NCBI RefSeq assembly: GCF_900100345.1
Contig: NZ_FMTT01000009.1
Location: 1-64,000, forward strand
Length of the DNA stretch: 64,000 bases
Reading direction: 5' to 3'
Origin: Paenibacillus tianmuensis
GTDB lineage: Bacteria > Bacillota > Bacilli > Paenibacillales > NBRC-103111
The notes under the pieces are model-generated. The model had not been told where the DNA came from, searched no databases, and saw only the letters and a list, made by a program, of their open reading frames with translations. Made by a program: the position numbers and the translations under genes. Of this stretch, positions 1-64,000 are shown in pieces (the first letter of the stretch is position 1; the number at the start of each line of letters is the position of its first letter).

Positions 1-29
1 ACTTCTTCTAATTTTTGTGCGTTTTCCAT
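1..29 (-). CDS. 5' end of a divergent gene (partial)
   Basis: On the minus strand an ATG at 29 opens a frame reading MENAQKLEEV to the window edge, with a GGGA ribosome-binding site 7 nt upstream. A second in-frame ATG lies at 35. The gene is transcribed away from the MFS exporter, and such exporters often have a divergent regulator, but ten codons are too few to assign a family. Confidence 0.35.
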
Positions 30-61
30 CTTCATTCCCTGCCTGTCTGTTCATGTTTCAT

Positions 62-78
62 TACTTATTCGACAAGTA
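62..78. promoter_or_regulatory. inverted repeat in divergent promoter region
   Basis: TACTT-N7-AAGTA lies between the partial leftward gene and the MFS gene, where an operator for a divergent regulator would be expected. It resembles the GntR boxes further along (ACTTGTCGACAAGT) but has one extra central base, so it may be a different regulator's site. No convincing -35/-10 pair was found here. Confidence 0.25.
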
Positions 79-181
79 GGTATGAATTTCCTTACCATAG
101 ATTTCTAAGGTCTTTAGTTCAACTTATATAGTATAAACAAGACAATACCGTTCTGTTTAACGAGATATCGGAGGGATGAGG

Positions 182-1399
182 ATGAACGAACGAGAAAAGC
201 GTTCGCTATTATTGGTCGGCGCGGGAATCGCTTCTCTTTTTATCGCAATGGGTGTCGGGCGGTTCGCATATACGCCGATTCTTCCGCTAATGCTGAAGCA
301 GCAGCTGTTTACAGAGGCGGGCGCGGGCGCGCTGGCATCGTCGAATTATGCGGGTTACTTGGCCGGCGCGATTATGACCGCCTTGAGAGCCCGAAAGGAG
401 AGCAGATTAAGCAGGCTGAAGCTCGCGCTCGTCGTCAGCGTGGCGATGACGGCATGGATGGGGGTCGCGGATAACTATGCGTTGTGGCTTGCGCTGCGCT
501 TCGTCTCCGGCTTCGCAAGCGCCGTGATCTTCGTCTACGTTTCCGGATTGGTTATGGACGGATTGGCGGGGCTGTCGAAGTCTCATCATGCGGTGGGGCT
601 CTTTTACAGCGGCGTTGGCCTTGGCATTACCGCGACCGGCTTTGCGGTTCCGTGGCTGGATGTGCAGTACGGCTGGCGCGGCACGTGGCTTGGCATGGCG
701 CTTGTATGCGCCGTTTTGCTGGCGCTGGCGTGGACGAAACTCCGGGAACCGACGGATTCAGCGGCTACGGGGGCCCGTACCGGTTCATCCGTCCCCGAGG
801 ACCGCAGCTCGCTGACAAGCTTCAAAATCCGGCTGTTGATCGTCTACGGGCTGGAAGGGCTCGGCTACATTGTAACCGGTACGTTTCTGGTCGCTTACGT
901 GCAGCAGCTTCCGGCGATGCAGTCTTTTTCAGCCTGGATCTGGATGTTGGTCGGCGCGACGGCCATTCCTTCCTGCTGGCTGTGGTCCCTGCTCGCGGGC
1001 CGGCTCGGCAGCAGGTCGGCTTTATTCGCGGCCTTGGCGCTCCAAGCGGCCGGGATCGCGCTTCCCGTCGTTTATCCGGCCTGGCCGGGCGTACTGCTGG
1101 GAGCCGTGTTGTTCGGCTTGACGTTCATGGGCGTCACGACGCTGACCATCTCGTGGACGCGGCAGCGGATGCCGGCCGATGCCGGAAGATTTGTCGGCGT
1201 TCTCACCGCCGTTTACGGCGCCGGGCAGGTGATCGGTCCGATTGTTGCAGGCTGGATGGTATCGGGCACAGGGAACTACCAAGGGGCGCTAATCGGCGCA
1301 GCCTCGATCGTGTGCGCCGGAGCGCTCGCCACGATCTTTCCAGCCGGACGGAAAGGCGCTTTCGCAAAGACAGCCCGAACGTCGGGAGCCAAACGGTAA
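182..1399 (+). CDS. MFS transporter (YbfB/YjiJ-type)
   Basis: Predicted 405-residue major facilitator superfamily membrane transporter. The hydrophobicity pattern fits about twelve membrane helices. The N-terminal segment reads GVGRFAYTPILPLM, which resembles the YbfB/YjiJ group of uncharacterised MFS proteins, followed by the usual short charged loop (RARKESRLSR) between early helices. ATG 182 is preferred to ATG 176, because GGAGGG (170-175) then sits 6 nt upstream instead of touching the start. The gene stands alone and is divergent from a partial gene at the left edge, which could be its regulator. The substrate cannot be deduced. Confidence 0.8.
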   Translation: MNEREKRSLLLVGAGIASLFIAMGVGRFAYTPILPLMLKQQLFTEAGAGALASSNYAGYLAGAIMTALRARKESRLSRLKLALVVSVAMTAWMGVADNYALWLALRFVSGFASAVIFVYVSGLVMDGLAGLSKSHHAVGLFYSGVGLGITATGFAVPWLDVQYGWRGTWLGMALVCAVLLALAWTKLREPTDSAATGARTGSSVPEDRSSLTSFKIRLLIVYGLEGLGYIVTGTFLVAYVQQLPAMQSFSAWIWMLVGATAIPSCWLWSLLAGRLGSRSALFAALALQAAGIALPVVYPAWPGVLLGAVLFGLTFMGVTTLTISWTRQRMPADAGRFVGVLTAVYGAGQVIGPIVAGWMVSGTGNYQGALIGAASIVCAGALATIFPAGRKGAFAKTARTSGAKR

Positions 1400-1466
1400 C
1401 ATGTACCATTTGATCATCGGATTCTCAGCGAATCTCCGGGAACGAGCCGTTAAACGGGACATCGTC

Positions 1467-1499
1467 AGCCGGGGAACCGCGGGGAATCCGGTCTTTTTT
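1467..1499 (+). terminator. weak terminator-like hairpin
   Basis: A CCGG/CCGG-based imperfect stem is followed by a run of seven T about 90 nt after the MFS stop. The stem is short and interrupted, so this is tentative. The T run lies just before the SigW-type promoter. Confidence 0.3.
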
Positions 1500-1504
1500 T
1501 GCTG

Positions 1505-1530
1505 CGAAACAAAAAAGTCCCTTTCACGTA
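1505..1530 (+). promoter_or_regulatory. SigW-type (ECF) promoter of sigW
   Basis: CGAAAC (1505-1510), a 16-nt spacer, then CGTA (1527-1530). The known B. subtilis SigW consensus is TGAAAC-N16-CGTA, so only the first base differs and the spacing is exact. It implies autoregulation of the downstream sigma factor, with a leader of about 140 nt. Confidence 0.65.
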
Positions 1531-1678
1531 TAATTGAACGACATAAGTCGGCTGGTCAAGGCTAAAAACTTCTATGTACCTCGAAGTCAAAATTTGATAT
1601 GCTGATAGAATTGTGTCCCGGGCTGCAACATTTCGCCCCACGCACTCGTTTATAAGGTTGCAAGAGAGGGGGATCCCA

Positions 1679-2236
1679 GTGGTAGCGCCTGAAGTTATCA
1701 AGGCTGCCCAGTCGGGCGATCGCGACGCTCTAATTACCCTATTGCGCGAAATTGAAAACCACGTCTACCGTACCGCTTATTACATTTTGAACAATGAGCA
1801 GGATGCGATGGACGCGGCTCAGGAAGCGTTAATCCGAATTTATACAAAGATCAACTCCTACGAAGAAAAGGCACAGTTTAAAACGTGGGTGCAGCGCATC
1901 GTGACCAACTTGTGCATCGATAAATTCCGCCGGGCCAAGCCTACGGTTTCGATCGAGCAGCACGATTTGAGCTTTACCGACCATAAAACGGTGGAAGACG
2001 AAGTGATGTCTACGTATATTGCTCAGGACATCCGAGATGCAATTTACAAGCTCCCCGAGCACCATCGGTCCGTTGTGGTGCTTCGATACTTGCAGGATTT
2101 TTCCTATAATGAAATAGCGGAATCGCTTGATTTGCCGATTAACACGGTGAAATCTTATTTGTTCCGGGCAAGACAGCAGCTCCAAACCATCCTGAGGGAG
2201 TACAAAAAGCCAAGCGGAGACGCGGTTCGAGGGTAA
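1679..2236 (+). CDS. sigW: ECF RNA polymerase sigma factor, SigW-like
   Basis: Group 4 (ECF) sigma factor of 185 residues; B. subtilis SigW has 187. Region 2 is seen as DAMDAAQEALIRIYTKINSY followed by FKTWVQRIVTNLCIDKFRR. Region 4 helix-turn-helix is LPEHHRSVVVLRYLQDFSYNEIAESLDLPINTVKSY. The frame is open further upstream, but a GTG at 1679 follows a strong GAGAGGGGGA site and gives the family's normal length. The anti-sigma gene follows at once, and a SigW-type promoter lies upstream, so the pair probably forms an autoregulated cell-envelope stress switch. Assignment to SigW and not another ECF subgroup rests on similarity and the promoter. Confidence 0.85.
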   Translation: MVAPEVIKAAQSGDRDALITLLREIENHVYRTAYYILNNEQDAMDAAQEALIRIYTKINSYEEKAQFKTWVQRIVTNLCIDKFRRAKPTVSIEQHDLSFTDHKTVEDEVMSTYIAQDIRDAIYKLPEHHRSVVVLRYLQDFSYNEIAESLDLPINTVKSYLFRARQQLQTILREYKKPSGDAVRG

Positions 2237-2289
2237 GTGGGCAGCATGAAGAGGATATACGAATCGTTACGGAAAGGTAGTGTACGGGG

Positions 2290-3627
2290 ATGATGTGTCA
2301 AGAGGTGATCGAACTGATGCAGAGACACCTGGACCGGGATCTCGATGAAACGGAGTACGGCCGGATGCTTCAGCATCTGCAGCAGTGTCCGGATTGCACG
2401 GGATTGTTCGAACGTCTTGTTAATTTATCGAACGAGCTGGAGTGCTTGCCCAAGGTAACGCCGCCATTTAGCTTGGTCGACGCCATATTGCCGAAGCTGG
2501 AACAGCTTGAGGCGGCAGGAACCGCACCGGATGCCGCTTCCGGAAAGATAGAGCGCGAGACGGAAGCGCTGCGGGCAGCGGCCGCCGCCGATCCGTCGGA
2601 CGAACGTCCAGCCTGGGGAAGCTGGCGTAAAAATGTGCGGGAATGGATTTCCTTCCCCGTGTTCGGCGGCGTCGTAGCGGTCGGGCTCGTGCTTGGATTT
2701 TTCCTGTTCCAGAGCCAGCAGTCCAATCCCGAGTCGGATGCGGGAAGATTGCTGCTCTCGATGACGGATAAGAAAGCGGAAAGCGAGGGTCTGCCGGCGG
2801 CTGGCCAAGCGACTGAAGCGGTAAAAAGCAAGCCAGCGGCGCAGACGGGAGGCAAGGCGGAGCAGTCTCTTCCCGCTGGCGGCTCCGATAACAAAGCGGC
2901 CTCCCAGGAGCACAAGCCCCAAAATTCATCGGCAGGAAGCGGCGACACCAACAAAGAAGTTTCTGTTCAATCGAGAAGCTCCGATGCAGCGGATGCGGAC
3001 CGTAGCACAAGTCAAACGGCCGTACCGCGGCAGCAGACGCCCGGAGGCAAGACGGTGGAAACGGAGCAGCTCGTTCGGGAGAAGCAGCCGAAGGCTCCGG
3101 TAGAGAAACGCTTTAGTGCAGCGGTGCCTTCTCAGCAGCCTGCGTCTCCTCCGGGAGAGGACAAAGGGATTTCTCCAGAGAATGGCAATCACGAGCAAGC
3201 TAAGGGCTTCATCGCCTCGGAGCCGTCCCAGCCTTCGGAAGAAGCGGTAGCCTCTGAGTCGGCTGACACGGGCGAAGGAGCGACGGACAATCAGCCGCGG
3301 CCGGAAAGCACCGCTAAGAAGAATGGTGGCTCGTCTATGGGCATTTCCGCGAAGCCGGACTCGAAGCCCGCAGTTCACGAGCTTGCATCCCCGGACGAGA
3401 AGTATAAGGCATCGGTCCGGGAAGAGAAAATCGTTATTGTTGACAAAGACGGCAAAGAAGTGTATGCGTCCGGCTACAATTGGAAGGGTGCGGATCGCAT
3501 CGACCTTGTGGAATGGTCCGGCGATGGGAAATTGACGTACCGGGTCATGATGGCCGAACAGTCCAAGACGTTCATCATCGACCTCAAAGCCAAGACCGAA
3601 ACGGAAGTCAAGCCGAGCAAGCCATAA
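2290..3627 (+). CDS. anti-sigma factor with zinc-finger domain (RsiW-like)
   Basis: Predicted 445-residue single-pass membrane anti-sigma factor. The cytoplasmic N-terminus has the anti-sigma zinc motif HxxxCxxC (H29, C33, C36), which is expected to bind the partner sigma factor. One membrane helix lies at about residues 122-140. The outside part has about 230 residues of low-complexity, Ser/Pro/Glu/Lys-rich linker, then a compact C-terminal domain (about 365-440) with beta-propeller-like character (SPDEKYKASV, LVEWSGDGKLTYRV). It is much longer than B. subtilis RsiW (208 residues), so the sensing domain is lineage-specific. It follows sigW by 53 nt. Release by site-2 proteolysis is known for RsiW and only inferred here. 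Confidence 0.8.
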   Translation: MMCQEVIELMQRHLDRDLDETEYGRMLQHLQQCPDCTGLFERLVNLSNELECLPKVTPPFSLVDAILPKLEQLEAAGTAPDAASGKIERETEALRAAAAADPSDERPAWGSWRKNVREWISFPVFGGVVAVGLVLGFFLFQSQQSNPESDAGRLLLSMTDKKAESEGLPAAGQATEAVKSKPAAQTGGKAEQSLPAGGSDNKAASQEHKPQNSSAGSGDTNKEVSVQSRSSDAADADRSTSQTAVPRQQTPGGKTVETEQLVREKQPKAPVEKRFSAAVPSQQPASPPGEDKGISPENGNHEQAKGFIASEPSQPSEEAVASESADTGEGATDNQPRPESTAKKNGGSSMGISAKPDSKPAVHELASPDEKYKASVREEKIVIVDKDGKEVYASGYNWKGADRIDLVEWSGDGKLTYRVMMAEQSKTFIIDLKAKTETEVKPSKP

Positions 3628-3814
3628 CCGAAATCGGATTTTCAACAAATTCATGAAAGTTTAACATATTGGTAAAGGGAACTGTTGCACCCCACGGCGT
3701 CCATTCACGTATATATACAATAGATGAAGACGGAAGACGATTCACGTCGTATGACCATCTGCCAGCCGGTTTCTAGAGCCTGCCGGCAGGTGTTTATATA
3801 GATGCGTTTCGGAC

Positions 3815-3857
3815 AAAGGGATTAGGTCGGGCCTTAGGGCTTTGACGTAATCCCTTT
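3815..3857 (+). terminator. inverted repeat after anti-sigma gene
   Basis: AAAGGGATTA (3815-3824) pairs perfectly with TAATCCCTTT (3848-3857) across a 23-nt loop, just before holA. No long T run follows (GTTGTTGG), so it is a terminator candidate only. The rest of the 3628-3900 gap shows no gene that I can support. Confidence 0.4.
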
Positions 3858-3900
3858 GTTGTTGGTATCATGAAGGACGTAAGCAGAGCGGGAAGGAACG

Positions 3901-4932
3901 GTGGGCAGCACAATGGATTACAAAACGGCGATGAGGCACATCAACAAGGGGCAGTTTAAACCCGTATATATAGCCTATGGGGCGGAAAGCTATTTGATTC
4001 AGGAGCTGATTGCCCGGCTGACGGACAAGCTGATCGAGCCGGAGCATAAAGCGTTTGCCGTTTCGCGGTACGATCTGACGGAGACGCCGGTCGGTGTCGT
4101 CATCGAGGAGGCGGAAACGCTGCCTTTTATGGTACCGAGCAAGCTGGTCGTCGCGACGAATGCGCTTTTTCTGACAGGCGCCAAGGAAAGCGGCAAAGTG
4201 GAGCATTCACTCGAACGGCTTGCGAACTATTTGAAAGACCCGGCGGATTTCTCCATCATCGTCTTTACGGTCGAGGCGGACAAGCTGGACGAGCGCAAAA
4301 AGATCGTCAAGGCGCTGAAGGAAGCCGATGCGCTCGTCCCGTGCGCTATGCTGTCTGCAGACGAACTGACGGGATGGGTCAATCAGGAAGCGGGGAAAGC
4401 CGGGTTTTCGTTCGGTCCCGGGGTTGCGGAGCAGCTCATTCAGTACACGGGCACCAGCCTTCAGGCGCTCGTAAAGGAAGTGGAGAAATGCGCCCTCTAC
4501 GTCGGTCAGGGCGGGACGCTTCAAGCCGAAGATTTGGAGCAGCTCGTCACGAGGAGCATCGAGCAGAACATCTTTCTGCTGATTGAGCATATTGTTCAGG
4601 TCAAGCTGGATCAGGCATTTACGATGCTGAGCGAGCTCATCCGCCGCAAGGAGGAGCCGATCAAAATTGTGATGCTGATCGCCCGGCAGTTCCGAATCAT
4701 GTTCCAAGTGAAGGATTTAATGCAGCAGGGCTATTCACAGCAGCAAATCGCCGGTCAGCTCGGTCTCCATCCGTACGGCGTGAAGGTTGCGGCCGGTCAG
4801 GCGAACAAGTTTGAATTGAACCAGCTTGCTGACATTTTGCGGCAGCTGGCGGATCTCGATTACCGGATGAAGAGCGGGAAAATCGACAAGGTGCTGGGCT
4901 TGGAAATGTTTCTGCTGCGGCTGGCATCTTGA
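3901..4932 (+). CDS. holA: DNA polymerase III subunit delta
   Basis: Delta subunit of the clamp loader, which opens the beta sliding clamp for loading on DNA. The 343-residue product has the family's N-terminal pattern (FKPVYIAYGAESYLIQELI), a central AAA+-like fold without a Walker A, and a C-terminal helical domain (ELIRRKEEPIKIVMLIARQFR). Position next to rpsT matches B. subtilis yqeN. The GTG at 3901 has GGAAGG 4 nt upstream; an ATG at 3913 (MDYKTAM) is a credible alternative. Confidence 0.93.
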   Translation: MGSTMDYKTAMRHINKGQFKPVYIAYGAESYLIQELIARLTDKLIEPEHKAFAVSRYDLTETPVGVVIEEAETLPFMVPSKLVVATNALFLTGAKESGKVEHSLERLANYLKDPADFSIIVFTVEADKLDERKKIVKALKEADALVPCAMLSADELTGWVNQEAGKAGFSFGPGVAEQLIQYTGTSLQALVKEVEKCALYVGQGGTLQAEDLEQLVTRSIEQNIFLLIEHIVQVKLDQAFTMLSELIRRKEEPIKIVMLIARQFRIMFQVKDLMQQGYSQQQIAGQLGLHPYGVKVAAGQANKFELNQLADILRQLADLDYRMKSGKIDKVLGLEMFLLRLAS

Positions 4933-4944
4933 GGATATAATTGG

Positions 4945-4984
4945 AGAGCATGATCGTTCCGGGAAGGGACGGCATGCTCTTTTA
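4945..4984. terminator. terminator between holA and convergent kinase gene
   Basis: AGAGCATG (4945-4952) pairs with CATGCTCT (4973-4980), followed by TTTTA. It ends holA transcription and overlaps the 3' end of the convergent gene, so it may act from both sides. Confidence 0.75.
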
Positions 4985-5473
4985 CTTAACAAAACTCAAG
5001 TCTTTATTATCATATAATCGAATTACTTTGTGTTGATATAACTGCAGCTTGGATTCAAAGCTTACTCTGTTGCTTTCAAAATCCCGCGTCCATTTATACA
5101 TCATCTTTAACATCGTAAGATCCGATTTATAATGGCACTTTTCAATCCCCAGCTTTTGCTTAAGAAACCGGGTAACTATTCGGATTCTGCGTTTCCATAG
5201 CGGCGTATCGAGAAAAATAATGGTGTCCGCCATGTCAAATAAACATTGATACGATTCCCGGTCCGTTCCTTCGAATATCCAAGCTCCGTTTTTATCGATA
5301 TCCATAATAACCTCGACCTGCTCATCCGCTGTACGTTTATACCGCCTGGTCGGCGTTTGATGATGAACGATATCATCCAACTCATACCAAGGGACATTCA
5401 TCTTTTGGGATAACCGCTTTGCCAAGGTTGTCTTACCGCTAGCTACAATGCCAATGATAAGGACCTTTTTCAT
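4982..5473 (-). CDS. P-loop kinase, adenylate-kinase/FlaR-like
   Basis: 163-residue P-loop NTPase with Walker A GIVASGKTTLAK at residues 8-19 and a short lid-like region (RRYKRTADEQ). It resembles the small adenylate-kinase-like proteins often annotated as topology modulation protein FlaR; the true substrate is unknown. The minus-strand start ATG 5473 has AAGGAG 5 nt upstream. The gene lies between holA and rpsT, which are adjacent in B. subtilis, and is visibly richer in A+T than its neighbours, so it was probably inserted. Its stop lies inside the holA terminator. Confidence 0.75.
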   Translation of the reverse strand: MKKVLIIGIVASGKTTLAKRLSQKMNVPWYELDDIVHHQTPTRRYKRTADEQVEVIMDIDKNGAWIFEGTDRESYQCLFDMADTIIFLDTPLWKRRIRIVTRFLKQKLGIEKCHYKSDLTMLKMMYKWTRDFESNRVSFESKLQLYQHKVIRLYDNKDLSFVK

Positions 5474-5493
5474 ATGATCTCCTTATTGTAAAT

Positions 5494-5530
5494 AAAAAAG
5501 ACCGACAGGACGAATGGCCTGAAGGTCTTT
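5494..5530 (-). terminator. rpsT terminator
   Basis: On the minus strand AAAGACC-TT-CAGG pairs with CCTG-TC-GGTCTTT and ends in a T run, 76 nt downstream of the rpsT stop. Confidence 0.85.
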
Positions 5531-5605
5531 CTTTATGCGTGTATGTTGTTGACAACGGGTACAGAAACAAAGTCTCGTACCTGCTGCAACGCCGCTAGAA
5601 GTACC

Positions 5606-5878
5606 TTACGATTGTGCGGAAAGCACGTTAAGTCTTTTCGCGAGGCGGGACTTTTTGCGGGCAGCGGCATTTTTATGGATTAATCCTTTGGTCACTGCTT
5701 TGTCCAACTTTTTGCTGGCAGCGATCAGAGCGGCTTTAGCCGTTTCCACGTTGGTGCCTGCGATTGCAGTTTCAGCTGTTTTTACAGCCGTGCGGAGCGC
5801 GGATTTGTGCGAAGCGTTGCGAAGACGGCGCTTCTCGCTTACTTTCACGCGTTTAATCGCGGATTTAATGTTTGGCAT
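5606..5878 (-). CDS. rpsT: 30S ribosomal protein S20
   Basis: Small basic 90-residue protein beginning [18 protein letters not shown], typical of S20, which binds 16S rRNA early in 30S assembly. The ATG at 5878 is used, because AGGAGGTG lies 7 nt upstream; the GTG at 5887 overlaps that site. Opposite orientation to holA and gpr is conserved in B. subtilis. It has its own terminator downstream. Confidence 0.97.
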
Positions 5879-6002
5879 GACGTTCACCTCCTACCACAAC
5901 TTGCAAAAAAACATAGATCATGTTTTGTTGACAACTCTAGATATTCTAACATGGGCGATATGAAAATGCAATAGAAACGCCGGACCGAGCCTGTAAAACT
6001 TT

Positions 6003-6033
6003 TGCATAACGAATTTGGCTTTTTCACACAATA
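6003..6033 (+). promoter_or_regulatory. candidate SigG promoter of gpr
   Basis: TGCATA (6003-6008), 18-nt spacer, CACAATA (6027-6033). The forespore SigG consensus is close to TGAATA-N17/18-CATACTA, and gpr is known to be forespore-expressed in B. subtilis. One base differs in each core position set, so this is a good but unproven match. Confidence 0.5.
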
Positions 6034-6066
6034 ACGTGGCGAGCCAGAATGAAAGGAGACGAGAGC

Positions 6067-7065
6067 ATGGGATTGGATTTGAGCGCTTACTCCGTGCGGA
6101 CGGATCTCGCCCTTGAGGCGCACGATTTGGCATCGGCCGGCGGAATGACGATACCGGGCATTGAGCGGACGCAGTACGAGGAGGAAGGCGTCCGGGTCAG
6201 CGTGATCGATATTACTTCCCAGGAGGGCTCCCAGGCGGTCGGGAAGCTTCCGGGTCATTATATAACCTTGGACGTGCCGGCGCTGCGTCAAAAAGACAGC
6301 GATCTGCAGGACCGGGTAGCCACGATATTCGCCCAGGAGTTCGAGAAATTTCTGCACAAGCTGAATATCGGGCCGAAGGCGAGCGTACTGATCATCGGAC
6401 TCGGCAACTGGAACGTAACGCCCGATGCGCTGGGACCGATGGTCGTGGAGAACGTCATGGTGACCCGCCATTATTTCGAGCTGATGCCGGATCAGGTCAG
6501 TCCGGGCTATCGTCCGGTCAGCTCCGTGGCGCCGGGCGTGCTTGGGACGACCGGGATCGAAACGAGCCAAATCGTGGAGGGAATCGTGGAGCAGGCGAAG
6601 CCCGATCTGGTCATCGCCATCGACGCGCTTGCGTCCCGTTCGCTTGAGCGCGTCAACACAACGATCCAGATTGCGGATACGGGCATTCATCCCGGGTCGG
6701 GCATTGGCAACAAGCGCAGAGGCTTGACGCTGGATACGCTTGGAGTGCCTGTCATCGCCATCGGCGTGCCGACCGTCGTCTATGCGTCAACGATCGTGAA
6801 CAATGCGTTCGACATGATGCATAACCATTTCCGAAAGCAGACGACGAACACCGGACATATTCTCGGTCTTCTCGACAATATGCAGGAGCAGGAGCGGCTG
6901 CAGTTGGTGAAGGAAGTGCTGAACCCGCTCGGCCACGATCTGCTCGTCACACCGAAGGAAATCGACCAGTTCATCGAAGACATCGCCAATATGATTGCCA
7001 GCGGGCTGAATGCCGCGCTGCATGAGGCGGTCGATAAGAGCAACGTGTCTGCGTATACGCATTAA
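6067..7065 (+). CDS. gpr: germination protease GPR
   Basis: Spore protease that degrades small acid-soluble spore proteins at the start of germination; peptidase family A25. The product has 332 residues. The N-terminal SAYSVRTDLALEAHD corresponds to the propeptide/cleavage region of B. subtilis GPR. The core has LIIGLGNWNVTPDALGP and IDALASRSLERVNTTIQI, both typical of the family. ATG 6067 is chosen over 6049, because AAAGGAG lies 8 nt upstream. It stands alone, with a SigG-like promoter before it and a terminator after it. Confidence 0.95.
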   Translation: MGLDLSAYSVRTDLALEAHDLASAGGMTIPGIERTQYEEEGVRVSVIDITSQEGSQAVGKLPGHYITLDVPALRQKDSDLQDRVATIFAQEFEKFLHKLNIGPKASVLIIGLGNWNVTPDALGPMVVENVMVTRHYFELMPDQVSPGYRPVSSVAPGVLGTTGIETSQIVEGIVEQAKPDLVIAIDALASRSLERVNTTIQIADTGIHPGSGIGNKRRGLTLDTLGVPVIAIGVPTVVYASTIVNNAFDMMHNHFRKQTTNTGHILGLLDNMQEQERLQLVKEVLNPLGHDLLVTPKEIDQFIEDIANMIASGLNAALHEAVDKSNVSAYTH

Positions 7066-7075
7066 GCCGAACGAA

Positions 7076-7120
7076 CGTCCGGGCACGGCAGGATGACGAT
7101 CCTCCGCCCCGGACGCTTTT
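7076..7120 (+). terminator. gpr terminator
   Basis: CGTCCGGG (7076-7083) pairs with the CCCGGACG end of 7107-7115, followed by CTTTT, directly after the gpr stop. Confidence 0.85.
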
Positions 7121-7160
7121 GATTATGCCGGTAAATTTCCTTATGGCTATGATTTTCAGG

Positions 7161-7189
7161 TTCTATCTTCTAGCGCGGCTTCATAGAGT
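7161..7189 (+). promoter_or_regulatory. weak SigE-like promoter before spoIIP
   Basis: CATAGAGT (7182-7189) resembles the SigE -10 (CATACAxT). TTCTATC, 14 nt upstream, is a poor match to the SigE -35. spoIIP is known to be SigE-controlled in B. subtilis, so the position makes sense, but the -35 is weak. Confidence 0.3.
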
Positions 7190-7287
7190 AGGTAATAGAG
7201 AAGCGGGAATTCTGGCGGTAATAAAAGCGTCGGAAGGTGCCTGCTCAGCCGAAGATGCACCAGAAGCCGAACAAGGAGGAATAGATC

Positions 7288-8538
7288 ATGAAGTGGCCGG
7301 CCGTCACCGTCAATTTAAGCAAGTACCGGAAAATAGGACAAGCCATCGGCATGTACTCAAGGACGTTGACCATCCTGATGACAGGATGTCTGTTGTTTTT
7401 TATATCCATCGGATTGCTAGGGTATGTGCATTCGACCGTCTCGAACCCTTCCCCTTCCACGTCGATGAAGGGACTTGCAGCTTCCGTATCCAGCCGTTTT
7501 TTCATGGATATGATGGGGATGGAGGTGCCGGGTCTTCAACAGGACCGCAAGTCGTTTACGTTTTCGCAATCGAACGTGTCGGGCTTCCTGTTCTCGCTGT
7601 TCACCGATCTGAATCCGAAGGACCCGAAGACGCTCATTTCCCGGGAGGTGCCCGGACTATCGCAGGAGCGCTCTGTGCTGCTGAGCGGAGCCGACGGCTT
7701 CGTCGTCGATTCTCCCGAGGACTACGGCCCCAAATCGGACGTGTTCCAGCGCGGGGACCTGGGGGAAGCGGGTTCGATTACGGCTAATCCCGGAGCGAGA
7801 TCGGTCGATGAAGGGAAGGTGCAGGGACCGGCCATCCCGCTGCCTGCGGCCGAAGGACCGAAAATGGCCGGCAAAAATGTCGCTTTCGTCTATCAATCGC
7901 ACAATCAGGAATCGTATTTGCCGGAGCTGCCCGGCGTCAGAGATCCGGACAAGGCGTACGACCCGAAACGGAACGTAACGCTGGTCGGGCGGCGGCTCGC
8001 CCAAATGCTGGAAAAGGAAGGCATCGGTGCCGTGCACTCGGATAAAAACTATCCGGCTATCGAAAAAAGCTTCAACTATTACTACTCCTACAAATATTCG
8101 TTCAAAACGCTGGAAGAGGCCGTATCCGGGCATCCGGATTTGAAATTTTATTTTGACATTCACCGCGATTCGCAGCGCCGCGACAAGACGACGGCGACGA
8201 TCAACGGAAAAAATTACGCGCAAATCTACTTTATCATCGGCGGCAAAAATCCGAATTGGAAGCAAAACTACCAGTTCGCCGAACAAATCGACCGGGTACT
8301 CGAAGCGAAGTATCCCGGCCTCTCCAAGGGGATTCATGCCAAAAACGGAGAAGGCAACGGCGTCTACAACCAGACCTTCTCCCCGAACAACGTGCTGATC
8401 GAAGTTGGCGGGGTGGACAACAGCCTGGAGGAATGCTATCGCACCGTGGATGCGTTGGCCAAGGCGGTTTCCGAAATAATCCTGAATGCGGAGAAGGTTG
8501 ATGCGCCGGTTACGGACGGGAAAGACGGGAATAAGTAA
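7288..8538 (+). CDS. spoIIP: stage II sporulation protein P
   Basis: Cell-wall amidase/endopeptidase of the SpoIID-SpoIIM-SpoIIP machine that thins septal peptidoglycan during engulfment. The 416-residue product has one N-terminal membrane helix (about 30-50: TILMTGCLLFFISIGLLGY). The C-terminal SpoIIP domain includes VAFVYQSHNQESYLPEL, LKFYFDIHRDSQRRD and NVLIEVGGVDNSLEE. His and Glu residues in these blocks are the likely zinc ligands and catalytic residues. AAGGAGG stands 9 nt before the ATG. It sits between gpr and yqxA, as in B. subtilis. Confidence 0.96.
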   Translation: MKWPAVTVNLSKYRKIGQAIGMYSRTLTILMTGCLLFFISIGLLGYVHSTVSNPSPSTSMKGLAASVSSRFFMDMMGMEVPGLQQDRKSFTFSQSNVSGFLFSLFTDLNPKDPKTLISREVPGLSQERSVLLSGADGFVVDSPEDYGPKSDVFQRGDLGEAGSITANPGARSVDEGKVQGPAIPLPAAEGPKMAGKNVAFVYQSHNQESYLPELPGVRDPDKAYDPKRNVTLVGRRLAQMLEKEGIGAVHSDKNYPAIEKSFNYYYSYKYSFKTLEEAVSGHPDLKFYFDIHRDSQRRDKTTATINGKNYAQIYFIIGGKNPNWKQNYQFAEQIDRVLEAKYPGLSKGIHAKNGEGNGVYNQTFSPNNVLIEVGGVDNSLEECYRTVDALAKAVSEIILNAEKVDAPVTDGKDGNK

Positions 8539-8580
8539 CAGCCGGTACCGGGCCCCCGGGGAGAAAGAGAGGAGAGCGCG

Positions 8581-8982
8581 GTGAGAGGAAATACGTTCGT
8601 CAAAGTCGGCGTCGTAGGATTGGCGATGGCCTTCTGCATCTTTTTCGGAGTCACGCTTGCCACGCAGGGAACCGAGCGGATTCACGGCCCGCTGACCAAG
8701 CCGCAGGCCGGGGCCGGGGAAGCGAAGCAGCACGCGTATACCGCCGCGCCAGCAGGGAAGCAGGCTGTCGCGCCTCCGGCCGGAGCGAATGCAGCGGGGC
8801 CGGTGCCCAAGCCGCATGCGCAGCGACCTGCGGAGGCCAAAGCAAAGCCGGCCATGCCGGAAGATCCGGCTGCGAACACGGGCATCAACCGTGTCGGGAA
8901 CAAGACGGGAGAGCTGCTGCAGATTGCGGCGTATCACAGCATTCGTCTTGTCGTATCTCTATTTGAAGCGTTAAGTCCATAA
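8581..8982 (+). CDS. yqxA: YqxA family protein (DUF3679)
   Basis: 133-residue protein with an N-terminal membrane segment (VGVVGLAMAFCIFFGVTLA) and an Ala/Pro/Lys-rich linker (about 40-95). The conserved C-terminal stretch reads INRVGNKTGELLQIAAYHSIRLVVSLFE. Gene order (spoIIP-yqxA-lepA) and the C-terminal block match YqxA of B. subtilis, whose function is unknown. The start is GTG 8581 with GGAGAG 4 nt upstream. The gap to spoIIP is 42 nt, so the two are likely co-transcribed. Confidence 0.8.
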   Translation: MRGNTFVKVGVVGLAMAFCIFFGVTLATQGTERIHGPLTKPQAGAGEAKQHAYTAAPAGKQAVAPPAGANAAGPVPKPHAQRPAEAKAKPAMPEDPAANTGINRVGNKTGELLQIAAYHSIRLVVSLFEALSP

Positions 8983-9030
8983 GTGCCGTCTTCTGCAACG
9001 GGACGGACATGGAAGTTTTAGGGGTGTCCA

Positions 9031-9059
9031 TTGATGCCCGCCGTCACAACTGCTATAAT
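9031..9059 (+). promoter_or_regulatory. SigA promoter of lepA
   Basis: TTGATG (9031-9036), 17-nt spacer, TATAAT (9054-9059): a near-consensus vegetative promoter 45 nt upstream of the lepA start. Confidence 0.8.
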
Positions 9060-9103
9060 TAGAAGTATTGTAAATTTGCAGGTTAGTGAGGGTAAAGCTG
9101 CCG

Positions 9104-10918
9104 ATGGATATCCAAGCCAGACAAAAGAAAATAAGAAATTTTTGTATCATCGCCCATATCGACCACGGGAAATCGACGCTTGCAGACCGCATCCTCGAAT
9201 ATACCGGCGCGCTAACGTCGCGTGAAATGCAGGACCAGGTGCTCGACCAGATGGATCTGGAGCGCGAGCGGGGCATCACGATCAAGCTGCAGGCGGTGCG
9301 TCTAAACTACCGGGCCGACGATGGTGAAGATTATATATTGAATTTGATCGATACGCCGGGACACGTCGACTTTACGTACGAGGTTTCCCGCAGTCTTGCC
9401 GCCTGTGAAGGCGCGCTGCTCGTCGTGGACGCGGCGCAGGGGATTGAAGCGCAGACGCTCGCCAACGTCTACTTGGCTTTGGACAACAATCTGGAAATTT
9501 TGCCGGTCATCAACAAAATCGACCTCCCAAGCGCGGAGCCGGAACGGGTGAAGCAGGAGGTCGAGGACGTGATCGGGCTTGATGCAAGCGATGCGGTGCT
9601 GGCTTCCGCCAAAGCCGGAATCGGCATTAAGGAAATTCTCGAGCAGGTCGTACAGAAGGTTCCCGCACCGACAGGCAATCCGGACAACCCGCTCAAGGCG
9701 CTCATTTTCGACTCGCACTACGACCCGTACAAGGGCGTTATCGTGTACGTCCGTGTTCTCGACGGCTCGATCAAAGCGGGCTCGAAAATCAAATTCATGG
9801 CGACGGACAAAGCGTTCGAGGTCATCGAGGTCGGCGCATTCAAGCCGCGCATGGGCTCGGTTCCTTCGCTGGAGGTCGGCGATGTCGGCTTCGTCGTCGC
9901 GGGGATCAAGAACGTCGGCGACACCCGGGTCGGGGATACGGTAACGGACGCCAAAAATCCGACGCTCGAGCCGCTGCCGGGCTACCGCAAAATCAACCCG
10001 ATGGTATTCTGCGGGCTGTATCCGATCGAAACGAGCGATTACAACGATCTGCGTGAAGCGCTGGAGAAGCTGCAATTGAACGACGCGTCGCTCAGCTTCG
10101 AGCCGGAGACGTCCACGGCGCTCGGCTTCGGCTTCCGCTGCGGATTTTTGGGGCTGCTCCACATGGAGATCATTCAGGAGCGGATCGAGCGCGAATTCAA
10201 CATTCCGCTGATTACGACCGCGCCGAGCGTGGTGTTCCGCGTGACGCAGACGAACGGTACAGTGCTGAACATCGAGAACCCGTCGCTGTTCCCGGAGCCG
10301 GGTAAAATCGACTTCGTTGAGGAGCCTTACGTCAAGGCGTCCGTCATCGTCCCGAACGATTATGTCGGCGCCATCATGGAGCTGTGCCAATCCAAGCGCG
10401 GCGAATATATCAATATGGAATATCTCGACACGACCCGCGTGACGCTCACTTACGATATTCCGCTGTCGGAGATCGTCTACGACTTCTTCGACCAATTGAA
10501 ATCGAGCACCAAAGGCTACGCTTCGTTCGATTATGAACTGTCGGGCTACAAGCATTCCAATCTGGTGAAAATGGACATTCTGCTGAACGGGGAGCAGGTG
10601 GATGCGCTCTCGTTCATCGTGCACCGCGATCGGGCGTTCCACCGCGGCCGCATCATTTGTGAGAAGCTGAAGGAGCTCATTCCACGCCAAATGTTCGAGG
10701 TGCCGGTACAGGCGGCGATCGGCCAGAAGGTCGTCGCGCGCGAGACGGTGAAGGCGATGCGTAAGAACGTCCTCGCCAAATGCTATGGCGGCGACATTTC
10801 GCGGAAGCGTAAGCTGCTGGAGAAGCAGAAGGAAGGCAAAAAGCGCATGAAGCAGGTCGGCAGCGTGGAAGTGCCGCAGGAAGCGTTTATGGCCGTATTG
10901 AAGATCGACGATAACTAA
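9104..10918 (+). CDS. lepA: translation elongation factor 4 (LepA)
   Basis: Ribosome-bound GTPase LepA/EF4, which affects initiation or back-translocation. The 604-residue product has the G1 motif AHIDHGKST (17-25), DTPGH, and NKID, then domains II, III and V. The LepA-specific C-terminal domain ends with [20 protein letters not shown] 9104 agrees with the N-terminus of B. subtilis LepA; a GTG at 9086 is in frame, but its use would only add six unconserved residues. It has its own promoter and terminator, separating it from the spore genes upstream. Confidence 0.97.
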
Positions 10919-10920
10919 GA

Positions 10921-10962
10921 AAAAAGCAGGCAGGTGCTTCGGAGTTCCGAACGCCTGCTTTT
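10921..10962 (+). terminator. lepA terminator
   Basis: AAAAGCAGGC pairs with GCCTGCTTTT, 4 nt after the lepA stop. Confidence 0.85.
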
Positions 10963-10981
10963 GCCATTAGGGGGAACCTAA

Positions 10982-12160
10982 ATGCTGCAGCGAACCCAGA
11001 CACCCCAAGCGGTGTATATTCATATCCCTTTTTGCACGAACAAATGCCACTACTGTGATTTCAATTCCTACGTGCTGAAAGGCCAGCCCGTCATGGATTA
11101 CTTGGATGCGCTTGAGCGCGAAATGGAACGGACGGTGCAGGCGGTCCCGCCGGGGGAGATCGAGACGATCTTCGTCGGGGGCGGAACGCCGACGGTATTG
11201 ACGCCGGAGCAGATGGAACTGTTTTTGCGCCGCGTCCGCGCTTATTTCCCGGACTGGTCGCCGCAGTTGGAATTTACGATGGAGGCGAATCCGGGCACAA
11301 CCGACCTGGAGAAGCTTCAAGCCATGAAAGAAGGTGGCGTCAACCGGATCAGTTTCGGGGTGCAGTCGTTTGATAACGGACTGCTCGAAGGCATCGGGCG
11401 CATCCACAATACCGATGACGTGTACCGGAGCTTGGAGAACGCGCGGAAGGCCGGATTTACGAATCTGTCCATCGATCTGATGTTCGGGCTTCCGAAGCAG
11501 ACCAAGGCAGTGATGGAAGCGACGCTGAAGGAAGCGCTCGCGCTGGATCTGCCGCACTACTCGATCTATAGCTTAAAGGTAGAAGAGAATACGTTGTTCC
11601 ACACGCTCTATGAGCGCGGACAGCTGCCGCTGCCCGAAGAAGATGAGGAAATCGGCATGTTTCTGCTGATCATGGAGCGGCTGCGCTCGGCCGGCTACGG
11701 CCAGTATGAAATCAGCAACTTCGCCAGACCCGGGCACGAGAGCCGGCATAACGCGATGTACTGGCGCAATCAGAGCTATTACGGCCTTGGAGCCGGGGCT
11801 CACGGTTATGTCCACGGTCAGCGGCACGTGAATATTAAAGGCGTACAGCCTTATATCGACGCGACGCGCAGCGGGCTGCCGCTGCTGGAGAAGAACGCGG
11901 TGGAAGTTCATGAAGCGATGGAAGATTTCATGATGGTCGGGCTGCGGATGCTCGGCGGCGTGCGCAAGGCGGATTTTAACGAGCAGTTCGGCATGGAGCT
12001 GGACGACGTGTTCGGACACGTGCTCCAGCGGCAATGCAGCCTCGGGTTGCTGGAGGCGAGCGCCGAGGGCTACAAGCTGAGTGAGCGCGGCGTGCTGCTC
12101 GGAAACGAAGTGTTCGGCGAATTTTTGGGAGCCATAAAAAATACGTCAAAAATAGGTTGA
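10982..12160 (+). CDS. hemW: HemW heme chaperone (radical SAM, formerly HemN-like)
   Basis: Radical SAM protein of 392 residues. Cluster cysteines are C18, C22 and C25 (CTNKCHYCDF). The CDF after the third cysteine marks HemW, as opposed to true coproporphyrinogen dehydrogenase HemN. IFVGGGTPTVL and NRISFGVQSF are further family blocks. HemW proteins are known to bind heme and deliver it to respiratory enzymes. The site AGGGGGA precedes the ATG. It follows lepA as in B. subtilis. Confidence 0.93.
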   Translation: MLQRTQTPQAVYIHIPFCTNKCHYCDFNSYVLKGQPVMDYLDALEREMERTVQAVPPGEIETIFVGGGTPTVLTPEQMELFLRRVRAYFPDWSPQLEFTMEANPGTTDLEKLQAMKEGGVNRISFGVQSFDNGLLEGIGRIHNTDDVYRSLENARKAGFTNLSIDLMFGLPKQTKAVMEATLKEALALDLPHYSIYSLKVEENTLFHTLYERGQLPLPEEDEEIGMFLLIMERLRSAGYGQYEISNFARPGHESRHNAMYWRNQSYYGLGAGAHGYVHGQRHVNIKGVQPYIDATRSGLPLLEKNAVEVHEAMEDFMMVGLRMLGGVRKADFNEQFGMELDDVFGHVLQRQCSLGLLEASAEGYKLSERGVLLGNEVFGEFLGAIKNTSKIG

Positions 12161-12238
12161 TCCTTTATACGTCTTGTTGTATATTTATTCATATCATTTT
12201 CTCCATGAGATATTACTAGGCGATAGGTGGGAACCGCT

Positions 12239-12706
12239 ATGACGACGACCTTGACCTGCAGAAAAGCGACCGCGCAGGACATTGACACATTATACGACAT
12301 TATTCAAGGCTATGCTGAACAAGGAATTATGCTCCCGCGTACCAAGGAGACGCTGTCTGTGCAGCTCGATACGTTCGTCGTAGCGGAGATTGATGGTCAG
12401 CTTGTAGGCTGCGGCTCGCTCACAAGACTCGGGCAGGATCTGGTCGAGATCCGGTCGCTCGGTGTTTCAGACGGATACAAAGGTCAAGGCATTGGCAAGG
12501 CGCTCGTCAACTCGCTGCTGCACGAAGCGAAGAAGCAGGGCATTCCGAAAGTGATGGCGCTGACCTACGAGGTGGCGTTCTTCGAAAGAAACGGCTTTGC
12601 CGTTGTCGAGAAGGATATCTTCCCCGAGAAGGTATGGCGCGACTGCATCCACTGCAAAAAGCAGCATTGCTGCGACGAAATCGCCGTCTTGAAACGGCTC
12701 GACTGA
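12239..12706 (+). CDS. GNAT acetyltransferase, short ArgA/NAGS-like
   Basis: 155-residue GNAT enzyme. The acetyl-CoA loop is seen as IRSLGVSDGYKGQGIGKAL. The C-terminal region (ALTYEVAFFERNGF, then WRDCIHCKKQHCCDE) matches the short stand-alone N-acetylglutamate synthase-like proteins related to the C-terminal half of ArgA. Family resemblance suggests a role in arginine synthesis, but the substrate is inferred. The ATG at 12239 has AGGTGG 8 nt upstream; a GTG at 12227 is less well placed. It is not part of B. subtilis gene order here. Confidence 0.8.
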   Translation: MTTTLTCRKATAQDIDTLYDIIQGYAEQGIMLPRTKETLSVQLDTFVVAEIDGQLVGCGSLTRLGQDLVEIRSLGVSDGYKGQGIGKALVNSLLHEAKKQGIPKVMALTYEVAFFERNGFAVVEKDIFPEKVWRDCIHCKKQHCCDEIAVLKRLD

Positions 12707-12707
12707 C

Positions 12708-12737
12708 TTGACACAGACCCTATGGGTCTGTTATTTT
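12708..12737 (+). promoter_or_regulatory. candidate promoter of the hrcA operon
   Basis: TTGACA (12708-12713) is a perfect -35. TTATTT/TATTTT at 12731-12737 is a weak -10 at 17-18 nt. A start near 12744 would put CIRCE at the very 5' end of the message, as in B. subtilis. The spacer is occupied by the terminator hairpin of the gene before it. Confidence 0.5.
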
Positions 12738-12740
12738 TGT
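12713..12740 (+). terminator. terminator after GNAT gene
   Basis: ACAGACCC (12713-12720), loop TAT, GGGTCTGT (12724-12731), then TATTTTTGT. A compact 8-bp stem. Confidence 0.75.
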
Positions 12741-12746
12741 ATTAGC

Positions 12747-12773
12747 TTAGCACTCACTAACACGGAGTGCTAA
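12747..12773 (+). promoter_or_regulatory. CIRCE operator (HrcA binding site)
   Basis: TTAGCACTC-N9-GAGTGCTAA, a perfect match to the known CIRCE consensus that HrcA binds to repress heat-shock operons. It lies 268 nt upstream of hrcA, leaving room for the structured leader in between. Confidence 0.97.
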
Positions 12774-12870
12774 CGAAAGAGCGGTTTGAATGTTAAGATA
12801 CAAGGCGAGCGAGGTATGCCCTGGTTTATTTCTTTTAAATATATTTGTTTTTCGGTAAAAAGCTTTTGAC

Positions 12871-13034
12871 GGAGGAAAGAACTGCAGTCGGAGAGTCTAC
12901 GTGCCGCCTTTGAACTCGGGTTCTTACCGACAGGTAAGTTCAATTGGAACCCGAGTTCAACAGCGGCCGGAGGCTGCAGTTCCTTTCACGCAGTCAATTC
13001 CCTTTTCTCCCGAAAAACCTCCAAAGCAAGGGGG
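12871..13034 (+). promoter_or_regulatory. candidate structured leader RNA before hrcA (copy 1)
   Basis: Between CIRCE and hrcA lies a multi-helix leader. The outer stem is GGAGG (12871-12875)/CCTCC (13018-13022). The second is GAACTGCAG (12879-12887)/CTGCAGTTC (12974-12982). The inner stem is GCCGC/GCGGC plus a 14-bp helix (12910-12923/12947-12960), capped by CTTACC/GGTAAG. The blocks ACGTGCCGCCTTTGAA (12899-12914) and AGCGGCCGGAGGC (12962-12974) recur before phoH, with compensated changes in the 14-bp helix. CCTCC can instead pair with the GGGGG of the hrcA ribosome-binding site (13030-13034), suggesting translational control. I do not recognise the family. Confidence 0.65.
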
Positions 13035-13041
13035 ACTTGGT

Positions 13042-14073
13042 GTGCTAACCGAACGACAACGTCATATTTTAAGCGCCATCGTCGATGATTACATCCGTTC
13101 TGCGGAGCCGGTCGGCTCCCGCAGCATATCCAAGCGCGGCAACGTGGGATTCAGCCCCGCCACCATCCGCAACGAAATGTCCGACCTGGAGGAAATGGGC
13201 TTTCTGGAGCAGCCGCACACGTCGGCTGGCCGGATTCCTTCCCACAAGGGCTACCGATATTACGTCGATCATCTGATGCATTATATCCAGCTTCCTGTTC
13301 AGGATGTCGACATGCTCAAGCAGTTTTTTTCCGAAAAAATGCAGGAGATGGAACGTACCATCCAGCATGTGGCGCAAATTTTGTCTCAACTGACGAACTA
13401 TACGTCCATCGTCATGGGACCGGAGATGCTGGGCACGACGATGAAGCATTTGCAAATCGTTCCGCTCAACGAGCGGACGGCTGTCGCGATTATCGTGACC
13501 AATACCGGACAGGTGGAGAACAAGACCGTCACGATTCCCGAAGGCGTTCCGATGTCGGAGATCGAGAAGTTCGTCAACCTGCTCAATGCCCGGCTCAAAA
13601 ACGTGCCGTTGCTTCATTTCAAGTCGAAGCTGTACACGGAGATCGCCTCGGAGCTGAGCAGCTACGTCTCCGGTTACGAAGAGCTGCTGCTCATGCTGGA
13701 TCATGTGATGGACCGCGGAGAGGAAGAGCGGATTTTCCTTGGCGGCACGACGAACATGCTGACGCAGCCCGAGTTCAAGGATGTCGATAAAGTAAAAAGC
13801 ATTCTGGACTTGCTCGCCGAAGGGCCAAAGCTGGTGCAGCTGTTTGACGGAACCGGCGAAACGAACGGGATACAGGTGCGGATCGGCAGCGAGAACAAGC
13901 TGGAAGCCGTGAACGATTGCAGTCTGATCACCGCTTCGTATTCGATAGACGGGCAACTGCTCGGGACGATCGGCATCCTTGGACCGACGCGGATGGATTA
14001 CGGTAAAGTCATCAAGCTGCTCGAGCATTTGACGAAAGATTTGAATCAGTTGATGGGGCGTTGGTACAAATGA
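13042..14073 (+). CDS. hrcA: heat-inducible transcription repressor HrcA
   Basis: Repressor of the class I heat-shock genes; binds CIRCE and depends on GroEL for activity in B. subtilis. The 343-residue product has an N-terminal winged helix ([38 protein letters not shown]) and the family block [18 protein letters not shown]. The frame is open 47 codons upstream, but GTG 13042 with AAGGGGGA 6 nt before it gives the exact family length. It ends by overlapping the chaperonin start (ATGA), so the two are translationally coupled. Confidence 0.97.
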
Positions 14074-15608
14074 GCCAAATCAAGCCGACAGGCCAGGAAG
14101 GCGAAGAGGCGTTTGCCACGCTGCGGAACAACGCGAATGCGATCCGCGCCATTTGCTCCGCGGTGGAAGGGACCCTCGGACCGAAGGGGCTCGATACGAT
14201 GCTGGTCGGGACGCAGGGGGAAGTCGTCATTACGAATGACGGCGTGACTATTTTGGAAAAGATGGACGTCACCCACCCCGCCGCGAGATTGCTCATTCAA
14301 GTCGCCCGTTCCCAGCAGCATCAAGTCGGGGACGGCACGACGACGGCTACCGTGCTGGCTGGCGCATTGGTCGCCGAAGGCGTGGCGCAGGTCACGCGGG
14401 GCGTACCGGTGGCGAAGGTCGTCCGCGGGGTGCAGGACGGCGTGGCCGCGGCGCTGGAGTCGCTGGCCCGCCGGGCGCGCCCGCTGGAAGGAATGAGCGA
14501 TCCTCTGCTGTACCGGATCGCGTACGTTGCCGGGCGGGAGCACGCCGACCTCGCCAAGCTGATTGTCGAAGGAGCGAAGCGTCTCGGCCCGGCGAAGCTG
14601 CGGGAGCCGCACTTCCGCTTCTCCGACGTCGTGATGTCGCACGGAAAAGCGGCGAACGAAGTGTGGCCAGGCCTGTTGATTAACAAAAAGCCGGCCAATG
14701 CCCAGCTTGATTTTCCTCCGGATACGGCGCAGGTGCTGCTGTTCCAGGATGCGTTCGAGCCGGAGACGGTCGATGAAGAAGCGCTCATGACCGATGCAGG
14801 CTTCCACAAGCAGACGCAGCTGCGGGAGCAGTTCCGCGCCCTCTTGGAGAAGCTCGTCGAGCTGCGCGTCGGCTTCGTGGCCTCGGAACGGGGCGTCGAC
14901 CCCGATGCGGAGCAGTTTTGCACCGACCATGGGATCATGGTGCTGCAGCGCCTGCCGCGGGCGGAGCTGCGCCGCATCGCCGAATACACCGGTGCGCGGC
15001 CGATCCGCCGCAGCGGATTGCGCAAGCCCGCCTCGGAGCTGGCGGGCTATCTCGGCTTCGCCGGGCACGTCGCTTATGACGAGCGGCTGGAGAGCGTGCG
15101 GATGGCCGAAGGCAAAGGCCGTACGCAAGTATCCATCGTCGTGGGCGCCAGCACGAGCGAGGTGGTCGGCGAGCGGCTGCGCATCGCCCGCGACGCGGCT
15201 TCAAGCGTGCAGGCCGCGCTGCGCGGCGGCTGCCTGCCCGGCGGCGGGGCGTCCGAAATGGCCGTCGCCCACGAGCTTGACCGCCACCGGGAGACGGTGC
15301 AGGGCATGGAAGGCTTCGGCATTGCCGCCGTCGCACAGGCGCTGCGCAAGCCGCTGGCCCAAATCGTCGTGAACGCGGGCTACAACCCTCTGGAGAAAGT
15401 CGAAGAGGTGAAAGCGGCGCAGATCGCTTCCAGCAACGATGCGCTCGGTATCGACTGCGATACCGGAAGCGTCGCGGATATGATGGCCGCCGGCGTCGTC
15501 GACCCGGCGGAGGTGAAGCTGCATGCGCTGCGGGCTGCCGGCGAGGTGGCATGCGCGGTTCTTCGCATCCACACGGTCATTAAGATGCGCCCGCGCACGG
15601 AAGAGTAG
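14070..15608 (+). CDS. group III (archaeal-like) chaperonin
   Basis: 512-residue chaperonin of thermosome/CCT type, not GroEL. Nucleotide-binding motifs are LGPKG (36-40), NDGVT (56-60), GDGTT (87-91), a likely catalytic Asp at 375 (RDAASSV) and GGGASE (391-396). The C-terminal block [18 protein letters not shown] resembles archaeal thermosomes. Such bacterial group III chaperonins are described from Firmicutes such as Carboxydothermus, next to dnaK operon genes, and are thought to form a ring with a built-in lid. Its start overlaps the hrcA stop, and grpE follows, so it is under CIRCE control. Confidence 0.9.
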
Positions 15609-15706
15609 GGCCCAAGCATGCCGAGCGTTTCCCGGCCGCGAGGGATGGTTACAATAAGTAGAGATAGAGAGGCCGGACGGCAGATTCGGTTAAGGAGGTG
15701 ACACAA

Positions 15707-16315
15707 TTGAACGCGGAACAAAAAGATCAAGCGAACGGACGCCCGGAGACGGACGTCGAAACCAAGGAGCAAGAAGCCGGAGCTACATATGACGCCGGAG
15801 CATCGGCCGAAGGCGCTGCCGACACAGAACAGGCAACCAGCCAATCGGAGGCTCAGGAGGCAGTCCATCCGGAAGTGGAAGAGCTCAAAAAACAAGCGGA
15901 GGAAAATCACCAGCGTTTTTTGAGGGCGCAGGCTGATTTTGACAACTTCAGACGCCGCACGCAAAAGGAAAAAGAAGAGTTTGCCAAATACGCTTCGTTC
16001 AAGCTGATCGAGCAGCTGCTTCCGGTGGTCGACAACTTCGACCGGGCGCTTGCCGTCAGCAAGGACAGCAGCGATTACGAAGCTTTGGCGAAAGGGATCG
16101 ATATGATTTTCCGCCAGCTGGAGCAAGTGCTGACGAGCGAAGGCTTGCAAAAGATGGAAGCGGTAGGTCAACCTTTCAATCCCGAGTACCATCAAGCCAT
16201 CATGCAGGTGGAATCCGATGAGTACGAGGAAGGCATCGTCGCGGAAGAAGTGCAAAAAGGCTACCTGCTGAAAGATAAAGTCATCCGACCTGCAATGGTC
16301 AAAGTGAGCTCATAA
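15707..16315 (+). CDS. grpE: nucleotide exchange factor GrpE
   Basis: Exchange factor that releases ADP from DnaK; acts as a dimer with a long N-terminal coiled coil. The 202-residue product has an acidic N-terminus (1-60), a coiled coil around HQRFLRAQADFDNFRRRTQKEK, and the C-terminal beta domain (GQPFNPEYHQAIMQVE, GYLLKDKVIRPAMVKV). TTG 15707 is preferred: AAGGAGG lies 8 nt upstream, whereas GTG 15698 is part of that site. It is third in the heat-shock operon. Confidence 0.95.
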   Translation: MNAEQKDQANGRPETDVETKEQEAGATYDAGASAEGAADTEQATSQSEAQEAVHPEVEELKKQAEENHQRFLRAQADFDNFRRRTQKEKEEFAKYASFKLIEQLLPVVDNFDRALAVSKDSSDYEALAKGIDMIFRQLEQVLTSEGLQKMEAVGQPFNPEYHQAIMQVESDEYEEGIVAEEVQKGYLLKDKVIRPAMVKVSS

Positions 16316-18232
<1,917 letters not shown>

Positions 18233-18252
18233 TAACCCTTGCGGTTAGCAGG

Positions 18253-18281
18253 AAGTCAAAGCCGGCATTCGGCTTTGACTT
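18253..18281 (+). other. strong hairpin between dnaK and dnaJ
   Basis: AAGTCAAAGCCG (18253-18264), 5-nt loop, CGGCTTTGACTT (18270-18281): a perfect 12-bp stem without a proper T run. It could protect or partly terminate the message and set the DnaK:DnaJ ratio; this is inference. Confidence 0.6.
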
Positions 18282-18314
18282 TCCGTTTGTCGCCCGGGGA
18301 GTGGGAGTGGAACG

Positions 18315-19430
18315 ATGAGTAAACGCGATTACTATGAAGTGCTTGGCGTAGGCAAAGACGCTTCCCAAGAGGATATCAAGAAAGCTTACCGTAAGCTCGC
18401 CCGCCAATACCACCCGGACGTGAACAAGGCGGACGATGCGGAGGCCAAGTTCAAAGAATCGAAGGAAGCGTACGACGTGCTGAGCGACGATCAGAAGAAA
18501 GCGCAGTACGACCGCTTCGGCCATGTTGACCCGAATCAGGGCATGGGCGGTGGCTTTAACGGCGCCGACTTCGGCGGATTTGGCGATATTTTCGACATGT
18601 TCTTCGGCGGCGGCCAGCGGCGCAACCCGAACGCGCCGCAGCGGGGCAGCGACCTGCAATATACGCTGACCGTCGAATTCAAGGAAGCGGTATTCGGCAA
18701 AAAAACCGAAATCAATATTCCTCGCACGGAAACGTGCGATACGTGTCACGGCAGCGGCGCGAAGCCGGGAACGAAGCCTGAAACGTGCGGCGTCTGTCAC
18801 GGGTCGGGGCAGCAGGAAGTCGTACAAAATACGGCTTTCGGGCGAATCGTCAACCGCCGGGTGTGTTCCGCTTGTCAAGGACAGGGAAGAACCGTCAAAG
18901 ACAAATGCGGAACGTGCCATGGCTCGGGGAAAATCAAGAAGCAGCGCACGATCAGCCTGAACATTCCGGCGGGCGTGGACGATGGGGCACAGCTTCGCGT
19001 AACGGGAGAAGGCGAAGCAGGGACGCGGGGAGGTCCTCCGGGAGACCTGTACGTCGTGATTCGCGTCAAATCGCATGAATTTTTCGAGCGGGAAGGCGAC
19101 GACATTTATTGCGAAGTGCCTCTGACGTTCGCGCAAGCGGCGCTTGGGGACGAAATCGAAATTCCGACGCTGACCGAGAAAGTGAAGCTGAAAATTCCGG
19201 CCGGTACGCAGACGGATACGTATTTCCGTCTGAAAGGCAAAGGCGTTCCGCGGCTTCGCGGGTACGGTCAAGGCGATCAGCACGTGAAGGTGGTCGTCGT
19301 CACGCCAACCAACATGAACGACGAGCAGCGGGAGCTGCTGCGCGAATTCGCACGGCTCAGCGGTGAGCATACGCACGAGCAAAATGAATCGATTTTCGAC
19401 CGGATGAAAAAGGCCTTTTTAGGCGAATAA
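18315..19430 (+). CDS. dnaJ: chaperone DnaJ (Hsp40)
   Basis: Type I Hsp40 co-chaperone, 371 residues. The J domain (1-70) carries the HPD motif (YHPDVNKA). A Gly/Phe-rich linker follows ([15 protein letters not shown]). The zinc domain has four CxxCxGxG repeats ([32 protein letters not shown]). The two C-terminal substrate-binding domains then follow. It stimulates DnaK ATPase. It is the last gene of the CIRCE operon, followed by a terminator. Confidence 0.98.
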
Positions 19431-19452
19431 GCAGTTCAACAGGCATACGCAG

Positions 19453-19489
19453 GCACGGCGGCGATTTTTTTTCGCTGCTGTGCTTTTTT
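19453..19489 (+). terminator. heat-shock operon terminator
   Basis: GCACGGCGGCG pairs with CGCTGCTGTGC (two G-T pairs), followed by six T, 23 nt after dnaJ. Confidence 0.85.
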
Positions 19490-19569
19490 GCATATTTTCC
19501 GTTCCATTGGCGGATAATACAGGAGGTGGTTATCCAAACCGAATGTACAACGTGAAGGAGGATACAGAC

Positions 19570-19728
19570 ATGAGCGAAAATGAACGTCAGGCCAATCAAG
19601 CGAATCGGCAGCTTCCCATCGCCAAAAACGAAGACGTCGAATTTGCTTCCGAATTGGCGGATCAAGCGGACGTCGAAGCGCGCGAGCGTGCGGCGGATGC
19701 CGATGAGAGACAACAAGGGCAAGCGTAG
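19570..19728 (+). CDS. YfhD-like small protein
   Basis: 52-residue highly charged protein. The block EDVEFASELADQADVEARERAADADERQ resembles the YfhD family of Bacillales, whose function is unknown. ATG 19570 has GGAGGA 7-8 nt upstream, a much better start than upstream in-frame codons, which run back into the terminator of dnaJ. It lies just after the heat-shock operon but beyond its terminator. Confidence 0.65.
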   Translation: MSENERQANQANRQLPIAKNEDVEFASELADQADVEARERAADADERQQGQA

Positions 19729-19749
19729 GGAAGCGGGGTAATTTTTTTT

Positions 19750-20145
19750 ATGGCTGAAAAAAGCATCTTGGCTTATTTCCAATCCAGACAGCAAGCGGAG
19801 AGCTGCTTGCCGAAGCTGAAAGCCTTGCGTGCCGCCGATATTCAAATCGATCAATTCGGGGAGTATCCGGGACATGGCGTGGAGGAAACGTTCAATCCTT
19901 TAAGCAACAGCGATTTTCCGGGATTGGCCTATTTAACGCTCGGCGGGTCCGGTATGAGTCAGGATGCGCGGATATTGACCGCCGTCGATGTGGATGCCAG
20001 CGGCATGGCCGACGGCAGTAGAGAGCTGTTGGCAGCGGACCCGGAGGATATGACGCGCCGGGACATTCTGCTGACGGTCGTTCTGGATGAAGCGACCTAC
20101 GACCAAGCGCTGCGAGTCATCCGCGAGGCGGGCGGTAACATTTGA
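19750..20145 (+). CDS. hypothetical protein, possible YflT-like stress protein
   Basis: 131-residue soluble protein. The N-terminus (SILAYFQSRQQAESCLPKLK) and C-terminus (DILLTVVLDEATYDQALRVIREAGGNI) suggest a small alpha/beta domain like the 'heat induced stress protein' YflT family. The middle is rich in Gly/Ser/Asp and resembles no motif that I know. A weak GGGG site precedes the ATG. It is 21 nt after the YfhD-like gene and shares its downstream terminator, so the two probably form a unit. The similarity is weak. Confidence 0.55.
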   Translation: MAEKSILAYFQSRQQAESCLPKLKALRAADIQIDQFGEYPGHGVEETFNPLSNSDFPGLAYLTLGGSGMSQDARILTAVDVDASGMADGSRELLAADPEDMTRRDILLTVVLDEATYDQALRVIREAGGNI

Positions 20146-20178
20146 AGCCCGGCAAAGGCGGCATTCGCAGCCAGTGAT

Positions 20179-20218
20179 AACGGTTCTTTGCATGTCCGAC
20201 ATGCAGGGAACCGTTTTT
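20179..20218 (+). terminator. terminator after hypothetical gene
   Basis: AACGGTTC-TTTGCATGT, loop, ACATGCAG-GGAACCGTT, then a T run: a long two-part stem. Confidence 0.85.
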
Positions 20219-20236
20219 CGTATGCGGCCGAGCCGT

Positions 20237-20265
20237 TTTACCCGCGCCCGTAATTGTTGTATACT
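20237..20265 (+). promoter_or_regulatory. candidate promoter of prmA
   Basis: TTTACC (20237-20242), 17-nt spacer, TATACT (20260-20265), 47 nt upstream of prmA. The -10 is good and the -35 mediocre. Confidence 0.4.
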
Positions 20266-20312
20266 AGGACTTACGTGTGCTTGCATAAGCAAAATATGGG
20301 AGGGAATACCCG

Positions 20313-21293
20313 GTGCGTTGGCATGAATTAACGGTACATACGACAGAAGAAGCAATCGAGATGATTTCGAATTTTATACACGAGTTTGGCGCGGGCGGGG
20401 TATCGATTGAGGAGTCCGGAACGCTTAACAAGCAGAGGGATACGTCGCTCGGGCAATGGTATGATCTGCCGCTGAACGATATCCCGGAAGGCCGGGCCGT
20501 CATTAAAGGCTATTTCGCCGAAGGGACCGACATGGAAGCGATTCTGGAGGAACTGAAGCGGTCCGTCGATCAGCTTGCGGAATACGATATCGATACCGGG
20601 AATCCTGTCTACGAATTGAAGGATGTGGACGACGAGGATTGGGCGAACGCTTGGAAGCAGTACTTCAAGCCGCTGCGCGTAACGGACCGGCTGACGATTA
20701 AGCCGACCTGGGAAGAGTATACGCCGGAAGCGGCCGAGCTGATTTTGGAGCTGGACCCCGGAATGGCCTTCGGCACGGGCACGCATGCGACGACCTCGCT
20801 TTGCTTGCGCACTCTCGAACGTGTGATCCAAGGCGGCGAGGACGTGATCGATGTCGGCACCGGCTCGGGCATTTTGGCCATTGCGGCCGCCAAACTGGGC
20901 GCGAAGCATGTGCTGGCGCTTGACCTCGATCCGGTGGCCGTGTCCAGCGCGACGGAGAACGCGCATCTGAACGGGCTGGATCAGCAGATCACCGTGAAGC
21001 TGAGCGACTTGCTGCAGGTGCTTAACGAGCACAAAGCGGAAGCGACCGGAAGCGGCGCGCTCGGCGTCAAACTGCCCGTGCAGGTCGTTGTAGCGAACAT
21101 TTTGGCCGAAATTATATTGCTGTTCGTCCAAGACGTGTACGAGGTGCTGGAGCCGGGCGGACGCTATATCGTATCCGGCGTGATCAAGAGCAAGCAGCAG
21201 GCGGTGGAAGAAGCGTTGACCTCAGCCGGCTTCGAGTTGATCGAGCAAACCGAGGAGCAGGATTGGGTTGTGCTCGTCGTCAGAAAGCCGTAG
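20313..21293 (+). CDS. prmA: ribosomal protein L11 methyltransferase
   Basis: SAM-dependent enzyme that trimethylates L11. The 326-residue product has the PrmA N-terminal domain (MRWHELTVHTTEEAIEMI) and a Rossmann methyltransferase core: LDPGMAFGTGTHATTSLC, then motif I DVGTGSGILAIAAAKLGA, and NILAEIILLF. GTG 20313 has GGAGGG 8 nt upstream. It follows the heat-shock region as in B. subtilis (yqeT). Confidence 0.95.
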   Translation: MRWHELTVHTTEEAIEMISNFIHEFGAGGVSIEESGTLNKQRDTSLGQWYDLPLNDIPEGRAVIKGYFAEGTDMEAILEELKRSVDQLAEYDIDTGNPVYELKDVDDEDWANAWKQYFKPLRVTDRLTIKPTWEEYTPEAAELILELDPGMAFGTGTHATTSLCLRTLERVIQGGEDVIDVGTGSGILAIAAAKLGAKHVLALDLDPVAVSSATENAHLNGLDQQITVKLSDLLQVLNEHKAEATGSGALGVKLPVQVVVANILAEIILLFVQDVYEVLEPGGRYIVSGVIKSKQQAVEEALTSAGFELIEQTEEQDWVVLVVRKP

Positions 21294-21303
21294 GTAAGCG
21301 GAC

Positions 21304-21990
21304 ATGAATTGGAATTTTTTCGCGTACCCGCTGGAGCAAATGCCGTTTGTTTTCCTTGTGCTGTTGATCAGCTTTACCGTGCACGAATTCGCGCACGCTT
21401 ATTTCGCCGACCGGTTCGGCGATTCGACGCCGCGGTCGATGGGGCGGCTTACTCTGAATCCGCGCGTACATCTCGATCTGCTGGGGATGATCTTTTTTCT
21501 GGTCGTCGGCATCGGATGGGCGAAGCCGGTTCTGGTTAACCGCAGCCATTTCAAAAAGCCTCGGCTGATGGGCATTATCGTGTCGTTAGCCGGGCCGCTC
21601 AGCAATCTGGTGCTTGCTTTCGTTAGCTTGATCCTGTTCTATGCGTTGATCCGTATGGGCGCGTTAACCGGAACGTCGCAAGGGGTAAGCCTGGCAATTC
21701 AACTGTTTTTCACTCAGATGGTCCTGATGAATATTTTCTTGTTCATACTCAACCTGATTCCATTCCCACCGTTGGACGGCTACCGCATCGTGGAGGATCT
21801 GCTGCCGCGAAGAATCATGATGAAGATCAAGCCTTACGAGCAGTGGCTGTTTTACGCGATTTTACTGATGTTCTTTATTCCGCCGATCCGGCAAGTTACG
21901 CTCGGGCCGATCTTTGCCCTGCAAGGGCCGATTTTTAAGGCGTTCGATTCCGTAGCGCAGCTGATTTTCGGGGTAGGCATCCGGGTGTGA
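21304..21990 (+). CDS. site-2 protease family protein (peptidase M50)
   Basis: 228-residue integral membrane metalloprotease. The zinc motif HEFAH lies in the first helix region (residues 27-31), and the second conserved motif NLIPFPPLDGYR holds the third ligand Asp. About five to six membrane helices are visible. The substrate is unknown; it belongs to the short bacterial M50B group without PDZ domain. It starts 10 nt after prmA, so co-transcription is likely. This gene is not in the B. subtilis order at this spot. Whether it acts on the SigW anti-sigma factor cannot be said. Confidence 0.85.
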   Translation: MNWNFFAYPLEQMPFVFLVLLISFTVHEFAHAYFADRFGDSTPRSMGRLTLNPRVHLDLLGMIFFLVVGIGWAKPVLVNRSHFKKPRLMGIIVSLAGPLSNLVLAFVSLILFYALIRMGALTGTSQGVSLAIQLFFTQMVLMNIFLFILNLIPFPPLDGYRIVEDLLPRRIMMKIKPYEQWLFYAILLMFFIPPIRQVTLGPIFALQGPIFKAFDSVAQLIFGVGIRV

Positions 21991-22123
21991 CCGTTTTCGG
22001 TAGAATTGGTTAATTTTCATCAGAAACTGGCGTTTGGAACGAAAAAAGTGTATGATGGAGGATGACCGTTTCTACGTCTCGTATAAGCGGTCAACCTATT
22101 TTTGTGGAAGCGAAGGATACGGA

Positions 22124-22900
22124 ATGCAGCGATATTTCATTCATCCGGACGAATTTGCGGATGCTGTGGTTACGATAACCGGGGACGATGCGCATCATTT
22201 GATTCGCGTGATGCGGGCGAAGCCGGGAGATACGTGCATTGTAAGCGACGGCCTAAGCCGGGAGGCGCTTGTGCGCATTCGTTCTTTGGAGGACCGGCAG
22301 GTGACGGCGGATATTGTGGACCGTCTGCCGATGGAGAACGAAGCGGTGGTTGACGTATGGATTGCTCAAAGCCTGCCCAAAGGGGACAAGATGGAGCTTG
22401 TCATCCAGAAAGGGACGGAAATCGGCGCAGTCCGTTTTTTGCCGTTCGTTTCAGAGCGCACGGTCGTTCAATTGGACGGCAAAAAGGAAGGCAAGCGGCT
22501 TGAACGCTGGCAGAAAATTGCTAAAGAAGCAGCCGAGCAGGCGCACCGCAACCGCGTTCCCGCGGTTGAGTCCGTGCTCTCGTGGAAGGAGCTGCTGCGG
22601 ACGGCTTCGGAGGCGGATGCCGCCTGGATCTGCTATGAGAAGCAGGACGCGCAGCAGCTTCGCCGGGCGATACGAGAAGCGGTTTCGTGGAGAAGTGACC
22701 GGGCCGAAGGAAGCCGCGTCAAGCTGATGCTTATCGTAGGACCCGAGGGCGGGTTCAGCGAGCGGGAAGTCTCGGAGGCGGAGGCGGCCGGCTGCGTGGC
22801 GGTCGGCTTGGGCAAACGAATTTTACGGACAGAGACGGCCGCCTTGGTCGGACTCACATGCATTTTATACGAATCCGGAGAGATGGGGGGAGAACAATAA
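22124..22900 (+). CDS. rsmE: 16S rRNA (uracil1498-N3)-methyltransferase
   Basis: SPOUT methyltransferase that modifies U1498 of 16S rRNA. The 258-residue product starts MQRYFIHPDEF, typical of the family, with GDDAHHLIRVMRAKPGD in the PUA-like N-terminal domain. The knotted C-terminal domain has LMLIVGPEGGFSEREV and LGKRILRTETAAL. The frame is open 30 codons upstream, but ATG 22124 with AAGGATACGG before it matches the family start. mtaB starts directly after its stop. Confidence 0.95.
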   Translation: MQRYFIHPDEFADAVVTITGDDAHHLIRVMRAKPGDTCIVSDGLSREALVRIRSLEDRQVTADIVDRLPMENEAVVDVWIAQSLPKGDKMELVIQKGTEIGAVRFLPFVSERTVVQLDGKKEGKRLERWQKIAKEAAEQAHRNRVPAVESVLSWKELLRTASEADAAWICYEKQDAQQLRRAIREAVSWRSDRAEGSRVKLMLIVGPEGGFSEREVSEAEAAGCVAVGLGKRILRTETAALVGLTCILYESGEMGGEQ

Positions 22901-24307
22901 ATGGCAACCGTCGCTTTTCATACGCTTGGATGCAAAGTCAACTTCTACGATACGGAAGCGATCTGGCAGCTGTTTAAACAGGAAGGCTACGAGCAGGTTG
23001 ATTTCGAATCGGCAGCCGACGTCTATGTCGTCAATACCTGTACGGTGACCAACACGGGGGATAAAAAAAGCCGCCAGATGATTCGGCGCGCCATTCGTAG
23101 AAACCCGGAAGCGATCGTCGCGGTGACCGGCTGCTACGCGCAGACGTCGCCGGCCGAAATCTTGGCGATTCCGGGCGTCGATCTGGTCATCGGAACGCAG
23201 GACCGGGACAAAATCATGCCTTACGTGAAACAGCTGGAGCAGGAACGTCAGCCGATTAACGCGGTGCGCAATATTATGAAAACACGCGCGTTCGAGGAAC
23301 TGGACGTGCCGGATTTTTCGGATCGTACACGCGCTTTCCTGAAAATTCAGGAGGGCTGCAACAACTTTTGCACCTTCTGTATCATTCCGTGGTCGCGGGG
23401 CCTCATGCGCAGCCGCGAGCCGCAAAGCGTGCTGAATCAAGCCCGCATGCTCGTGGACGCCGGTTATCAGGAAATCGTGCTGACGGGGATTCATACCGGC
23501 GGCTACGGGGAAGATATGGAGGATTACAGCCTCGCCAAGCTGCTGTGGGATCTGGACAAGGTCGACGGCCTGAAGCGGATTCGCATCAGCTCGATCGAAG
23601 CGAGCCAAATTACGGACGAGGTGCTCGAGGTGCTGCAAGCCTCGGACAAAATGTGCCGTCACTTGCATATTCCGCTGCAGGCTGGAGACGACGAGGTGCT
23701 TAAGCGGATGCGGCGGAAATATACGACGGAGCAATTTGCTTCCAAAATCGAGCATATTCACCGGATTATGCCGGGCGTCGCGATTACGACGGACGTTATT
23801 GTCGGTTTCCCAGGGGAGACGGATGAGATGTTCCGCCGCAGCTACCAATTTATGGAACAGATGAAATTTTCGGAAATGCACGTATTCCCGTATTCCAAGC
23901 GGACTGGTACGCCGGCCGCGCGGATGGAGGATCAGATTGACGAGGAAATCAAAAACGCCCGCGTGCACGAACTGATCGATTTGTCCGAAAGGATGCAGCT
24001 CAGCTACGCGGAGACGTTTGTTGGCCAAGTGCTGGAGGTCATTCCGGAGCGGGACTACAAGGGTCAGCCGGGAAGCGGCCTGCTCATGGGCTATTCGGAC
24101 AACTACCTGCAGCTTGTGTTCGAAGGCAGCGAGGACTGGATCGGCCAAGTGTGCCGGGTGAAGGTCACCGAAGCCGGAGTCAACGAGTGCCGCGGCCAGC
24201 TTGTCCGCGCCCCCGAAGCGGGAGCCGTTCACCTGTCGTCCAGAGCGACGGGCACGGACGTTTCGGTAGAGACGATTCCGGGACAAGCGGCTAAAGCGAT
24301 CGTATAA
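22901..24307 (+). CDS. mtaB: tRNA t6A37 methylthiotransferase MtaB
   Basis: Radical SAM enzyme converting t6A37 to ms2t6A37 in tRNAs reading ANN codons. The 468-residue product has the N-terminal domain with cluster cysteines (TLGCKVN, VNTCTVT, VTGCYAQ), the radical SAM motif CNNFCTFC, and a C-terminal TRAM domain. The MtaB-type order and position after rsmE match B. subtilis yqeV. The ribosome-binding site lies in the end of rsmE. The tail after the TRAM domain is about 20 residues of unconserved sequence. Confidence 0.95.
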   Translation: MATVAFHTLGCKVNFYDTEAIWQLFKQEGYEQVDFESAADVYVVNTCTVTNTGDKKSRQMIRRAIRRNPEAIVAVTGCYAQTSPAEILAIPGVDLVIGTQDRDKIMPYVKQLEQERQPINAVRNIMKTRAFEELDVPDFSDRTRAFLKIQEGCNNFCTFCIIPWSRGLMRSREPQSVLNQARMLVDAGYQEIVLTGIHTGGYGEDMEDYSLAKLLWDLDKVDGLKRIRISSIEASQITDEVLEVLQASDKMCRHLHIPLQAGDDEVLKRMRRKYTTEQFASKIEHIHRIMPGVAITTDVIVGFPGETDEMFRRSYQFMEQMKFSEMHVFPYSKRTGTPAARMEDQIDEEIKNARVHELIDLSERMQLSYAETFVGQVLEVIPERDYKGQPGSGLLMGYSDNYLQLVFEGSEDWIGQVCRVKVTEAGVNECRGQLVRAPEAGAVHLSSRATGTDVSVETIPGQAAKAIV

Positions 24308-24443
24308 GCTGAAGAACGAAGGATTTCATTCGACGATAAGCAGGCGCGTTTTCCTGCGGCATCCATGATTCAAGCCGCCGGTAAGACCGCCTGCGTCCGC
24401 CGGGTGAAGTCCTTTCGATTTCCAATAGGAAAGGGTGATGTCG

Positions 24444-24875
24444 ATGAAGGAAATTTCGGCGGGAGGCGTAGTGTTTCGCAAAATCGGAAACGACGTGCAG
24501 GTGCAAATGATCCAGGACCGGTACGGCAAAATTACGCTGCCGAAAGGCAAGATGGAAGCCGGGGAAACGATAGAGCAAACGGCGCTGCGCGAAATTCTCG
24601 AAGAAACGGGAATTACGGGAACCATCGTGCGTCCGCTGGAGACGATCACGTACCAATTCGCCATGAACGGCGGGGTCATCGACAAAGAGGTCCACTATTT
24701 TCTTGTGGAAGCGACCGGAGGCACCTTGCAGGCGCAGGTCGAGGAAATTCGCGGCGTCGAATGGCTTCATCCGCTTGAGGCATGGCATCAGCAGACGCAT
24801 TCCGGATACGGGAACAACGATTCCGTTTTGCAAAAGGCGCTGAATGCGCTGGGCTATGAAGTGAACGGGCAATGA
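24444..24875 (+). CDS. Nudix hydrolase
   Basis: 143-residue Nudix hydrolase with a complete Nudix box, G-x5-E-x7-REIxEExGI, in GKMEAGETIEQTALREILEE at about residues 34-53. The motif binds Mg2+ and cleaves nucleoside diphosphate-linked substrates. The N-terminus (MKEISAGGVVFRK) is like Ap4A/MutT-type members; the substrate is not predictable. ATG 24444 fits AGGAAAGGG 8 nt upstream; GTG 24435 and ATG 24438 are too close. It is the first gene of the accessory block. Confidence 0.88.
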   Translation: MKEISAGGVVFRKIGNDVQVQMIQDRYGKITLPKGKMEAGETIEQTALREILEETGITGTIVRPLETITYQFAMNGGVIDKEVHYFLVEATGGTLQAQVEEIRGVEWLHPLEAWHQQTHSGYGNNDSVLQKALNALGYEVNGQ

Positions 24876-24941
24876 CCGGATTTGACCTGAAGCGGGGGCT
24901 CAGCGGCACCTAATCGTACTAAACATTGGGAGGACTTCGGC

Positions 24942-26312
24942 ATGGCTGTCGTCGTATTGCAGAAAAAAAGAAAAAAACGATTGGAAGAAGGCCACCCATG
25001 GGTGTACCGCTCGGAAATCGAACGCGTGGAGGGCGAAGCGCCGGCGGGAGGGCTCGTATCCGTACATACGTACGCCGGTCAATATTTAGCGACCGGGTAT
25101 TATAATCCGGCTTCGCAATTGACCGTGCGGATTGTTTCCTACGAACCGATGGAAGAAATGACGCACGCCTATTTTGTCCGCCGGATTCAAGAATGCAAGG
25201 AGCACCGGGAACGGTTTTTGCCGAACGCAGGGTCGTACCGGCTCGTATACGGCGAGGCAGATTTCCTGCCGGGCCTGATCGTGGACAAGTTTGAGGACGT
25301 GCTGGTGGTCCAGATTTTAACGCTTGGCATGGAGCGGGTGCGGGAGGCGATTGTCTCCGCGTTGGTGGAGGTCATGCAGCCGGCCGGCATTTACGAGCGC
25401 AGCGACGTCTCCGTGCGGGAGCTCGAAGGTTTGGAGCAGCGTACCGGCGTGCTGTACGGCGAATGCCCCCAGCATGTCACGATCCGCGAGAACGGGATCG
25501 TTCTGGAAGTGGATATTGCGCAGGGGCAGAAGACCGGTTATTTTTTCGACCAGCGGGAAAACCGGGCCGCCTTGGAACCGCTCATGAAGGGCTGGGGCCA
25601 TCGGGGCGGCATTGAACTGCAAGAGCGGGTGCTGGACGACGGGACGGTAAAGCGCGTGCCGATCAACCGGAACGGCAGCGAAGTGACGTTTCCTTATTGG
25701 GATGGTGCGACGGTGCTGGAATGTTTCTCACATACCGGCAGCTTTACGCTTCATGCATGCCAATTCGGCGCTAAAAAAGTAACGTGCCTCGACATTTCCG
25801 AGCATGCCATCGAGACGGCCAAGCGGAACGTGGAGCTGAACAGTTTCAGCGACCGGGTGGAGTTCGTTGTCGCCGACGCGTTCGATTATCTACGCGAGCA
25901 GGCTCGCGGCTTGGAGCTGCGACAGGAGCGGGGAAAACCGGGCGAACGAAAGGTCGATACGTCGGTGCCTCTTGCCGCGAAAGGCAGAACGTGGGACGTG
26001 GTCATTTTGGACCCACCGGCTTTCGCCAAGTCGCGGAGCGCGGTCGAAGGGGCTTGCCGCGGCTACAAGGATATTAACCTGCACGGCATGAAGCTGGTAA
26101 ACGAAGGCGGGTATTTGGTGACGGCTAGCTGCTCTTACCATATGAAGCCGGAGCTGTTCCTCGAAACGATCCACGCGGCCGCCTACGATGCGGGCAAAAC
26201 GCTGCGCTTGATCGAATTCCGCAATGCCGGCAAGGACCATCCCCGTATTCTCGGTGTGGAGGAAGGCAACTATTTGAAGTTCGCTATTTTTGAGGTCCGC
26301 AGCAAACGATAA
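24942..26312 (+). CDS. class I SAM-dependent rRNA methyltransferase (RlmI-like)
   Basis: 456-residue protein with an N-terminal PUA domain (VVLQKKRKKRLEEGHPWVYRSEI), an EEHEA-type connecting domain and a C-terminal Rossmann methyltransferase. FFDQRENRAAL, CFSHTGSFTLHACQFGA, and the catalytic block VILDPPAFAKS mark the RlmI/YccW 5-methylcytosine rRNA methyltransferase family. It is about 60 residues longer than E. coli RlmI, with inserts near 225-250 (DGTVKRVPINRNG) and 325-350 (RQERGKPGERKVDTS). GGAGGA lies upstream of the ATG. Confidence 0.88.
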   Translation: MAVVVLQKKRKKRLEEGHPWVYRSEIERVEGEAPAGGLVSVHTYAGQYLATGYYNPASQLTVRIVSYEPMEEMTHAYFVRRIQECKEHRERFLPNAGSYRLVYGEADFLPGLIVDKFEDVLVVQILTLGMERVREAIVSALVEVMQPAGIYERSDVSVRELEGLEQRTGVLYGECPQHVTIRENGIVLEVDIAQGQKTGYFFDQRENRAALEPLMKGWGHRGGIELQERVLDDGTVKRVPINRNGSEVTFPYWDGATVLECFSHTGSFTLHACQFGAKKVTCLDISEHAIETAKRNVELNSFSDRVEFVVADAFDYLREQARGLELRQERGKPGERKVDTSVPLAAKGRTWDVVILDPPAFAKSRSAVEGACRGYKDINLHGMKLVNEGGYLVTASCSYHMKPELFLETIHAAAYDAGKTLRLIEFRNAGKDHPRILGVEEGNYLKFAIFEVRSKR

Positions 26313-26332
26313 CAGAATCGCCATGGAACAAG

Positions 26333-26367
26333 CCTTAGTTCGGTACACGCCCGAATTAAGGTTTTTT
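26333..26367 (+). terminator. terminator after RlmI-like gene
   Basis: CCTTAGTTCGG pairs with CCGAATTAAGG (one G-T pair), then six T. Confidence 0.85.
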
Positions 26368-26386
26368 GATTCTTTGAACGATAGAT

Positions 26387-26416
26387 TTGACGTCGGAGAG
26401 ACCGTTGTATTATGAT
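26387..26416 (+). promoter_or_regulatory. promoter of nitroreductase gene
   Basis: TTGACG (26387-26392), 18-nt spacer, TATGAT (26411-26416), about 47 nt before the start. Confidence 0.55.
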
Positions 26417-26462
26417 CCTTGCGGTAGCTTCTTCATAAGATGATTTCGGAGGTGCTGGTCAG

Positions 26463-27065
26463 ATGAATTCGAACATGTCATTAACCGAGGCGATTCGCGG
26501 TCGGAGAAGCGTAGGGCGCGTCAAGAGCGATCCGATTGCGCGGGAGCTGATCGAGCAGCTGCTGAAAGCAGGCAACTGGGCGCCCAGCCACCATGCGACT
26601 GAGCCCTGGCGCTTTTATGTAATGACCGGCAGCGGCCGGCAAGCGTTGGCTGATGCGTATGCGGATATTGCAGCCGAAGGGGCCGCTGGCGTGTCCGGGC
26701 AAGAGCTGGAGGAGCTGCGGGAGAAGCAGGGCGCAAAAGCATTCCGTGCGCCGGTGGTGATCGCCGTTGCCGTGTCTCCGTCCACGGCGAAAGGGGTCAG
26801 CCGCATCGAGGAGTTTGCCGCAGCGCACGCCGCCGTGCAAAATATGCTGCTCATGGCGCACTCGCTCGGACTTGGAGCGATCTGGCGGACCGGGGAGACG
26901 GCCTATCACCCTCGGATGAAGCAGGCGTTCAGTCTCGGCGAAGCCGATGCCATCGTAGGGTTAGTGTACGTCGGCATTCCGGAGTCGACGCCATCCGAGG
27001 GCAAGCGCCGTCCGGCAGCGGACAAAACGGTATGGATGACCGGTGATGCCGACAGCAAGCTGTAA
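26463..27065 (+). CDS. nitroreductase family protein
   Basis: 200-residue FMN-dependent nitroreductase-like protein. FMN-binding blocks are AIRGRRSVGRV near the N-terminus, NWAPSHHATEPWRFYV, and the later AVQNMLLMAHSLGLGAIWRTG. The family reduces nitro compounds, quinones or enones with NAD(P)H; the native substrate is unknown. GGAGGTG lies 8 nt before the ATG. It is a single gene with its own promoter and is convergent with the HEAT-repeat gene; only 25 nt separate their ends. Confidence 0.88.
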   Translation: MNSNMSLTEAIRGRRSVGRVKSDPIARELIEQLLKAGNWAPSHHATEPWRFYVMTGSGRQALADAYADIAAEGAAGVSGQELEELREKQGAKAFRAPVVIAVAVSPSTAKGVSRIEEFAAAHAAVQNMLLMAHSLGLGAIWRTGETAYHPRMKQAFSLGEADAIVGLVYVGIPESTPSEGKRRPAADKTVWMTGDADSKL

Positions 27066-27090
27066 CCCGCTTCCCATACCTTGGCAGGGG

Positions 27091-27954
27091 CTATTCCGAA
27101 TCCGTCTGACTTCGGACTTGAACGGATGGGGCGGACCGATCCGGAGGCAGTCGTTTCAGCAGCTGCTTGCGGGCCCGGACAACGGCTCTGCGGACCGCCG
27201 GCGATACATCCTGCTCCAGCTTGGCGAAGGCGGGCGCGAGAAGGTCCCAATGCTCAGCCGCTGCGGTTGAGGCATACATATTCGTCGCGTGGATGCGGAC
27301 TGCCTCTTTCGCACTGGCGATCCATACGTCAAGCCGTGCAGCCGTTTCCTCCGGGTACGAAGCGAGAAGCCCCTCACCGAGCGTGAGCGGGCTTATTGGT
27401 TTTCCGGCGGAGACCGGGGTGCCCGACATCAGCAGCTCGATCAAATCCAGCAGCGGCCGGCTCCATGCTGGGTTACGGGTTTTTGCCGCGATCCGGACGG
27501 CGTGAGCGACGGCTGTGACCTCGTGCGGCATAGGCGAGGCAGACCATGCGGCTAGCTGCGGATAAAACGCCTGAAATTGCTTGACCAGCAGCGTTCCGCA
27601 GGCTTCGCCCGTCCAGCGCCGGACGGTGGCGTGCGGGCTTTCGGCCAAGATGCGCAGCCGTTCGGCCGTCTCGTCGGGAGCGGCTGTGTAATGGCCGGAC
27701 AATAGAAACACGGCGAGCTCCTGCGCCGTTTCGTCCCCGGATTGCGCTAGTCCGGAAGCCAAGCGGACGAGCCGCTTCGGATCGGGCAGCGCGGCTTCGA
27801 TCACTTGCAGCGCTTGATGCTTGACAGCGCGCGCTTGTTTATCGGGCAGCGTACCGAGGACCGGGCCCAGGACAGCCGTTAAGGCGGAAGCTGAGCCGCT
27901 GGAGGCGGCGTCCGCCGCATCGCGCCTCCAGTCTTGTTCGGCAAGCGGCATCAT
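27091..27954 (-). CDS. HEAT-repeat protein, AlkD/DNA-alkylation-repair-like
   Basis: 287-residue, almost entirely alpha-helical protein with repeated amphipathic helices (LVRLASGLAQSGDETAQELAVF, TVRRWTGEACGTLL, VRIHATNMYA, AVRRAVVRARKQLLK). The pattern, especially the Trp-rich paired helices, resembles HEAT-like DNA alkylation repair proteins, but I cannot confirm catalytic residues. The frame is open further upstream. The start at 27954 is chosen because GGAGG lies 8 nt upstream of paired ATG codons. It is divergent from gnd. Confidence 0.7.
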   Translation of the reverse strand: MMPLAEQDWRRDAADAASSGSASALTAVLGPVLGTLPDKQARAVKHQALQVIEAALPDPKRLVRLASGLAQSGDETAQELAVFLLSGHYTAAPDETAERLRILAESPHATVRRWTGEACGTLLVKQFQAFYPQLAAWSASPMPHEVTAVAHAVRIAAKTRNPAWSRPLLDLIELLMSGTPVSAGKPISPLTLGEGLLASYPEETAARLDVWIASAKEAVRIHATNMYASTAAAEHWDLLAPAFAKLEQDVSPAVRRAVVRARKQLLKRLPPDRSAPSVQVRSQTDSE

Positions 27955-28150
27955 AATAAATTCCTCCGTTTCAAACGTTACGTTGTTATATCTTACCACG
28001 AGTTTACCAAACATACGTTCTACGGGCAAGGCATTTGTTCCGGCGCAAGACGGAGGTGTTCCGAAATCCAATGCTCTCAAGACAGAGGAGGAGAACAATT
28101 CGTAGTTTACAGACAAGCGGGATCGAGGTATATTATTTTTAAACACATGA

Positions 28151-28168
28151 ATACTTGTATACAAGTAC
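28151..28168. promoter_or_regulatory. GntR operator before gnd
   Basis: ATACTTGTATACAAGTAC contains the perfect palindrome ACTTGTATACAAGT (28153-28166). It is nearly identical to the known B. subtilis gnt operator ATACTTGTATACAAGTAT, bound by GntR in the absence of gluconate. Confidence 0.9.
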
Positions 28169-28192
28169 ACAATATTTGTTGGGGTGATAATT

Positions 28193-29092
28193 ATGAAGCT
28201 AGGGATGATCGGACTTGGAAAAATGGGGTTTAACCTCGTGCGAAATTTGCTTCAGCAGCAGCATGAGGTGGTGGTGTATGACGTCAATCCCGAACCGGGA
28301 AAGAAACTGCAAGAATGTGGCGCAGAGCTTTCCGCTTCCGTTAACGAGCTGGTAGAGAAGCTGGAAACTCCCCGCATCGTTTGGATCATGGTTCCGGCCG
28401 GTCCGATTGTGGATCAGGTGCTGGACACGCTTGGTCCGCTGCTGGAGCAAGGGGATATCGTGATTGACGGCGGGAACTCCCACTACAAGCAATCGGTGGC
28501 TCGTGCGGATAAGCTGAAGGAGCGGGGCGTCCATTTTTTCGACGTGGGAACATCGGGAGGCACGGAGGGCGCTGCCCGCGGCGGCTGCTTCATGATCGGC
28601 GGCGACCAAGACGCGTTTGGAACCATTGAACCGCTCTTTCAAGACATCGCGGTCGACAAAGGCTATTTGTATGCCGGCGGGCACGGAAGCGGGCATTTTC
28701 TCAAGATGGTCCATAACGGCATTGAGTACGGCATGATGCAATCGATTGCAGAAGGCTTTGAAATTTTATCGAAAAGTCAGTTTGATTTCAATTACGAAGA
28801 GGTTGCGCGGGTGTGGGCGAACGGTTCGGTGATTCGGGGATGGCTGATGGAGCTGACCCAAAACGCGTTTTCCAAAGATCCCAAGCTGGACGGGATTCGG
28901 GGAATTATGAAAAGCTCCGGAGAAGGAAAATGGACGGTTCAAACGGCACTCGATATGGAAATCAGCACGCCTGTCATCGCGTTGTCCCTGCTGATGCGAT
29001 ACCGGTCTATGGAAGACGATACGTTCCACGGCAAGGTGGTGGCCGCTTTGCGCAATGAATTTGGCGGTCATGAAGTCGTAAGAAATTCGTAA
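28193..29092 (+). CDS. gnd: 6-phosphogluconate dehydrogenase, short (YqeC-type)
   Basis: 299-residue oxidative decarboxylase converting 6-phosphogluconate to ribulose 5-phosphate. The N-terminal Rossmann motif is GMIGLGKMGFNLVRNL, followed by IVIDGGNSHY, the substrate block DVGTSGGTEGAARGGCFMIGG, and the catalytic Lys region GHFLKMVHNGIEYGMMQ. The length is that of the short, often NAD-linked group (YqeC of B. subtilis), not the 470-residue GntZ. ATG 28193 has GGGGTG 6 nt upstream. The GntR box upstream places it in the gluconate regulon. Confidence 0.93.
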   Translation: MKLGMIGLGKMGFNLVRNLLQQQHEVVVYDVNPEPGKKLQECGAELSASVNELVEKLETPRIVWIMVPAGPIVDQVLDTLGPLLEQGDIVIDGGNSHYKQSVARADKLKERGVHFFDVGTSGGTEGAARGGCFMIGGDQDAFGTIEPLFQDIAVDKGYLYAGGHGSGHFLKMVHNGIEYGMMQSIAEGFEILSKSQFDFNYEEVARVWANGSVIRGWLMELTQNAFSKDPKLDGIRGIMKSSGEGKWTVQTALDMEISTPVIALSLLMRYRSMEDDTFHGKVVAALRNEFGGHEVVRNS

Positions 29093-29144
29093 GATCGATT
29101 TTTCCTGATGGATTCGTTTCGTAACTATGTGATAAAATCTAGAA

Positions 29145-29162
29145 ATACTTGTCTACGATACT
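29145..29162. promoter_or_regulatory. degenerate GntR operator before gntR
   Basis: ATACTTGTCTACGATACT matches 13 of 18 positions of the gnt operator; the left half-site is intact and the right is degraded. It lies 44 nt upstream of gntR and could give weak autoregulation. Confidence 0.45.
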
Positions 29163-29205
29163 TTATCGCGGTTATCGAAAAACGGTCTGTATGGGGGAGT
29201 TGTTC

Positions 29206-29877
29206 ATGCGTTATCCTGCTGCATGGTTGCAAGGGTTGTCTCTGGGAGAAAGGATGGCTTGCGAATTAAGATTGCAAATTATCGCTGGGAACATAAAACT
29301 AGGCGAAGTCATATCCGAAAACAAGGTGGCCGCGGAATTCGGAACAAGCCGGTCACCCGTCAGAGAAGCCTTGAAAACATTGTCAAACGAAGGTCTCATT
29401 CGCCTAGAGAGAATGGGCGCCGTCGTGAACGGTCTCAGCTCACAGGATGTCGAAGAGCTGTATGACGTCCGGTTTTTGATCGAGAGCTTTGCGCAGCAGC
29501 GATTGGCCGAAGGAAACCACGAGTCGCTGCTCCCCAATCTGAAACGGAACATCGATAAGATGGAATTGGCGATGAAGCATCGCGATATCGCGGAATTTTC
29601 GTATCTGGACTTTTCCTTTCACGAATCGATCATCGTGGAGGCCAAGCATGCAAGGATCTTGCATTTGTGGAAAAGCATCCGCCAAATCGTGTTGACCGTC
29701 ATGTACCTTACGACGTCGGAGATATTCTCCAAAGGCGAGAACAAACTCAAGTCCGTCGTCGATAAGCACCGGTCGATTGTCGCCGGGCTCGAGTCGAAGG
29801 ACGTCACCGTCATTCAATCTGTCGTTCAGCAATATTTTGCCGACTCGCATAAAACGCTGCATAGCAGGTTTCCTTAA
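29206..29877 (+). CDS. gntR: gluconate operon repressor GntR
   Basis: 223-residue GntR/FadR-type repressor. The N-terminal winged helix reads ENKVAAEFGTSRSPVREALKTLSNEGLIRLERMGAVV cut in two by the turn; the C-terminal all-helical FCD domain binds the effector (gluconate in B. subtilis). It starts MRYPAAWLQG, which aligns with YPAKWL near the N-terminus of B. subtilis GntR. ATG 29206 has GGGGGAG 6-7 nt upstream. Perfect gnt operators flank it before gnd and gntP. Confidence 0.92.
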   Translation: MRYPAAWLQGLSLGERMACELRLQIIAGNIKLGEVISENKVAAEFGTSRSPVREALKTLSNEGLIRLERMGAVVNGLSSQDVEELYDVRFLIESFAQQRLAEGNHESLLPNLKRNIDKMELAMKHRDIAEFSYLDFSFHESIIVEAKHARILHLWKSIRQIVLTVMYLTTSEIFSKGENKLKSVVDKHRSIVAGLESKDVTVIQSVVQQYFADSHKTLHSRFP

Positions 29878-29903
29878 AAGGCCGCTGCTATGCAGGCTTT
29901 TTT
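29857..29903 (+). terminator. gntR terminator
   Basis: CTGCATAGCAG (29857-29867, inside the last gntR codons) pairs perfectly with CTGCTATGCAG (29885-29895), then GC and a T run. Confidence 0.85.
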
Positions 29904-29909
29904 ATCACC

Positions 29910-29927
29910 ATACTTGTCGACAAGTAC
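29910..29927. promoter_or_regulatory. GntR operator before gntP
   Basis: ATACTTGTCGACAAGTAC with the perfect palindrome ACTTGTCGACAAGT (29912-29925), 85 nt upstream of gntP. It differs from the gnd site only in the two central bases. Confidence 0.88.
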
Positions 29928-30011
29928 ACATGTATAAATTCATTGCCACACTATAAAAAGGGCATACTCTGGATACAAATCATGCTCGCATGAATAATAA
30001 GGAGAGTGCTT

Positions 30012-31373
30012 ATGAACCGTATTTTTGGTCTCGATCCCAACTTGACCTTGATCATTTGGGCGTTACTTTCCATTATTTTTCTTGTTGTTCTGATTGCTCG
30101 ATTCAAATGGAACCCTTTTGTGGCGCTTTTGATTTCTTCGTTGCTTTTAGGCTTTTTGGCCGGCATGAATTCTGCGGACATCATTAAAGCGGTTACAGGA
30201 GGGCTTGGCAGCACGCTTGGGACGATCGCCATTGTCATCGGGCTGGGGACGATGCTGGGCAAAATGATGGCGGAGTCCGGAGGCGCGGAGCGGATCGCGA
30301 CCACGCTGATCGACCGGTTCGGCGAAAAACGCGTTCACTGGGCGATGATGGTTGTCGGATTCATTGTAGGGATTCCCGTGTTTTTCGAGGTGGGGGTCAT
30401 CCTCTTAATTCCTATCGTATTTATCGTGGCGCGCAAGACGAAAATGTCGCTCTTGCAAATCGGAATTCCGCTGCTGGCCGGGCTTTCCACCGTGCACGGG
30501 CTTGTTCCGCCTCATCCGGCGCCGATGATCGCCATTGCCGCTTATAATGCCGATCTGGGGAAGACGATTCTGTATTCCATTCTGATCGGGCTGCCGACGG
30601 CCATTATTGCCGGTCCTCTGTTCGGCAAATTTATCGGCAAACGCTTGGCGGTAGAGCCGCCGGCCGATCTGGCAGAGCAATTCGCGGCGAAGGATAACCG
30701 CGGCCTTCCGGGGTTCGGGATCACGCTGCTCACGATTTTATTGCCCGTCCTTCTCATGCTGATCGGATCGATCGCCACCATCGTCGACCCGAAAGCGACG
30801 AGCGGCCTTACCCGGTTCAGCGCATTTATTGGCCATGAAATTATCGCTCTGCTTATCGCGGTCGTCTTCTCCTTCTTTTCGCTCGGCTTTGCGAGGGGCT
30901 TTAAGAAAGAGGATATTTCCCGCTTTGCCAGCGAATGCTTGGCTCCGACCGCGACGATCATTCTGATCATCGGGGCAGGCGGAGCCTTTAAACAAGTATT
31001 GATTAACAGCGGGGTAGGCGGCGCTATAGCTGCGATGGCCACCCAGTCGCATGTAAACATTATCTTTTTCGCGTGGTTTGTCGCGGCTCTCATCCGTGTC
31101 GCGACAGGGTCGGCCACGGTTGCCATGACGACGGCCGCAGGCATCATTGCTCCTGTCCTTGCGCTGAGTCCGGGCGTGAATGTAGAGCTGGTCGTGCTGG
31201 CTACGGGCGCAGGATCGCTTGTACTGTCCCACGTAAACGATGCGGGCTTTTGGATGGTCAAGGAATTTTTTAATATGAGCGTATCGCAAACTTTAAAATC
31301 ATGGACGGCGATGGAGACGATTTTATCCGTGGTGGGACTGATCTTCATTCTTCTCCTTAGCGTCGTGGTTTAA
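30012..31373 (+). CDS. gntP: gluconate:H+ symporter GntP
   Basis: 453-residue permease of the GntP family with about twelve membrane helices. It begins with LTLIIWALLSIIFLVVLIA. Family blocks are GLGTMLGKMMAESGGAERIA, FFEVGVILLIPIVF, and the re-entrant motif GLVPPHPAPMIAI. It imports gluconate, which GntK next door phosphorylates. AAGGAG lies 7 nt before ATG 30012. It forms an operon with gntK (17-nt gap) behind a GntR operator. Confidence 0.95.
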   Translation: MNRIFGLDPNLTLIIWALLSIIFLVVLIARFKWNPFVALLISSLLLGFLAGMNSADIIKAVTGGLGSTLGTIAIVIGLGTMLGKMMAESGGAERIATTLIDRFGEKRVHWAMMVVGFIVGIPVFFEVGVILLIPIVFIVARKTKMSLLQIGIPLLAGLSTVHGLVPPHPAPMIAIAAYNADLGKTILYSILIGLPTAIIAGPLFGKFIGKRLAVEPPADLAEQFAAKDNRGLPGFGITLLTILLPVLLMLIGSIATIVDPKATSGLTRFSAFIGHEIIALLIAVVFSFFSLGFARGFKKEDISRFASECLAPTATIILIIGAGGAFKQVLINSGVGGAIAAMATQSHVNIIFFAWFVAALIRVATGSATVAMTTAAGIIAPVLALSPGVNVELVVLATGAGSLVLSHVNDAGFWMVKEFFNMSVSQTLKSWTAMETILSVVGLIFILLLSVVV

Positions 31374-31390
31374 GAAAGAGGGTTATTTCA

Positions 31391-32938
31391 TTGAGCCAGC
31401 CTGCCTATATGATTGGCGTTGACATCGGAACGACCAGCACGAAAGCCGTCTTATTCGAGGAAGACGGGAAAATCGTGACCAAGGCGGACGAGGAATATCC
31501 TTTGTATACGCCTACTTCGTCTATAGCCGAGCAGGACCCGGACCGCATATTCCGCGCGGTGATCCAAACGCTGAAGCGCGTAATGACGCAGAGCGCCGCG
31601 AGGCCGGAGCAGGTCCTGTTTGTCTCCTTCAGCTCGGCCATGCACAGCGTTATCGTGGTCGATGCCGAAGGCAAGCCACTAACGCGCTGCATCACATGGG
31701 GGGATAACCGAAGCGCCGCCTGGGCGGAACGTTTGAAGCGGGACATGAACGGCCATGAGATCTATTTGCGGACGGGGACGCCCATCCATCCGATGTCGCC
31801 GCTTTCCAAGCTGCTGTGGCTTCGCCATGATCATCAGGAGCTGTTTCAACACGCCGGCAAATTCATCTCGATCAAGGAATATGTGTTTGCCAAGCTGTTC
31901 GACGAATACGTGGTCGACTATTCCATCGCCTCGGCGACCGGTCTGATGAATTTGCAGAAGCTGGACTGGGACGAAGAGGCGCTGGACGTTGTCGGGGTAT
32001 CGAGAAATCAATTGTCCAGACTCGTTCCGACGACGTATGCGCTGCAAGGAATGAAAGCCGTTTTTGCGGAAGAGACGGGCCTTGCCGAATCGACGCCGTT
32101 TATTGTCGGCGCGAGCGACGGCGTGCTTTCCAATCTTGGCATGAATGCGATTGAGCCCGGAGTCGTGGCGGCGACCATCGGCACCAGCGGCGCGATCCGC
32201 ACCGTGATTGACCGGCCTTCAACGGATCCCAAGGGGAGAATCTTCTGCTATGCCCTGACGGAAAAGCATTGGGTCATCGGCGGAGCGGTCAACAATGGCG
32301 GCATGCTGTTCCGGTGGGCAAGGGACGAGTTTGCCGCATCGGAGGTCGAAACGGCCAAACGTCTTGGAATCGACGCCTACGATCTGTTGACGCAAATTGT
32401 GGAGAAGGTGAGCCCGGGCTCCGACGGCTTGATTTTTCATCCTTATATGACTGGGGAACGCGCTCCTTTATGGAATGCGAATGCGAGAGGCTCCTTTTTC
32501 GGCTTGACGATGCACCATCGCAAGGAGCATATGATCCGCGCTGTGCTGGAAGGGGTTATTTTTAATCTGTACACCGTCTTGCTGGCGATGGGGGAGCGGA
32601 TCGGGCGACCCAAAAAAATTCAGGCCACCGGCGGCTTTGCCCGCTCCTCTCTCTGGCGTCAGATCATGGCGGATATTTTCGATCAGGAAGTGGTCGTGCC
32701 CCAAAGCTTCGAAAGCTCTTGTCTTGGAGCCGTCGTGCTTGGATTATACGCGACAGGGAGAGCGGATTCGCTGCATATCGTTTCCCGGATGGTCGGTGCA
32801 ACGCATGTGCATAAGCCGATACGGGAGCATGCCGAAATCTATCATGAGCTTCTGCCCATCTACATTAAAATTGCGCGAAGCATGGAGGAAGAATACGAGG
32901 CGATCGCTCGATTTCAGCAAAAGCGGGAACGTCTCTAG
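31391..32938 (+). CDS. gntK: gluconokinase (FGGY family)
   Basis: 515-residue FGGY carbohydrate kinase that makes 6-phosphogluconate. The first ATP-binding motif is GVDIGTTSTKAVLFEEDG; later blocks are GASDGVLSNLGM, TIGTSGAIRTV and the FGGY signature-like IQATGGFARSSLWRQIMADI. The start is TTG 31391 with AAGAGGG about 9 nt upstream; the next ATG (31409) would cut into the first strand. It is co-transcribed with gntP, and its product feeds Gnd. Confidence 0.93.
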   Translation: MSQPAYMIGVDIGTTSTKAVLFEEDGKIVTKADEEYPLYTPTSSIAEQDPDRIFRAVIQTLKRVMTQSAARPEQVLFVSFSSAMHSVIVVDAEGKPLTRCITWGDNRSAAWAERLKRDMNGHEIYLRTGTPIHPMSPLSKLLWLRHDHQELFQHAGKFISIKEYVFAKLFDEYVVDYSIASATGLMNLQKLDWDEEALDVVGVSRNQLSRLVPTTYALQGMKAVFAEETGLAESTPFIVGASDGVLSNLGMNAIEPGVVAATIGTSGAIRTVIDRPSTDPKGRIFCYALTEKHWVIGGAVNNGGMLFRWARDEFAASEVETAKRLGIDAYDLLTQIVEKVSPGSDGLIFHPYMTGERAPLWNANARGSFFGLTMHHRKEHMIRAVLEGVIFNLYTVLLAMGERIGRPKKIQATGGFARSSLWRQIMADIFDQEVVVPQSFESSCLGAVVLGLYATGRADSLHIVSRMVGATHVHKPIREHAEIYHELLPIYIKIARSMEEEYEAIARFQQKRERL

Positions 32939-32964
32939 CAAGCTTCAAGCTTCGATCACACGGA

Positions 32965-33018
32965 AAAAGCCGGGAAAAGCGCGCTGTCTTAAAGGGCAGC
33001 CCTTTTCCCGGCTTTTCC
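32965..33018 (+). terminator. gntPK terminator
   Basis: AAAAGCCGGGAAAAG (32965-32979) pairs with CTTTTCCCGGCTTTT (33002-33016), a perfect 15-bp stem whose right arm supplies the T run. Confidence 0.88.
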
Positions 33019-33186
33019 TATTTTGCCGAGCCGATGCTGCAACCAAAGGATAAGTCGGGGCGGAACGAGTGTTCCGGTGTATTCGATTGTGCTATACTAT
33101 ACCAAAACCTGTCTTTTCCGTAATGTCCGACATTTTGGTAGAATAGTAGAGTTACGTGAATTGAAGTGAAATTTGGAGGAGCGACT

Positions 33187-36100
33187 ATGGCTTTTCAATT
33201 TGTGCTGGGCCGTGCGGGCAGTGGCAAAACGACGTATTGCCTGAGCGCGATCAAGCAAAAGCTGCTGGATCAGCCGAATGGTGCGCCGCTGATCTGGCTC
33301 GTGCCGGAGCAGGCTACCTTTCAGGCGGAATATGCGTTGGTGTCATCCCCGGAGCTCGGAGGCACGCTGCGCGCTCAAGTGCTCAGCTTCCGGCGGCTTG
33401 CTTGGCGCGTCATGCAGGAGGTAGGCGGCGCCTCGCGCCTGCCGATCGATGAAACAGGTAAAAAACTGCTGCTGCACCGCATTTTACATAAACAAAAAGA
33501 TCGTCTGCGCCGTTTTCAAGCGTCGGCAGGACAAACGGGCTTTCTGGATAAATTGAACGAGCTGTTTGCGGAGCTGAAACGGTACTGTATCAGCCCCGAT
33601 CAGCTTGAGCAGTTTTATTCGTCACGCTTTGCATCCGACGGCGGCAATGTTTCCGGCACGCTTCCGGACAAGCTGCACGATTTGCAGCTTCTGTACGTTG
33701 AATTCGAGGCGGAATTGTCCAAGCTGTATCTGGACGGGGAAGATTATTTGACGCTGCTGGCCCGTCAGGTCGGCGAATCGGCGTATTTACGGGGCGCAGA
33801 ACTATGGGTCGACGGATTTCACGGGTTTACCCCTCAGGAGCTTGCCGTCCTGGAACAGCTTGCGCTGTACGCCGGCCGGGTCACGATGACGCTCTCTTTG
33901 AACCGTCCGTATGCGGGCGGGGAGCAGCCGCACGAGCTGGACTTGTTCCATCCGACCGCCCGGACGATGAAGACGCTCCGGGAGCGCCTGGATGCCTTGG
34001 AGGTGGAAACCGAAGCCTCGATCATCCTGCCGTCGTCGCCTCCGGCAAGGTTCCGGGATACGCCGTCGCTCGGATTTTTGGAGGCGCAATGGGAGGAACG
34101 GGTGAAAAAGCCTTACCGATCCGAGCCGGGGGATAACCGGTTGTCGGCCGTTCGCATATCGGCGGCGGCCAGCCGCAGGGCGGAGGTGGAGGCGTTGGCC
34201 CGGGACGTTGTCAAGCTCGTCCGTGACGAAGGGCTTAGATGGCGCGACATCGCCGTGTCGGTCCGCAACATGGAATCATATGGCGAGCTGATCTCGGGCA
34301 CATTTGCCGACTACGGCATCCCGCACTTTTTGGATCATAAGCGGCCGGTCGTTCATCACCCACTCGTCGAATTGATTCGTTCCGCGCTCGAAACGGTCAA
34401 CCGTTATTGGAAATACGAAGCGGTTTTTCGCGCGGTCAAAACCGGATTTTTCCTGCCGTTCGGCGAGGCAAGAGCGCGAGAGGACGGTTTAATCGTCGAC
34501 CGGCATGCGATGGACCAGCTCGAAAACTATGCGCTGGCGTTCGGCATTCAAGGACACAAATGGATGAAGGACTGGACGTATTCGTACCGGACCACGCTCG
34601 AACAGGACGATACGCTAGCCAGCGAGGCGGACGAGGCGTTTCTGCGAAAGCTCAACGCCTGCCGCAGGCTGGTGGCGGAACCTCTCGGGGCGCTGCAGGA
34701 ACGCATGCGCCGGAAAGCGACGGTGCTTCAGCGGGTGGAGGCGCTGTACGGCCTGCTGGAGCAGCTGCGGGTGCCGGAGCGGCTGGAATCTTGGAGCCAG
34801 GCGGCCCTTGCGCAAGGACAAGCGGAGAAAGCGCGGGAGCACGCCCAAGTATGGGAGCGGGTCGTGGATATGTTCGATCAGCTCGCGGAGCTGATGGGAG
34901 ACGAGACGATGACGCCGGAAACGTTCGCGGAGCTGGTGGACACGGGACTTGAAAGCATCAAGCTCGGCCATGTCCCGCCCACTCTCGATCAGGTGCTGGT
35001 CGGCAGCATGGACCGGACCCGTTCCGGCCAGGTCAAGCACATGTTCGTGCTCGGCGTGAGCGAGGGGGTCATGCCCGCCAAAATGCCCGAAAGTGGCGTC
35101 TTGTCGGAAGCGGAGCGCGAGCAGTTGGCTGGAAACGGGCTGCAAACCGCTGAAGGGAGCCGGAGGCGGCTGCTTGACGAGTCGTTCCTGATCTACTGCG
35201 CGTTTTGCGCGCCTTCGCACGGATTATGGCTCAGCTATCCGCTGGCCGACGAGGAAGGGAGGTCGCTTCTGCCCTCGGACGTGATCCGTCAAGTGAAGCG
35301 GATGTACCCGTCGCTGCAGGAGCGGCTGCTGTTGAACGATCCGACCCCGGACGGCCATGCCGGGGAGCAAATGGAGTATGTCGCACATCCGGATAAAGCG
35401 TTGTCCCTGTTGATGGTGCAGTTGAAGCAGTGGATGGGGGGGGCTCCGATGAACGCCGTCTGGTGGTCGGTGTACAACTGGTTCGCCCGCCAACCCGAAC
35501 ACGCTCTGAAGCTGTCGCGGATGGTGCAGGCGCTGCTCTATGCGAACCGGGCGAAGGAATTGAGCGCCGAAACGAGCCGCGAGCTGTACGGGGAAAGCAT
35601 CCAGACGAGCGTATCCCGGATGGAGCGCTTCGTCGCGTGTCCGTTCTCCCAGTTCGTCTCTCACGGACTGCGGCTGAAGGAACGCCGTATTTTTCGCTTG
35701 GAAGCGCCCGATATCGGGCAGCTGTTTCACGCCGCATTGACCAAGTTTGCGGAGCAGGCGGAGCGCGAAGGATTCGACTGGGGCGGCTTGTCGGCCGCGG
35801 AATGCGAGCAGCGTGCGGCGCTTGTCGTCGACGCGCTTGCGCCGAAGCTGCAGGGCGAAATTTTGCTCAGCTCCAAGCGGTATTCCTATATTGCGCGCAA
35901 GCTCAAGCAGGTGATCGGACGAGCGGCGCTGATGCTGGGCGAGCATGCCCGGCGGGGGCAGTTCCGGCCGATCGGACTGGAGGTCGGCTTCGGTAGCGGA
36001 CAGCCGATCCCGCCGCTGCTTTACGATTTGGACAACGGCGTGCGCATGGAGCTCCGGGGAAGAATCGATCGGATCGACCGGGCGGATACCGAGCAAGGAA

Positions 36101-36870
36101 CGCTGTTGCGGGTGATTGACTACAAGTCGAGTTCCAAGTCGCTGAACATGACCGAAGTATATTACGGGTTATCGCTGCAAATGCTCACGTATTTGGACGT
36201 CATTCTGACGCATGCGCCGATTTGGCTCGGACACGAAGCGCAGCCGGCGGGCGTGTTGTACTTCCATGTACATAATCCGGTGCTGAACGCAAGAAACGGG
36301 CTTTCCGCCCAAGAGATCGACAGCGAGTTGAAGAAGCGGTTCAAAATGAGAGGGCTGCTTCGCGCCGACGCGGATACGATCCGGCTGATGGACAGAGGGC
36401 TGGCGGAAGCCGGAGGGCATTCCGACCTGCTGCCGGTAGCGCTCAAGACGGACGGCAGCTTCTATAAAACGTCGTCGGTCGCCTCCGAAGAACAGTGGAA
36501 CACCGTTCGGCGGTACGTCAAGCGGACGATCCGCGAGATCGGGACGTCGCTGACGGACGGTACCATCGAGATTGCGCCTTACCGGATGGGCCAAGCGACG
36601 GCCTGCACGATGTGCGCTTACCGTTCCGTATGCCAATTCGACACGCAGCTCGACGGCAATGCGTACAAGCAGCTTACGCCGATTGGCAAAGACAGGATAT
36701 GGGAAATGATGGAGCAGAAGGCTGCATCCGCTCCCCGTTCCGCCGGAGCGGCTTATCGGCCGCGCGCCGCCGCAAAACGGCCGACTGCGGAAGAGAGCCG
36801 GATAGCGGAGCCGGAGGAAGAGAACGTCTTGGAAGAGCCGGATAACGAGAATGGAGGGAACGAACAATGA
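33187..36870 (+). CDS. addB: AddB, helicase-exonuclease subunit
   Basis: 1227-residue subunit of the AddAB double-strand-break resection enzyme, the Firmicutes counterpart of RecBCD. Walker A GRAGSGKTT lies at residues 8-16. The C-terminal RecB-type nuclease core has RIDRID and VIDYKSS. The four iron-sulfur cysteines are visible: one in RFVACPFSQF and three in CTMCAYRSVCQFD. ATG 33187 has GGAGGAG 6 nt upstream. Its stop overlaps the addA start (ATGA), so subunits are coupled. Confidence 0.96.
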   Translation: MAFQFVLGRAGSGKTTYCLSAIKQKLLDQPNGAPLIWLVPEQATFQAEYALVSSPELGGTLRAQVLSFRRLAWRVMQEVGGASRLPIDETGKKLLLHRILHKQKDRLRRFQASAGQTGFLDKLNELFAELKRYCISPDQLEQFYSSRFASDGGNVSGTLPDKLHDLQLLYVEFEAELSKLYLDGEDYLTLLARQVGESAYLRGAELWVDGFHGFTPQELAVLEQLALYAGRVTMTLSLNRPYAGGEQPHELDLFHPTARTMKTLRERLDALEVETEASIILPSSPPARFRDTPSLGFLEAQWEERVKKPYRSEPGDNRLSAVRISAAASRRAEVEALARDVVKLVRDEGLRWRDIAVSVRNMESYGELISGTFADYGIPHFLDHKRPVVHHPLVELIRSALETVNRYWKYEAVFRAVKTGFFLPFGEARAREDGLIVDRHAMDQLENYALAFGIQGHKWMKDWTYSYRTTLEQDDTLASEADEAFLRKLNACRRLVAEPLGALQERMRRKATVLQRVEALYGLLEQLRVPERLESWSQAALAQGQAEKAREHAQVWERVVDMFDQLAELMGDETMTPETFAELVDTGLESIKLGHVPPTLDQVLVGSMDRTRSGQVKHMFVLGVSEGVMPAKMPESGVLSEAEREQLAGNGLQTAEGSRRRLLDESFLIYCAFCAPSHGLWLSYPLADEEGRSLLPSDVIRQVKRMYPSLQERLLLNDPTPDGHAGEQMEYVAHPDKALSLLMVQLKQWMGGAPMNAVWWSVYNWFARQPEHALKLSRMVQALLYANRAKELSAETSRELYGESIQTSVSRMERFVACPFSQFVSHGLRLKERRIFRLEAPDIGQLFHAALTKFAEQAEREGFDWGGLSAAECEQRAALVVDALAPKLQGEILLSSKRYSYIARKLKQVIGRAALMLGEHARRGQFRPIGLEVGFGSGQPIPPLLYDLDNGVRMELRGRIDRIDRADTEQGTLLRVIDYKSSSKSLNMTEVYYGLSLQMLTYLDVILTHAPIWLGHEAQPAGVLYFHVHNPVLNARNGLSAQEIDSELKKRFKMRGLLRADADTIRLMDRGLAEAGGHSDLLPVALKTDGSFYKTSSVASEEQWNTVRRYVKRTIREIGTSLTDGTIEIAPYRMGQATACTMCAYRSVCQFDTQLDGNAYKQLTPIGKDRIWEMMEQKAASAPRSAGAAYRPRAAAKRPTAEESRIAEPEEENVLEEPDNENGGNEQ

Positions 36871-39800
36871 CGGAAACGATGCTGAAGCCTGAGAACAGCA
36901 CTTGGACGGACGAACAATGGCAGGCCATCGCCGTCCGCGGCCGTTCCACGCTCGTCGCTGCCGCTGCAGGCTCCGGGAAAACGGCCGTGCTGGTCGAGCG
37001 GATTATCCGCCGTATTTCGGACGAGCGCGAGCCGCTTGACGTAGACCGGCTGCTGGTCGCTACGTTCACCAAGGCGGCGGCCGCCGAAATGCGCCACCGG
37101 ATCAGCGAGGCGCTGGAGAAGGCGCTGGCGGACAATCCGGGCTCGGATCACCTGCGCAAGCAGCTTGCGTTGATGCCGCAGGCTTCGATTACGACGCTGC
37201 ACTCTTTTTGTATGGAGGTCATTCAACGGCATTACCAGCGGATCGGACTCGATCCGAACTTCCGAATCGCCAATGAAACGGAAAGCGCGCTGATGCGGCA
37301 GGATTTGCTGGAGGAGCTGTTGGAGGAGAGGTATGGCGAAGCCGATGAAGGTAATTTGTTCTGGCGGCTGGCGGATTCGTTCAGCGGGGATAAAAACGAC
37401 GACGCGCTGTTCTCGCTTGTGCAGCGGCTGTATGACGATTCGCGGAGCCACCCGTGGCCGGAGCATTGGCTGAACGAGTGCGTCCGCATGTTCGAGCGGC
37501 CCGTCGCTTCCGGCGACAACCCGTGGCTGGCGAGCTTGCTAGCGTACGTCCGCTTGGAGCTTCAGGCTATGGCGTCGCGGCTTCGGGAAGCCGTGCGGAT
37601 CGCAGAGCAGCCCGAAGGACCAGCGCCGTATTTGACGAATCTACAAGATGACGGTGTGGTCGTCGGCGAACTGCTGGAGCTGGCTGCCGAAGGCTCGTGG
37701 GAACCGCTGTATCAAGCGTTTCAGGGCGCCGCTTTCGGCAAGCTGAAGGCTTGCCGGGGGGACGGCTTCGACAAAGCGCTTCAGGAGCAAGTGAAGGACA
37801 TGCGGGGCGAGGTCAAAGATCGGCTGAACGAGCTGAAGGAAGAATTGTTCGGACGGACGCCGGAACAGTACGAGGCGGAGCTGCGGACAATGGGACCGCT
37901 TATGGAGGCGCTCTTCGGTCTGGTAATCGATTTCGGCGAGCGCTACCGGACGGCCAAAATGAGCAAGCGGCTCGTCGATTTTGCGGACTTGGAGCATTTT
38001 TGCCTGAAGATCCTCAGCGCCGATGAATCGCTTCCCGAGAAGCCCGCTCCTTCCGACGCAGCACTGGAATACCGGGAGCAGTTCGCCGAGGTGCTGCTGG
38101 ACGAGTATCAGGATACGAACCGTGTGCAGGAAGCGATAGTCCAACTGATCGCCAAGGACACGCCGGGCAACCGGTTTATGGTTGGGGACGTCAAGCAAAG
38201 TGTTTACCGGTTTCGTTTGGCGGAGCCGGGCTTGTTTCAAGAGAAGTACAAAAGCTACCGTACCGACGGCGGCGGGCCGGGGCGGCGCATCGATCTGGCG
38301 CGCAACTTTCGCAGCCGCCGTCAAGTGGTGGACGGCACGAATTTTATTTTTCGCCAGCTGATGCACGGAGATGTCGGCGAGATCGACTACGACGAGCGGG
38401 CGGAGCTCGTCTACGGCGCGGGCTATCCCGAGCCGCCGAACGCAAGCGGCGCATTTGCGGCCGAGCTTGTGCTGATCGACCGGACGCCGCAGGATGCCGG
38501 GGCGCCGGGAGAAAACGCGGGAGATTCCCCGGAGGGCTTTGCCGCCGGGACGGAGGAGTCCGCGGACGATGCGGCAGCCGAGGTGCGCGAGCTGGAGACG
38601 GTACAGCTCGAAGCGCGGTATATCGCGCGGCAAATCCGCGAGATGATGGGAATGGACGGCGGAAGCCGTCGGCAGGTATACGACAAATCCGCCAAAGGCA
38701 TGCGTGACGCCCAGTTCCGGGACATCGTCGTGCTGCTTCGGGCGACGCAGCAGTGGGCGCCTGTCATGATCGAGGAGCTGCGGCAGCAGGGCATTCCCGC
38801 TTACGCGGAGCTGAGCACCGGATATTTTACAGCCGTTGAAGTGCAGATGGTATTGTCGCTGCTCAAAGTGATCGATAATCCGTATCAGGACATTCCGCTT
38901 GCCGCCGTGCTGCGTTCTCCGATCGTGGGGCTCGACGCCGAGGAATTGGCGCATATCCGCATATGCCGGCCGCACGGGGCATACTTCGACGCCGTGAGGG
39001 CCTGCGCGCCGAGAGAGGCTGCAGGTGCCGAAACGGACCGCGAAGACGGGACTGCCGAAACGTTCGCAGCATATGGAACGGGCGAGGAGGAGCCGGCCTG
39101 CGAGAGCGGCGGGACGAGGGACGAATTTCAGCGGAACCCGGAAACGCGGCGCAAGCTGCGGACATTTCTCGACTGGCTCGGGCAGTGGCGGTTGCAGTCG
39201 CAGCAAAGCTCGCTGGCCGATTTAATTTGGGATATTTACCGGAAAACCGGCTATTTCGATTTTGTCGGCGCCATGCCCGGCGGTCCGCAGCGGCAGGCCA
39301 ATTTGCGCGCACTTTACGATCGGGCGCGACAGTACGAAGAGACGTCGTTTCGCGGGCTGTTCCGGTTTTTGCGTTTTGTCGAGCGGATGCAGGACAGAGG
39401 CGGCGATCTGGGAACGGCGAGGGCGCTTGGGGAGCAGGAAGATGTCGTTCGCATCATGACGATCCATAAAAGTAAAGGCTTGGAATTCCCTGTCGTCTTC
39501 GTCGCCGGGATGGCCAAGGCGTTCAACCGGCGGGATTTGACGGACAGCTTTTTGCTGCACAAGGAGCTTGGGTTCGGACCGAAGCTGATGGAGACGGACA
39601 CGCGGGTCAGTTATCCGACCTTGCCGTGGCTGGCGATCCGGCGCAAAATCGAAATGGAAATGCTGGCCGAAGAAATGCGCGTGCTGTATGTGGCGCTGAC
39701 TCGGGCACGGGAGAAGCTTATTCTGATTGCGTCGGTCAAAAATTTGCAGAAGCAGTTGGACGCGTGGGGACGGTTTGTCCTGCACGATCGGCTTGCGCTG

Positions 39801-40868
39801 CCGGACGACGTGCTGGCGGGCGCGCGTTGTTATTTGGACTGGATCGGTCCGGCGCTGATCCGGCATCCTGATGCGGAACCGCTCCGGGAAGCGGGTGCTT
39901 TGGACTATCAGCTCTGGTCGTTTATGGATGGCGAGCCCTCTGAATGGCAGGTGCGCCTGCTGAGGCCGGAGCTGTTCGCCGGGATGTCCCAGGCTGCGGC
40001 GGCGGTGAGCTTCGCCGATACCCGATGGCAGTCGGTGGTCCGGTTGGAGCCGGTCGACGAAACGGAGCGGTGGGAGCACGAAGTATGGCGGCGCTTGTCT
40101 TGGAGCTATCCCCGGGAGGATGCGACGCGGGTGCTGTCCAAAACGTCCGTTACGGAGCTGAAGCGGCATTCGGAGCACCGGAAGCTGCTTGAGCTGCTGT
40201 CGGACGAGCCGTCTGCAGCATTGTGGCCGGGAATCGGGGCGGATTCCGGAGAAGCGGTAACGGAAGAAAGGTCCGGGCGGGGGGCCGATAGCGGGGCTTT
40301 TCATAAAGTGATTGTCCGAAGGCCGCGCTTTATGGAGCGAAGCGGGCCGAATGCTGCCGAGCGCGGAACGGTGTTTCATACGGTGATGCAGCATATGCCG
40401 ATGGATCGCCTTCCTTCGGAATCCGACGTCCGCGAGCTGTTGGCCTCTCTGGTGCAGCGCGAGCTGCTGACGGAGGAGCAGTGCGGTCTGGTTGACCCTG
40501 CGGTGATCGTGACGTTCTTTGAAAGCGAGCTGGGACGGCGTTTGCTTCACGCCAAGCGGGTGCACCGGGAAACGCCGTTCAGCTTTGGGCTGCCTGCGCG
40601 AGACGTCTACGGCCCAGAGCGGGGCGGTTTATCGGATGAGACGGTGATGCTGCAGGGCGTAATCGATTGTCTGATCGACGAAGGCGACGGCCTCGTGCTG
40701 GTGGATTTCAAGACGGACCAGTTAAAAGGCGCTTCTCCGCTCCGGCTGGCGGAAAAATACAGGCTGCAGCTTGACTTGTACGCCAGAGCCGTCGAGACAA
40801 TCTGGAAGCGGCCGGTAACCGGAAAATATATCTTTTTATTCGACGGCGCTCATGTGGTGCAGCTGTGA
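36867..40868 (+). CDS. addA: AddA, helicase-nuclease subunit
   Basis: 1333-residue UvrD-like helicase with C-terminal nuclease; partner of AddB. Walker A AAAGSGKTAVLVERI is at residues 32-46. Further helicase motifs are ATFTKAAAAEMRHRI, LLDEYQDTNRVQE, MTIHKSKGLEFPVVF and LYVALTRAREKL. The nuclease motif is LVDFKTDQL near the C-terminus. Acidic, low-complexity inserts (around 545-570 and 710-750, such as ETDREDGTAETF) make it about 100 residues longer than B. subtilis AddA. It starts inside the addB stop. Confidence 0.96.
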   Translation: MTETMLKPENSTWTDEQWQAIAVRGRSTLVAAAAGSGKTAVLVERIIRRISDEREPLDVDRLLVATFTKAAAAEMRHRISEALEKALADNPGSDHLRKQLALMPQASITTLHSFCMEVIQRHYQRIGLDPNFRIANETESALMRQDLLEELLEERYGEADEGNLFWRLADSFSGDKNDDALFSLVQRLYDDSRSHPWPEHWLNECVRMFERPVASGDNPWLASLLAYVRLELQAMASRLREAVRIAEQPEGPAPYLTNLQDDGVVVGELLELAAEGSWEPLYQAFQGAAFGKLKACRGDGFDKALQEQVKDMRGEVKDRLNELKEELFGRTPEQYEAELRTMGPLMEALFGLVIDFGERYRTAKMSKRLVDFADLEHFCLKILSADESLPEKPAPSDAALEYREQFAEVLLDEYQDTNRVQEAIVQLIAKDTPGNRFMVGDVKQSVYRFRLAEPGLFQEKYKSYRTDGGGPGRRIDLARNFRSRRQVVDGTNFIFRQLMHGDVGEIDYDERAELVYGAGYPEPPNASGAFAAELVLIDRTPQDAGAPGENAGDSPEGFAAGTEESADDAAAEVRELETVQLEARYIARQIREMMGMDGGSRRQVYDKSAKGMRDAQFRDIVVLLRATQQWAPVMIEELRQQGIPAYAELSTGYFTAVEVQMVLSLLKVIDNPYQDIPLAAVLRSPIVGLDAEELAHIRICRPHGAYFDAVRACAPREAAGAETDREDGTAETFAAYGTGEEEPACESGGTRDEFQRNPETRRKLRTFLDWLGQWRLQSQQSSLADLIWDIYRKTGYFDFVGAMPGGPQRQANLRALYDRARQYEETSFRGLFRFLRFVERMQDRGGDLGTARALGEQEDVVRIMTIHKSKGLEFPVVFVAGMAKAFNRRDLTDSFLLHKELGFGPKLMETDTRVSYPTLPWLAIRRKIEMEMLAEEMRVLYVALTRAREKLILIASVKNLQKQLDAWGRFVLHDRLALPDDVLAGARCYLDWIGPALIRHPDAEPLREAGALDYQLWSFMDGEPSEWQVRLLRPELFAGMSQAAAAVSFADTRWQSVVRLEPVDETERWEHEVWRRLSWSYPREDATRVLSKTSVTELKRHSEHRKLLELLSDEPSAALWPGIGADSGEAVTEERSGRGADSGAFHKVIVRRPRFMERSGPNAAERGTVFHTVMQHMPMDRLPSESDVRELLASLVQRELLTEEQCGLVDPAVIVTFFESELGRRLLHAKRVHRETPFSFGLPARDVYGPERGGLSDETVMLQGVIDCLIDEGDGLVLVDFKTDQLKGASPLRLAEKYRLQLDLYARAVETIWKRPVTGKYIFLFDGAHVVQL

Positions 40869-40940
40869 ATAAAAGTACGAGTGGAAGCAGACGCACGATA
40901 TGAGCGGGCGTCGACCATGGAAGCGGGAGCAAGACATAGA

Positions 40941-40958
40941 GCTTGGCTTAAGCCAAGC
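40941..40958. repeat. palindrome before sbcD
   Basis: GCTTGGCTTAAGCCAAGC is a perfect 18-nt palindrome, flanked by GGAGC/GCTCC that can extend the stem. There is no T run; role unknown. Confidence 0.5.
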
Positions 40959-40999
40959 GCCGCTCCATTGCGCCGCTATTAGGGAAGGAAGGAAAAGCT

Positions 41000-42178
41000 A
41001 TGCGGATATTGCATACGGCGGATTGGCATTTCGGCCGGACGCTGGAAGGAAGAAGCCGGCTCGCCGAGCAGGAAGCGTTCGTCGACGAGCTGGCCCTTCT
41101 TGTGAAGGACCAGCAGATCGATCTGGTGCTGCTGGCAGGAGACGTTTACGATTCGGTGAATCCTCCGGCCGCCGCCGAGCAGTTGTTTTACGATGCGCTG
41201 GCGCGTCTGTCGGATCAAGGCCAGCGGCCGGTGTACGTCATTGCGGGCAACCACGATCACCCTGACCGGCTGGCTGCCGCCGACCCGCTGGCACACAAAC
41301 TTGGCGTCACGCTGGTCGGTCTGCCGGAAGCGCGGGTGCATACGGTGGACATCCGGCGCACGGGCGAAACGGCGGTGCTGTTCGCGCTGCCGTATCCGTC
41401 CGAGTCGCGGCTGCGCGAGCTCCTGTCGGAGGAGGCCGACGAGACGCTGCTGCGGACCGTCTACTCCGAGCGGGTGCGGCATATCGTCGCGGAGCAGGCA
41501 AAGCATTACCGCGCTGATACGGTCAATTTGCTCATGAGCCATCTGTATGTGCTAGGCGGGCAGGAAACGGAATCGGAGCGGCCGATTCAAGTCGGAGGCG
41601 CTTATACGGTAGATACGTCGGCGCTGGAAGCCGGGGCGCAGTACGTTGCTCTCGGCCATTTGCACCGGCCGCAATTTTTGAAGTCAGAGACGACGACGAT
41701 TCGCTACAGCGGCTCGCCGCTCGCCTACAGCTTCTCGGAGGCCGGGCAGGCCAAATCGGTCACGGTGCTCGATCTAAAGCCGGGCGCGGCTCCCCAATTG
41801 GAAGAAATCTTCCTCTCCAGCGGACGTCCGCTTGTGGAATGGAAAGCCAAGGGCGGGCTCGCGGAGGTGCATCGTTGGCTGGACGAAGGCAAGGACGCCA
41901 ACGCTTGGATCGATCTGGAGGTTCACTTGCAGGAGACGATGTCGATGGAGCAGCTGCACCGGCTGCGGCTGGCCCGGGACGGGTTTATTCATATCCGGCC
42001 GGTGTACCCGGATCTGGAGACGTCGCTGCAGGAAGCCGTCTCGGCGACGAAGCTGCCGATGGACGAGCTGTTCCGCTGCTTTTACGAGCGGCAGACCGGC
42101 GGGGCGCAGCCCGAGCCGGAGCTGCTCCGGCTGTTTCTGGAGCTGTTACATACGGAGGAAGATGATCCGGCCGTGTAG
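41000..42178 (+). CDS. sbcD: exonuclease subunit SbcD (Mre11-like)
   Basis: 392-residue metallophosphoesterase nuclease. Mn-binding motifs run in order: HTADWHFG (residues 5-12), LAGDVYD, IAGNHDHPDR, and LMSHLYVLGG with the later ALGHLHRPQ. With SbcC it cleaves DNA hairpins and blocked ends. The ATG at 41000 has AGGAAGGAAAAG upstream. Position after addAB groups the double-strand-break genes, as in B. subtilis. Confidence 0.95.
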   Translation: MRILHTADWHFGRTLEGRSRLAEQEAFVDELALLVKDQQIDLVLLAGDVYDSVNPPAAAEQLFYDALARLSDQGQRPVYVIAGNHDHPDRLAAADPLAHKLGVTLVGLPEARVHTVDIRRTGETAVLFALPYPSESRLRELLSEEADETLLRTVYSERVRHIVAEQAKHYRADTVNLLMSHLYVLGGQETESERPIQVGGAYTVDTSALEAGAQYVALGHLHRPQFLKSETTTIRYSGSPLAYSFSEAGQAKSVTVLDLKPGAAPQLEEIFLSSGRPLVEWKAKGGLAEVHRWLDEGKDANAWIDLEVHLQETMSMEQLHRLRLARDGFIHIRPVYPDLETSLQEAVSATKLPMDELFRCFYERQTGGAQPEPELLRLFLELLHTEEDDPAV

Positions 42179-42217
42179 CCGGATAGTTATAGAGTTGATT
42201 GGAGAGGGGGCTTGCTC

Positions 42218-45200
42218 ATGCGGCCGATTCATATGCAAATCGCGGGGCTGCAAAGCTACCGGGAAGCGCAGGACATCGATTTCAGCGCGCTGACGGGCGC
42301 GGGGGTCTTCGGCATCTTCGGGCCGACGGGCAGCGGCAAGTCGACGCTGCTCGATGCGATGACGCTGGCCTTGTTCGGGAAGGTGGAGCGGGCGCAGGGC
42401 GGCACGCAGGCGATCATGAACCAGGCGGAGCAGACGTTGTCCGTCTCGTTTACCTTCGAGCTGGGGCATGCGCTCGGCGTCAAGCGCTACCGCGTCGACC
42501 GCCAATTCAAGCGGGGCGGCGACGTCTCGGTGCTAGGCAGCCTGTGCCGGCTGATTCAGTACCGGGACGACGAAGCGGTCGTGTTGGCCGACAAGGCGGG
42601 CGAGGTCAATCAGCGGATTCAGGATATTTTGGGCTTGTCGATGGCCGATTTTACCCGGGCGGTCGTGCTGCCGCAAGGGAAGTTTGCGGAGTTTCTAACG
42701 CTGACGGGCAAAGACCGGCGGGCGATGCTTCAGCGTTTGTTCCATCTGGAGCCGTACGGCGACCGGCTGAGCGCGAAAACTGCCGCCCGTTTCAAGGAAA
42801 CGGACGTGGCGATCCGGGCGCTCCAAGCGGAGCAGCAGGGCCTCGGCGACGCCTCGCAAGCGGCGCTGGCGCAGGCCGAGCAGCGGCTCGCGGAAACGCG
42901 CGAAGCCGCCCGCGGACTGCGCGAGCGGCTCGCCGCCTGCGAGCGCCGCGCCGCGGAGCTGCGCGCCGTGCGCGAGCTGCAGCGCGAGCGCGCGTCGCTG
43001 GCCGCGCGCCAGGCCGCGCTGGCCGCGCAGACGCCGCGCGTGGCGCAGCTCGCGGCGCGCCTCGCCCGCGCGGCGCAGGCCGAGCGGCTGCGCCCGCTCG
43101 TGCGCCGGCGCAGCGCCGCAGAGGCGCAGCTCGCGCAGCAGCGCGGCGCTGCCCGCGCCGCCGCGGAGGCGCTCGGCGCCGCGCAGGGCGCGCTCGCCGC
43201 AGCGCAGGCGGCGCACGCTGCCGCGCGCGAAGCGCTGGCCGCGCAGGAGGCGCCGCTGGCTGCGCGGCTCGAGCAGCTGCGCCAGGCCGCGCAGCTCGCG
43301 GCCGAGCTCGCCGCGGCGCGCGAGCGGCTGGCCGCGCTGGCCGCCGAAGGCGGGCGCCGCGAGGTGCAGCTGGCGACGCTGTGCGCGGAGCAGACGCGCG
43401 AGCGCGAGCTGCGCGAGAAGGCGCTGCAGCGGCAGGCGCAGCTGCGCGACGAGCTGAAGCGGGCGGAGGTGCCCGCCGCGCACCGCGAGCGCCTGCAGGA
43501 GGCGCTGCAGGACAAGCGCGAGCTGGAGCGGCTTGCGAAGCAGGAGGCGGAGCAGCAGGCGGAAACGAGCCGCCTGCAGGCGGAGCTGCAGCGGCTGAGT
43601 CAGGCGGAGGCGTCGCTGCAAGCGGCGCAGCGGGAATGGGAGCTGCGCGCCGAGGAGTGGGCGAAGGAACTGCTCGCGGCTTATCGGGCGTCGCGGGAGA
43701 CGGAAAGCCGGCTGACGGGGCTGGAGAGCCGCATCGCGGAGGAGATGGCGCACCGCCGCAAAGCTCAGCAGCAAGCGGAGCTGTCGGCAATGGCCGAGGC
43801 GCTGGCGGCGCACCTGCATCACGGCGGAGCTTGCCTGGTTTGCGGCTCCGTGGCGCATCCAAATCCGGCGCTGCCGCAGGCCGTGGGAGCCTCGAACGGG
43901 AATTCGCCTGCGCGGCAAGACGAAGCGGCAATGCTGGAGCGGCAGCAGAACGAAGCCCGTGAAAGCCGGTTTGCGGTCCAAGGCCATTTGCAGTCGCTGC
44001 AAGCGCTGGAAACACAGTGGCGGCAGGCGGTGGAGGAAGAGCCGCAAGGGCTGCCCGCTGCGCTAGGCGAAGCGGCCGTCTCCTCGGCTATTACCGCAAC
44101 GGAATCTTCCGCGGACAACGCGCAGCCCGGCATCGCCGGCGAACGGATTGCGGAAACGCTGTGGGCAGCGGCGGAATCTGCTGCGGAGGTCGGTCGCCAG
44201 ATTCAGCGGCTGCAAGTGAAGCTTCAAGAGCTGCTGCAAAGCAAGCGACAGTTGGACAAGCAGCGGCATGACGGAGAAGCGCGCAAGCAAACGGCGCAAA
44301 CGCTGTTCGACGCCCATGCGGCCAAAGCGGGCGAGACCCGCGAAGCGCTGAACGCCGTCCGTGCCGGCTGGCAGGCCAAATTTCCGGAGTTCCGGCCGGA
44401 CGAGCTGGAAGAGCTGGCGGAGCGGCTGAAGCGTCAGGATCAACTGGCGGAGGAACTGCGGGGCCGCTTGGACAAAAGCGTGGAGTTTTTGGACGAGAAG
44501 CGGAACCGGATGGAGCAGCTCCAGCAGGAGCTGAGCGAGGCCGAGAAAGAATCCGTCCGGTTAGCGGCGGAACGGCAAGCGCTTGAGCAGCAGACGGGAC
44601 AACAGGCGGAGCGGCTGCGGGCTTGGGTAGGAGACGAAGACGCTTCCGCATTGGCTGCCAAGGCGCAGGCGGAGCTGCACAAGCTGCGCACCGAAGCACA
44701 ACGGTCTGTGCAACTGCTCGAAAAAGCGCAGGCCCGCCAGCAGGCCGAATCGCAGGCGGAAGCCGCGGCGCGCCAAGCGGCCGAATCGGCTCGGCTCGCT
44801 TACGAGGAAGCGGAAGCGGAATGGACGCAGCAAGCGTCCGCGGAAGGCTTCGCGACGGCAGACGAAGTGATGCAAGCGCTGGTCGAACCGGAGCAGCAGC
44901 AGGCATGGGCTGCCGAAGTGGAAGCCCACGGAAAGCAGGAGCACCAGCTCGCCGCGCGGCAAGCGGAGCTTGACGCCGAGCTGGCGGGACGGCAGGTCAC
45001 CGAAGAAGAGTGGATAGCGCTGGAGGAAGAGCTGGCCTGGTGCAAAGCCGAGGACGAAGCGGCGCTGCAGGCGACGGCCAAAGCGGAGCGCGACCACGAG
45101 GAGCTGCAGGCGAAGCATGCCCGGTGGAGCGAACTGGAGGCGGAGCGGGAGAAAAGCCAGCAGGAGCTGTCCCTGCTTGGCAAATTGCAAAGCGTGCTGC

Positions 45201-45676
45201 GCGGCAACGCCTTCGTCGAATTTTTGGCGGAGGAGCAGCTCATACACGTCAGCCGTGTGGCATCGGAACGGCTCGGTCAGCTGACACGGCAAAAATATGC
45301 GATCGAGGTCGACTCCGGCGGCGGCTTCGTCATCCGCGACAACGCGAATGGCGGCGTGAAGCGACCAGTGACCACCTTGTCCGGCGGCGAAACGTTCCTG
45401 ACCTCGCTGTCGCTATCGCTCGCCCTTTCGACGCAAATCCAGCTGAAGGGAGAGCATCCGCTCGAATTTTTCTTCCTGGACGAAGGGTTCGGCACGCTGG
45501 ACCAAGAGCTGCTCGACACGGTTATCACCGCGCTGGAAAAGCTGCATTTGGACAAGCTGACCGTCGGCGTCATCAGCCACGTGCCGGAGCTGCGAGCGCG
45601 GCTGCCGCGCAGGCTGGTCGTTCACCCCGCCGAGCCGAACGGACGAGGCAGCCGGGTGACGCTGGAAACGATGTAG
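42218..45676 (+). CDS. sbcC: exonuclease subunit SbcC (Rad50-like)
   Basis: 1152-residue SMC-like ATPase. Walker A GPTGSGKST is at residues 35-43. Two long coiled-coil arms flank the zinc hook CLVC (Cys539, Cys542). The C-terminal half has TTLSGGETFLTSLSLSLALS (signature) and FFLDEGFGTLD (Walker B). It works with SbcD, encoded 39 nt upstream. Start ATG 42218 has GGAGAGGGGG about 7 nt upstream. Bases 42880-43520 are extremely GC-rich and encode an Ala/Arg/Glu/Leu-only coiled coil, so other frames stay open there by chance. Confidence 0.95.
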   Translation: MRPIHMQIAGLQSYREAQDIDFSALTGAGVFGIFGPTGSGKSTLLDAMTLALFGKVERAQGGTQAIMNQAEQTLSVSFTFELGHALGVKRYRVDRQFKRGGDVSVLGSLCRLIQYRDDEAVVLADKAGEVNQRIQDILGLSMADFTRAVVLPQGKFAEFLTLTGKDRRAMLQRLFHLEPYGDRLSAKTAARFKETDVAIRALQAEQQGLGDASQAALAQAEQRLAETREAARGLRERLAACERRAAELRAVRELQRERASLAARQAALAAQTPRVAQLAARLARAAQAERLRPLVRRRSAAEAQLAQQRGAARAAAEALGAAQGALAAAQAAHAAAREALAAQEAPLAARLEQLRQAAQLAAELAAARERLAALAAEGGRREVQLATLCAEQTRERELREKALQRQAQLRDELKRAEVPAAHRERLQEALQDKRELERLAKQEAEQQAETSRLQAELQRLSQAEASLQAAQREWELRAEEWAKELLAAYRASRETESRLTGLESRIAEEMAHRRKAQQQAELSAMAEALAAHLHHGGACLVCGSVAHPNPALPQAVGASNGNSPARQDEAAMLERQQNEARESRFAVQGHLQSLQALETQWRQAVEEEPQGLPAALGEAAVSSAITATESSADNAQPGIAGERIAETLWAAAESAAEVGRQIQRLQVKLQELLQSKRQLDKQRHDGEARKQTAQTLFDAHAAKAGETREALNAVRAGWQAKFPEFRPDELEELAERLKRQDQLAEELRGRLDKSVEFLDEKRNRMEQLQQELSEAEKESVRLAAERQALEQQTGQQAERLRAWVGDEDASALAAKAQAELHKLRTEAQRSVQLLEKAQARQQAESQAEAAARQAAESARLAYEEAEAEWTQQASAEGFATADEVMQALVEPEQQQAWAAEVEAHGKQEHQLAARQAELDAELAGRQVTEEEWIALEEELAWCKAEDEAALQATAKAERDHEELQAKHARWSELEAEREKSQQELSLLGKLQSVLRGNAFVEFLAEEQLIHVSRVASERLGQLTRQKYAIEVDSGGGFVIRDNANGGVKRPVTTLSGGETFLTSLSLSLALSTQIQLKGEHPLEFFFLDEGFGTLDQELLDTVITALEKLHLDKLTVGVISHVPELRARLPRRLVVHPAEPNGRGSRVTLETM

Positions 45677-45785
45677 CATACTTCTACGCGGACGGTCATA
45701 GCTAATGATAGAATAAATAGAACAAGCTGCAGCGCAAGGGAATGACCATCACCAATCGCAAGCCGGACCGTCCGGGGAGCACGGC

Positions 45786-46241
45786 ATGAACCGCCGAAGC
45801 GCGCGCGGCTTGCTTGCGACGCAGATAGCCCCGCCATTCGGGATCGACCTAGTGGCCGACGCGATCCCGGAAGGCTCGGTTCTTGAACTCGCAGTCTATA
45901 ATCGCGAAGGACAGAAGAGCGGCTCCCGTTCGTTTCCGATCACCTCCAGAATTTCCGTCGATGTGGACGGAAAAGCCGTGCCGTTCGAGCAGCCTCCGGT
46001 TCTGATCGAGGGCAATACGTTGACACCGCTGCGCGCGATTTTTGAAGCGATGGGGGCGAAGGTGGAATGGGACGAGGCGACCCGGACGGCCATAGGGAAA
46101 AAAGGCTCGACGACCGTCACTGTGCTCTCAACGGAGCAAAAGTCGCCGTCCGATACCAAACCGGGGCCGCTTCAGGCGGTCGGCGCATGGCTTGGCTGGG
46201 TGGTGCAGCAGCTAACCAAGCTTTGGAACGATCTGATATAA
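45786..46241 (+). CDS. stalk-domain (copper amine oxidase N-like) protein
   Basis: 151-residue protein. The central segment ISVDVDGKAVPFEQPP, then GNTLTPLRAIFEAMGAKVEW, is the 'stalk' domain known from many Paenibacillus surface proteins. These normally have a signal peptide; none is visible here, and the N-terminus (MNRRSARGLLATQIAPP) is hydrophilic, so the gene may be truncated or the export signal lost. The start has GGGGAG 6 nt upstream. A 15-codon frame (45742-45789) overlaps its ATG by ATGA. It is convergent with the oxidoreductase. Confidence 0.6.
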   Translation: MNRRSARGLLATQIAPPFGIDLVADAIPEGSVLELAVYNREGQKSGSRSFPITSRISVDVDGKAVPFEQPPVLIEGNTLTPLRAIFEAMGAKVEWDEATRTAIGKKGSTTVTVLSTEQKSPSDTKPGPLQAVGAWLGWVVQQLTKLWNDLI

Positions 46242-46254
46242 CGATTGAATTGCC

Positions 46255-46312
46255 AAAAAAGCTCGAACGGCCGGTTCCGCCTTTCACAGAACCGAGCCAT
46301 TCGAGCTTTATA
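46255..46312. terminator. terminator between convergent stalk-domain and oxidoreductase genes
   Basis: AAAGCTCGAA-C-GGC-C-GGTTC pairs with GAACC-GA-GCC-AT-TCGAGCTTT. On the minus strand it ends in six T, so it mainly serves the oxidoreductase. Confidence 0.85.
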
Positions 46313-46333
46313 TTTCGCACGTCTATAATCGGA

Positions 46334-47650
46334 TTATGCTCTTTGAAGCTGCGGAGTTTCCTCCAAGATCGCCTTGGCCGACAGCCGCGCACTGGAGAAG
46401 GCGCGTTCCGCAAGCTCGCCTTTGCCTTGACAGCCGTCGCCGCAGAAGTAGAACGGCACGTTCTCGATCCGGTTCGGCAGCAGCCGGTTGCTTGCGATAT
46501 TTTTGACGCTCGATACCATCGCTTTTTTCGAAACGCGCTTCACTTCCGTCGCTTCGCGCCAGCCCGGATAGTGCTGATCGAACAAGGCTTCCATCTGCTC
46601 GGTCTTTTTATCCAGATACGCCTTACGCTCATCCTCGCCCTCGAAGTTGTCGTTCAGGTACGCGATGCCCTGCAGCAGCTGCCCGCCTTCTGGAACGAGC
46701 GTGTGGTCGGTCGCCGAGACGTCGCTGATGAACAGCTTGTTGTCCATGTCACTGATGTAGCTGAACGGGCGGGCTACTACACGATTCAGGCCGATGTCGT
46801 ACACCATGACCTCCGTCGACGTATTGTCCTCGTAAGGGGCCATGAACGGCTCCCACGGCGTATCTTTGAGCAGCTTGCACACCTGCTGTACCGGCATGGC
46901 GAAGATGACGCGATCGAAGTCGAGCTCGCGGGTTTTCGTCTGCAGCCGAAACTTGCGGTCCGCGTACCGGATGCTGTCTACGCCTTCGCGCAGCGCGATT
47001 TCCCAGCGGGAGGTCAAGTCGATTTTTTGCTTGAGTTGGTTCGTAATGACGGCCCAACTGCCGAGCACATAGTTAACCGGACGGTTCGACAAAAAGAGAT
47101 TTTGGTAATATTCGCTGATCACCGCGCCCGAAACCTTCCGCGCCTCTTCCGGCGTGATGAAGAAGTTCGTACAGACAAGATGCTCCCACAGCTCCTTCAC
47201 GTCTTCGTCTGCGTCCGACTGTGCCAAATAATCGCCCAGCGTATTGTAATTGCGCACGTTGTGAATGTTGGCGATGGTCGCCGTAATTTCCCCGACGAAG
47301 CGCATCTTTTGGAGCGGATTCAGCAGCTCCGTCCGCATCAGGTTGACAAAGTCGAGCGGGGCCGGCGTCAGCTGGTCGTTCTTGCAATACATGACCCGCC
47401 GTCTATCCACCTGCTTCGAGCTGAACGATAGTCCCAGCTCGCGCTCCATATCGCCGATGGTATGGCGGTCGATGCCGTAAATCGCGTGTGCGCCGTAATT
47501 CAGCGTAAAGCCCGCTTTTTCATAAGTAAATGCCCGTCCGCCCAGCTGCGGACTGCGCTCAAACAGGACGCCTTCGATTCCTTGATGCTCCGATAAATAA
47601 GCGGCTGCGGTCAACCCCGCAAGCCCTCCTCCGATGATAGCAACCTTCAT
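46334..47650 (-). CDS. NAD(P)/FAD-dependent oxidoreductase (phytoene desaturase-like), internal start
   Basis: 438 residues when started at ATG 47650, which has its own AAGGAG 8 nt upstream, so free enzyme may be made beside the fusion. The N-terminus has the dinucleotide fold VAIIGGGLAGLTAAAYLSE and FERSPQLGGRAFTYE. The C-terminal FAD block is PFYFCGDGCQGKGELAERA. It belongs to the amine oxidase/phytoene desaturase/protoporphyrinogen oxidase superfamily; the substrate is unknown. No carotenoid genes are nearby. Confidence 0.75.
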   Translation of the reverse strand: MKVAIIGGGLAGLTAAAYLSEHQGIEGVLFERSPQLGGRAFTYEKAGFTLNYGAHAIYGIDRHTIGDMERELGLSFSSKQVDRRRVMYCKNDQLTPAPLDFVNLMRTELLNPLQKMRFVGEITATIANIHNVRNYNTLGDYLAQSDADEDVKELWEHLVCTNFFITPEEARKVSGAVISEYYQNLFLSNRPVNYVLGSWAVITNQLKQKIDLTSRWEIALREGVDSIRYADRKFRLQTKTRELDFDRVIFAMPVQQVCKLLKDTPWEPFMAPYEDNTSTEVMVYDIGLNRVVARPFSYISDMDNKLFISDVSATDHTLVPEGGQLLQGIAYLNDNFEGEDERKAYLDKKTEQMEALFDQHYPGWREATEVKRVSKKAMVSSVKNIASNRLLPNRIENVPFYFCGDGCQGKGELAERAFSSARLSAKAILEETPQLQRA

Positions 47651-48244
47651 GTTGTGTTCTCCTTTCCGTTCTGCTTCAAGTAGAATCGGTTCCGCTTCCT
47701 TGTTATGGCGAAGCCCTGTCCAAATCCAAGCGAGCTGCTCCCGCATCCGCTCGGTCAAATCCGTCTCTTCTTCGATCGTGCACCACAGCATGACCGTGCC
47801 GAAATAAGCGGTGGTCAGCATTTTGGCTTTGCCCGACTCGGGCAGCCAGCGCAGCAGGCTTTCGTACAGCGTTCGTTTCAGCTCTTCCATGGCCGCCTTC
47901 AGGCCTTCGTTTTGCATCGAAAGGGCGATCCAGCTGCGGATCAGCCGCCTGGAGGCGCCCAGCGCTTCGGTCAAATCCAGCATCAGCCGGTTGACGTGGC
48001 TTTCCAGTGACCGCACTTGCGAAGGCGTGCGGCTGCACCAGGCTTGAATAAGCTCCATCTGTTTTCTCGGGATCTCTCGCAGAATTTCGTCTTTGCCTTC
48101 AAAATAATGGTAGAACGTTCCTTTGGACGTCTGAGTCGCGGCGATGATATCGTCCACGGACACATGCTCGTATCCGCGTTCCACAAACAGCTTCAGGGCG
48201 ACATCCATCAGGTAGTCGCGTTTTTTTCGCGTCGACGCTCTCAT
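46334..48244 (-). CDS. TetR regulator fused in frame to FAD oxidoreductase
   Basis: One uninterrupted 636-residue frame. Residues 1-198 are a TetR/AcrR regulator: helix-turn-helix VSVDDIIAATQTSKGTFYHYF followed by a helical ligand domain. Residues 199-636 are an FAD enzyme. No stop separates them; the link reads RHNKEAEPILLEAERKGEHN. The TetR part is full length for the family, so the usual two-gene arrangement seems to have lost a stop codon. The start at 48244 has GGGGTGG 8 nt upstream. An operator-like repeat overlaps its promoter. A sequencing error at the junction cannot be excluded. Confidence 0.7.
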   Translation of the reverse strand: MRASTRKKRDYLMDVALKLFVERGYEHVSVDDIIAATQTSKGTFYHYFEGKDEILREIPRKQMELIQAWCSRTPSQVRSLESHVNRLMLDLTEALGASRRLIRSWIALSMQNEGLKAAMEELKRTLYESLLRWLPESGKAKMLTTAYFGTVMLWCTIEEETDLTERMREQLAWIWTGLRHNKEAEPILLEAERKGEHNMKVAIIGGGLAGLTAAAYLSEHQGIEGVLFERSPQLGGRAFTYEKAGFTLNYGAHAIYGIDRHTIGDMERELGLSFSSKQVDRRRVMYCKNDQLTPAPLDFVNLMRTELLNPLQKMRFVGEITATIANIHNVRNYNTLGDYLAQSDADEDVKELWEHLVCTNFFITPEEARKVSGAVISEYYQNLFLSNRPVNYVLGSWAVITNQLKQKIDLTSRWEIALREGVDSIRYADRKFRLQTKTRELDFDRVIFAMPVQQVCKLLKDTPWEPFMAPYEDNTSTEVMVYDIGLNRVVARPFSYISDMDNKLFISDVSATDHTLVPEGGQLLQGIAYLNDNFEGEDERKAYLDKKTEQMEALFDQHYPGWREATEVKRVSKKAMVSSVKNIASNRLLPNRIENVPFYFCGDGCQGKGELAERAFSSARLSAKAILEETPQLQRA

Positions 48245-48312
48245 GAACCGGTCCACCCCTAAACCCCCTTTGGTTAGCACCGTTTGCCAAGCATTGAATC
48301 GTTCCAATTAGT

Positions 48313-48341
48313 ATTATAGATAATATTAGACCGATAGTCTA
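48313..48341 (-). promoter_or_regulatory. promoter and operator of the TetR-oxidoreductase gene
   Basis: On the minus strand TAGACT (48341-48336), 17-nt spacer, TATAAT (48318-48313). The inverted repeat TAGAC-N5-GTCTA (48327-48341) covers the -35 and looks like a TetR-family operator, suggesting autorepression. The remaining 48342-48548 bases up to the HIT gene show no other clear signal. Confidence 0.5.
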
Positions 48342-48548
48342 TAAATGAATCCCTGTTTTCGGGCCTAAATCGATGCTTATTTTCGTTAAAATAGATCACA
48401 TTTTGAGAACGATCAGCTCACGATAGACAGTGCCGCGCAAAAAAATCGTGTTCTTGTTTTTTTGCCGCGATGAGTTTTCTTTTTGCCAAGTTTTCGGGTA
48501 TAGTGGAAGGAGACAAACCTGAACCTGATAGTGGAAGGAGGGGAGAAC

Positions 48549-48893
48549 GTGGACTGCATTTTTTGCAAAATCGTCGAAGGGTCGATCTCTTCGAAAAAAG
48601 TGTTCGAGAACGAGCATGTCGTTGCCTTTCACGACATTCATCCGGCCGCTTCTGTACATATTTTAATCATTCCGAAAAAACATATCGCATCGATGAACGA
48701 CGTCGGAGCGGACGACTGGCATCTGCTTGGAGAAATCCACAGCTCGGCGCAGCAAATCGCCAAAGAACAGGGCGTTGCCGAATCCGGCTACCGTCTGATC
48801 AACAACTGCGGCAAGCACAGCGGGCAGGAGGTATTCCATATTCATTATCACCTGCTTGGCGGAGAAAAACTGGGGCCGCTCAATGCCCGCTAA
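48549..48893 (+). CDS. HIT family protein
   Basis: 114-residue histidine-triad nucleotide hydrolase. The active-site motif HIHYHLL (HxHxHxx) is near the C-terminus; CIFCKIVEG at the N-terminus gives the zinc-type HIT signature. The family hydrolyses AMP-linked substrates, but the natural target is uncertain. GTG 48549 is used, because GGAGGGGAG lies just upstream; the in-frame ATG at 48531 would overlap that site. It marks the return to the conserved gene order, just before rpsU. Confidence 0.92.
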   Translation: MDCIFCKIVEGSISSKKVFENEHVVAFHDIHPAASVHILIIPKKHIASMNDVGADDWHLLGEIHSSAQQIAKEQGVAESGYRLINNCGKHSGQEVFHIHYHLLGGEKLGPLNAR

Positions 48894-48933
48894 ACCCGGT
48901 GCGGCTCATTTTTGAAGTTTTGTTCCGGATAGG

Positions 48934-48963
48934 TTGACACCCAGTTTCCTTATCACCTATAAT
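48934..48963 (+). promoter_or_regulatory. promoter of rpsU-yqeY
   Basis: TTGACA (48934-48939), 18-nt spacer, TATAAT (48958-48963): both hexamers are perfect, as expected for a ribosomal protein gene. Confidence 0.85.
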
Positions 48964-49022
48964 GAGGTTTGATGAATGTCTTTTTTCGTCTTGGACGGTC
49001 TGTTCGGAGGGAGGGAAAACTG

Positions 49023-49196
49023 GTGTCAGAAACTCGAGTTCGCAAGAACGAAACTATAGATGCTGCACTTCGTCGCTTTAAGCGTTCCATCGCCAAAGAT
49101 GGCGTTTTGGCGGAGGTCAAAAAACGCAAGCATTATGAGAAGCCAAGCGTGAAACGCAAGAAGAAGTCAGAGGCTGCTCGCAAGAGAAAGTTCTAG
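49023..49196 (+). CDS. rpsU: 30S ribosomal protein S21
   Basis: 57-residue very basic protein with the S21 pattern [17 protein letters not shown] and [22 protein letters not shown]21 binds near the anti-Shine-Dalgarno end of 16S rRNA. The start is GTG 49023, giving the standard length, with GGAGGGAGGG upstream. It sits with yqeY 12 nt downstream, as in B. subtilis. Confidence 0.97.
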
Positions 49197-49208
49197 GAGG
49201 CTTAATCG

Positions 49209-49652
49209 ATGAGCTTAAGCGACAGACTAAACGATGACATGAAGCTTGCGATGAAGAGTCAAGACAAGTTCAAACTCTCCGTAATCCGTATGGTTCGTGC
49301 AGCTATCAAAAATCTTGAGATAGATCAGCGTAAAACCTTAGATGAACAAGAAGTACTTGACGTCTTGAATCGCGAGATCAAACAGCGCAAAGATTCCCTC
49401 CAAGAATTTGAAAAGGCCGGTCGTGACGATTTGGCAGAAAACCTGAAGGCCGAGGTCGCCATATTGATGGAGTACATGCCGCAGCAATTTACCGATGAAG
49501 AAGTAAAAGCCATTGTACAGCAGACCATCCAAGAAGTGGGGGCTTCTTCCAAAGCGGACATGGGCAAAGTCATGGGCGCATTGATGCCAAAGGTTAAAGG
49601 ACGAGCAGACGGCAAAGTCGTCAATCAGTTCGTCCAACAGTTATTGTCTTAA
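49209..49652 (+). CDS. yqeY: YqeY family (GatB/YqeY domain) protein
   Basis: 147-residue helical protein related to the tRNA-binding tail of GatB. Motifs are RMVRAAIKNLEID, the KAEVAILMEYMPQQ block and the C-terminal MGKVMGALMPKVKGRADG. Function is unproven; tRNA or amidotransferase-related roles are inferred from homology only. AGGAGG precedes the ATG. It is co-transcribed with rpsU and followed by a terminator. Confidence 0.95.
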   Translation: MSLSDRLNDDMKLAMKSQDKFKLSVIRMVRAAIKNLEIDQRKTLDEQEVLDVLNREIKQRKDSLQEFEKAGRDDLAENLKAEVAILMEYMPQQFTDEEVKAIVQQTIQEVGASSKADMGKVMGALMPKVKGRADGKVVNQFVQQLLS

Positions 49653-49662
49653 CAACAGCGGG

Positions 49663-49690
49663 AAACACTCCGAATAGTAGGAGTGTTTTT
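49663..49690 (+). terminator. rpsU-yqeY terminator
   Basis: AAACACTCC (49663-49671) pairs with GGAGTGTTT (49680-49688), followed by further T. Confidence 0.88.
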
Positions 49691-49784
49691 CTTTTTTGTT
49701 CGCAGTGCTGTGAATCAAACTTGCAATTATTGCGTAGTACCTCTTGGAAGCATTGCAAAAAACGCGCGAAAAGGAGGTCATCTT

Positions 49785-51185
49785 GTGCATTCATTCGGGA
49801 ACAAGCGCTCAGCGCTGCTTTTTCGGCTTCCGCTTATCTTTTTTCTCGCAGCGGCGCTTCTGCTGTCCGCTCTAACCGGATTTCTGCCTGCGGAACCCGC
49901 AAGCGCCGAATCGTCGTCCTCGCCGCCGAAAGCTGCCCCGGTCGTCGTGATTCCGGTGCATCAAACGGTGGAGAACGGGCTGCAGACCTTTTTGCAGCGG
50001 GCGCTGGAGGAAGCGCAATCGATGGGCGCCTATTACATCGTGCTGGACGTTGATACGCTTGGCGGCCGCGTCGATTCGGCGCAGGAAATCGGTCAACTGA
50101 TCAAAAACAGCCTGGTTCCGACGATTGCTTACGTGCACGGCAAAGCCATCTCGGCAGGGAGCTACATTGCGCTGAATGCCGGCAAAATCGCCATGGAGCC
50201 GGGAAGCTCGCTCGGCGCGGCAGCCGTAGTGGATGGGGCCGGGAATGAAATCGAAAGCGTCAAAGTAGTATCGTATTGGTCCGGCCAGATGAAAGCTGCC
50301 GCGGAACTGCGCGGACGGAAGACGCAAATCGCCGAAGCGATGGTCGACAAAAACGTCGGCGTGTCCATGCCGGAGATTGGCCGAACGTTGCCTAGGGGCG
50401 AAATCCTGACGCTAACTGCGGAGGAAGCGCTAAAAGTCGGTTATGCGGAGAAAGTGGCCGCCAGCTTGCAGGAGGTCGTACAGTTCATCGGCGGGGAAGA
50501 GCATCCGCTCGTCACGCTGAAACCGAGTCTGGCGGAATCGTTCGCACGGTACGTGACCCAGCCTTTGGTATCGACGCTGCTGTTGATCATCGGGATCGCC
50601 GGTATCGCGATCGAGCTGTTCGTCCCCGGCTTCGGGCTGCCCGGAATCGTCGGCGTACTCGGCTTCGGACTATACTTTTTCGGACATTATATCGCCGGAT
50701 TCGCCGGGTTCGAGGAGATTGCTCTGTTTATCGCCGGTATCCTGCTGCTGTTGATCGAGGTGTTCGTATCGAGCTTCGGGATTTTGGGTTTTCTCGGCGC
50801 TGCCTGCTTGATCAGCGGCGTCGTGCTTGCCGCGTACAGCACGAAAGCGGCCGCGATGAACTTGGGTATTGCTTTCGTCGTTGCGGTCGTCGTCGTCGCC
50901 ATTGTCGTGAAATATTTTAAGCATCGCGGCGTCTGGAACCGGTTTATATTGCGGGAAAAGCTCACCGAAGATAAAGGCTACGTTTCCGCGTCGTCCCGCA
51001 GCGATCTGCTTGGTCAGTCAGGCAAGGCGGTGACGCCGCTCCGACCGGCCGGGACCGCGCTGTTCGGCGACGAGCGCGTCGATGTCGTCACAGTGGGGGA
51101 TTTTGTCGAAGCCGGCCGAACGGTCAAGGTTACTCATGTCGAAGGCGTCCGGGTTGTCGTACAGGAAGTCAAGGACCTAGGCTGA
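49785..51185 (+). CDS. NfeD family membrane protein with ClpP-like protease domain
   Basis: 466-residue long-form NfeD protein (B. subtilis YqeZ). It has a signal peptide/anchor ([19 protein letters not shown]), then a ClpP-like serine protease domain ([33 protein letters not shown] with the likely nucleophile Ser). Several membrane helices follow, and a C-terminal OB-fold ends the protein ([23 protein letters not shown]). NfeD proteins partner with flotillins, and floA is next. GTG 49785 has AAGGAGGT 7 nt upstream, better than upstream codons. Confidence 0.9.
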
Positions 51186-51237
51186 ACGCGCCTTGCCGGT
51201 ACGTCGATGGACCTACAACAAAGGAGGAATTTGTACG

Positions 51238-52230
51238 ATGGATACATCCCTTATTTCAATTTTCTTGCTGGCAGCTGTCGTGATTATCGCGCTATCCGTA
51301 TTTTTTACGTTTGTCCCGGTCATGCTGTGGATTTCCGCGCTGGCGTCCGGGGTGCGAGTCGGCATCATTACGCTCGTGGCGATGCGGCTGCGCCGGGTCA
51401 TTCCGAGCCGGATCGTCAATCCGATGATCAAAGCGACCAAGGCCGGACTGGATTTAACCATTAACCAGCTGGAAAGCCACTTCTTAGCCGGCGGTAACGT
51501 CGATCGGGTAGTCAATGCGTTGATCGCGGCGCACCGCGCCAACATTCACTTGGAATTCGAGCGTGCGGCGGCGATCGATCTGGCCGGCCGCGACGTGCTT
51601 CAGGCTGTACAGATGAGCGTCAACCCGCGAGTGATCGAAACGCCGGTCGTCTCCGCCGTCGCCAAAGACGGGATCGAAGTGAGGGTTATCGCACGGGTGA
51701 CGGTACGCACCAACCTCGACCGCCTGGTTGGGGGCGCAGGGGAAGAAACGATCATCGCCCGTGTCGGCGAAGGGATTGTCACCACGGTAGGTTCCAGCAG
51801 CTCGCACAAGGACGTGCTTGAAAACCCGGATATGATTTCCCGCACGGTACTGGGCAAAGGGCTTGATGCCGGTACGGCGTTTGAGATTTTGTCCATCGAT
51901 ATTGCCGATGTGGACGTAGGCAAAAACATCGGGGCGCACCTGCAAACGGAGCAAGCAGAAGCCGACAAGCGGATTGCGCAGGCGAAAGCGGAAGAGCGCC
52001 GCGCAATGGCCGTTGCCCAAGAGCAGGAGATGAAGGCGAAGGTCGTAGAGATGAAAGCGAAGGTTGTGGAAGCCGAATCCGAAGTGCCGCTCGCGATGGC
52101 GGAAGCGCTGCGTGAAGGCAAGCTCGGCGTGATGGATTACATGAACCTTAAGAACATCGACGCGGACACGCAAATGCGCTCCAGCCTTGGCAAAATGAAC
52201 GAGCCGGGCAAAAACGACGACAATGCCTGA
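51238..52230 (+). CDS. floA: flotillin-like protein FloA
   Basis: 330-residue membrane-raft scaffold protein (B. subtilis YqfA). It has one N-terminal membrane segment ([19 protein letters not shown]), an SPFH core ([28 protein letters not shown]), and a coiled coil rich in Glu/Ala ([19 protein letters not shown]) with a duplicated [15 protein letters not shown] lies upstream of ATG 51238. It is 52 nt after the NfeD gene, and the pair is known to localise together in B. subtilis. Confidence 0.96.
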
Positions 52231-52264
52231 TAGCCTCCAGCCGGGCGGAAAGGCGGGATAACCG

Positions 52265-52768
52265 ATGCGTACCATCTTGGATCTGATATTGAGCAACTGG
52301 TTTGTCGTCGTTATTTTGTATATCGTGTTAAGCAGCATCGTGAAAAAATTAAAGACCGGCGGCAAGGGCGGGCAAGGCGTTCCGCAGCCGCAGAGAAGAA
52401 CGCCGAAAGACAGCATGCCGCCCTTCGGTGGCGACGGCTCTGGCTGGCCAGGCTCGGCGAAGCCGATGCCTAAGGCACAGCCGGTCCAAGCGCGGCCGGC
52501 TGCTTCGGGCAGCGTCCGTCCGCGGCCTGCCGAAATGGAGCCCCGCCGGTCGCAGCTGGCGCCTCTGCCCGAGGATGTCGCTGCGGCTTCACCGGCGCCC
52601 GAGCAGCCATCTGCGGCCGCTGCAGCGTTTCCTTCCGCCGAGCCAAGGAGCTCAGGCGAAAGCGCAGCCGCTGCCTTCGGCGGCCTAACGCCGCAGGATG
52701 CGGCGCGCGGTGTGCTGTGGGCCGAGATTCTCGGCCCTCCGCGGGCCAAACGCCCGTTCCGGCGTTAA
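52265..52768 (+). CDS. YqfB-position membrane protein
   Basis: 167-residue protein with one N-terminal membrane helix (NWFVVVILYIVLSSIV). A Pro/Ala/Ser-rich, presumably disordered middle part follows (about 35-140). A conserved-looking C-terminal motif, GVLWAEILGPPRAKRPF, ends it. It lies between floA and yqfC, where B. subtilis has yqfB, but I cannot confirm sequence homology. Likely co-transcribed with floA (34-nt gap). The function is unknown. Confidence 0.75.
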   Translation: MRTILDLILSNWFVVVILYIVLSSIVKKLKTGGKGGQGVPQPQRRTPKDSMPPFGGDGSGWPGSAKPMPKAQPVQARPAASGSVRPRPAEMEPRRSQLAPLPEDVAAASPAPEQPSAAAAAFPSAEPRSSGESAAAAFGGLTPQDAARGVLWAEILGPPRAKRPFRR

Positions 52769-52780
52769 TCGTTCATACGA

Positions 52781-52832
52781 AGCGTCTTCCTTTCGGTCCC
52801 GGTTTCCGGGATTGGCGGGAAGGCGCTTTTTG
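52781..52832 (+). terminator. terminator after the nfeD-floA operon
   Basis: AGCGTCTTCC (52781-52790) pairs with GGAAGGCGCT (52818-52827, one G-T pair); an inner TCCCGG/CCGGGA stem adds stability, and a T run follows. Confidence 0.8.
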
Positions 52833-52865
52833 TTGTGGCACGAGAGGAGCATACCGTGTTCCGGG

Positions 52866-52893
52866 TCATATTTTCCAATTCCCGGCATAAGGT
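52866..52893 (+). promoter_or_regulatory. SigE-like promoter of yqfC-yqfD
   Basis: TCATATT (52866-52872), 13-nt spacer, CATAAGGT (52886-52893). The SigE consensus is about TCATATT-N13/15-CATACAAT. yqfC and yqfD are known mother-cell SigE genes in B. subtilis, which supports the match. Confidence 0.6.
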
Positions 52894-52938
52894 GTAAATA
52901 GCCGTGTTATGCTTTTTGGACTGCGGAGGAGGTTGCCT

Positions 52939-53217
52939 ATGCGAAAGCTGACCCGCCGATTCAATCAATTGACCGCCAAATTACTCGACCTGCCGCAGGA
53001 TGTCGTGATGGACTTGCCCCGTATAACGATGATCGGAAACAGGCAGCTTTATATCGAAAATCACCGCGGCGTATTGCATTTTTCCAACGAGATGCTCAAG
53101 CTGGCGCTGGCGACGGGGCGGGTGGAGGTGTACGGCTCGGAGCTTGTGATCCGCGCCATCTTGACGGAAGAAGTGTTCATCGAAGGCATGATCCACGATA
53201 TCAAATATATTCCGTAG
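52939..53217 (+). CDS. yqfC: sporulation protein YqfC
   Basis: 92-residue YabP/YqfC-family protein (93 in B. subtilis). The pattern LPRITMIGNRQLYIENHRGVL and the end EVFIEGMIHDIKYI are typical. Its exact role is unknown, but it is needed for normal sporulation together with YqfD. ATG 52939 has GGAGGAGG 5-7 nt upstream; the upstream in-frame ATG 52909 has no site. A SigE-like promoter precedes it. Confidence 0.93.
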   Translation: MRKLTRRFNQLTAKLLDLPQDVVMDLPRITMIGNRQLYIENHRGVLHFSNEMLKLALATGRVEVYGSELVIRAILTEEVFIEGMIHDIKYIP

Positions 53218-53238
53218 CCCGGAAAGGAGAAGTCGATC

Positions 53239-54420
53239 GTGAAATCTTCGTATATCCAACGCCTGCGAGGCTTTGTTCGGGTCGAAGTAAAAGGCGGGCA
53301 GCTCGAGAAGCTGCTGAACCGTATGACGGAGCGGCAGATGGCTATCTGGGACATCCAGTATGCGGCGCTAAATAAAGCCGAGCTGTCGATCACGATCCGC
53401 GACTTTTTCCGGCTTCGCCCGCTATTGAAGGAGACAGGCTCTCGCACTCGTATTCGCCAGAAACAGGGATTTCCTTTTTGGATAAACAAGCTGGAGAAAC
53501 GCAAATTTTTTGCTCTGGGCGTACTTGCTTTTGTTATCGGAATCTATGTGCTGTCCTCGCTCGTATGGCATGTTCGCGTAGAAGGCAACGAGAAGCTGAG
53601 CCAGGGGCAGGTCCTGCAAGCCGCGAAGCAGCAAGGCATTTACAAGCTGCAGTGGAAATTCCGCTTGAAAGACCCCGCCGAGCTGTCCCGGGCGCTGCAG
53701 CGGGAGCTGCCGGGCACCGCTTGGGTCGGTGTGGAGGTAAGCGGGACGCATGTGATTATTAAGGTCGTCGAATCGACCGTGCCCGATACACCGCCGCTCC
53801 TTAGCCCGAGGCATCTGGTCGCTTCCAAGAGCGCATTGGTCACCGAAATTTTCGCCGAAAAAGGCAGGCCGCTTGTTAAGCCGAATACGTATGTACGCAA
53901 AGGAGACGTATTGATATCCGGCATCATCGGCGTCGAGGCGAACCAGCAGAGCGTTGTCGCCGCGGGAAAGGTCAAGGGAATTGTGTGGTACAAGCCGACC
54001 GTCGAAGTGCCGCTTACGCTCCAGTACAAGACCTATACCGGCGAAACGAAAAACCGCTCGTACCTCGTCTTTGGCAGCCGCGGCCTTCAGCTAAGCGGCT
54101 ACGGGGAAATTCCGTTTGAGCAGTACGAAACGGTCCCCGAACGGAAAACGCTCAGCTGGCGGGGCTACACGCTCCCGATCGGATGGCTCAGCGAAAAGCT
54201 GCTGGAGGTGCAGATCGTCGAGCAGACGGTTGACCCGAAGGAAGCCTCGGAGCTCGGTATCGAGCAGGCCAAAGCGCAAATTTTGTCGGCGTCGGGCAGC
54301 GATTCGCGTATCGTTTCGGAAAAAATTTTGCATGAAAAGGCGGAGAATGGTAAAGTTTATATGGAAGTACTTTTGGAAGTGGAAGAACCGATCGCAACCG
54401 AGCAACCGATCGTCCCATAA
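53239..54420 (+). CDS. yqfD: sporulation protein YqfD
   Basis: 393-residue membrane protein of sporulation stage IV. A soluble N-terminal domain (1-80) is followed by one membrane helix (FFALGVLAFVIGIYVLSSLVW, about 90-110). The large extracytoplasmic part includes VRVEGNEKLSQGQVLQAAKQQG, a POTRA-like segment, and KGDVLISGIIG. The start is GTG 53239 with GGAAAGGAGA 8-9 nt upstream. It is 21 nt after yqfC, in the same SigE unit. Confidence 0.93.
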   Translation: MKSSYIQRLRGFVRVEVKGGQLEKLLNRMTERQMAIWDIQYAALNKAELSITIRDFFRLRPLLKETGSRTRIRQKQGFPFWINKLEKRKFFALGVLAFVIGIYVLSSLVWHVRVEGNEKLSQGQVLQAAKQQGIYKLQWKFRLKDPAELSRALQRELPGTAWVGVEVSGTHVIIKVVESTVPDTPPLLSPRHLVASKSALVTEIFAEKGRPLVKPNTYVRKGDVLISGIIGVEANQQSVVAAGKVKGIVWYKPTVEVPLTLQYKTYTGETKNRSYLVFGSRGLQLSGYGEIPFEQYETVPERKTLSWRGYTLPIGWLSEKLLEVQIVEQTVDPKEASELGIEQAKAQILSASGSDSRIVSEKILHEKAENGKVYMEVLLEVEEPIATEQPIVP

Positions 54421-54478
54421 AGACTACTGACGGAGCGGTTTACGGCCGGAAGGTTTTTTATTCATCAACAGCAGTGCG

Positions 54479-54699
54479 GGCGAAGAGCTGCACATTGCTG
54501 CCGTAGCGTATGCTTTCGAAGCAGTTCTCCTTACGGAAAACTTGGAGTTTACGTGCCGCCTTTGAATTCGGATTCTCCCCGATCATTTATATATTCATAG
54601 AATCCGAATTCAAGAGCGGCCGGAGGCAGCAACGTCTTGCTCGCAGCTTCGCGCCACTTGGGTGAATGAATCGCCTTCCCGCCGAAAACCCGGAGGAGA
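54479..54699 (+). promoter_or_regulatory. candidate structured leader RNA before phoH (copy 2)
   Basis: Second copy of the element found before hrcA. Outer helix: GCGAAG-AG-CTGC (54480-54491) with GCAG-CTTCGC (54643-54652). Second helix: TTGCTGCC (54495-54502)/GGCAGCAA (54625-54632). Core: ACGTGCCGCCTTTGAA (54551-54566), a 14-bp stem (54562-54575/54600-54613) and AGCGGCCGGAGGC (54615-54627). The 14-bp stem differs from copy 1 at two positions, both compensated. CCTTC (54674-54678) can pair with the GGAGG of the phoH ribosome-binding site. No promoter is evident in 54421-54478, so it may be intercistronic. Confidence 0.65.
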
Positions 54700-54714
54700 G
54701 ATTAAGCCCTGTAC

Positions 54715-55677
54715 ATGGATCAAGAGACCACCGTAAAAGTCAGACTCAAAAATACGGCCGAAGCCCTCGCGCTCTTTGGGCCGCAGGACAAATTCCTGCA
54801 CCTGATCGAACAGGATACGCAGGCCGCCATCTTTACCCGCGAGGAAGAGATCGTCATCCAGGGTCAAGCTGCCGATACGGCGCGCCTTGAGCAGCTGTTC
54901 ACCGTGCTGCTGGAGCTGGTCCGCAACCAATATGCACTGACGGAGCGGGATATTCATTACGCGATTGACCTGGCCAAAGAGATGAAGGCCGATCAACTGC
55001 TCGATTTGTTTAAAGGCGAAATCGCCCATACCCACAAAGGCAAGCCGATTCGCATCAAGACGATCGGGCAGAAGCAGTATGTCAACGAAATTAAGAAAAA
55101 AGATATCGTCTTCGGGATCGGACCGGCCGGCACGGGCAAAACGTACATCGCCGTCGTGCTCGCCGTCTCCGCGCTCAAGGAAGGCAAAGTGAAGCGGATC
55201 GTACTGACGAGACCTGCGGTCGAAGCGGGCGAGAGCCTCGGCTTTTTGCCCGGCGACCTGCAGGAAAAGGTTGACCCTTATTTGCGTCCATTGTATGATG
55301 CTCTTAACGACGTGCTCGGGCCGGAGCAGGTGCTCAAATCGCTGGAGCGCGGCCTCATCGAGATCGCCCCGCTCGCCTATATGCGCGGCCGGACGCTCGA
55401 CGATTCGTTCATTATTTTGGACGAAGCACAAAATACGACGCCGGAACAGATGAAGATGTTTTTGACGCGCCTCGGATTCGGATCGAAGATGGTCATCACC
55501 GGCGATGTGACGCAGATCGACCTCCCGCGGGGCAAATCATCGGGGCTGGTGGAGGTGCAGCGCATCCTTGCGAACATTGAAGAGCTTGGTTTTATCCAGT
55601 TTGCCGAGCAGGACGTTGTCAGACATTCATTGGTGCAAAAAATCATCATGGCCTATAATGAGGACAAAGAAGGCTGA
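54715..55677 (+). CDS. phoH: PhoH family ATPase
   Basis: 320-residue P-loop ATPase linked in other bacteria to RNA metabolism; YbeY follows it in many genomes. Walker A GPAGTGKT is at residues 136-143. VLTRPAVEAGESLGFLPG and the Walker B block FIILDEAQNTTPEQ are typical. The ATG at 54715 is 15 nt from GGAGGAGAG, an unusually long gap; CTG 54709 would fit better (9 nt), and a stop at 54703 excludes anything further upstream. Transcription with pgpH, ybeY and dgkA is likely. Confidence 0.95.
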   Translation: MDQETTVKVRLKNTAEALALFGPQDKFLHLIEQDTQAAIFTREEEIVIQGQAADTARLEQLFTVLLELVRNQYALTERDIHYAIDLAKEMKADQLLDLFKGEIAHTHKGKPIRIKTIGQKQYVNEIKKKDIVFGIGPAGTGKTYIAVVLAVSALKEGKVKRIVLTRPAVEAGESLGFLPGDLQEKVDPYLRPLYDALNDVLGPEQVLKSLERGLIEIAPLAYMRGRTLDDSFIILDEAQNTTPEQMKMFLTRLGFGSKMVITGDVTQIDLPRGKSSGLVEVQRILANIEELGFIQFAEQDVVRHSLVQKIIMAYNEDKEG

Positions 55678-55697
55678 GGAAGGGCTGACCTTTCGTC

Positions 55698-57983
55698 ATG
55701 AACAACCGCGTTTCCATTCAAGGCAAATTTCAATACCGGCTTGCCGGCTGGAGATACAGCGCCATCGTGCGCTTTCTTCTGTTTTTAGCGCTTGCCGTCG
55801 TGTTTTACGTCGCTCTGCTGTACCGCATTGTGCCGCAGACGTATGACATTCAGTTGGGAAGCGTTACGGAGAAGGATATTCTGGCCCCCAGGGCGATTGC
55901 GAACGAAGTAGCAACGGAAAAAGCGAAGGAAGAAGCGGCCGCACGGGTGCAGCCGGTATATAAGATCGCCTCGCTGCGCAACGAAGCGGCGGTCGAAGCG
56001 ATTTTTGAGAAGCTGCAGCAGATCAACAGCGATGCCGAGGTTTCCGTCGCGGACAAAGTCAATATTTACAAAACGGTCATTCCGACGATCATTCAGGATC
56101 ATTTGGACCGCCAGACCAAGAGCTTCACGGATAGCGGTCAATACAATGACCTGTTGCTGGCGGAAATGCGCAAAAACATCCGTGAGCAGCAGTACCGGAT
56201 TCCGGAGGAAACGTTCTACAAAATTCCACGGCTCGCCAAAGAAGACCTGACCGCGATGGAGCCCGTGGCGAAAGAGATCGTCGTCAAGTTGGTGAGCGAC
56301 CAGATTACAGATGCGCAGACGACAAGAGTCAAGGTGCCGGAATTGGTGAATTCTTCGACGCTGACCAAGAACAATGCGCGCGAGCTGGTTCAGGAGCTCG
56401 TGCGCGCGGCGCTTTCACCGAACAAATTTTACGACCAAAAAGGAACCGAGGAAGCCAAGGGACACGCGCGCGACAATGTCAAGCAGGTGATGATCAACAA
56501 AAACGAAGTGCTGGTTCCCAAGGGCGAAAAAGTAACGGAAGAACTGTATCAACGTTTGGCTTCGCTCGATTTGCTGAAAGACGAAGCCAGCTATTGGCCG
56601 AATCTCGGACTCTTTTTATTTATCGTCTTGTGCTGCCTGTTTTTGTATATGTATGTCAGACAAAGCTCGCTTCCGATCAATCAGAATAACGCTCAGTTGT
56701 TCATGTACGTGCTGATCGTCGTCTTGACGATTGCCGGGATGAAGCTGTTCTCACTGCTGCAAAATTTGGATTACCCGTATATCGGCTACTTGGCCCCTAC
56801 GGCGATGGCAGCCATGATGGTGACGATTTTGCTCAATTCGCATCTTGCATTTGTGACCGCGGTCGTTTTGAGCGTCATTTCCAGCGTCATTTTTAACTCG
56901 GATCATCTGCAGTCGTTCGAATTCAAATACAGCCTGCTGACGCTGACCAGCTCATTTGCGGCGATTTTCTCGATCCAGCGGGCAAGCCAGCGCTCCTCGA
57001 TCCTGAAAGCGGGGATGATGGTATCGCTATTCGCTGTGGCGCTCGTATCCGCGCTGCTGCTGCTCGAAGATCACGAAACGCGAAAGAACGTGCTGTTTGC
57101 CGCTTCGTTCGCCTTAGGGAGCGGACTGCTGACCGCCGTGTTCGTTATGGGCCTGCTGCCGTTTTTCGAAGTCGCCTTCGGCATTTTGTCGCCGCTCAAG
57201 CTGGTCGAGCTTTCCAACCCGAACCATCCGCTGCTGCGCAAGCTGCTGACCGAGACTCCTGGAACCTACCATCACAGCATCATGGTCGGCAACTTGTCGG
57301 AAGCTGCGGCGGGCGCGATTGGCGCCGACGGATTGCTCTGTCGGGTCGGAGCCTATTATCACGATATCGGGAAGACGAAGCGGCCGAGTTATTTTATCGA
57401 GAATCAGTCGCATTCGGAAAACCCGCACGACAAAATCGAGCCGGCGCTGAGCAAATCGATCATTGTGGCCCATGCGCGCGACGGCGTCGAAATGCTGAAG
57501 GATCATAACATTCCGAAGCCGATCCGCGATATTGCGGAACAGCACCATGGCACGACCTTGCTGCAATTTTTTTATCATAAAGCGAAAAAGCTCGCCGAAG
57601 AACGTCAGGAGAAGCCGCCGGAGGAGACGGAGTACCGCTATCCCGGTCCGAAAGCCCAGACGAAGGAAGCAGCCATTGTCGGCATCGCCGATTGCGTCGA
57701 GGCGGCCGTCCGCTCCCTGCGCAATCCGACCGTCGAACAGATCGACTCGATGGTGCGCAAAATTATCAAAAACCGGGTTGACGACGGCCAGTTTAACGAA
57801 TGCGATCTGACCATCAAGGAACTGGATCAGATCGTTAAGATTTTGAACGAAACGCTGCTTGGCATTTTCCATTCGCGAATCGAATATCCCGCCGATATGC
57901 CTGAGCCTAAGACGGCGGAGAAACAGGGAAAGACGAAGCTCGAAGCGAAGATGTCCGAAACGAAGAAAGAGGTGAAGCCATGA
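55698..57983 (+). CDS. pgpH: 7TM-HD phosphodiesterase PgpH (c-di-AMP hydrolase)
   Basis: 761-residue membrane protein (B. subtilis YqfF). One N-terminal helix (FLLFLALAVVFYVALLYRI) anchors a large extracellular 7TMR-HDED domain (about 60-290). About seven membrane helices (300-500) follow. The cytoplasmic HD domain has TPGTYHHSIMVGNLSEAAA and YYHDIGKTKRPSYF. Family members degrade cyclic di-AMP to pApA. It starts 20 nt after phoH and overlaps ybeY by 4 nt. Confidence 0.95.
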   Translation: MNNRVSIQGKFQYRLAGWRYSAIVRFLLFLALAVVFYVALLYRIVPQTYDIQLGSVTEKDILAPRAIANEVATEKAKEEAAARVQPVYKIASLRNEAAVEAIFEKLQQINSDAEVSVADKVNIYKTVIPTIIQDHLDRQTKSFTDSGQYNDLLLAEMRKNIREQQYRIPEETFYKIPRLAKEDLTAMEPVAKEIVVKLVSDQITDAQTTRVKVPELVNSSTLTKNNARELVQELVRAALSPNKFYDQKGTEEAKGHARDNVKQVMINKNEVLVPKGEKVTEELYQRLASLDLLKDEASYWPNLGLFLFIVLCCLFLYMYVRQSSLPINQNNAQLFMYVLIVVLTIAGMKLFSLLQNLDYPYIGYLAPTAMAAMMVTILLNSHLAFVTAVVLSVISSVIFNSDHLQSFEFKYSLLTLTSSFAAIFSIQRASQRSSILKAGMMVSLFAVALVSALLLLEDHETRKNVLFAASFALGSGLLTAVFVMGLLPFFEVAFGILSPLKLVELSNPNHPLLRKLLTETPGTYHHSIMVGNLSEAAAGAIGADGLLCRVGAYYHDIGKTKRPSYFIENQSHSENPHDKIEPALSKSIIVAHARDGVEMLKDHNIPKPIRDIAEQHHGTTLLQFFYHKAKKLAEERQEKPPEETEYRYPGPKAQTKEAAIVGIADCVEAAVRSLRNPTVEQIDSMVRKIIKNRVDDGQFNECDLTIKELDQIVKILNETLLGIFHSRIEYPADMPEPKTAEKQGKTKLEAKMSETKKEVKP

Positions 57984-58537
57984 GCCTGAAGCTTTCATGG
58001 AACAGCGATCAAATCGCTTACGAGATAACGCCGGCTCTCATCGAGAGGCTGGAAACGCTGCTTCGCCTTGCCGGCAAGCAGGAAGAAGTGCCGGATGGCG
58101 AAGTGGCGTTGACGTTCGTCGACGACGCGGCCATTCAAGAGCTTAACAAGCAGTATCGGGGACTGGATAAGCCGACGGACGTGCTTTCGTTCGCCATGCG
58201 GGAAATGGGCGAAGACGAGATCGAGATCATTTATGGCGACGACGGCTTCGAGGAAGTGGAGTACGCGGACAAGACGGGCGGAGAAAAGTCCGGGACGGCG
58301 GAGGACGATGATAGCGACGACGGCTATGAAGAGCCGCTCGGCGATATTATCATCTCGGTGCCGCGGGCGATCGCCCAGGCGGACGAATACGGCCATTCCG
58401 TCGAGCGGGAGCTCGGGTTTCTGTTCGTTCACGGCTTTCTGCATTTGATCGGTTACGATCATCAGGACGAGGAAGAAGAGAAGGTCATGTTCGGCAAGCA
58501 AGAGCAAATTTTACAACAGGCGGGATTGACGCGGTGA
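57980..58537 (+). CDS. ybeY: endoribonuclease YbeY
   Basis: 185-residue metal-dependent RNase for 16S rRNA maturation and ribosome quality control. The zinc motif HGFLHLIGYDH (HGxLHLxGYDH) is near the C-terminus. The N-terminal block is LTFVDDAAIQELNKQYRGLDKPTDVLSF. It is about 25-30 residues longer than most YbeY proteins because of an acidic insert (about 75-115, EEVEYADKTGGEKSG then EDDDSDDG) before PLGDIIIS. ATG overlaps the pgpH stop; the stop overlaps the GTG of dgkA. Confidence 0.95.
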   Translation: MSLKLSWNSDQIAYEITPALIERLETLLRLAGKQEEVPDGEVALTFVDDAAIQELNKQYRGLDKPTDVLSFAMREMGEDEIEIIYGDDGFEEVEYADKTGGEKSGTAEDDDSDDGYEEPLGDIIISVPRAIAQADEYGHSVERELGFLFVHGFLHLIGYDHQDEEEEKVMFGKQEQILQQAGLTR

Positions 58538-59232
58538 AGCAGCCGGTCAAATGGCAGCGCAGCTTTCGGTACGCTTACGAAGGCGTCAAATACGCCCTCG
58601 CGACCCAGCGGAACATGAAATTTCATTTTTTCGCCGCGTTGGTCATCTTGGCGCTTGCCTTGTTCTTCGGCCTGCCGAAGACGGATATTTTATTTATTTT
58701 ACTCGCCGTGACGCTCATGATCGTCACGGAATTGATCAACACCGCCGTGGAAAAAGCGGTCGATCTGGCGATGCCCGACCTGCATCCATTGGCCAAAATC
58801 GCGAAGGACGTGGCCGCCGCTTCCGTACTGGTCACGGCAGCTTTTGCCGCCGTAACGGGAATGATCGTATTTTACGATCCGATCGAACGGCTCATTCAAA
58901 CCGGCCGGGCGGGAGGCTACCCCATCACCGCGGGAGCGGTATGGATTTTACTTTGCTTGGTCATCCTGACAGTGATTGCGGTGCAGACCCGCTTCTCCTC
59001 CAAAGGAAATGGGGTGAAGCCGAGTCTGCTGACGGCCGTCGCTTTTGCGGTCGCCGCTCTGATCGCCTGCCGGGTTCAAGATACGCTTGTCGCATTGCTG
59101 GGCTTTTTGTTGGCTACGGTACTGCTGCTGGCGCTTCACGACAAACGCAAGCGGCCTTTCGGCTCGCTGCTGCTCGGTGCGCTGCTTGGCGGATTCATTA
59201 CGGTACTGGCCTATTATTTATATCCCATGTAG
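58534..59232 (+). CDS. dgkA: diacylglycerol/undecaprenol kinase family protein
   Basis: 232-residue membrane kinase. The N-terminal 120 residues are the DgkA core with three helices and the signature ELINTAVEKAVDL. In Firmicutes such enzymes phosphorylate undecaprenol. The C-terminal 110 residues form about four extra membrane helices (ITAGAVWILLCLVILTVIAV onward), not present in the 120-135-residue B. subtilis enzyme. GTG 58534 overlaps the ybeY stop. The extra domain is not one that I can name. Confidence 0.88.
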   Translation: MKQPVKWQRSFRYAYEGVKYALATQRNMKFHFFAALVILALALFFGLPKTDILFILLAVTLMIVTELINTAVEKAVDLAMPDLHPLAKIAKDVAAASVLVTAAFAAVTGMIVFYDPIERLIQTGRAGGYPITAGAVWILLCLVILTVIAVQTRFSSKGNGVKPSLLTAVAFAVAALIACRVQDTLVALLGFLLATVLLLALHDKRKRPFGSLLLGALLGGFITVLAYYLYPM

Positions 59233-59253
59233 GTTGCGAAAGGGGAGCTTCTC

Positions 59254-59670
59254 TTGGAAAAAACGGAATTGATCGCATTGGCCAGAACGGCGAGAGAGCA
59301 GGCATATACACCTTATTCCCATTTCAAAGTCGGCAGCGCTTTGCTGGATTCCAAAGGGCGGGTTCATCTCGGCTGCAACGTGGAAAACGCCGCCTACGGG
59401 CCGACGAACTGCGCCGAACGCACAGCGTTATTCCGAGCGATCGCGGACGGTGAACCGGCGAAGTCGTTCAAGGCCATTGCGATTATTGGGGATACGTTAC
59501 AGCCGATTTCGCCTTGCGGCGTATGCCGGCAGGTGCTGATCGAGCTATGTCCGCCGGATATGCCGGTATATCTGGCAAATCTGAAAGGGGATATCAGCGA
59601 GACGACCGTAGCCGAGCTGCTTCCCGGCGCATTCACATCTTTAGATTTGGACGGAGGAACGATTGATTAA
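59254..59670 (+). CDS. cdd: cytidine deaminase
   Basis: 138-residue zinc enzyme converting cytidine and deoxycytidine to the uridine forms. Zinc and catalytic residues are visible in NCAERTALF (C-A-E) and PCGVCRQVL (PCxxC). [14 protein letters not shown] is the usual N-terminal block. The start is TTG 59254 with AAGGGGAG 6-7 nt upstream. Its stop overlaps the era start (TAATG). Confidence 0.96.
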
Positions 59671-60584
59671 TGTCTTCGAATAGCAAGGTTGACTCTAAAT
59701 TCAAATCCGGGTTTGTGGCGATTATCGGACGGCCGAACGTCGGCAAATCGACGCTGATGAACCAGGTGATCGGCCAAAAAATCGCCATCATGTCCGATAA
59801 GCCGCAGACGACTCGGAACAAAATTCACGGCGTCTATACGACCGACCAGGCGCAGATCGTCTTTTTGGATACGCCCGGCATTCATAAGCCGCAATCGAAG
59901 CTCGGCGACTATATGCTCAGAGCGGCTGAAGGCGCGCTTAATGAAGTCGACGCGATCCTGTTTTTGATCGATGTGGCCGAAGGCTTGGGCGGTGGGGACC
60001 GGTACATTATCGAGACGCTGAAAAAGGTGAAAACGCCGGTCATTCTGGTGATGAACAAAATCGACCAGATTCACCCGGAAGCGCTCCTGTCGGTCATTAT
60101 GACCTATAAGGATTTGTACCCGTTTGCCGAAATTGTGCCGATCTCGGCGATGCACGGCAATAACGTCAATACGCTTTTGGAGCAGGTCATCAAATTTTTG
60201 CCGGAAGGACCGCAGTATTACCCGGCGGATCAAGTGACGGATCATCCGGAACAATTTGTGTGCGCGGAGCTGATCCGGGAGAAAATCCTTCATCTGACCC
60301 GGGAGGAAATTCCCCACTCGATCGCGGTTTCCATTGAAGACATGCGCGTGGAGCCCAATGATGTTGTTCATATCTCGGCTGTCATTTACGTCGAACGCGA
60401 CTCGCAGAAGGGTATCATTATCGGCAAAAAGGGCGCGCTGCTGAAAGAAATCGGACAAAAAGCGCGGGTCGATATCGAAGCGCTTCTCGGTTCGAAGACG
60501 TTCCTGGAGTTGTGGGTCAAAGTGAAGAAGGACTGGCGCAATCAGGACCGGGTTCTGCGGGATCTCGGCTTCCGGCACGAGTAA
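59670..60584 (+). CDS. era: GTPase Era
   Basis: 304-residue GTPase for 30S assembly and 16S rRNA 3'-end maturation. G1 GRPNVGKST is at residues 20-28; LDTPGIHKP (G3) and NKID (G4) follow. The C-terminal KH domain includes [28 protein letters not shown] stands before the ATG. Position between cdd and yqzL-recO is conserved. Confidence 0.97.
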
Positions 60585-60743
60585 TCCGGCGTTCCGGCCT
60601 GTTTCAATCAGGTTCTGCCGCGTTTAATTAACATACTATGCAAAGAATACATGGCAGTTTTTGCAGAGCATACTTCGCATCGGATCGATCCATCCTAATC
60701 CTAGAAACAGGTTGTAGTCATGTCATCAAGGGGAGGATGTACC

Positions 60744-60887
60744 ATGAAAGACTTTTCGTGGAAGTACTTTTCAATGACCGGAGATGTGGATGCTTACCTG
60801 CTATACAAAGAAGTGAATACTCGGGACAGAGACGAGGCGGAGCCGGAAGAAGAGGACGCCTTGGACGCTTCCGATTGGGTACAGTAA
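60744..60887 (+). CDS. yqzL: YqzL-like protein
   Basis: 47-residue protein: MKDFSWKYFSMTGDVDAYLL at the start, then an acidic tail ending DASDWVQ. It matches the small YqzL family in sequence style and position (between era and recO). The function is unknown. GGGGAGG lies 7 nt before the ATG. It is easily missed because of its size. Confidence 0.8.
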   Translation: MKDFSWKYFSMTGDVDAYLLYKEVNTRDRDEAEPEEEDALDASDWVQ

Positions 60888-60939
60888 GTTTCGCCCAATA
60901 TCAGGTTACCGGTGCGGTAACGCAGGGAGAGGCTGTAAG

Positions 60940-61686
60940 GTGCAGTACAGAGTTCAAGGTATCGTCATCCGAAGCATGGACTATGGGGAAGGCAACAAAA
61001 TTATTACGCTGTTTACCCGGGAACACGGAAAGCTGAGCGTCGTGGCCCGGGGCGCCAAAAAAGTGAAGAGCCGTTACGGGTCTTCCGCCCAGCTGTTTAC
61101 GTGCGGCGACTACTTGTTTTTCAAATCCGGGCAGCTCGGCACGTTGAATCATGCGGAAATTATCGAGCCTTTTCATAAAATAAGGGAAGATCTGCACAAG
61201 GCTGCCCATGCTTCCTACTTGTCGGAGCTGACCGACCGGATGTTGGGCGATCAAGAGGGACAGCCTTTTTTATACGATCAGCTGAAAGCCAGCTTGCAAG
61301 CGATCCAGGAAGACAAGGATCTGCAGATTATCGACCACCTGTACGAAATGAAAATGTTCGTCCTGGCCGGATATACGCCTGAGCTTGAGCAATGTGTCGT
61401 TTGCCGCGAGAAGGCGGAACCGTTTGCCATAAGCATCGGCATGGGCGGAATGCTCTGCGAGCGCTGCAAGCTGCGGGACCCGCAGGCTATCCCGCTGACG
61501 CCCGGGGTATACAAGCTGCTGCGGCTGTTCATACAAACGGATGTGCGCCGGCTTGGTCAAATCGACGTGAAGCCGCAAACGAAACAGCTGCTAAAGACGA
61601 TTCTACGGGCCTACTTCGATACGCATGTCGGACTGAAGCTGAAATCGCGAGATTTTTTGGATCAAATGGACAAATACGGAGTATAG
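60940..61686 (+). CDS. recO: DNA repair protein RecO
   Basis: 248-residue recombination mediator that works with RecR to load RecA on gaps. The N-terminal OB-fold (VQGIVIRSMDYGEGNKIITLFT) precedes a helical domain; the zinc cysteines are in CVVCREKAEPF and LCERCKLRD. GTG 60940 has GGGAGAGG 7-8 nt upstream. In B. subtilis glyQS follows; here a non-coding leader and yqfL follow directly. Confidence 0.95.
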   Translation: MQYRVQGIVIRSMDYGEGNKIITLFTREHGKLSVVARGAKKVKSRYGSSAQLFTCGDYLFFKSGQLGTLNHAEIIEPFHKIREDLHKAAHASYLSELTDRMLGDQEGQPFLYDQLKASLQAIQEDKDLQIIDHLYEMKMFVLAGYTPELEQCVVCREKAEPFAISIGMGGMLCERCKLRDPQAIPLTPGVYKLLRLFIQTDVRRLGQIDVKPQTKQLLKTILRAYFDTHVGLKLKSRDFLDQMDKYGV

Positions 61687-61695
61687 CTAAAAAAA

Positions 61696-61724
61696 TTGAC
61701 ATGTTTTTACCCGAATGCTATTAT
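61696..61724 (+). promoter_or_regulatory. strong promoter before the yqfL leader
   Basis: TTGACA (61696-61701), 17-nt spacer, TATTAT (61719-61724) with an upstream TGC giving an extended -10. Confidence 0.8.
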
Positions 61725-61736
61725 AATATGATATAT

Positions 61737-61794
61737 CCGCTAGAAAACCTCTTGTTAACGAAGTCTGGGCACGACTTTGTCAGCGGGGGTTTTT
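61737..61794 (+). terminator. early terminator/attenuator in yqfL leader
   Basis: CCGCT (61737-61741)/AGCGG (61782-61786), inner GAAGTC/GACTTT, or alternatively AAACCTC (61745-61751)/GGGGTTT (61786-61792), followed by five T. It starts right after the promoter, so it would end a transcript of about 65 nt or act as an attenuator. Confidence 0.55.
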
Positions 61795-61860
61795 GCTGTC
61801 CGGGAAGAGAAGCTCTTTTTGTCGGGCGGAGTGTTTAACCGAAGTATTGAAACATATTTT

Positions 61861-61927
61861 CTACTGCAACGTAGTGTAATTGAAAGGCCGATCTTTTCCT
61901 AATGATCGGCCTTTGTTGCAGCAGTAG
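61861..61927 (+). other. long hairpin in yqfL leader
   Basis: AAAGGCCGATC (61883-61893) pairs perfectly with GATCGGCCTTT (61904-61914); outside it CTACTGCAAC (61861-61870) pairs with GTTGCAG-CAGTAG (61915-61927) with a small bulge. The next 39 nt lead to yqfL. Confidence 0.7.
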
Positions 61928-61966
61928 CTCATCTCTGTTAAAAACCAGGACGAAAGGCGGGTTCGC

Positions 61967-62779
61967 ATGGAACGGGCGGTTAAGCCGGTAGTGTTTGTAG
62001 CATCGGATTCGGCGGGGGAAACGGGAGAAGCGGTAGTTCGGGCGGCAGCTGTGCAGTTTCATCCCCAGCACGTGGATATTCGCCGGATGCCTTTCCTGAC
62101 TGATCCGTCGGATATCGATCGGATGATCCGGACGGTAATTGAGCGCAGCGGCGCGATCGTTTTTACGCTCGTTATTCCCGAGCTGCGGGATTATTTGATC
62201 GAACAGGCGGAGCGCTACAGGATTCCTTACATCGATCTGCTCGGTCCGATCATACGGACACTGGAGCAAACGCTGCATCAGGAGGCAAGGCATCAGCCGG
62301 GCATGATTCACAAGCTGGACGAAGACTATTTCAAGAAAGTGGAAGCTGTCGAGTTTGCCGTCAAATATGACGACGGCCGGGATTTTAACGGGATTTTGCA
62401 GGCGGACATCGTGCTTGTTGGGGTATCCCGCACGTCGAAGACCCCGCTGTCCATGTATCTTGCACACAAGAAATTCAAAGTGGCCAACGTGCCGCTTGTC
62501 CCGGAAATTCAGCCTCCCGAGCAGCTGTTTACGGTTTCCGGGAAGAAGATCGTCGGTCTGCGGATCGACCCGGTCAAGCTGAATGTCATCCGTACCGAAC
62601 GGCTTAAGACGCTGGGTCTGCCGGGCAATGCTACTTACGCAAACACGGAGCGGATTCACGTGGAATTGGAGTACGCGGATAAGATTATGAAAAAAATCGG
62701 CTGTACGGTGATCGACGTCTCGAACAAGGCGGTCGAAGAAACGGCCAGCATCATCATCGATATGTACCGTTCGCGATAG
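61967..62779 (+). CDS. PEP synthase/PPDK regulatory protein (YqfL, DUF299)
   Basis: 270-residue bifunctional kinase/phosphotransferase that controls pyruvate phosphate dikinase or PEP synthase by reversible phosphorylation. The P-loop is GVSRTSKTPLS; FVASDSAGETGEAVV is the N-terminal family block, and PLVPEIQPPEQLF another. AAAGGCGGG lies 6-7 nt before the ATG. The target enzyme is not in the window. Order yqfL-yqxD-dnaG is as in B. subtilis. Confidence 0.93.
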   Translation: MERAVKPVVFVASDSAGETGEAVVRAAAVQFHPQHVDIRRMPFLTDPSDIDRMIRTVIERSGAIVFTLVIPELRDYLIEQAERYRIPYIDLLGPIIRTLEQTLHQEARHQPGMIHKLDEDYFKKVEAVEFAVKYDDGRDFNGILQADIVLVGVSRTSKTPLSMYLAHKKFKVANVPLVPEIQPPEQLFTVSGKKIVGLRIDPVKLNVIRTERLKTLGLPGNATYANTERIHVELEYADKIMKKIGCTVIDVSNKAVEETASIIIDMYRSR

Positions 62780-62880
62780 CGGTCTATTTTGAGAAAAGGA
62801 AGCAGGATTTTTTATCCTTTCATCGTATATAATATTACGGTAATGCTTTCAGTCTTGAATTTCACAATCGGCGGGGAACT

Positions 62881-63342
62881 ATGACGTATAAAATTGTAGT
62901 AGATGCCGACGCATGCCCGGTGAAGACGGAAATTGCGCAAACGGCCTTACATTTCGGAATCCCGGTGCTGATGGTCGCCTCGTTCGATCATCGGCTGCAG
63001 CCGATGGACGGCGTCGATATCGTTCAAGTAGACCGGTCGGATCAGTCGGTAGACCTGTATATCGTCAATTGCATCGCGCCCGGAGATGTGCTGGTCACGC
63101 AGGATTTCGGACTGGCCGCTTTGGCGCTTGGCAAAAAAGCGCTGGCTCTGTCGAATCGCGGCCAGATCTACAATGAACGGACGATTGACTTTTTGCTGGA
63201 ACGAAGGCACGAGCAAGCGAAACAGCGCCGTGGAGGCAAGCATACGAAAGGTCCTAAAGCGTTTACCGACGAGGATCGCCAAGCCTTTCTACAAACTTTG
63301 ACAAAAGTTTTGTCGGGCTTGCAGGAGAATCAGGCAGAGTAG
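62881..63342 (+). CDS. YaiI/YqxD family protein (UPF0178)
   Basis: 153-residue protein of the DUF188 family with a NYN/PIN-like nuclease look: VVDADACPVK at the N-terminus, DLYIVNCIAPGDVLVTQDFGLAALAL in the middle, and RTIDFLLERR. Conserved acidic residues could bind metal, but activity is unproven. Site GGCGGGGA precedes the ATG. B. subtilis yqxD has the same place before dnaG. A TATAAT at 62828-62833 lacks a recognisable -35. Confidence 0.9.
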   Translation: MTYKIVVDADACPVKTEIAQTALHFGIPVLMVASFDHRLQPMDGVDIVQVDRSDQSVDLYIVNCIAPGDVLVTQDFGLAALALGKKALALSNRGQIYNERTIDFLLERRHEQAKQRRGGKHTKGPKAFTDEDRQAFLQTLTKVLSGLQENQAE

Positions 63343-63382
63343 CGAATACCTATACGTGTTAATTTGAATGAAGGTGGATAGG

Positions 63383-64000
63383 ATGAGTAACGGACGCATT
63401 CCCGAGCAAGTCATCGACGCAGTCTTGAAAGCCCACGATATTGTCGAAGTCGTCGGAAGACATGTTCATTTGACGAAGCAGGGACATTACCTCAAAGGTC
63501 TATGTCCTTTTCATTCAGAGAAGACACCTTCCTTTACCGTCACGCCCGAAAAGCAGATTTATCACTGCTTCGGCTGTGGGGCGGGCGGGAACGCCATCCG
63601 ATTCGTTTCGGAAGTCGAAGGGTTGTCTTTCGGTCAGGCGCTCCGCAAATTAGCCGATGAAGCGAAGCTCGATATCGGACTCGGGCCGCAGCAAGGCCAA
63701 GTCGAAACGAAGGAGCACGCGGACCGGGCGAAACTGATCGAAGCTCATGAGCTTGCCGGCAAGTTGTACGAATATCTTCTGCACAACACCGAGCAGGGCA
63801 AAGAAGCGAAGCGGTATTTGCACGCCCGGGGAATGACCGATAAGCTGATCGAAGCGTTCGGCATCGGCTATGCGCCATCGCGTTGGGATACGCTGACGAA
63901 TCTGCTGGATAAGAAGCAGTTTCCGCTGCCCCTGGTGGAGCAAGGAGGGCTGATCTCGGCGAAGCAGGACGGAAGCGGGTATGTCGACAAATTTCGCGAC
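63383..64000 (+). CDS. dnaG: DNA primase DnaG (5' part)
   Basis: The first 206 codons are in the window; the gene runs off the right edge. The zinc-binding domain has CPFHSEKTPSF followed by CFGCG (CHC2 type) at about residues 39-65, and the start of the RNA polymerase domain follows (LIEAHELAGKLYEYLL, YLHARGMTD). The primase makes RNA primers for replication. ATG 63383 has AAGGTGG upstream. sigA would be expected beyond the edge. Confidence 0.96.
   Translation, partial: MSNGRIPEQVIDAVLKAHDIVEVVGRHVHLTKQGHYLKGLCPFHSEKTPSFTVTPEKQIYHCFGCGAGGNAIRFVSEVEGLSFGQALRKLADEAKLDIGLGPQQGQVETKEHADRAKLIEAHELAGKLYEYLLHNTEQGKEAKRYLHARGMTDKLIEAFGIGYAPSRWDTLTNLLDKKQFPLPLVEQGGLISAKQDGSGYVDKFRD

Follow-up and report, generated by a model that had tools for sequence, protein, structure and literature searches.

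A probable MITE-like family of rod-shaped hairpin repeats in Paenibacillus tianmuensis and its relatives

Why do the regions upstream of hrcA and phoH in Paenibacillus tianmuensis carry similar long hairpins? The question arises from a stretch of 64,000 nucleotides (contig NZ_FMTT01000009.1, positions 1 to 64,000), called the window here, in which a first-pass annotation had read the two hairpins as copies of a structured leader and not as a mobile repeat. Our answer is different. We estimate a probability of about 70% that they belong to a non-autonomous, MITE-like interspersed repeat family, each member being a single imperfect rod, whose insertion is targeted to hairpins and whose sense copies are retained as mRNA. 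The family, its fold, its intergenic placement, its presence and absence at given loci, the subfamilies with shared ends and the duplicated flanking hairpins were all observed directly.

The two window copies resemble each other much as was first described. The sequence ACGTGCCGCCTTTGAA is identical in both, and CAGCGGCCGGAGGC at hrcA agrees with GAGCGGCCGGAGGC at phoH in 13 of 14 bases. Each copy has a perfect 14-bp stem (TTGAACTCGGGTTC/GAACCCGAGTTCAA at hrcA, TTGAATTCGGATTC/GAATCCGAATTCAA at phoH), and just two pairs distinguish the stems, one changed from C-G to T-A and the other from G-C to A-T, both compensated. Outer helices are found in both copies with different sequence in each. Taken by itself, a shared 16-mer has no significance in 64 kb (about 0.5 expected by our own estimate); homology is argued from the second motif together with the spacing and the stem, and beyond that from the homologues described below. 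When the intergenic regions were folded, each gave one long rod (-84.9 and -116.6 kcal/mol for the two regions), with one outer helix more than had been noticed before. The regions first given, 12871-13034 and 54479-54699, were the right ones, while their exact limits were slightly off: by the fold, the rods extend over about 12847-13018 and 54437-54690.

At the hrcA locus, an inverted repeat TTAGCACTC-N9-GAGTGCTAA at 12747..12773 (+), which we take to be the CIRCE operator, precedes the element, so the element lies within the leader transcribed from that control region. The operator is visible in 22 of 25 orthologous upstream stretches, and not in the part viewed of G007, G019 and G014. On the same strand, the outermost helix P1 has its 5' arm GTTTTTCGG at 12847..12855, located by fold and coordinates, and its 3' arm CCGAAAAAC at 13010..13018, by sequence and fold. 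The covariance-model match covers 12861..13010 (+; 140.5 bits, E 1.9e-37), this copy being one of the ten sequences that built the model scoring it. Within it, the alignment gives a conserved inner core TGCCGCCTTTGAA ... AGCGGCCGGAGGC at 12902..12974 (+), which encloses the variable 14-bp stem and the terminal loop TTACC..GTTCAAT. After the 3' arm of P1, AGGGGG at 13029-13034 is the likely ribosome-binding site of hrcA (13042..14073, +), which likely starts with GTG at 13042; a longer open reading frame from 12901 crosses the element, and its start is probably not the true one. Two other features of this locus can be recorded. The window encodes at 14070-15608 (+), between hrcA and grpE, a Cpn60/TCP-1 protein (Pfam E 1e-106) that scores 269 bits with the NCBIfam thermosome model vs 176 with GroEL, none reaching the cut-off; its best PDB match after a reconstructed ancestral protein is 5x9u, 'Thermosome, alpha subunit' (8e-124), and the product resembles a Group III chaperonin of archaeal type within the dnaK operon. 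In G012 (G012:C1:3172662-3173295), hrcA is apparently split into two frames, by a frameshift or a sequencing error.

The phoH copy lies on the forward strand between yqfD (53239-54420), the upstream neighbour of phoH, and phoH itself, an open reading frame at 54715..55677 (+). Its outermost helix P1 has the 5' arm GGTTTACGGCCGGAAGG at 54437..54453 (+), placed by the fold and by orthologue L100, and the 3' arm CCTTCCCGCCGAAAACC at 54674..54690 (+), placed by the fold. The ribosome-binding site region CGGAGGAGAG at 54691-54700 (+) follows directly. The model match is at 54521..54663 (+; 80.2 bits, E 1.8e-19), where part of the 5' side is displaced by a 37-nt hairpin insert in the 5' internal loop at 54507..54543 (+), recognised by comparison with orthologues, some of which are without it. 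This insert belongs to a type of double hairpin of 36-40 nt (TATGCTTTCGAAGCAGTTTTCCTTACGGAAAAC type), which also occurs, at nearly the same position in the 5' internal loop, in the hrcA copies of G024, G001 and G009 and in the phoH copies of G015, G019 and G007, so that two loci carry it, each in its own set of genomes.

Is the element already known? The first-pass annotation had recognised no known family in it, and a scan of the window with Rfam 15 at gathering thresholds indeed returned no match. An E-value scan of 12 loci gave sub-threshold matches only, the best (E 0.04) being to a miRNA hairpin family, and on these two scans a known Rfam family was rejected as an explanation. No paper describing the Paenibacillus hairpin family was found in searches of an open-access library, and a term search of the accessible text of PMC2267715 gave no mention of Paenibacillus. 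The family is apparently new, while its kind (BOX, bcr, NEMIS-like) is already known.

A covariance model was built from ten aligned copies with the structure assigned by hand. In this alignment 19 of 36 pairs have changes on both sides and 91% of cells pair, which none of 500 shuffles reached. In a second model of 78 rows, including 3 partial reverse-strand rows, the numbers rise to 31 of 36 pairs and 95% of cells, again with none of 500 shuffles. The covariation thus bears out the early suggestion of selection on a single-strand fold. From outside to inside, the rod consists of the locus-specific helix P1; P2; an internal loop around GCGGAG/CGCAG; P3; an asymmetric internal loop GGAGAGTTTACGT/CGGA; P4 (GCCGC/GCGGC); a mismatch; and P5, a variable stem usually starting TTTGAA, with a terminal loop TTACC...TTCAAT in many copies. 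The stems change their sequence yet remain paired, and the more conserved letters are in the internal loops. The element measures about 180-220 nt (type-B units mostly about 206-211 nt) and the model 149-150 nt. In 123 of 151 copies, outermost helices that extend beyond the model score above the 95% control, in a search that also covers the model's own outer 8 and 18 nt and in which orthologues are not independent. In the element's own strand, G-U pairs exceed A-C mismatches by 109 to 30 distinct locus-by-pair events (one fixed T-G pair excluded), which points to a single-stranded, strand-specific fold, although RNA-based hit selection may have added part of this preference. The same preference is seen where the element is antisense to its neighbour genes (17:3), which counts against a pure mRNA role.

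How widely is the family distributed? Searching with the exact core pattern turns up a third copy in the window's genome, between two facing genes, and matches in 11 of 60 relatives (own genome included), all of the same genus; with 3 own-genome copies the pattern badly under-counts the family and was given up as a detector. With the model, the own genome has at least 25 matches, made up of 18 distinct places and 7 reverse-strand self-matches; since 150 of 2910 candidates were scored, the number of distinct copies is at least 18. They adjoin varied genes. One, for example, lies 3' of a pyruvate-oxidase-type gene and faces a terC-like gene (gene likeness judged by eye). All 25 genomes of the genus, own included, have matches, from 1 to 115 each with reverse-strand self-matches counted. 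The second model matched at least 83 of 104 genomes in at least 20 of 22 genera of the family, and at least 28 of 299 genomes in a class-wide sample, these family-wide and class-wide counts being lower bounds with 29 and 10 candidates scored per genome. Besides the own genome, the 28 comprise 26 genomes from a single further family of the same order and G144 from another order. By pattern, the element type of this second family occurs in eight named records, seven of Paenibacillus and one of a Paenibacillaceae MAG, so we take the second family to be Paenibacillus proper. Among the four of five G144 copies that were read, L277 and L317 keep GGAGGGTTTA, CCGCCTTTA, TCAAT and AAGAGCGGCCG, L318 is without TCAAT, and two of the four motifs are different in L319.

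Is the element a fixed part of the loci where it stands? Upstream of hrcA, a model match is present in 11 of the 25 genus genomes; G015 has only a remnant, and the other 13 are without it, with a leader of 80-194 nt. In G007 and G019, a type-B copy appears by eye to lie within the shell of an older copy. Upstream of phoH, the match is present in 13 of 25 genomes and absent in 12, and among seven of the twelve empty sites that were folded, five have a simple hairpin before the ribosome-binding site. In G011, the 3' arm of this hairpin together with the Shine-Dalgarno region is identical to the window's over 24 letters. These plain hairpins and the G011 identity suggest that a host hairpin may hold the element in its loop; conversely, the G011 site may be a deletion product. 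No obvious pre-existing hairpin was seen by eye at hrcA sites without the element.

Subfamilies A, B and C are each found again at loci that have nothing to do with one another. Between loci, the 11 best pairs share 83-94% identity over 154-217 nt, and by eye their flanks are unlike beyond the element ends. Terminal inverted repeats, type-B ends (T/G/C)TGTTGAGAAAGTGG and the complement, are found with at most 2 mismatches at the 20 type-B copies fetched; type-A ends are clear in L171 and degenerate in L120 and L122, and in older copies, including both window copies, subfamily ends are not clearly visible. Counted genome-wide per strand (at most 2 mismatches), the type-B end TTGTTGAGAAAGTGG occurs 48+57 times in G024, 48+50 in G005 and 27+32 in G004, vs 10+8, 5+10 and 12+9 for a reversed-pattern control; G007 has 9+13 vs 4+10, and in G000 and G015 the end is at control level only.

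What does insertion do to the target? At one convergent locus, a terminator-like hairpin is single in G019 and stands on both sides of an extra element in G024, G004 and G005; comparison of an empty with filled sites gives a single terminator in L157 and a doubled one in L120, L122 and L142. Target-site duplications like those of MITEs flank 14 of 20 recent type-B copies, as direct repeats scoring 25-68 against a cross-locus control maximum of 18; the other six have none above control. The repeats are about 14-34 bp long and, by eye, mostly hairpin-forming, terminator-like palindromes. In a mixed set of 151 mostly older copies, direct repeats exceed the 99% control in five, all of types A and B, and the best repeats at the hrcA and phoH window copies score 19 and 17, where the 95% control stands at 20. 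These recent subfamilies, which stand at unrelated places with repeats at their ends and duplicated target sites, speak against the idea of a leader as opposed to a mobile repeat.

Some smaller observations concern single copies and loci. L366 (G004:C10:180577-180636), among the 20 type-B copies, is a 60-nt remnant of two type-B ends only, as though its middle part had been lost. A nested hairpin, CCCCGCAAAGTA...ACTTTG(C/T)GGGG, about 52 nt long, is found in or beside type-B copies at L335, L341, L342, L357, L358 and L361 (L335 and L361 being the same place), as repeats within repeats. Close pairs of elements, inverted or direct, are seen at L120, L122, L142 and L149, at G365:C1:784719-785081 and at G299:C1:4419833-4420196.

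The position of the element relative to genes was studied in 151 full-length copies, drawn from the best-scoring of at most 884 genus matches (a sum with reverse-strand self-matches counted) together with the 18 of the own genome, reverse-strand and partial rows being excluded. No copy extends further than 30 nt into a called gene, 30 nt being the tolerance used with our own codon-score gene caller; like a MITE, the element has no coding capacity. Sense copies between co-directional genes number 110; a further 22 copies are antisense, 17 convergent and 1 divergent, and 1 is at a contig edge. When they are collapsed into 44 locus groups, 28 are sense, 9 antisense, 6 convergent and 1 divergent (28 vs 9, p 0.003). 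In the 28 sense groups the distance from the model end to the next start codon has a median of about 50 nt, and in 16 it is within 60 nt. With 44 locus groups among 151 copies, the family has no stable tie to one gene or pathway. Scatter as a mobile repeat, which the first-pass annotation had named as evidence against its reading, is what is seen, although the copies are not placed at random. Among the 20 type-B copies, 10 stand between convergent genes, 6 are sense, 1 is antisense and 1 divergent, and 2 are at edges, so recent copies are without the operon placement of older ones.

The sense bias could in part be a consequence of replication direction. In G299, a single-contig genome of the second family, 46 of 60 matches comprise 33 sense, 6 antisense, 5 convergent, 1 divergent and 1 edge case. 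With the origin at base 1, there are 29 sense and 4 antisense for leading genes and 4 and 2 for lagging genes (p 0.22), in a sample with few lagging cases that was chosen to include twelve matches seemingly against replication.

Then is the rod maintained after insertion? Among orthologues at the same locus, 16 groups have 208 compensated Watson-Crick types and 65 G-U types vs 102 broken, the orthologues in this count not being independent of one another. Stems were also compared pairwise, excluding one of the 16 groups that mixes types A and B; the sequence pairs are not independent and non-sense loci are few. At 85-93% identity, sense loci have 79 stems kept and 33 broken, other loci 39 and 58. 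At 70-85% identity the counts are 1355 and 417 vs 86 and 48, and at 93% identity or more, 33 and 31 vs 8 and 13, with little difference. The better retention in sense loci may be read as selection on the rod within mRNA after insertion.

Several other explanations should be weighed against this evidence. A regulatory leader or riboswitch specific to hrcA and phoH would suit the two window copies, which are both sense and end shortly upstream of a ribosome-binding site, but the element is matched in only about half of the genus genomes at either gene, at least 16 further own-genome copies adjoin other genes, and recent copies have target duplications. Copy distribution largely rules this reading out, and we hold it to be very improbable. 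Could the copies instead form a post-transcriptional regulon, as sites for one RNA-binding protein over many housekeeping operons? The GGA-bearing internal loops and the terminal loop are conserved across copies, and pairing is kept at orthologous loci through many double changes. However, match numbers that differ so widely within one genus (1 to 115, depending on the species), the varied neighbour genes and the patchy presence at hrcA and phoH are hard to reconcile with such a regulon, which we think quite unlikely. The put RNAs of HK022 and the EAR element are models for how an antitermination RNA would work, and the element might be a mobile cis-acting RNA of this sort, with conserved internal loops that bind the transcription machinery and relieve polarity at terminators or in operons. 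Its sense bias in operons, its strongly conserved unpaired motifs and its insertion at terminator-like hairpins all fit, but no Rfam match means none to EAR, and convergent gene pairs are the main setting of recent copies (10 of 20), where antitermination would serve no evident purpose. This also seems unlikely.

A different transposition system might be considered as well, in which the repeat is a REP element moved by a RAYT or another Y1 transposase of the IS200/IS605 type. The element is palindromic, intergenic and strand-specific in its wobble, and GGAG/GTAG variants adjoin the stem, which we liken, as an assumption, to the RAYT tag motif. On the other side, Y1_Tnp (PF01797) is present in 12 of 25 genus genomes and is at zero in G004, G005 and G019 despite 64, 81 and 41 element matches, and hairpin-length target duplications are not expected from Y1 chemistry. 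With Y1_Tnp absent from three copy-rich genomes and not tracking copy number, this candidate was rejected as hardly credible. As for the Y1_Tnp matches themselves, the own genome (G000) has 15, many of them fragments or with stops, G015 has 14 and the other 23 genomes 0-7. Doubtful, though deserving some weight, is a mobile element that carries a conserved functional RNA, whose loops would bind a host factor of the transcription or decay machinery and so let it enter terminators and settle within operons without harm or even to some use, with hundreds of copies co-opted for control of mRNA in Paenibacillus and its relatives.

How would a MITE-like repeat, the reading we prefer, arrive and stay? 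The branch of the IS1272 model that duplicates a whole hairpin (in the available part of PMC5678879) leads us to propose a hairpin-recognising transposase acting in trans. The insertion sites of such an enzyme would be terminators and hairpins between cistrons. If the ends join at the 5' foot, the whole target hairpin would be duplicated; if they join in the loop, the arms of the host hairpin would become the outermost helix, possibly so at phoH. Judged by end spacing, the 12 end-bearing loci gave no long unit that could be an autonomous copy, and no transposase for the family was identified in a genome-wide search with Y1_Tnp as the one transposase family covered. Sense, co-transcribed copies might then be retained as structured mRNA, the rod filling the intergenic gap and often ending just before the ribosome-binding site. 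There, to judge from sequence, the rod would most likely be a barrier to exonuclease decay or a processing site, and in this way it might set the expression of the downstream cistron.

How does the family compare with known repeats? BOX is modular, built of boxA, boxB and boxC, and by description this sets it apart from the Paenibacillus element, which is one rod with conserved internal loops. In the available part of PMC3049150, BOX, RUP and SPRITE of Streptococcus pneumoniae are small interspersed structured repeats, co-transcribed with their neighbours and judged parasitic; BOX, with its extensive secondary structure, resembles the Paenibacillus family in these respects. According to the same part, BOX is almost absent from other streptococci, whereas the Paenibacillus family is matched in at least 20 genera of one family plus others; whole-hairpin target duplication is a further difference. 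The bcr1-bcr18 repeats of the Bacillus cereus group are intergenic, in UTRs and operon gaps, and transcribed along with adjacent genes, bcr3 being correlated with mRNA decay rate, and in the portion of PMC3446304 at hand the MITE-like families (bcr1-3) are distinct from those with conserved structure (bcr10, bcr18). By description, the Paenibacillus family, of another lineage, differs in combining both properties. NEMIS, ERIC/YPAL, EFAR and RUP are MITEs that are often beside coding sequences, transcribed and influence their neighbours (PMC3733652, in part); they are similarly MITE-like, in other bacteria and with other sequences, again as compared by description.

The closest likeness in insertion is to IS1272 and IS1182-type elements, whose targets are inverted repeats or stem-loops (available part of PMC5678879). 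A branch of the IS1272 model duplicates the whole target stem-loop when the ends join at its 5' foot, and a whole stem-loop is duplicated at many of our 14 direct-repeat copies. IS1272 encodes a transposase, and its new insertions, as far as that part of the paper goes, replaced the stem-loop without duplication; the Paenibacillus element encodes no transposase, and its likeness to IS1182/IS1272 is in stem-loop targeting alone.

What does the family mean for these bacteria? Rfam misses a structured repeat that is matched in the majority of genomes sampled from the window's family and in many from a second family, so intergenic regions there can be mistaken for gene-specific leaders. The mix of strong fold conservation and hairpin-directed insertion is unusual, and it joins two topics that are usually separate, a mobile repeat selected for its single-strand fold and an insertion that duplicates the target hairpin, the latter being a branch drawn in the IS1272 model (PMC5678879, available part) and apparently encountered here. 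Orthologous loci with and without the element make an effect on mRNA directly testable. If the element does carry a functional RNA, it would be a transposon with an RNA structure, and not a protein, as its cargo.
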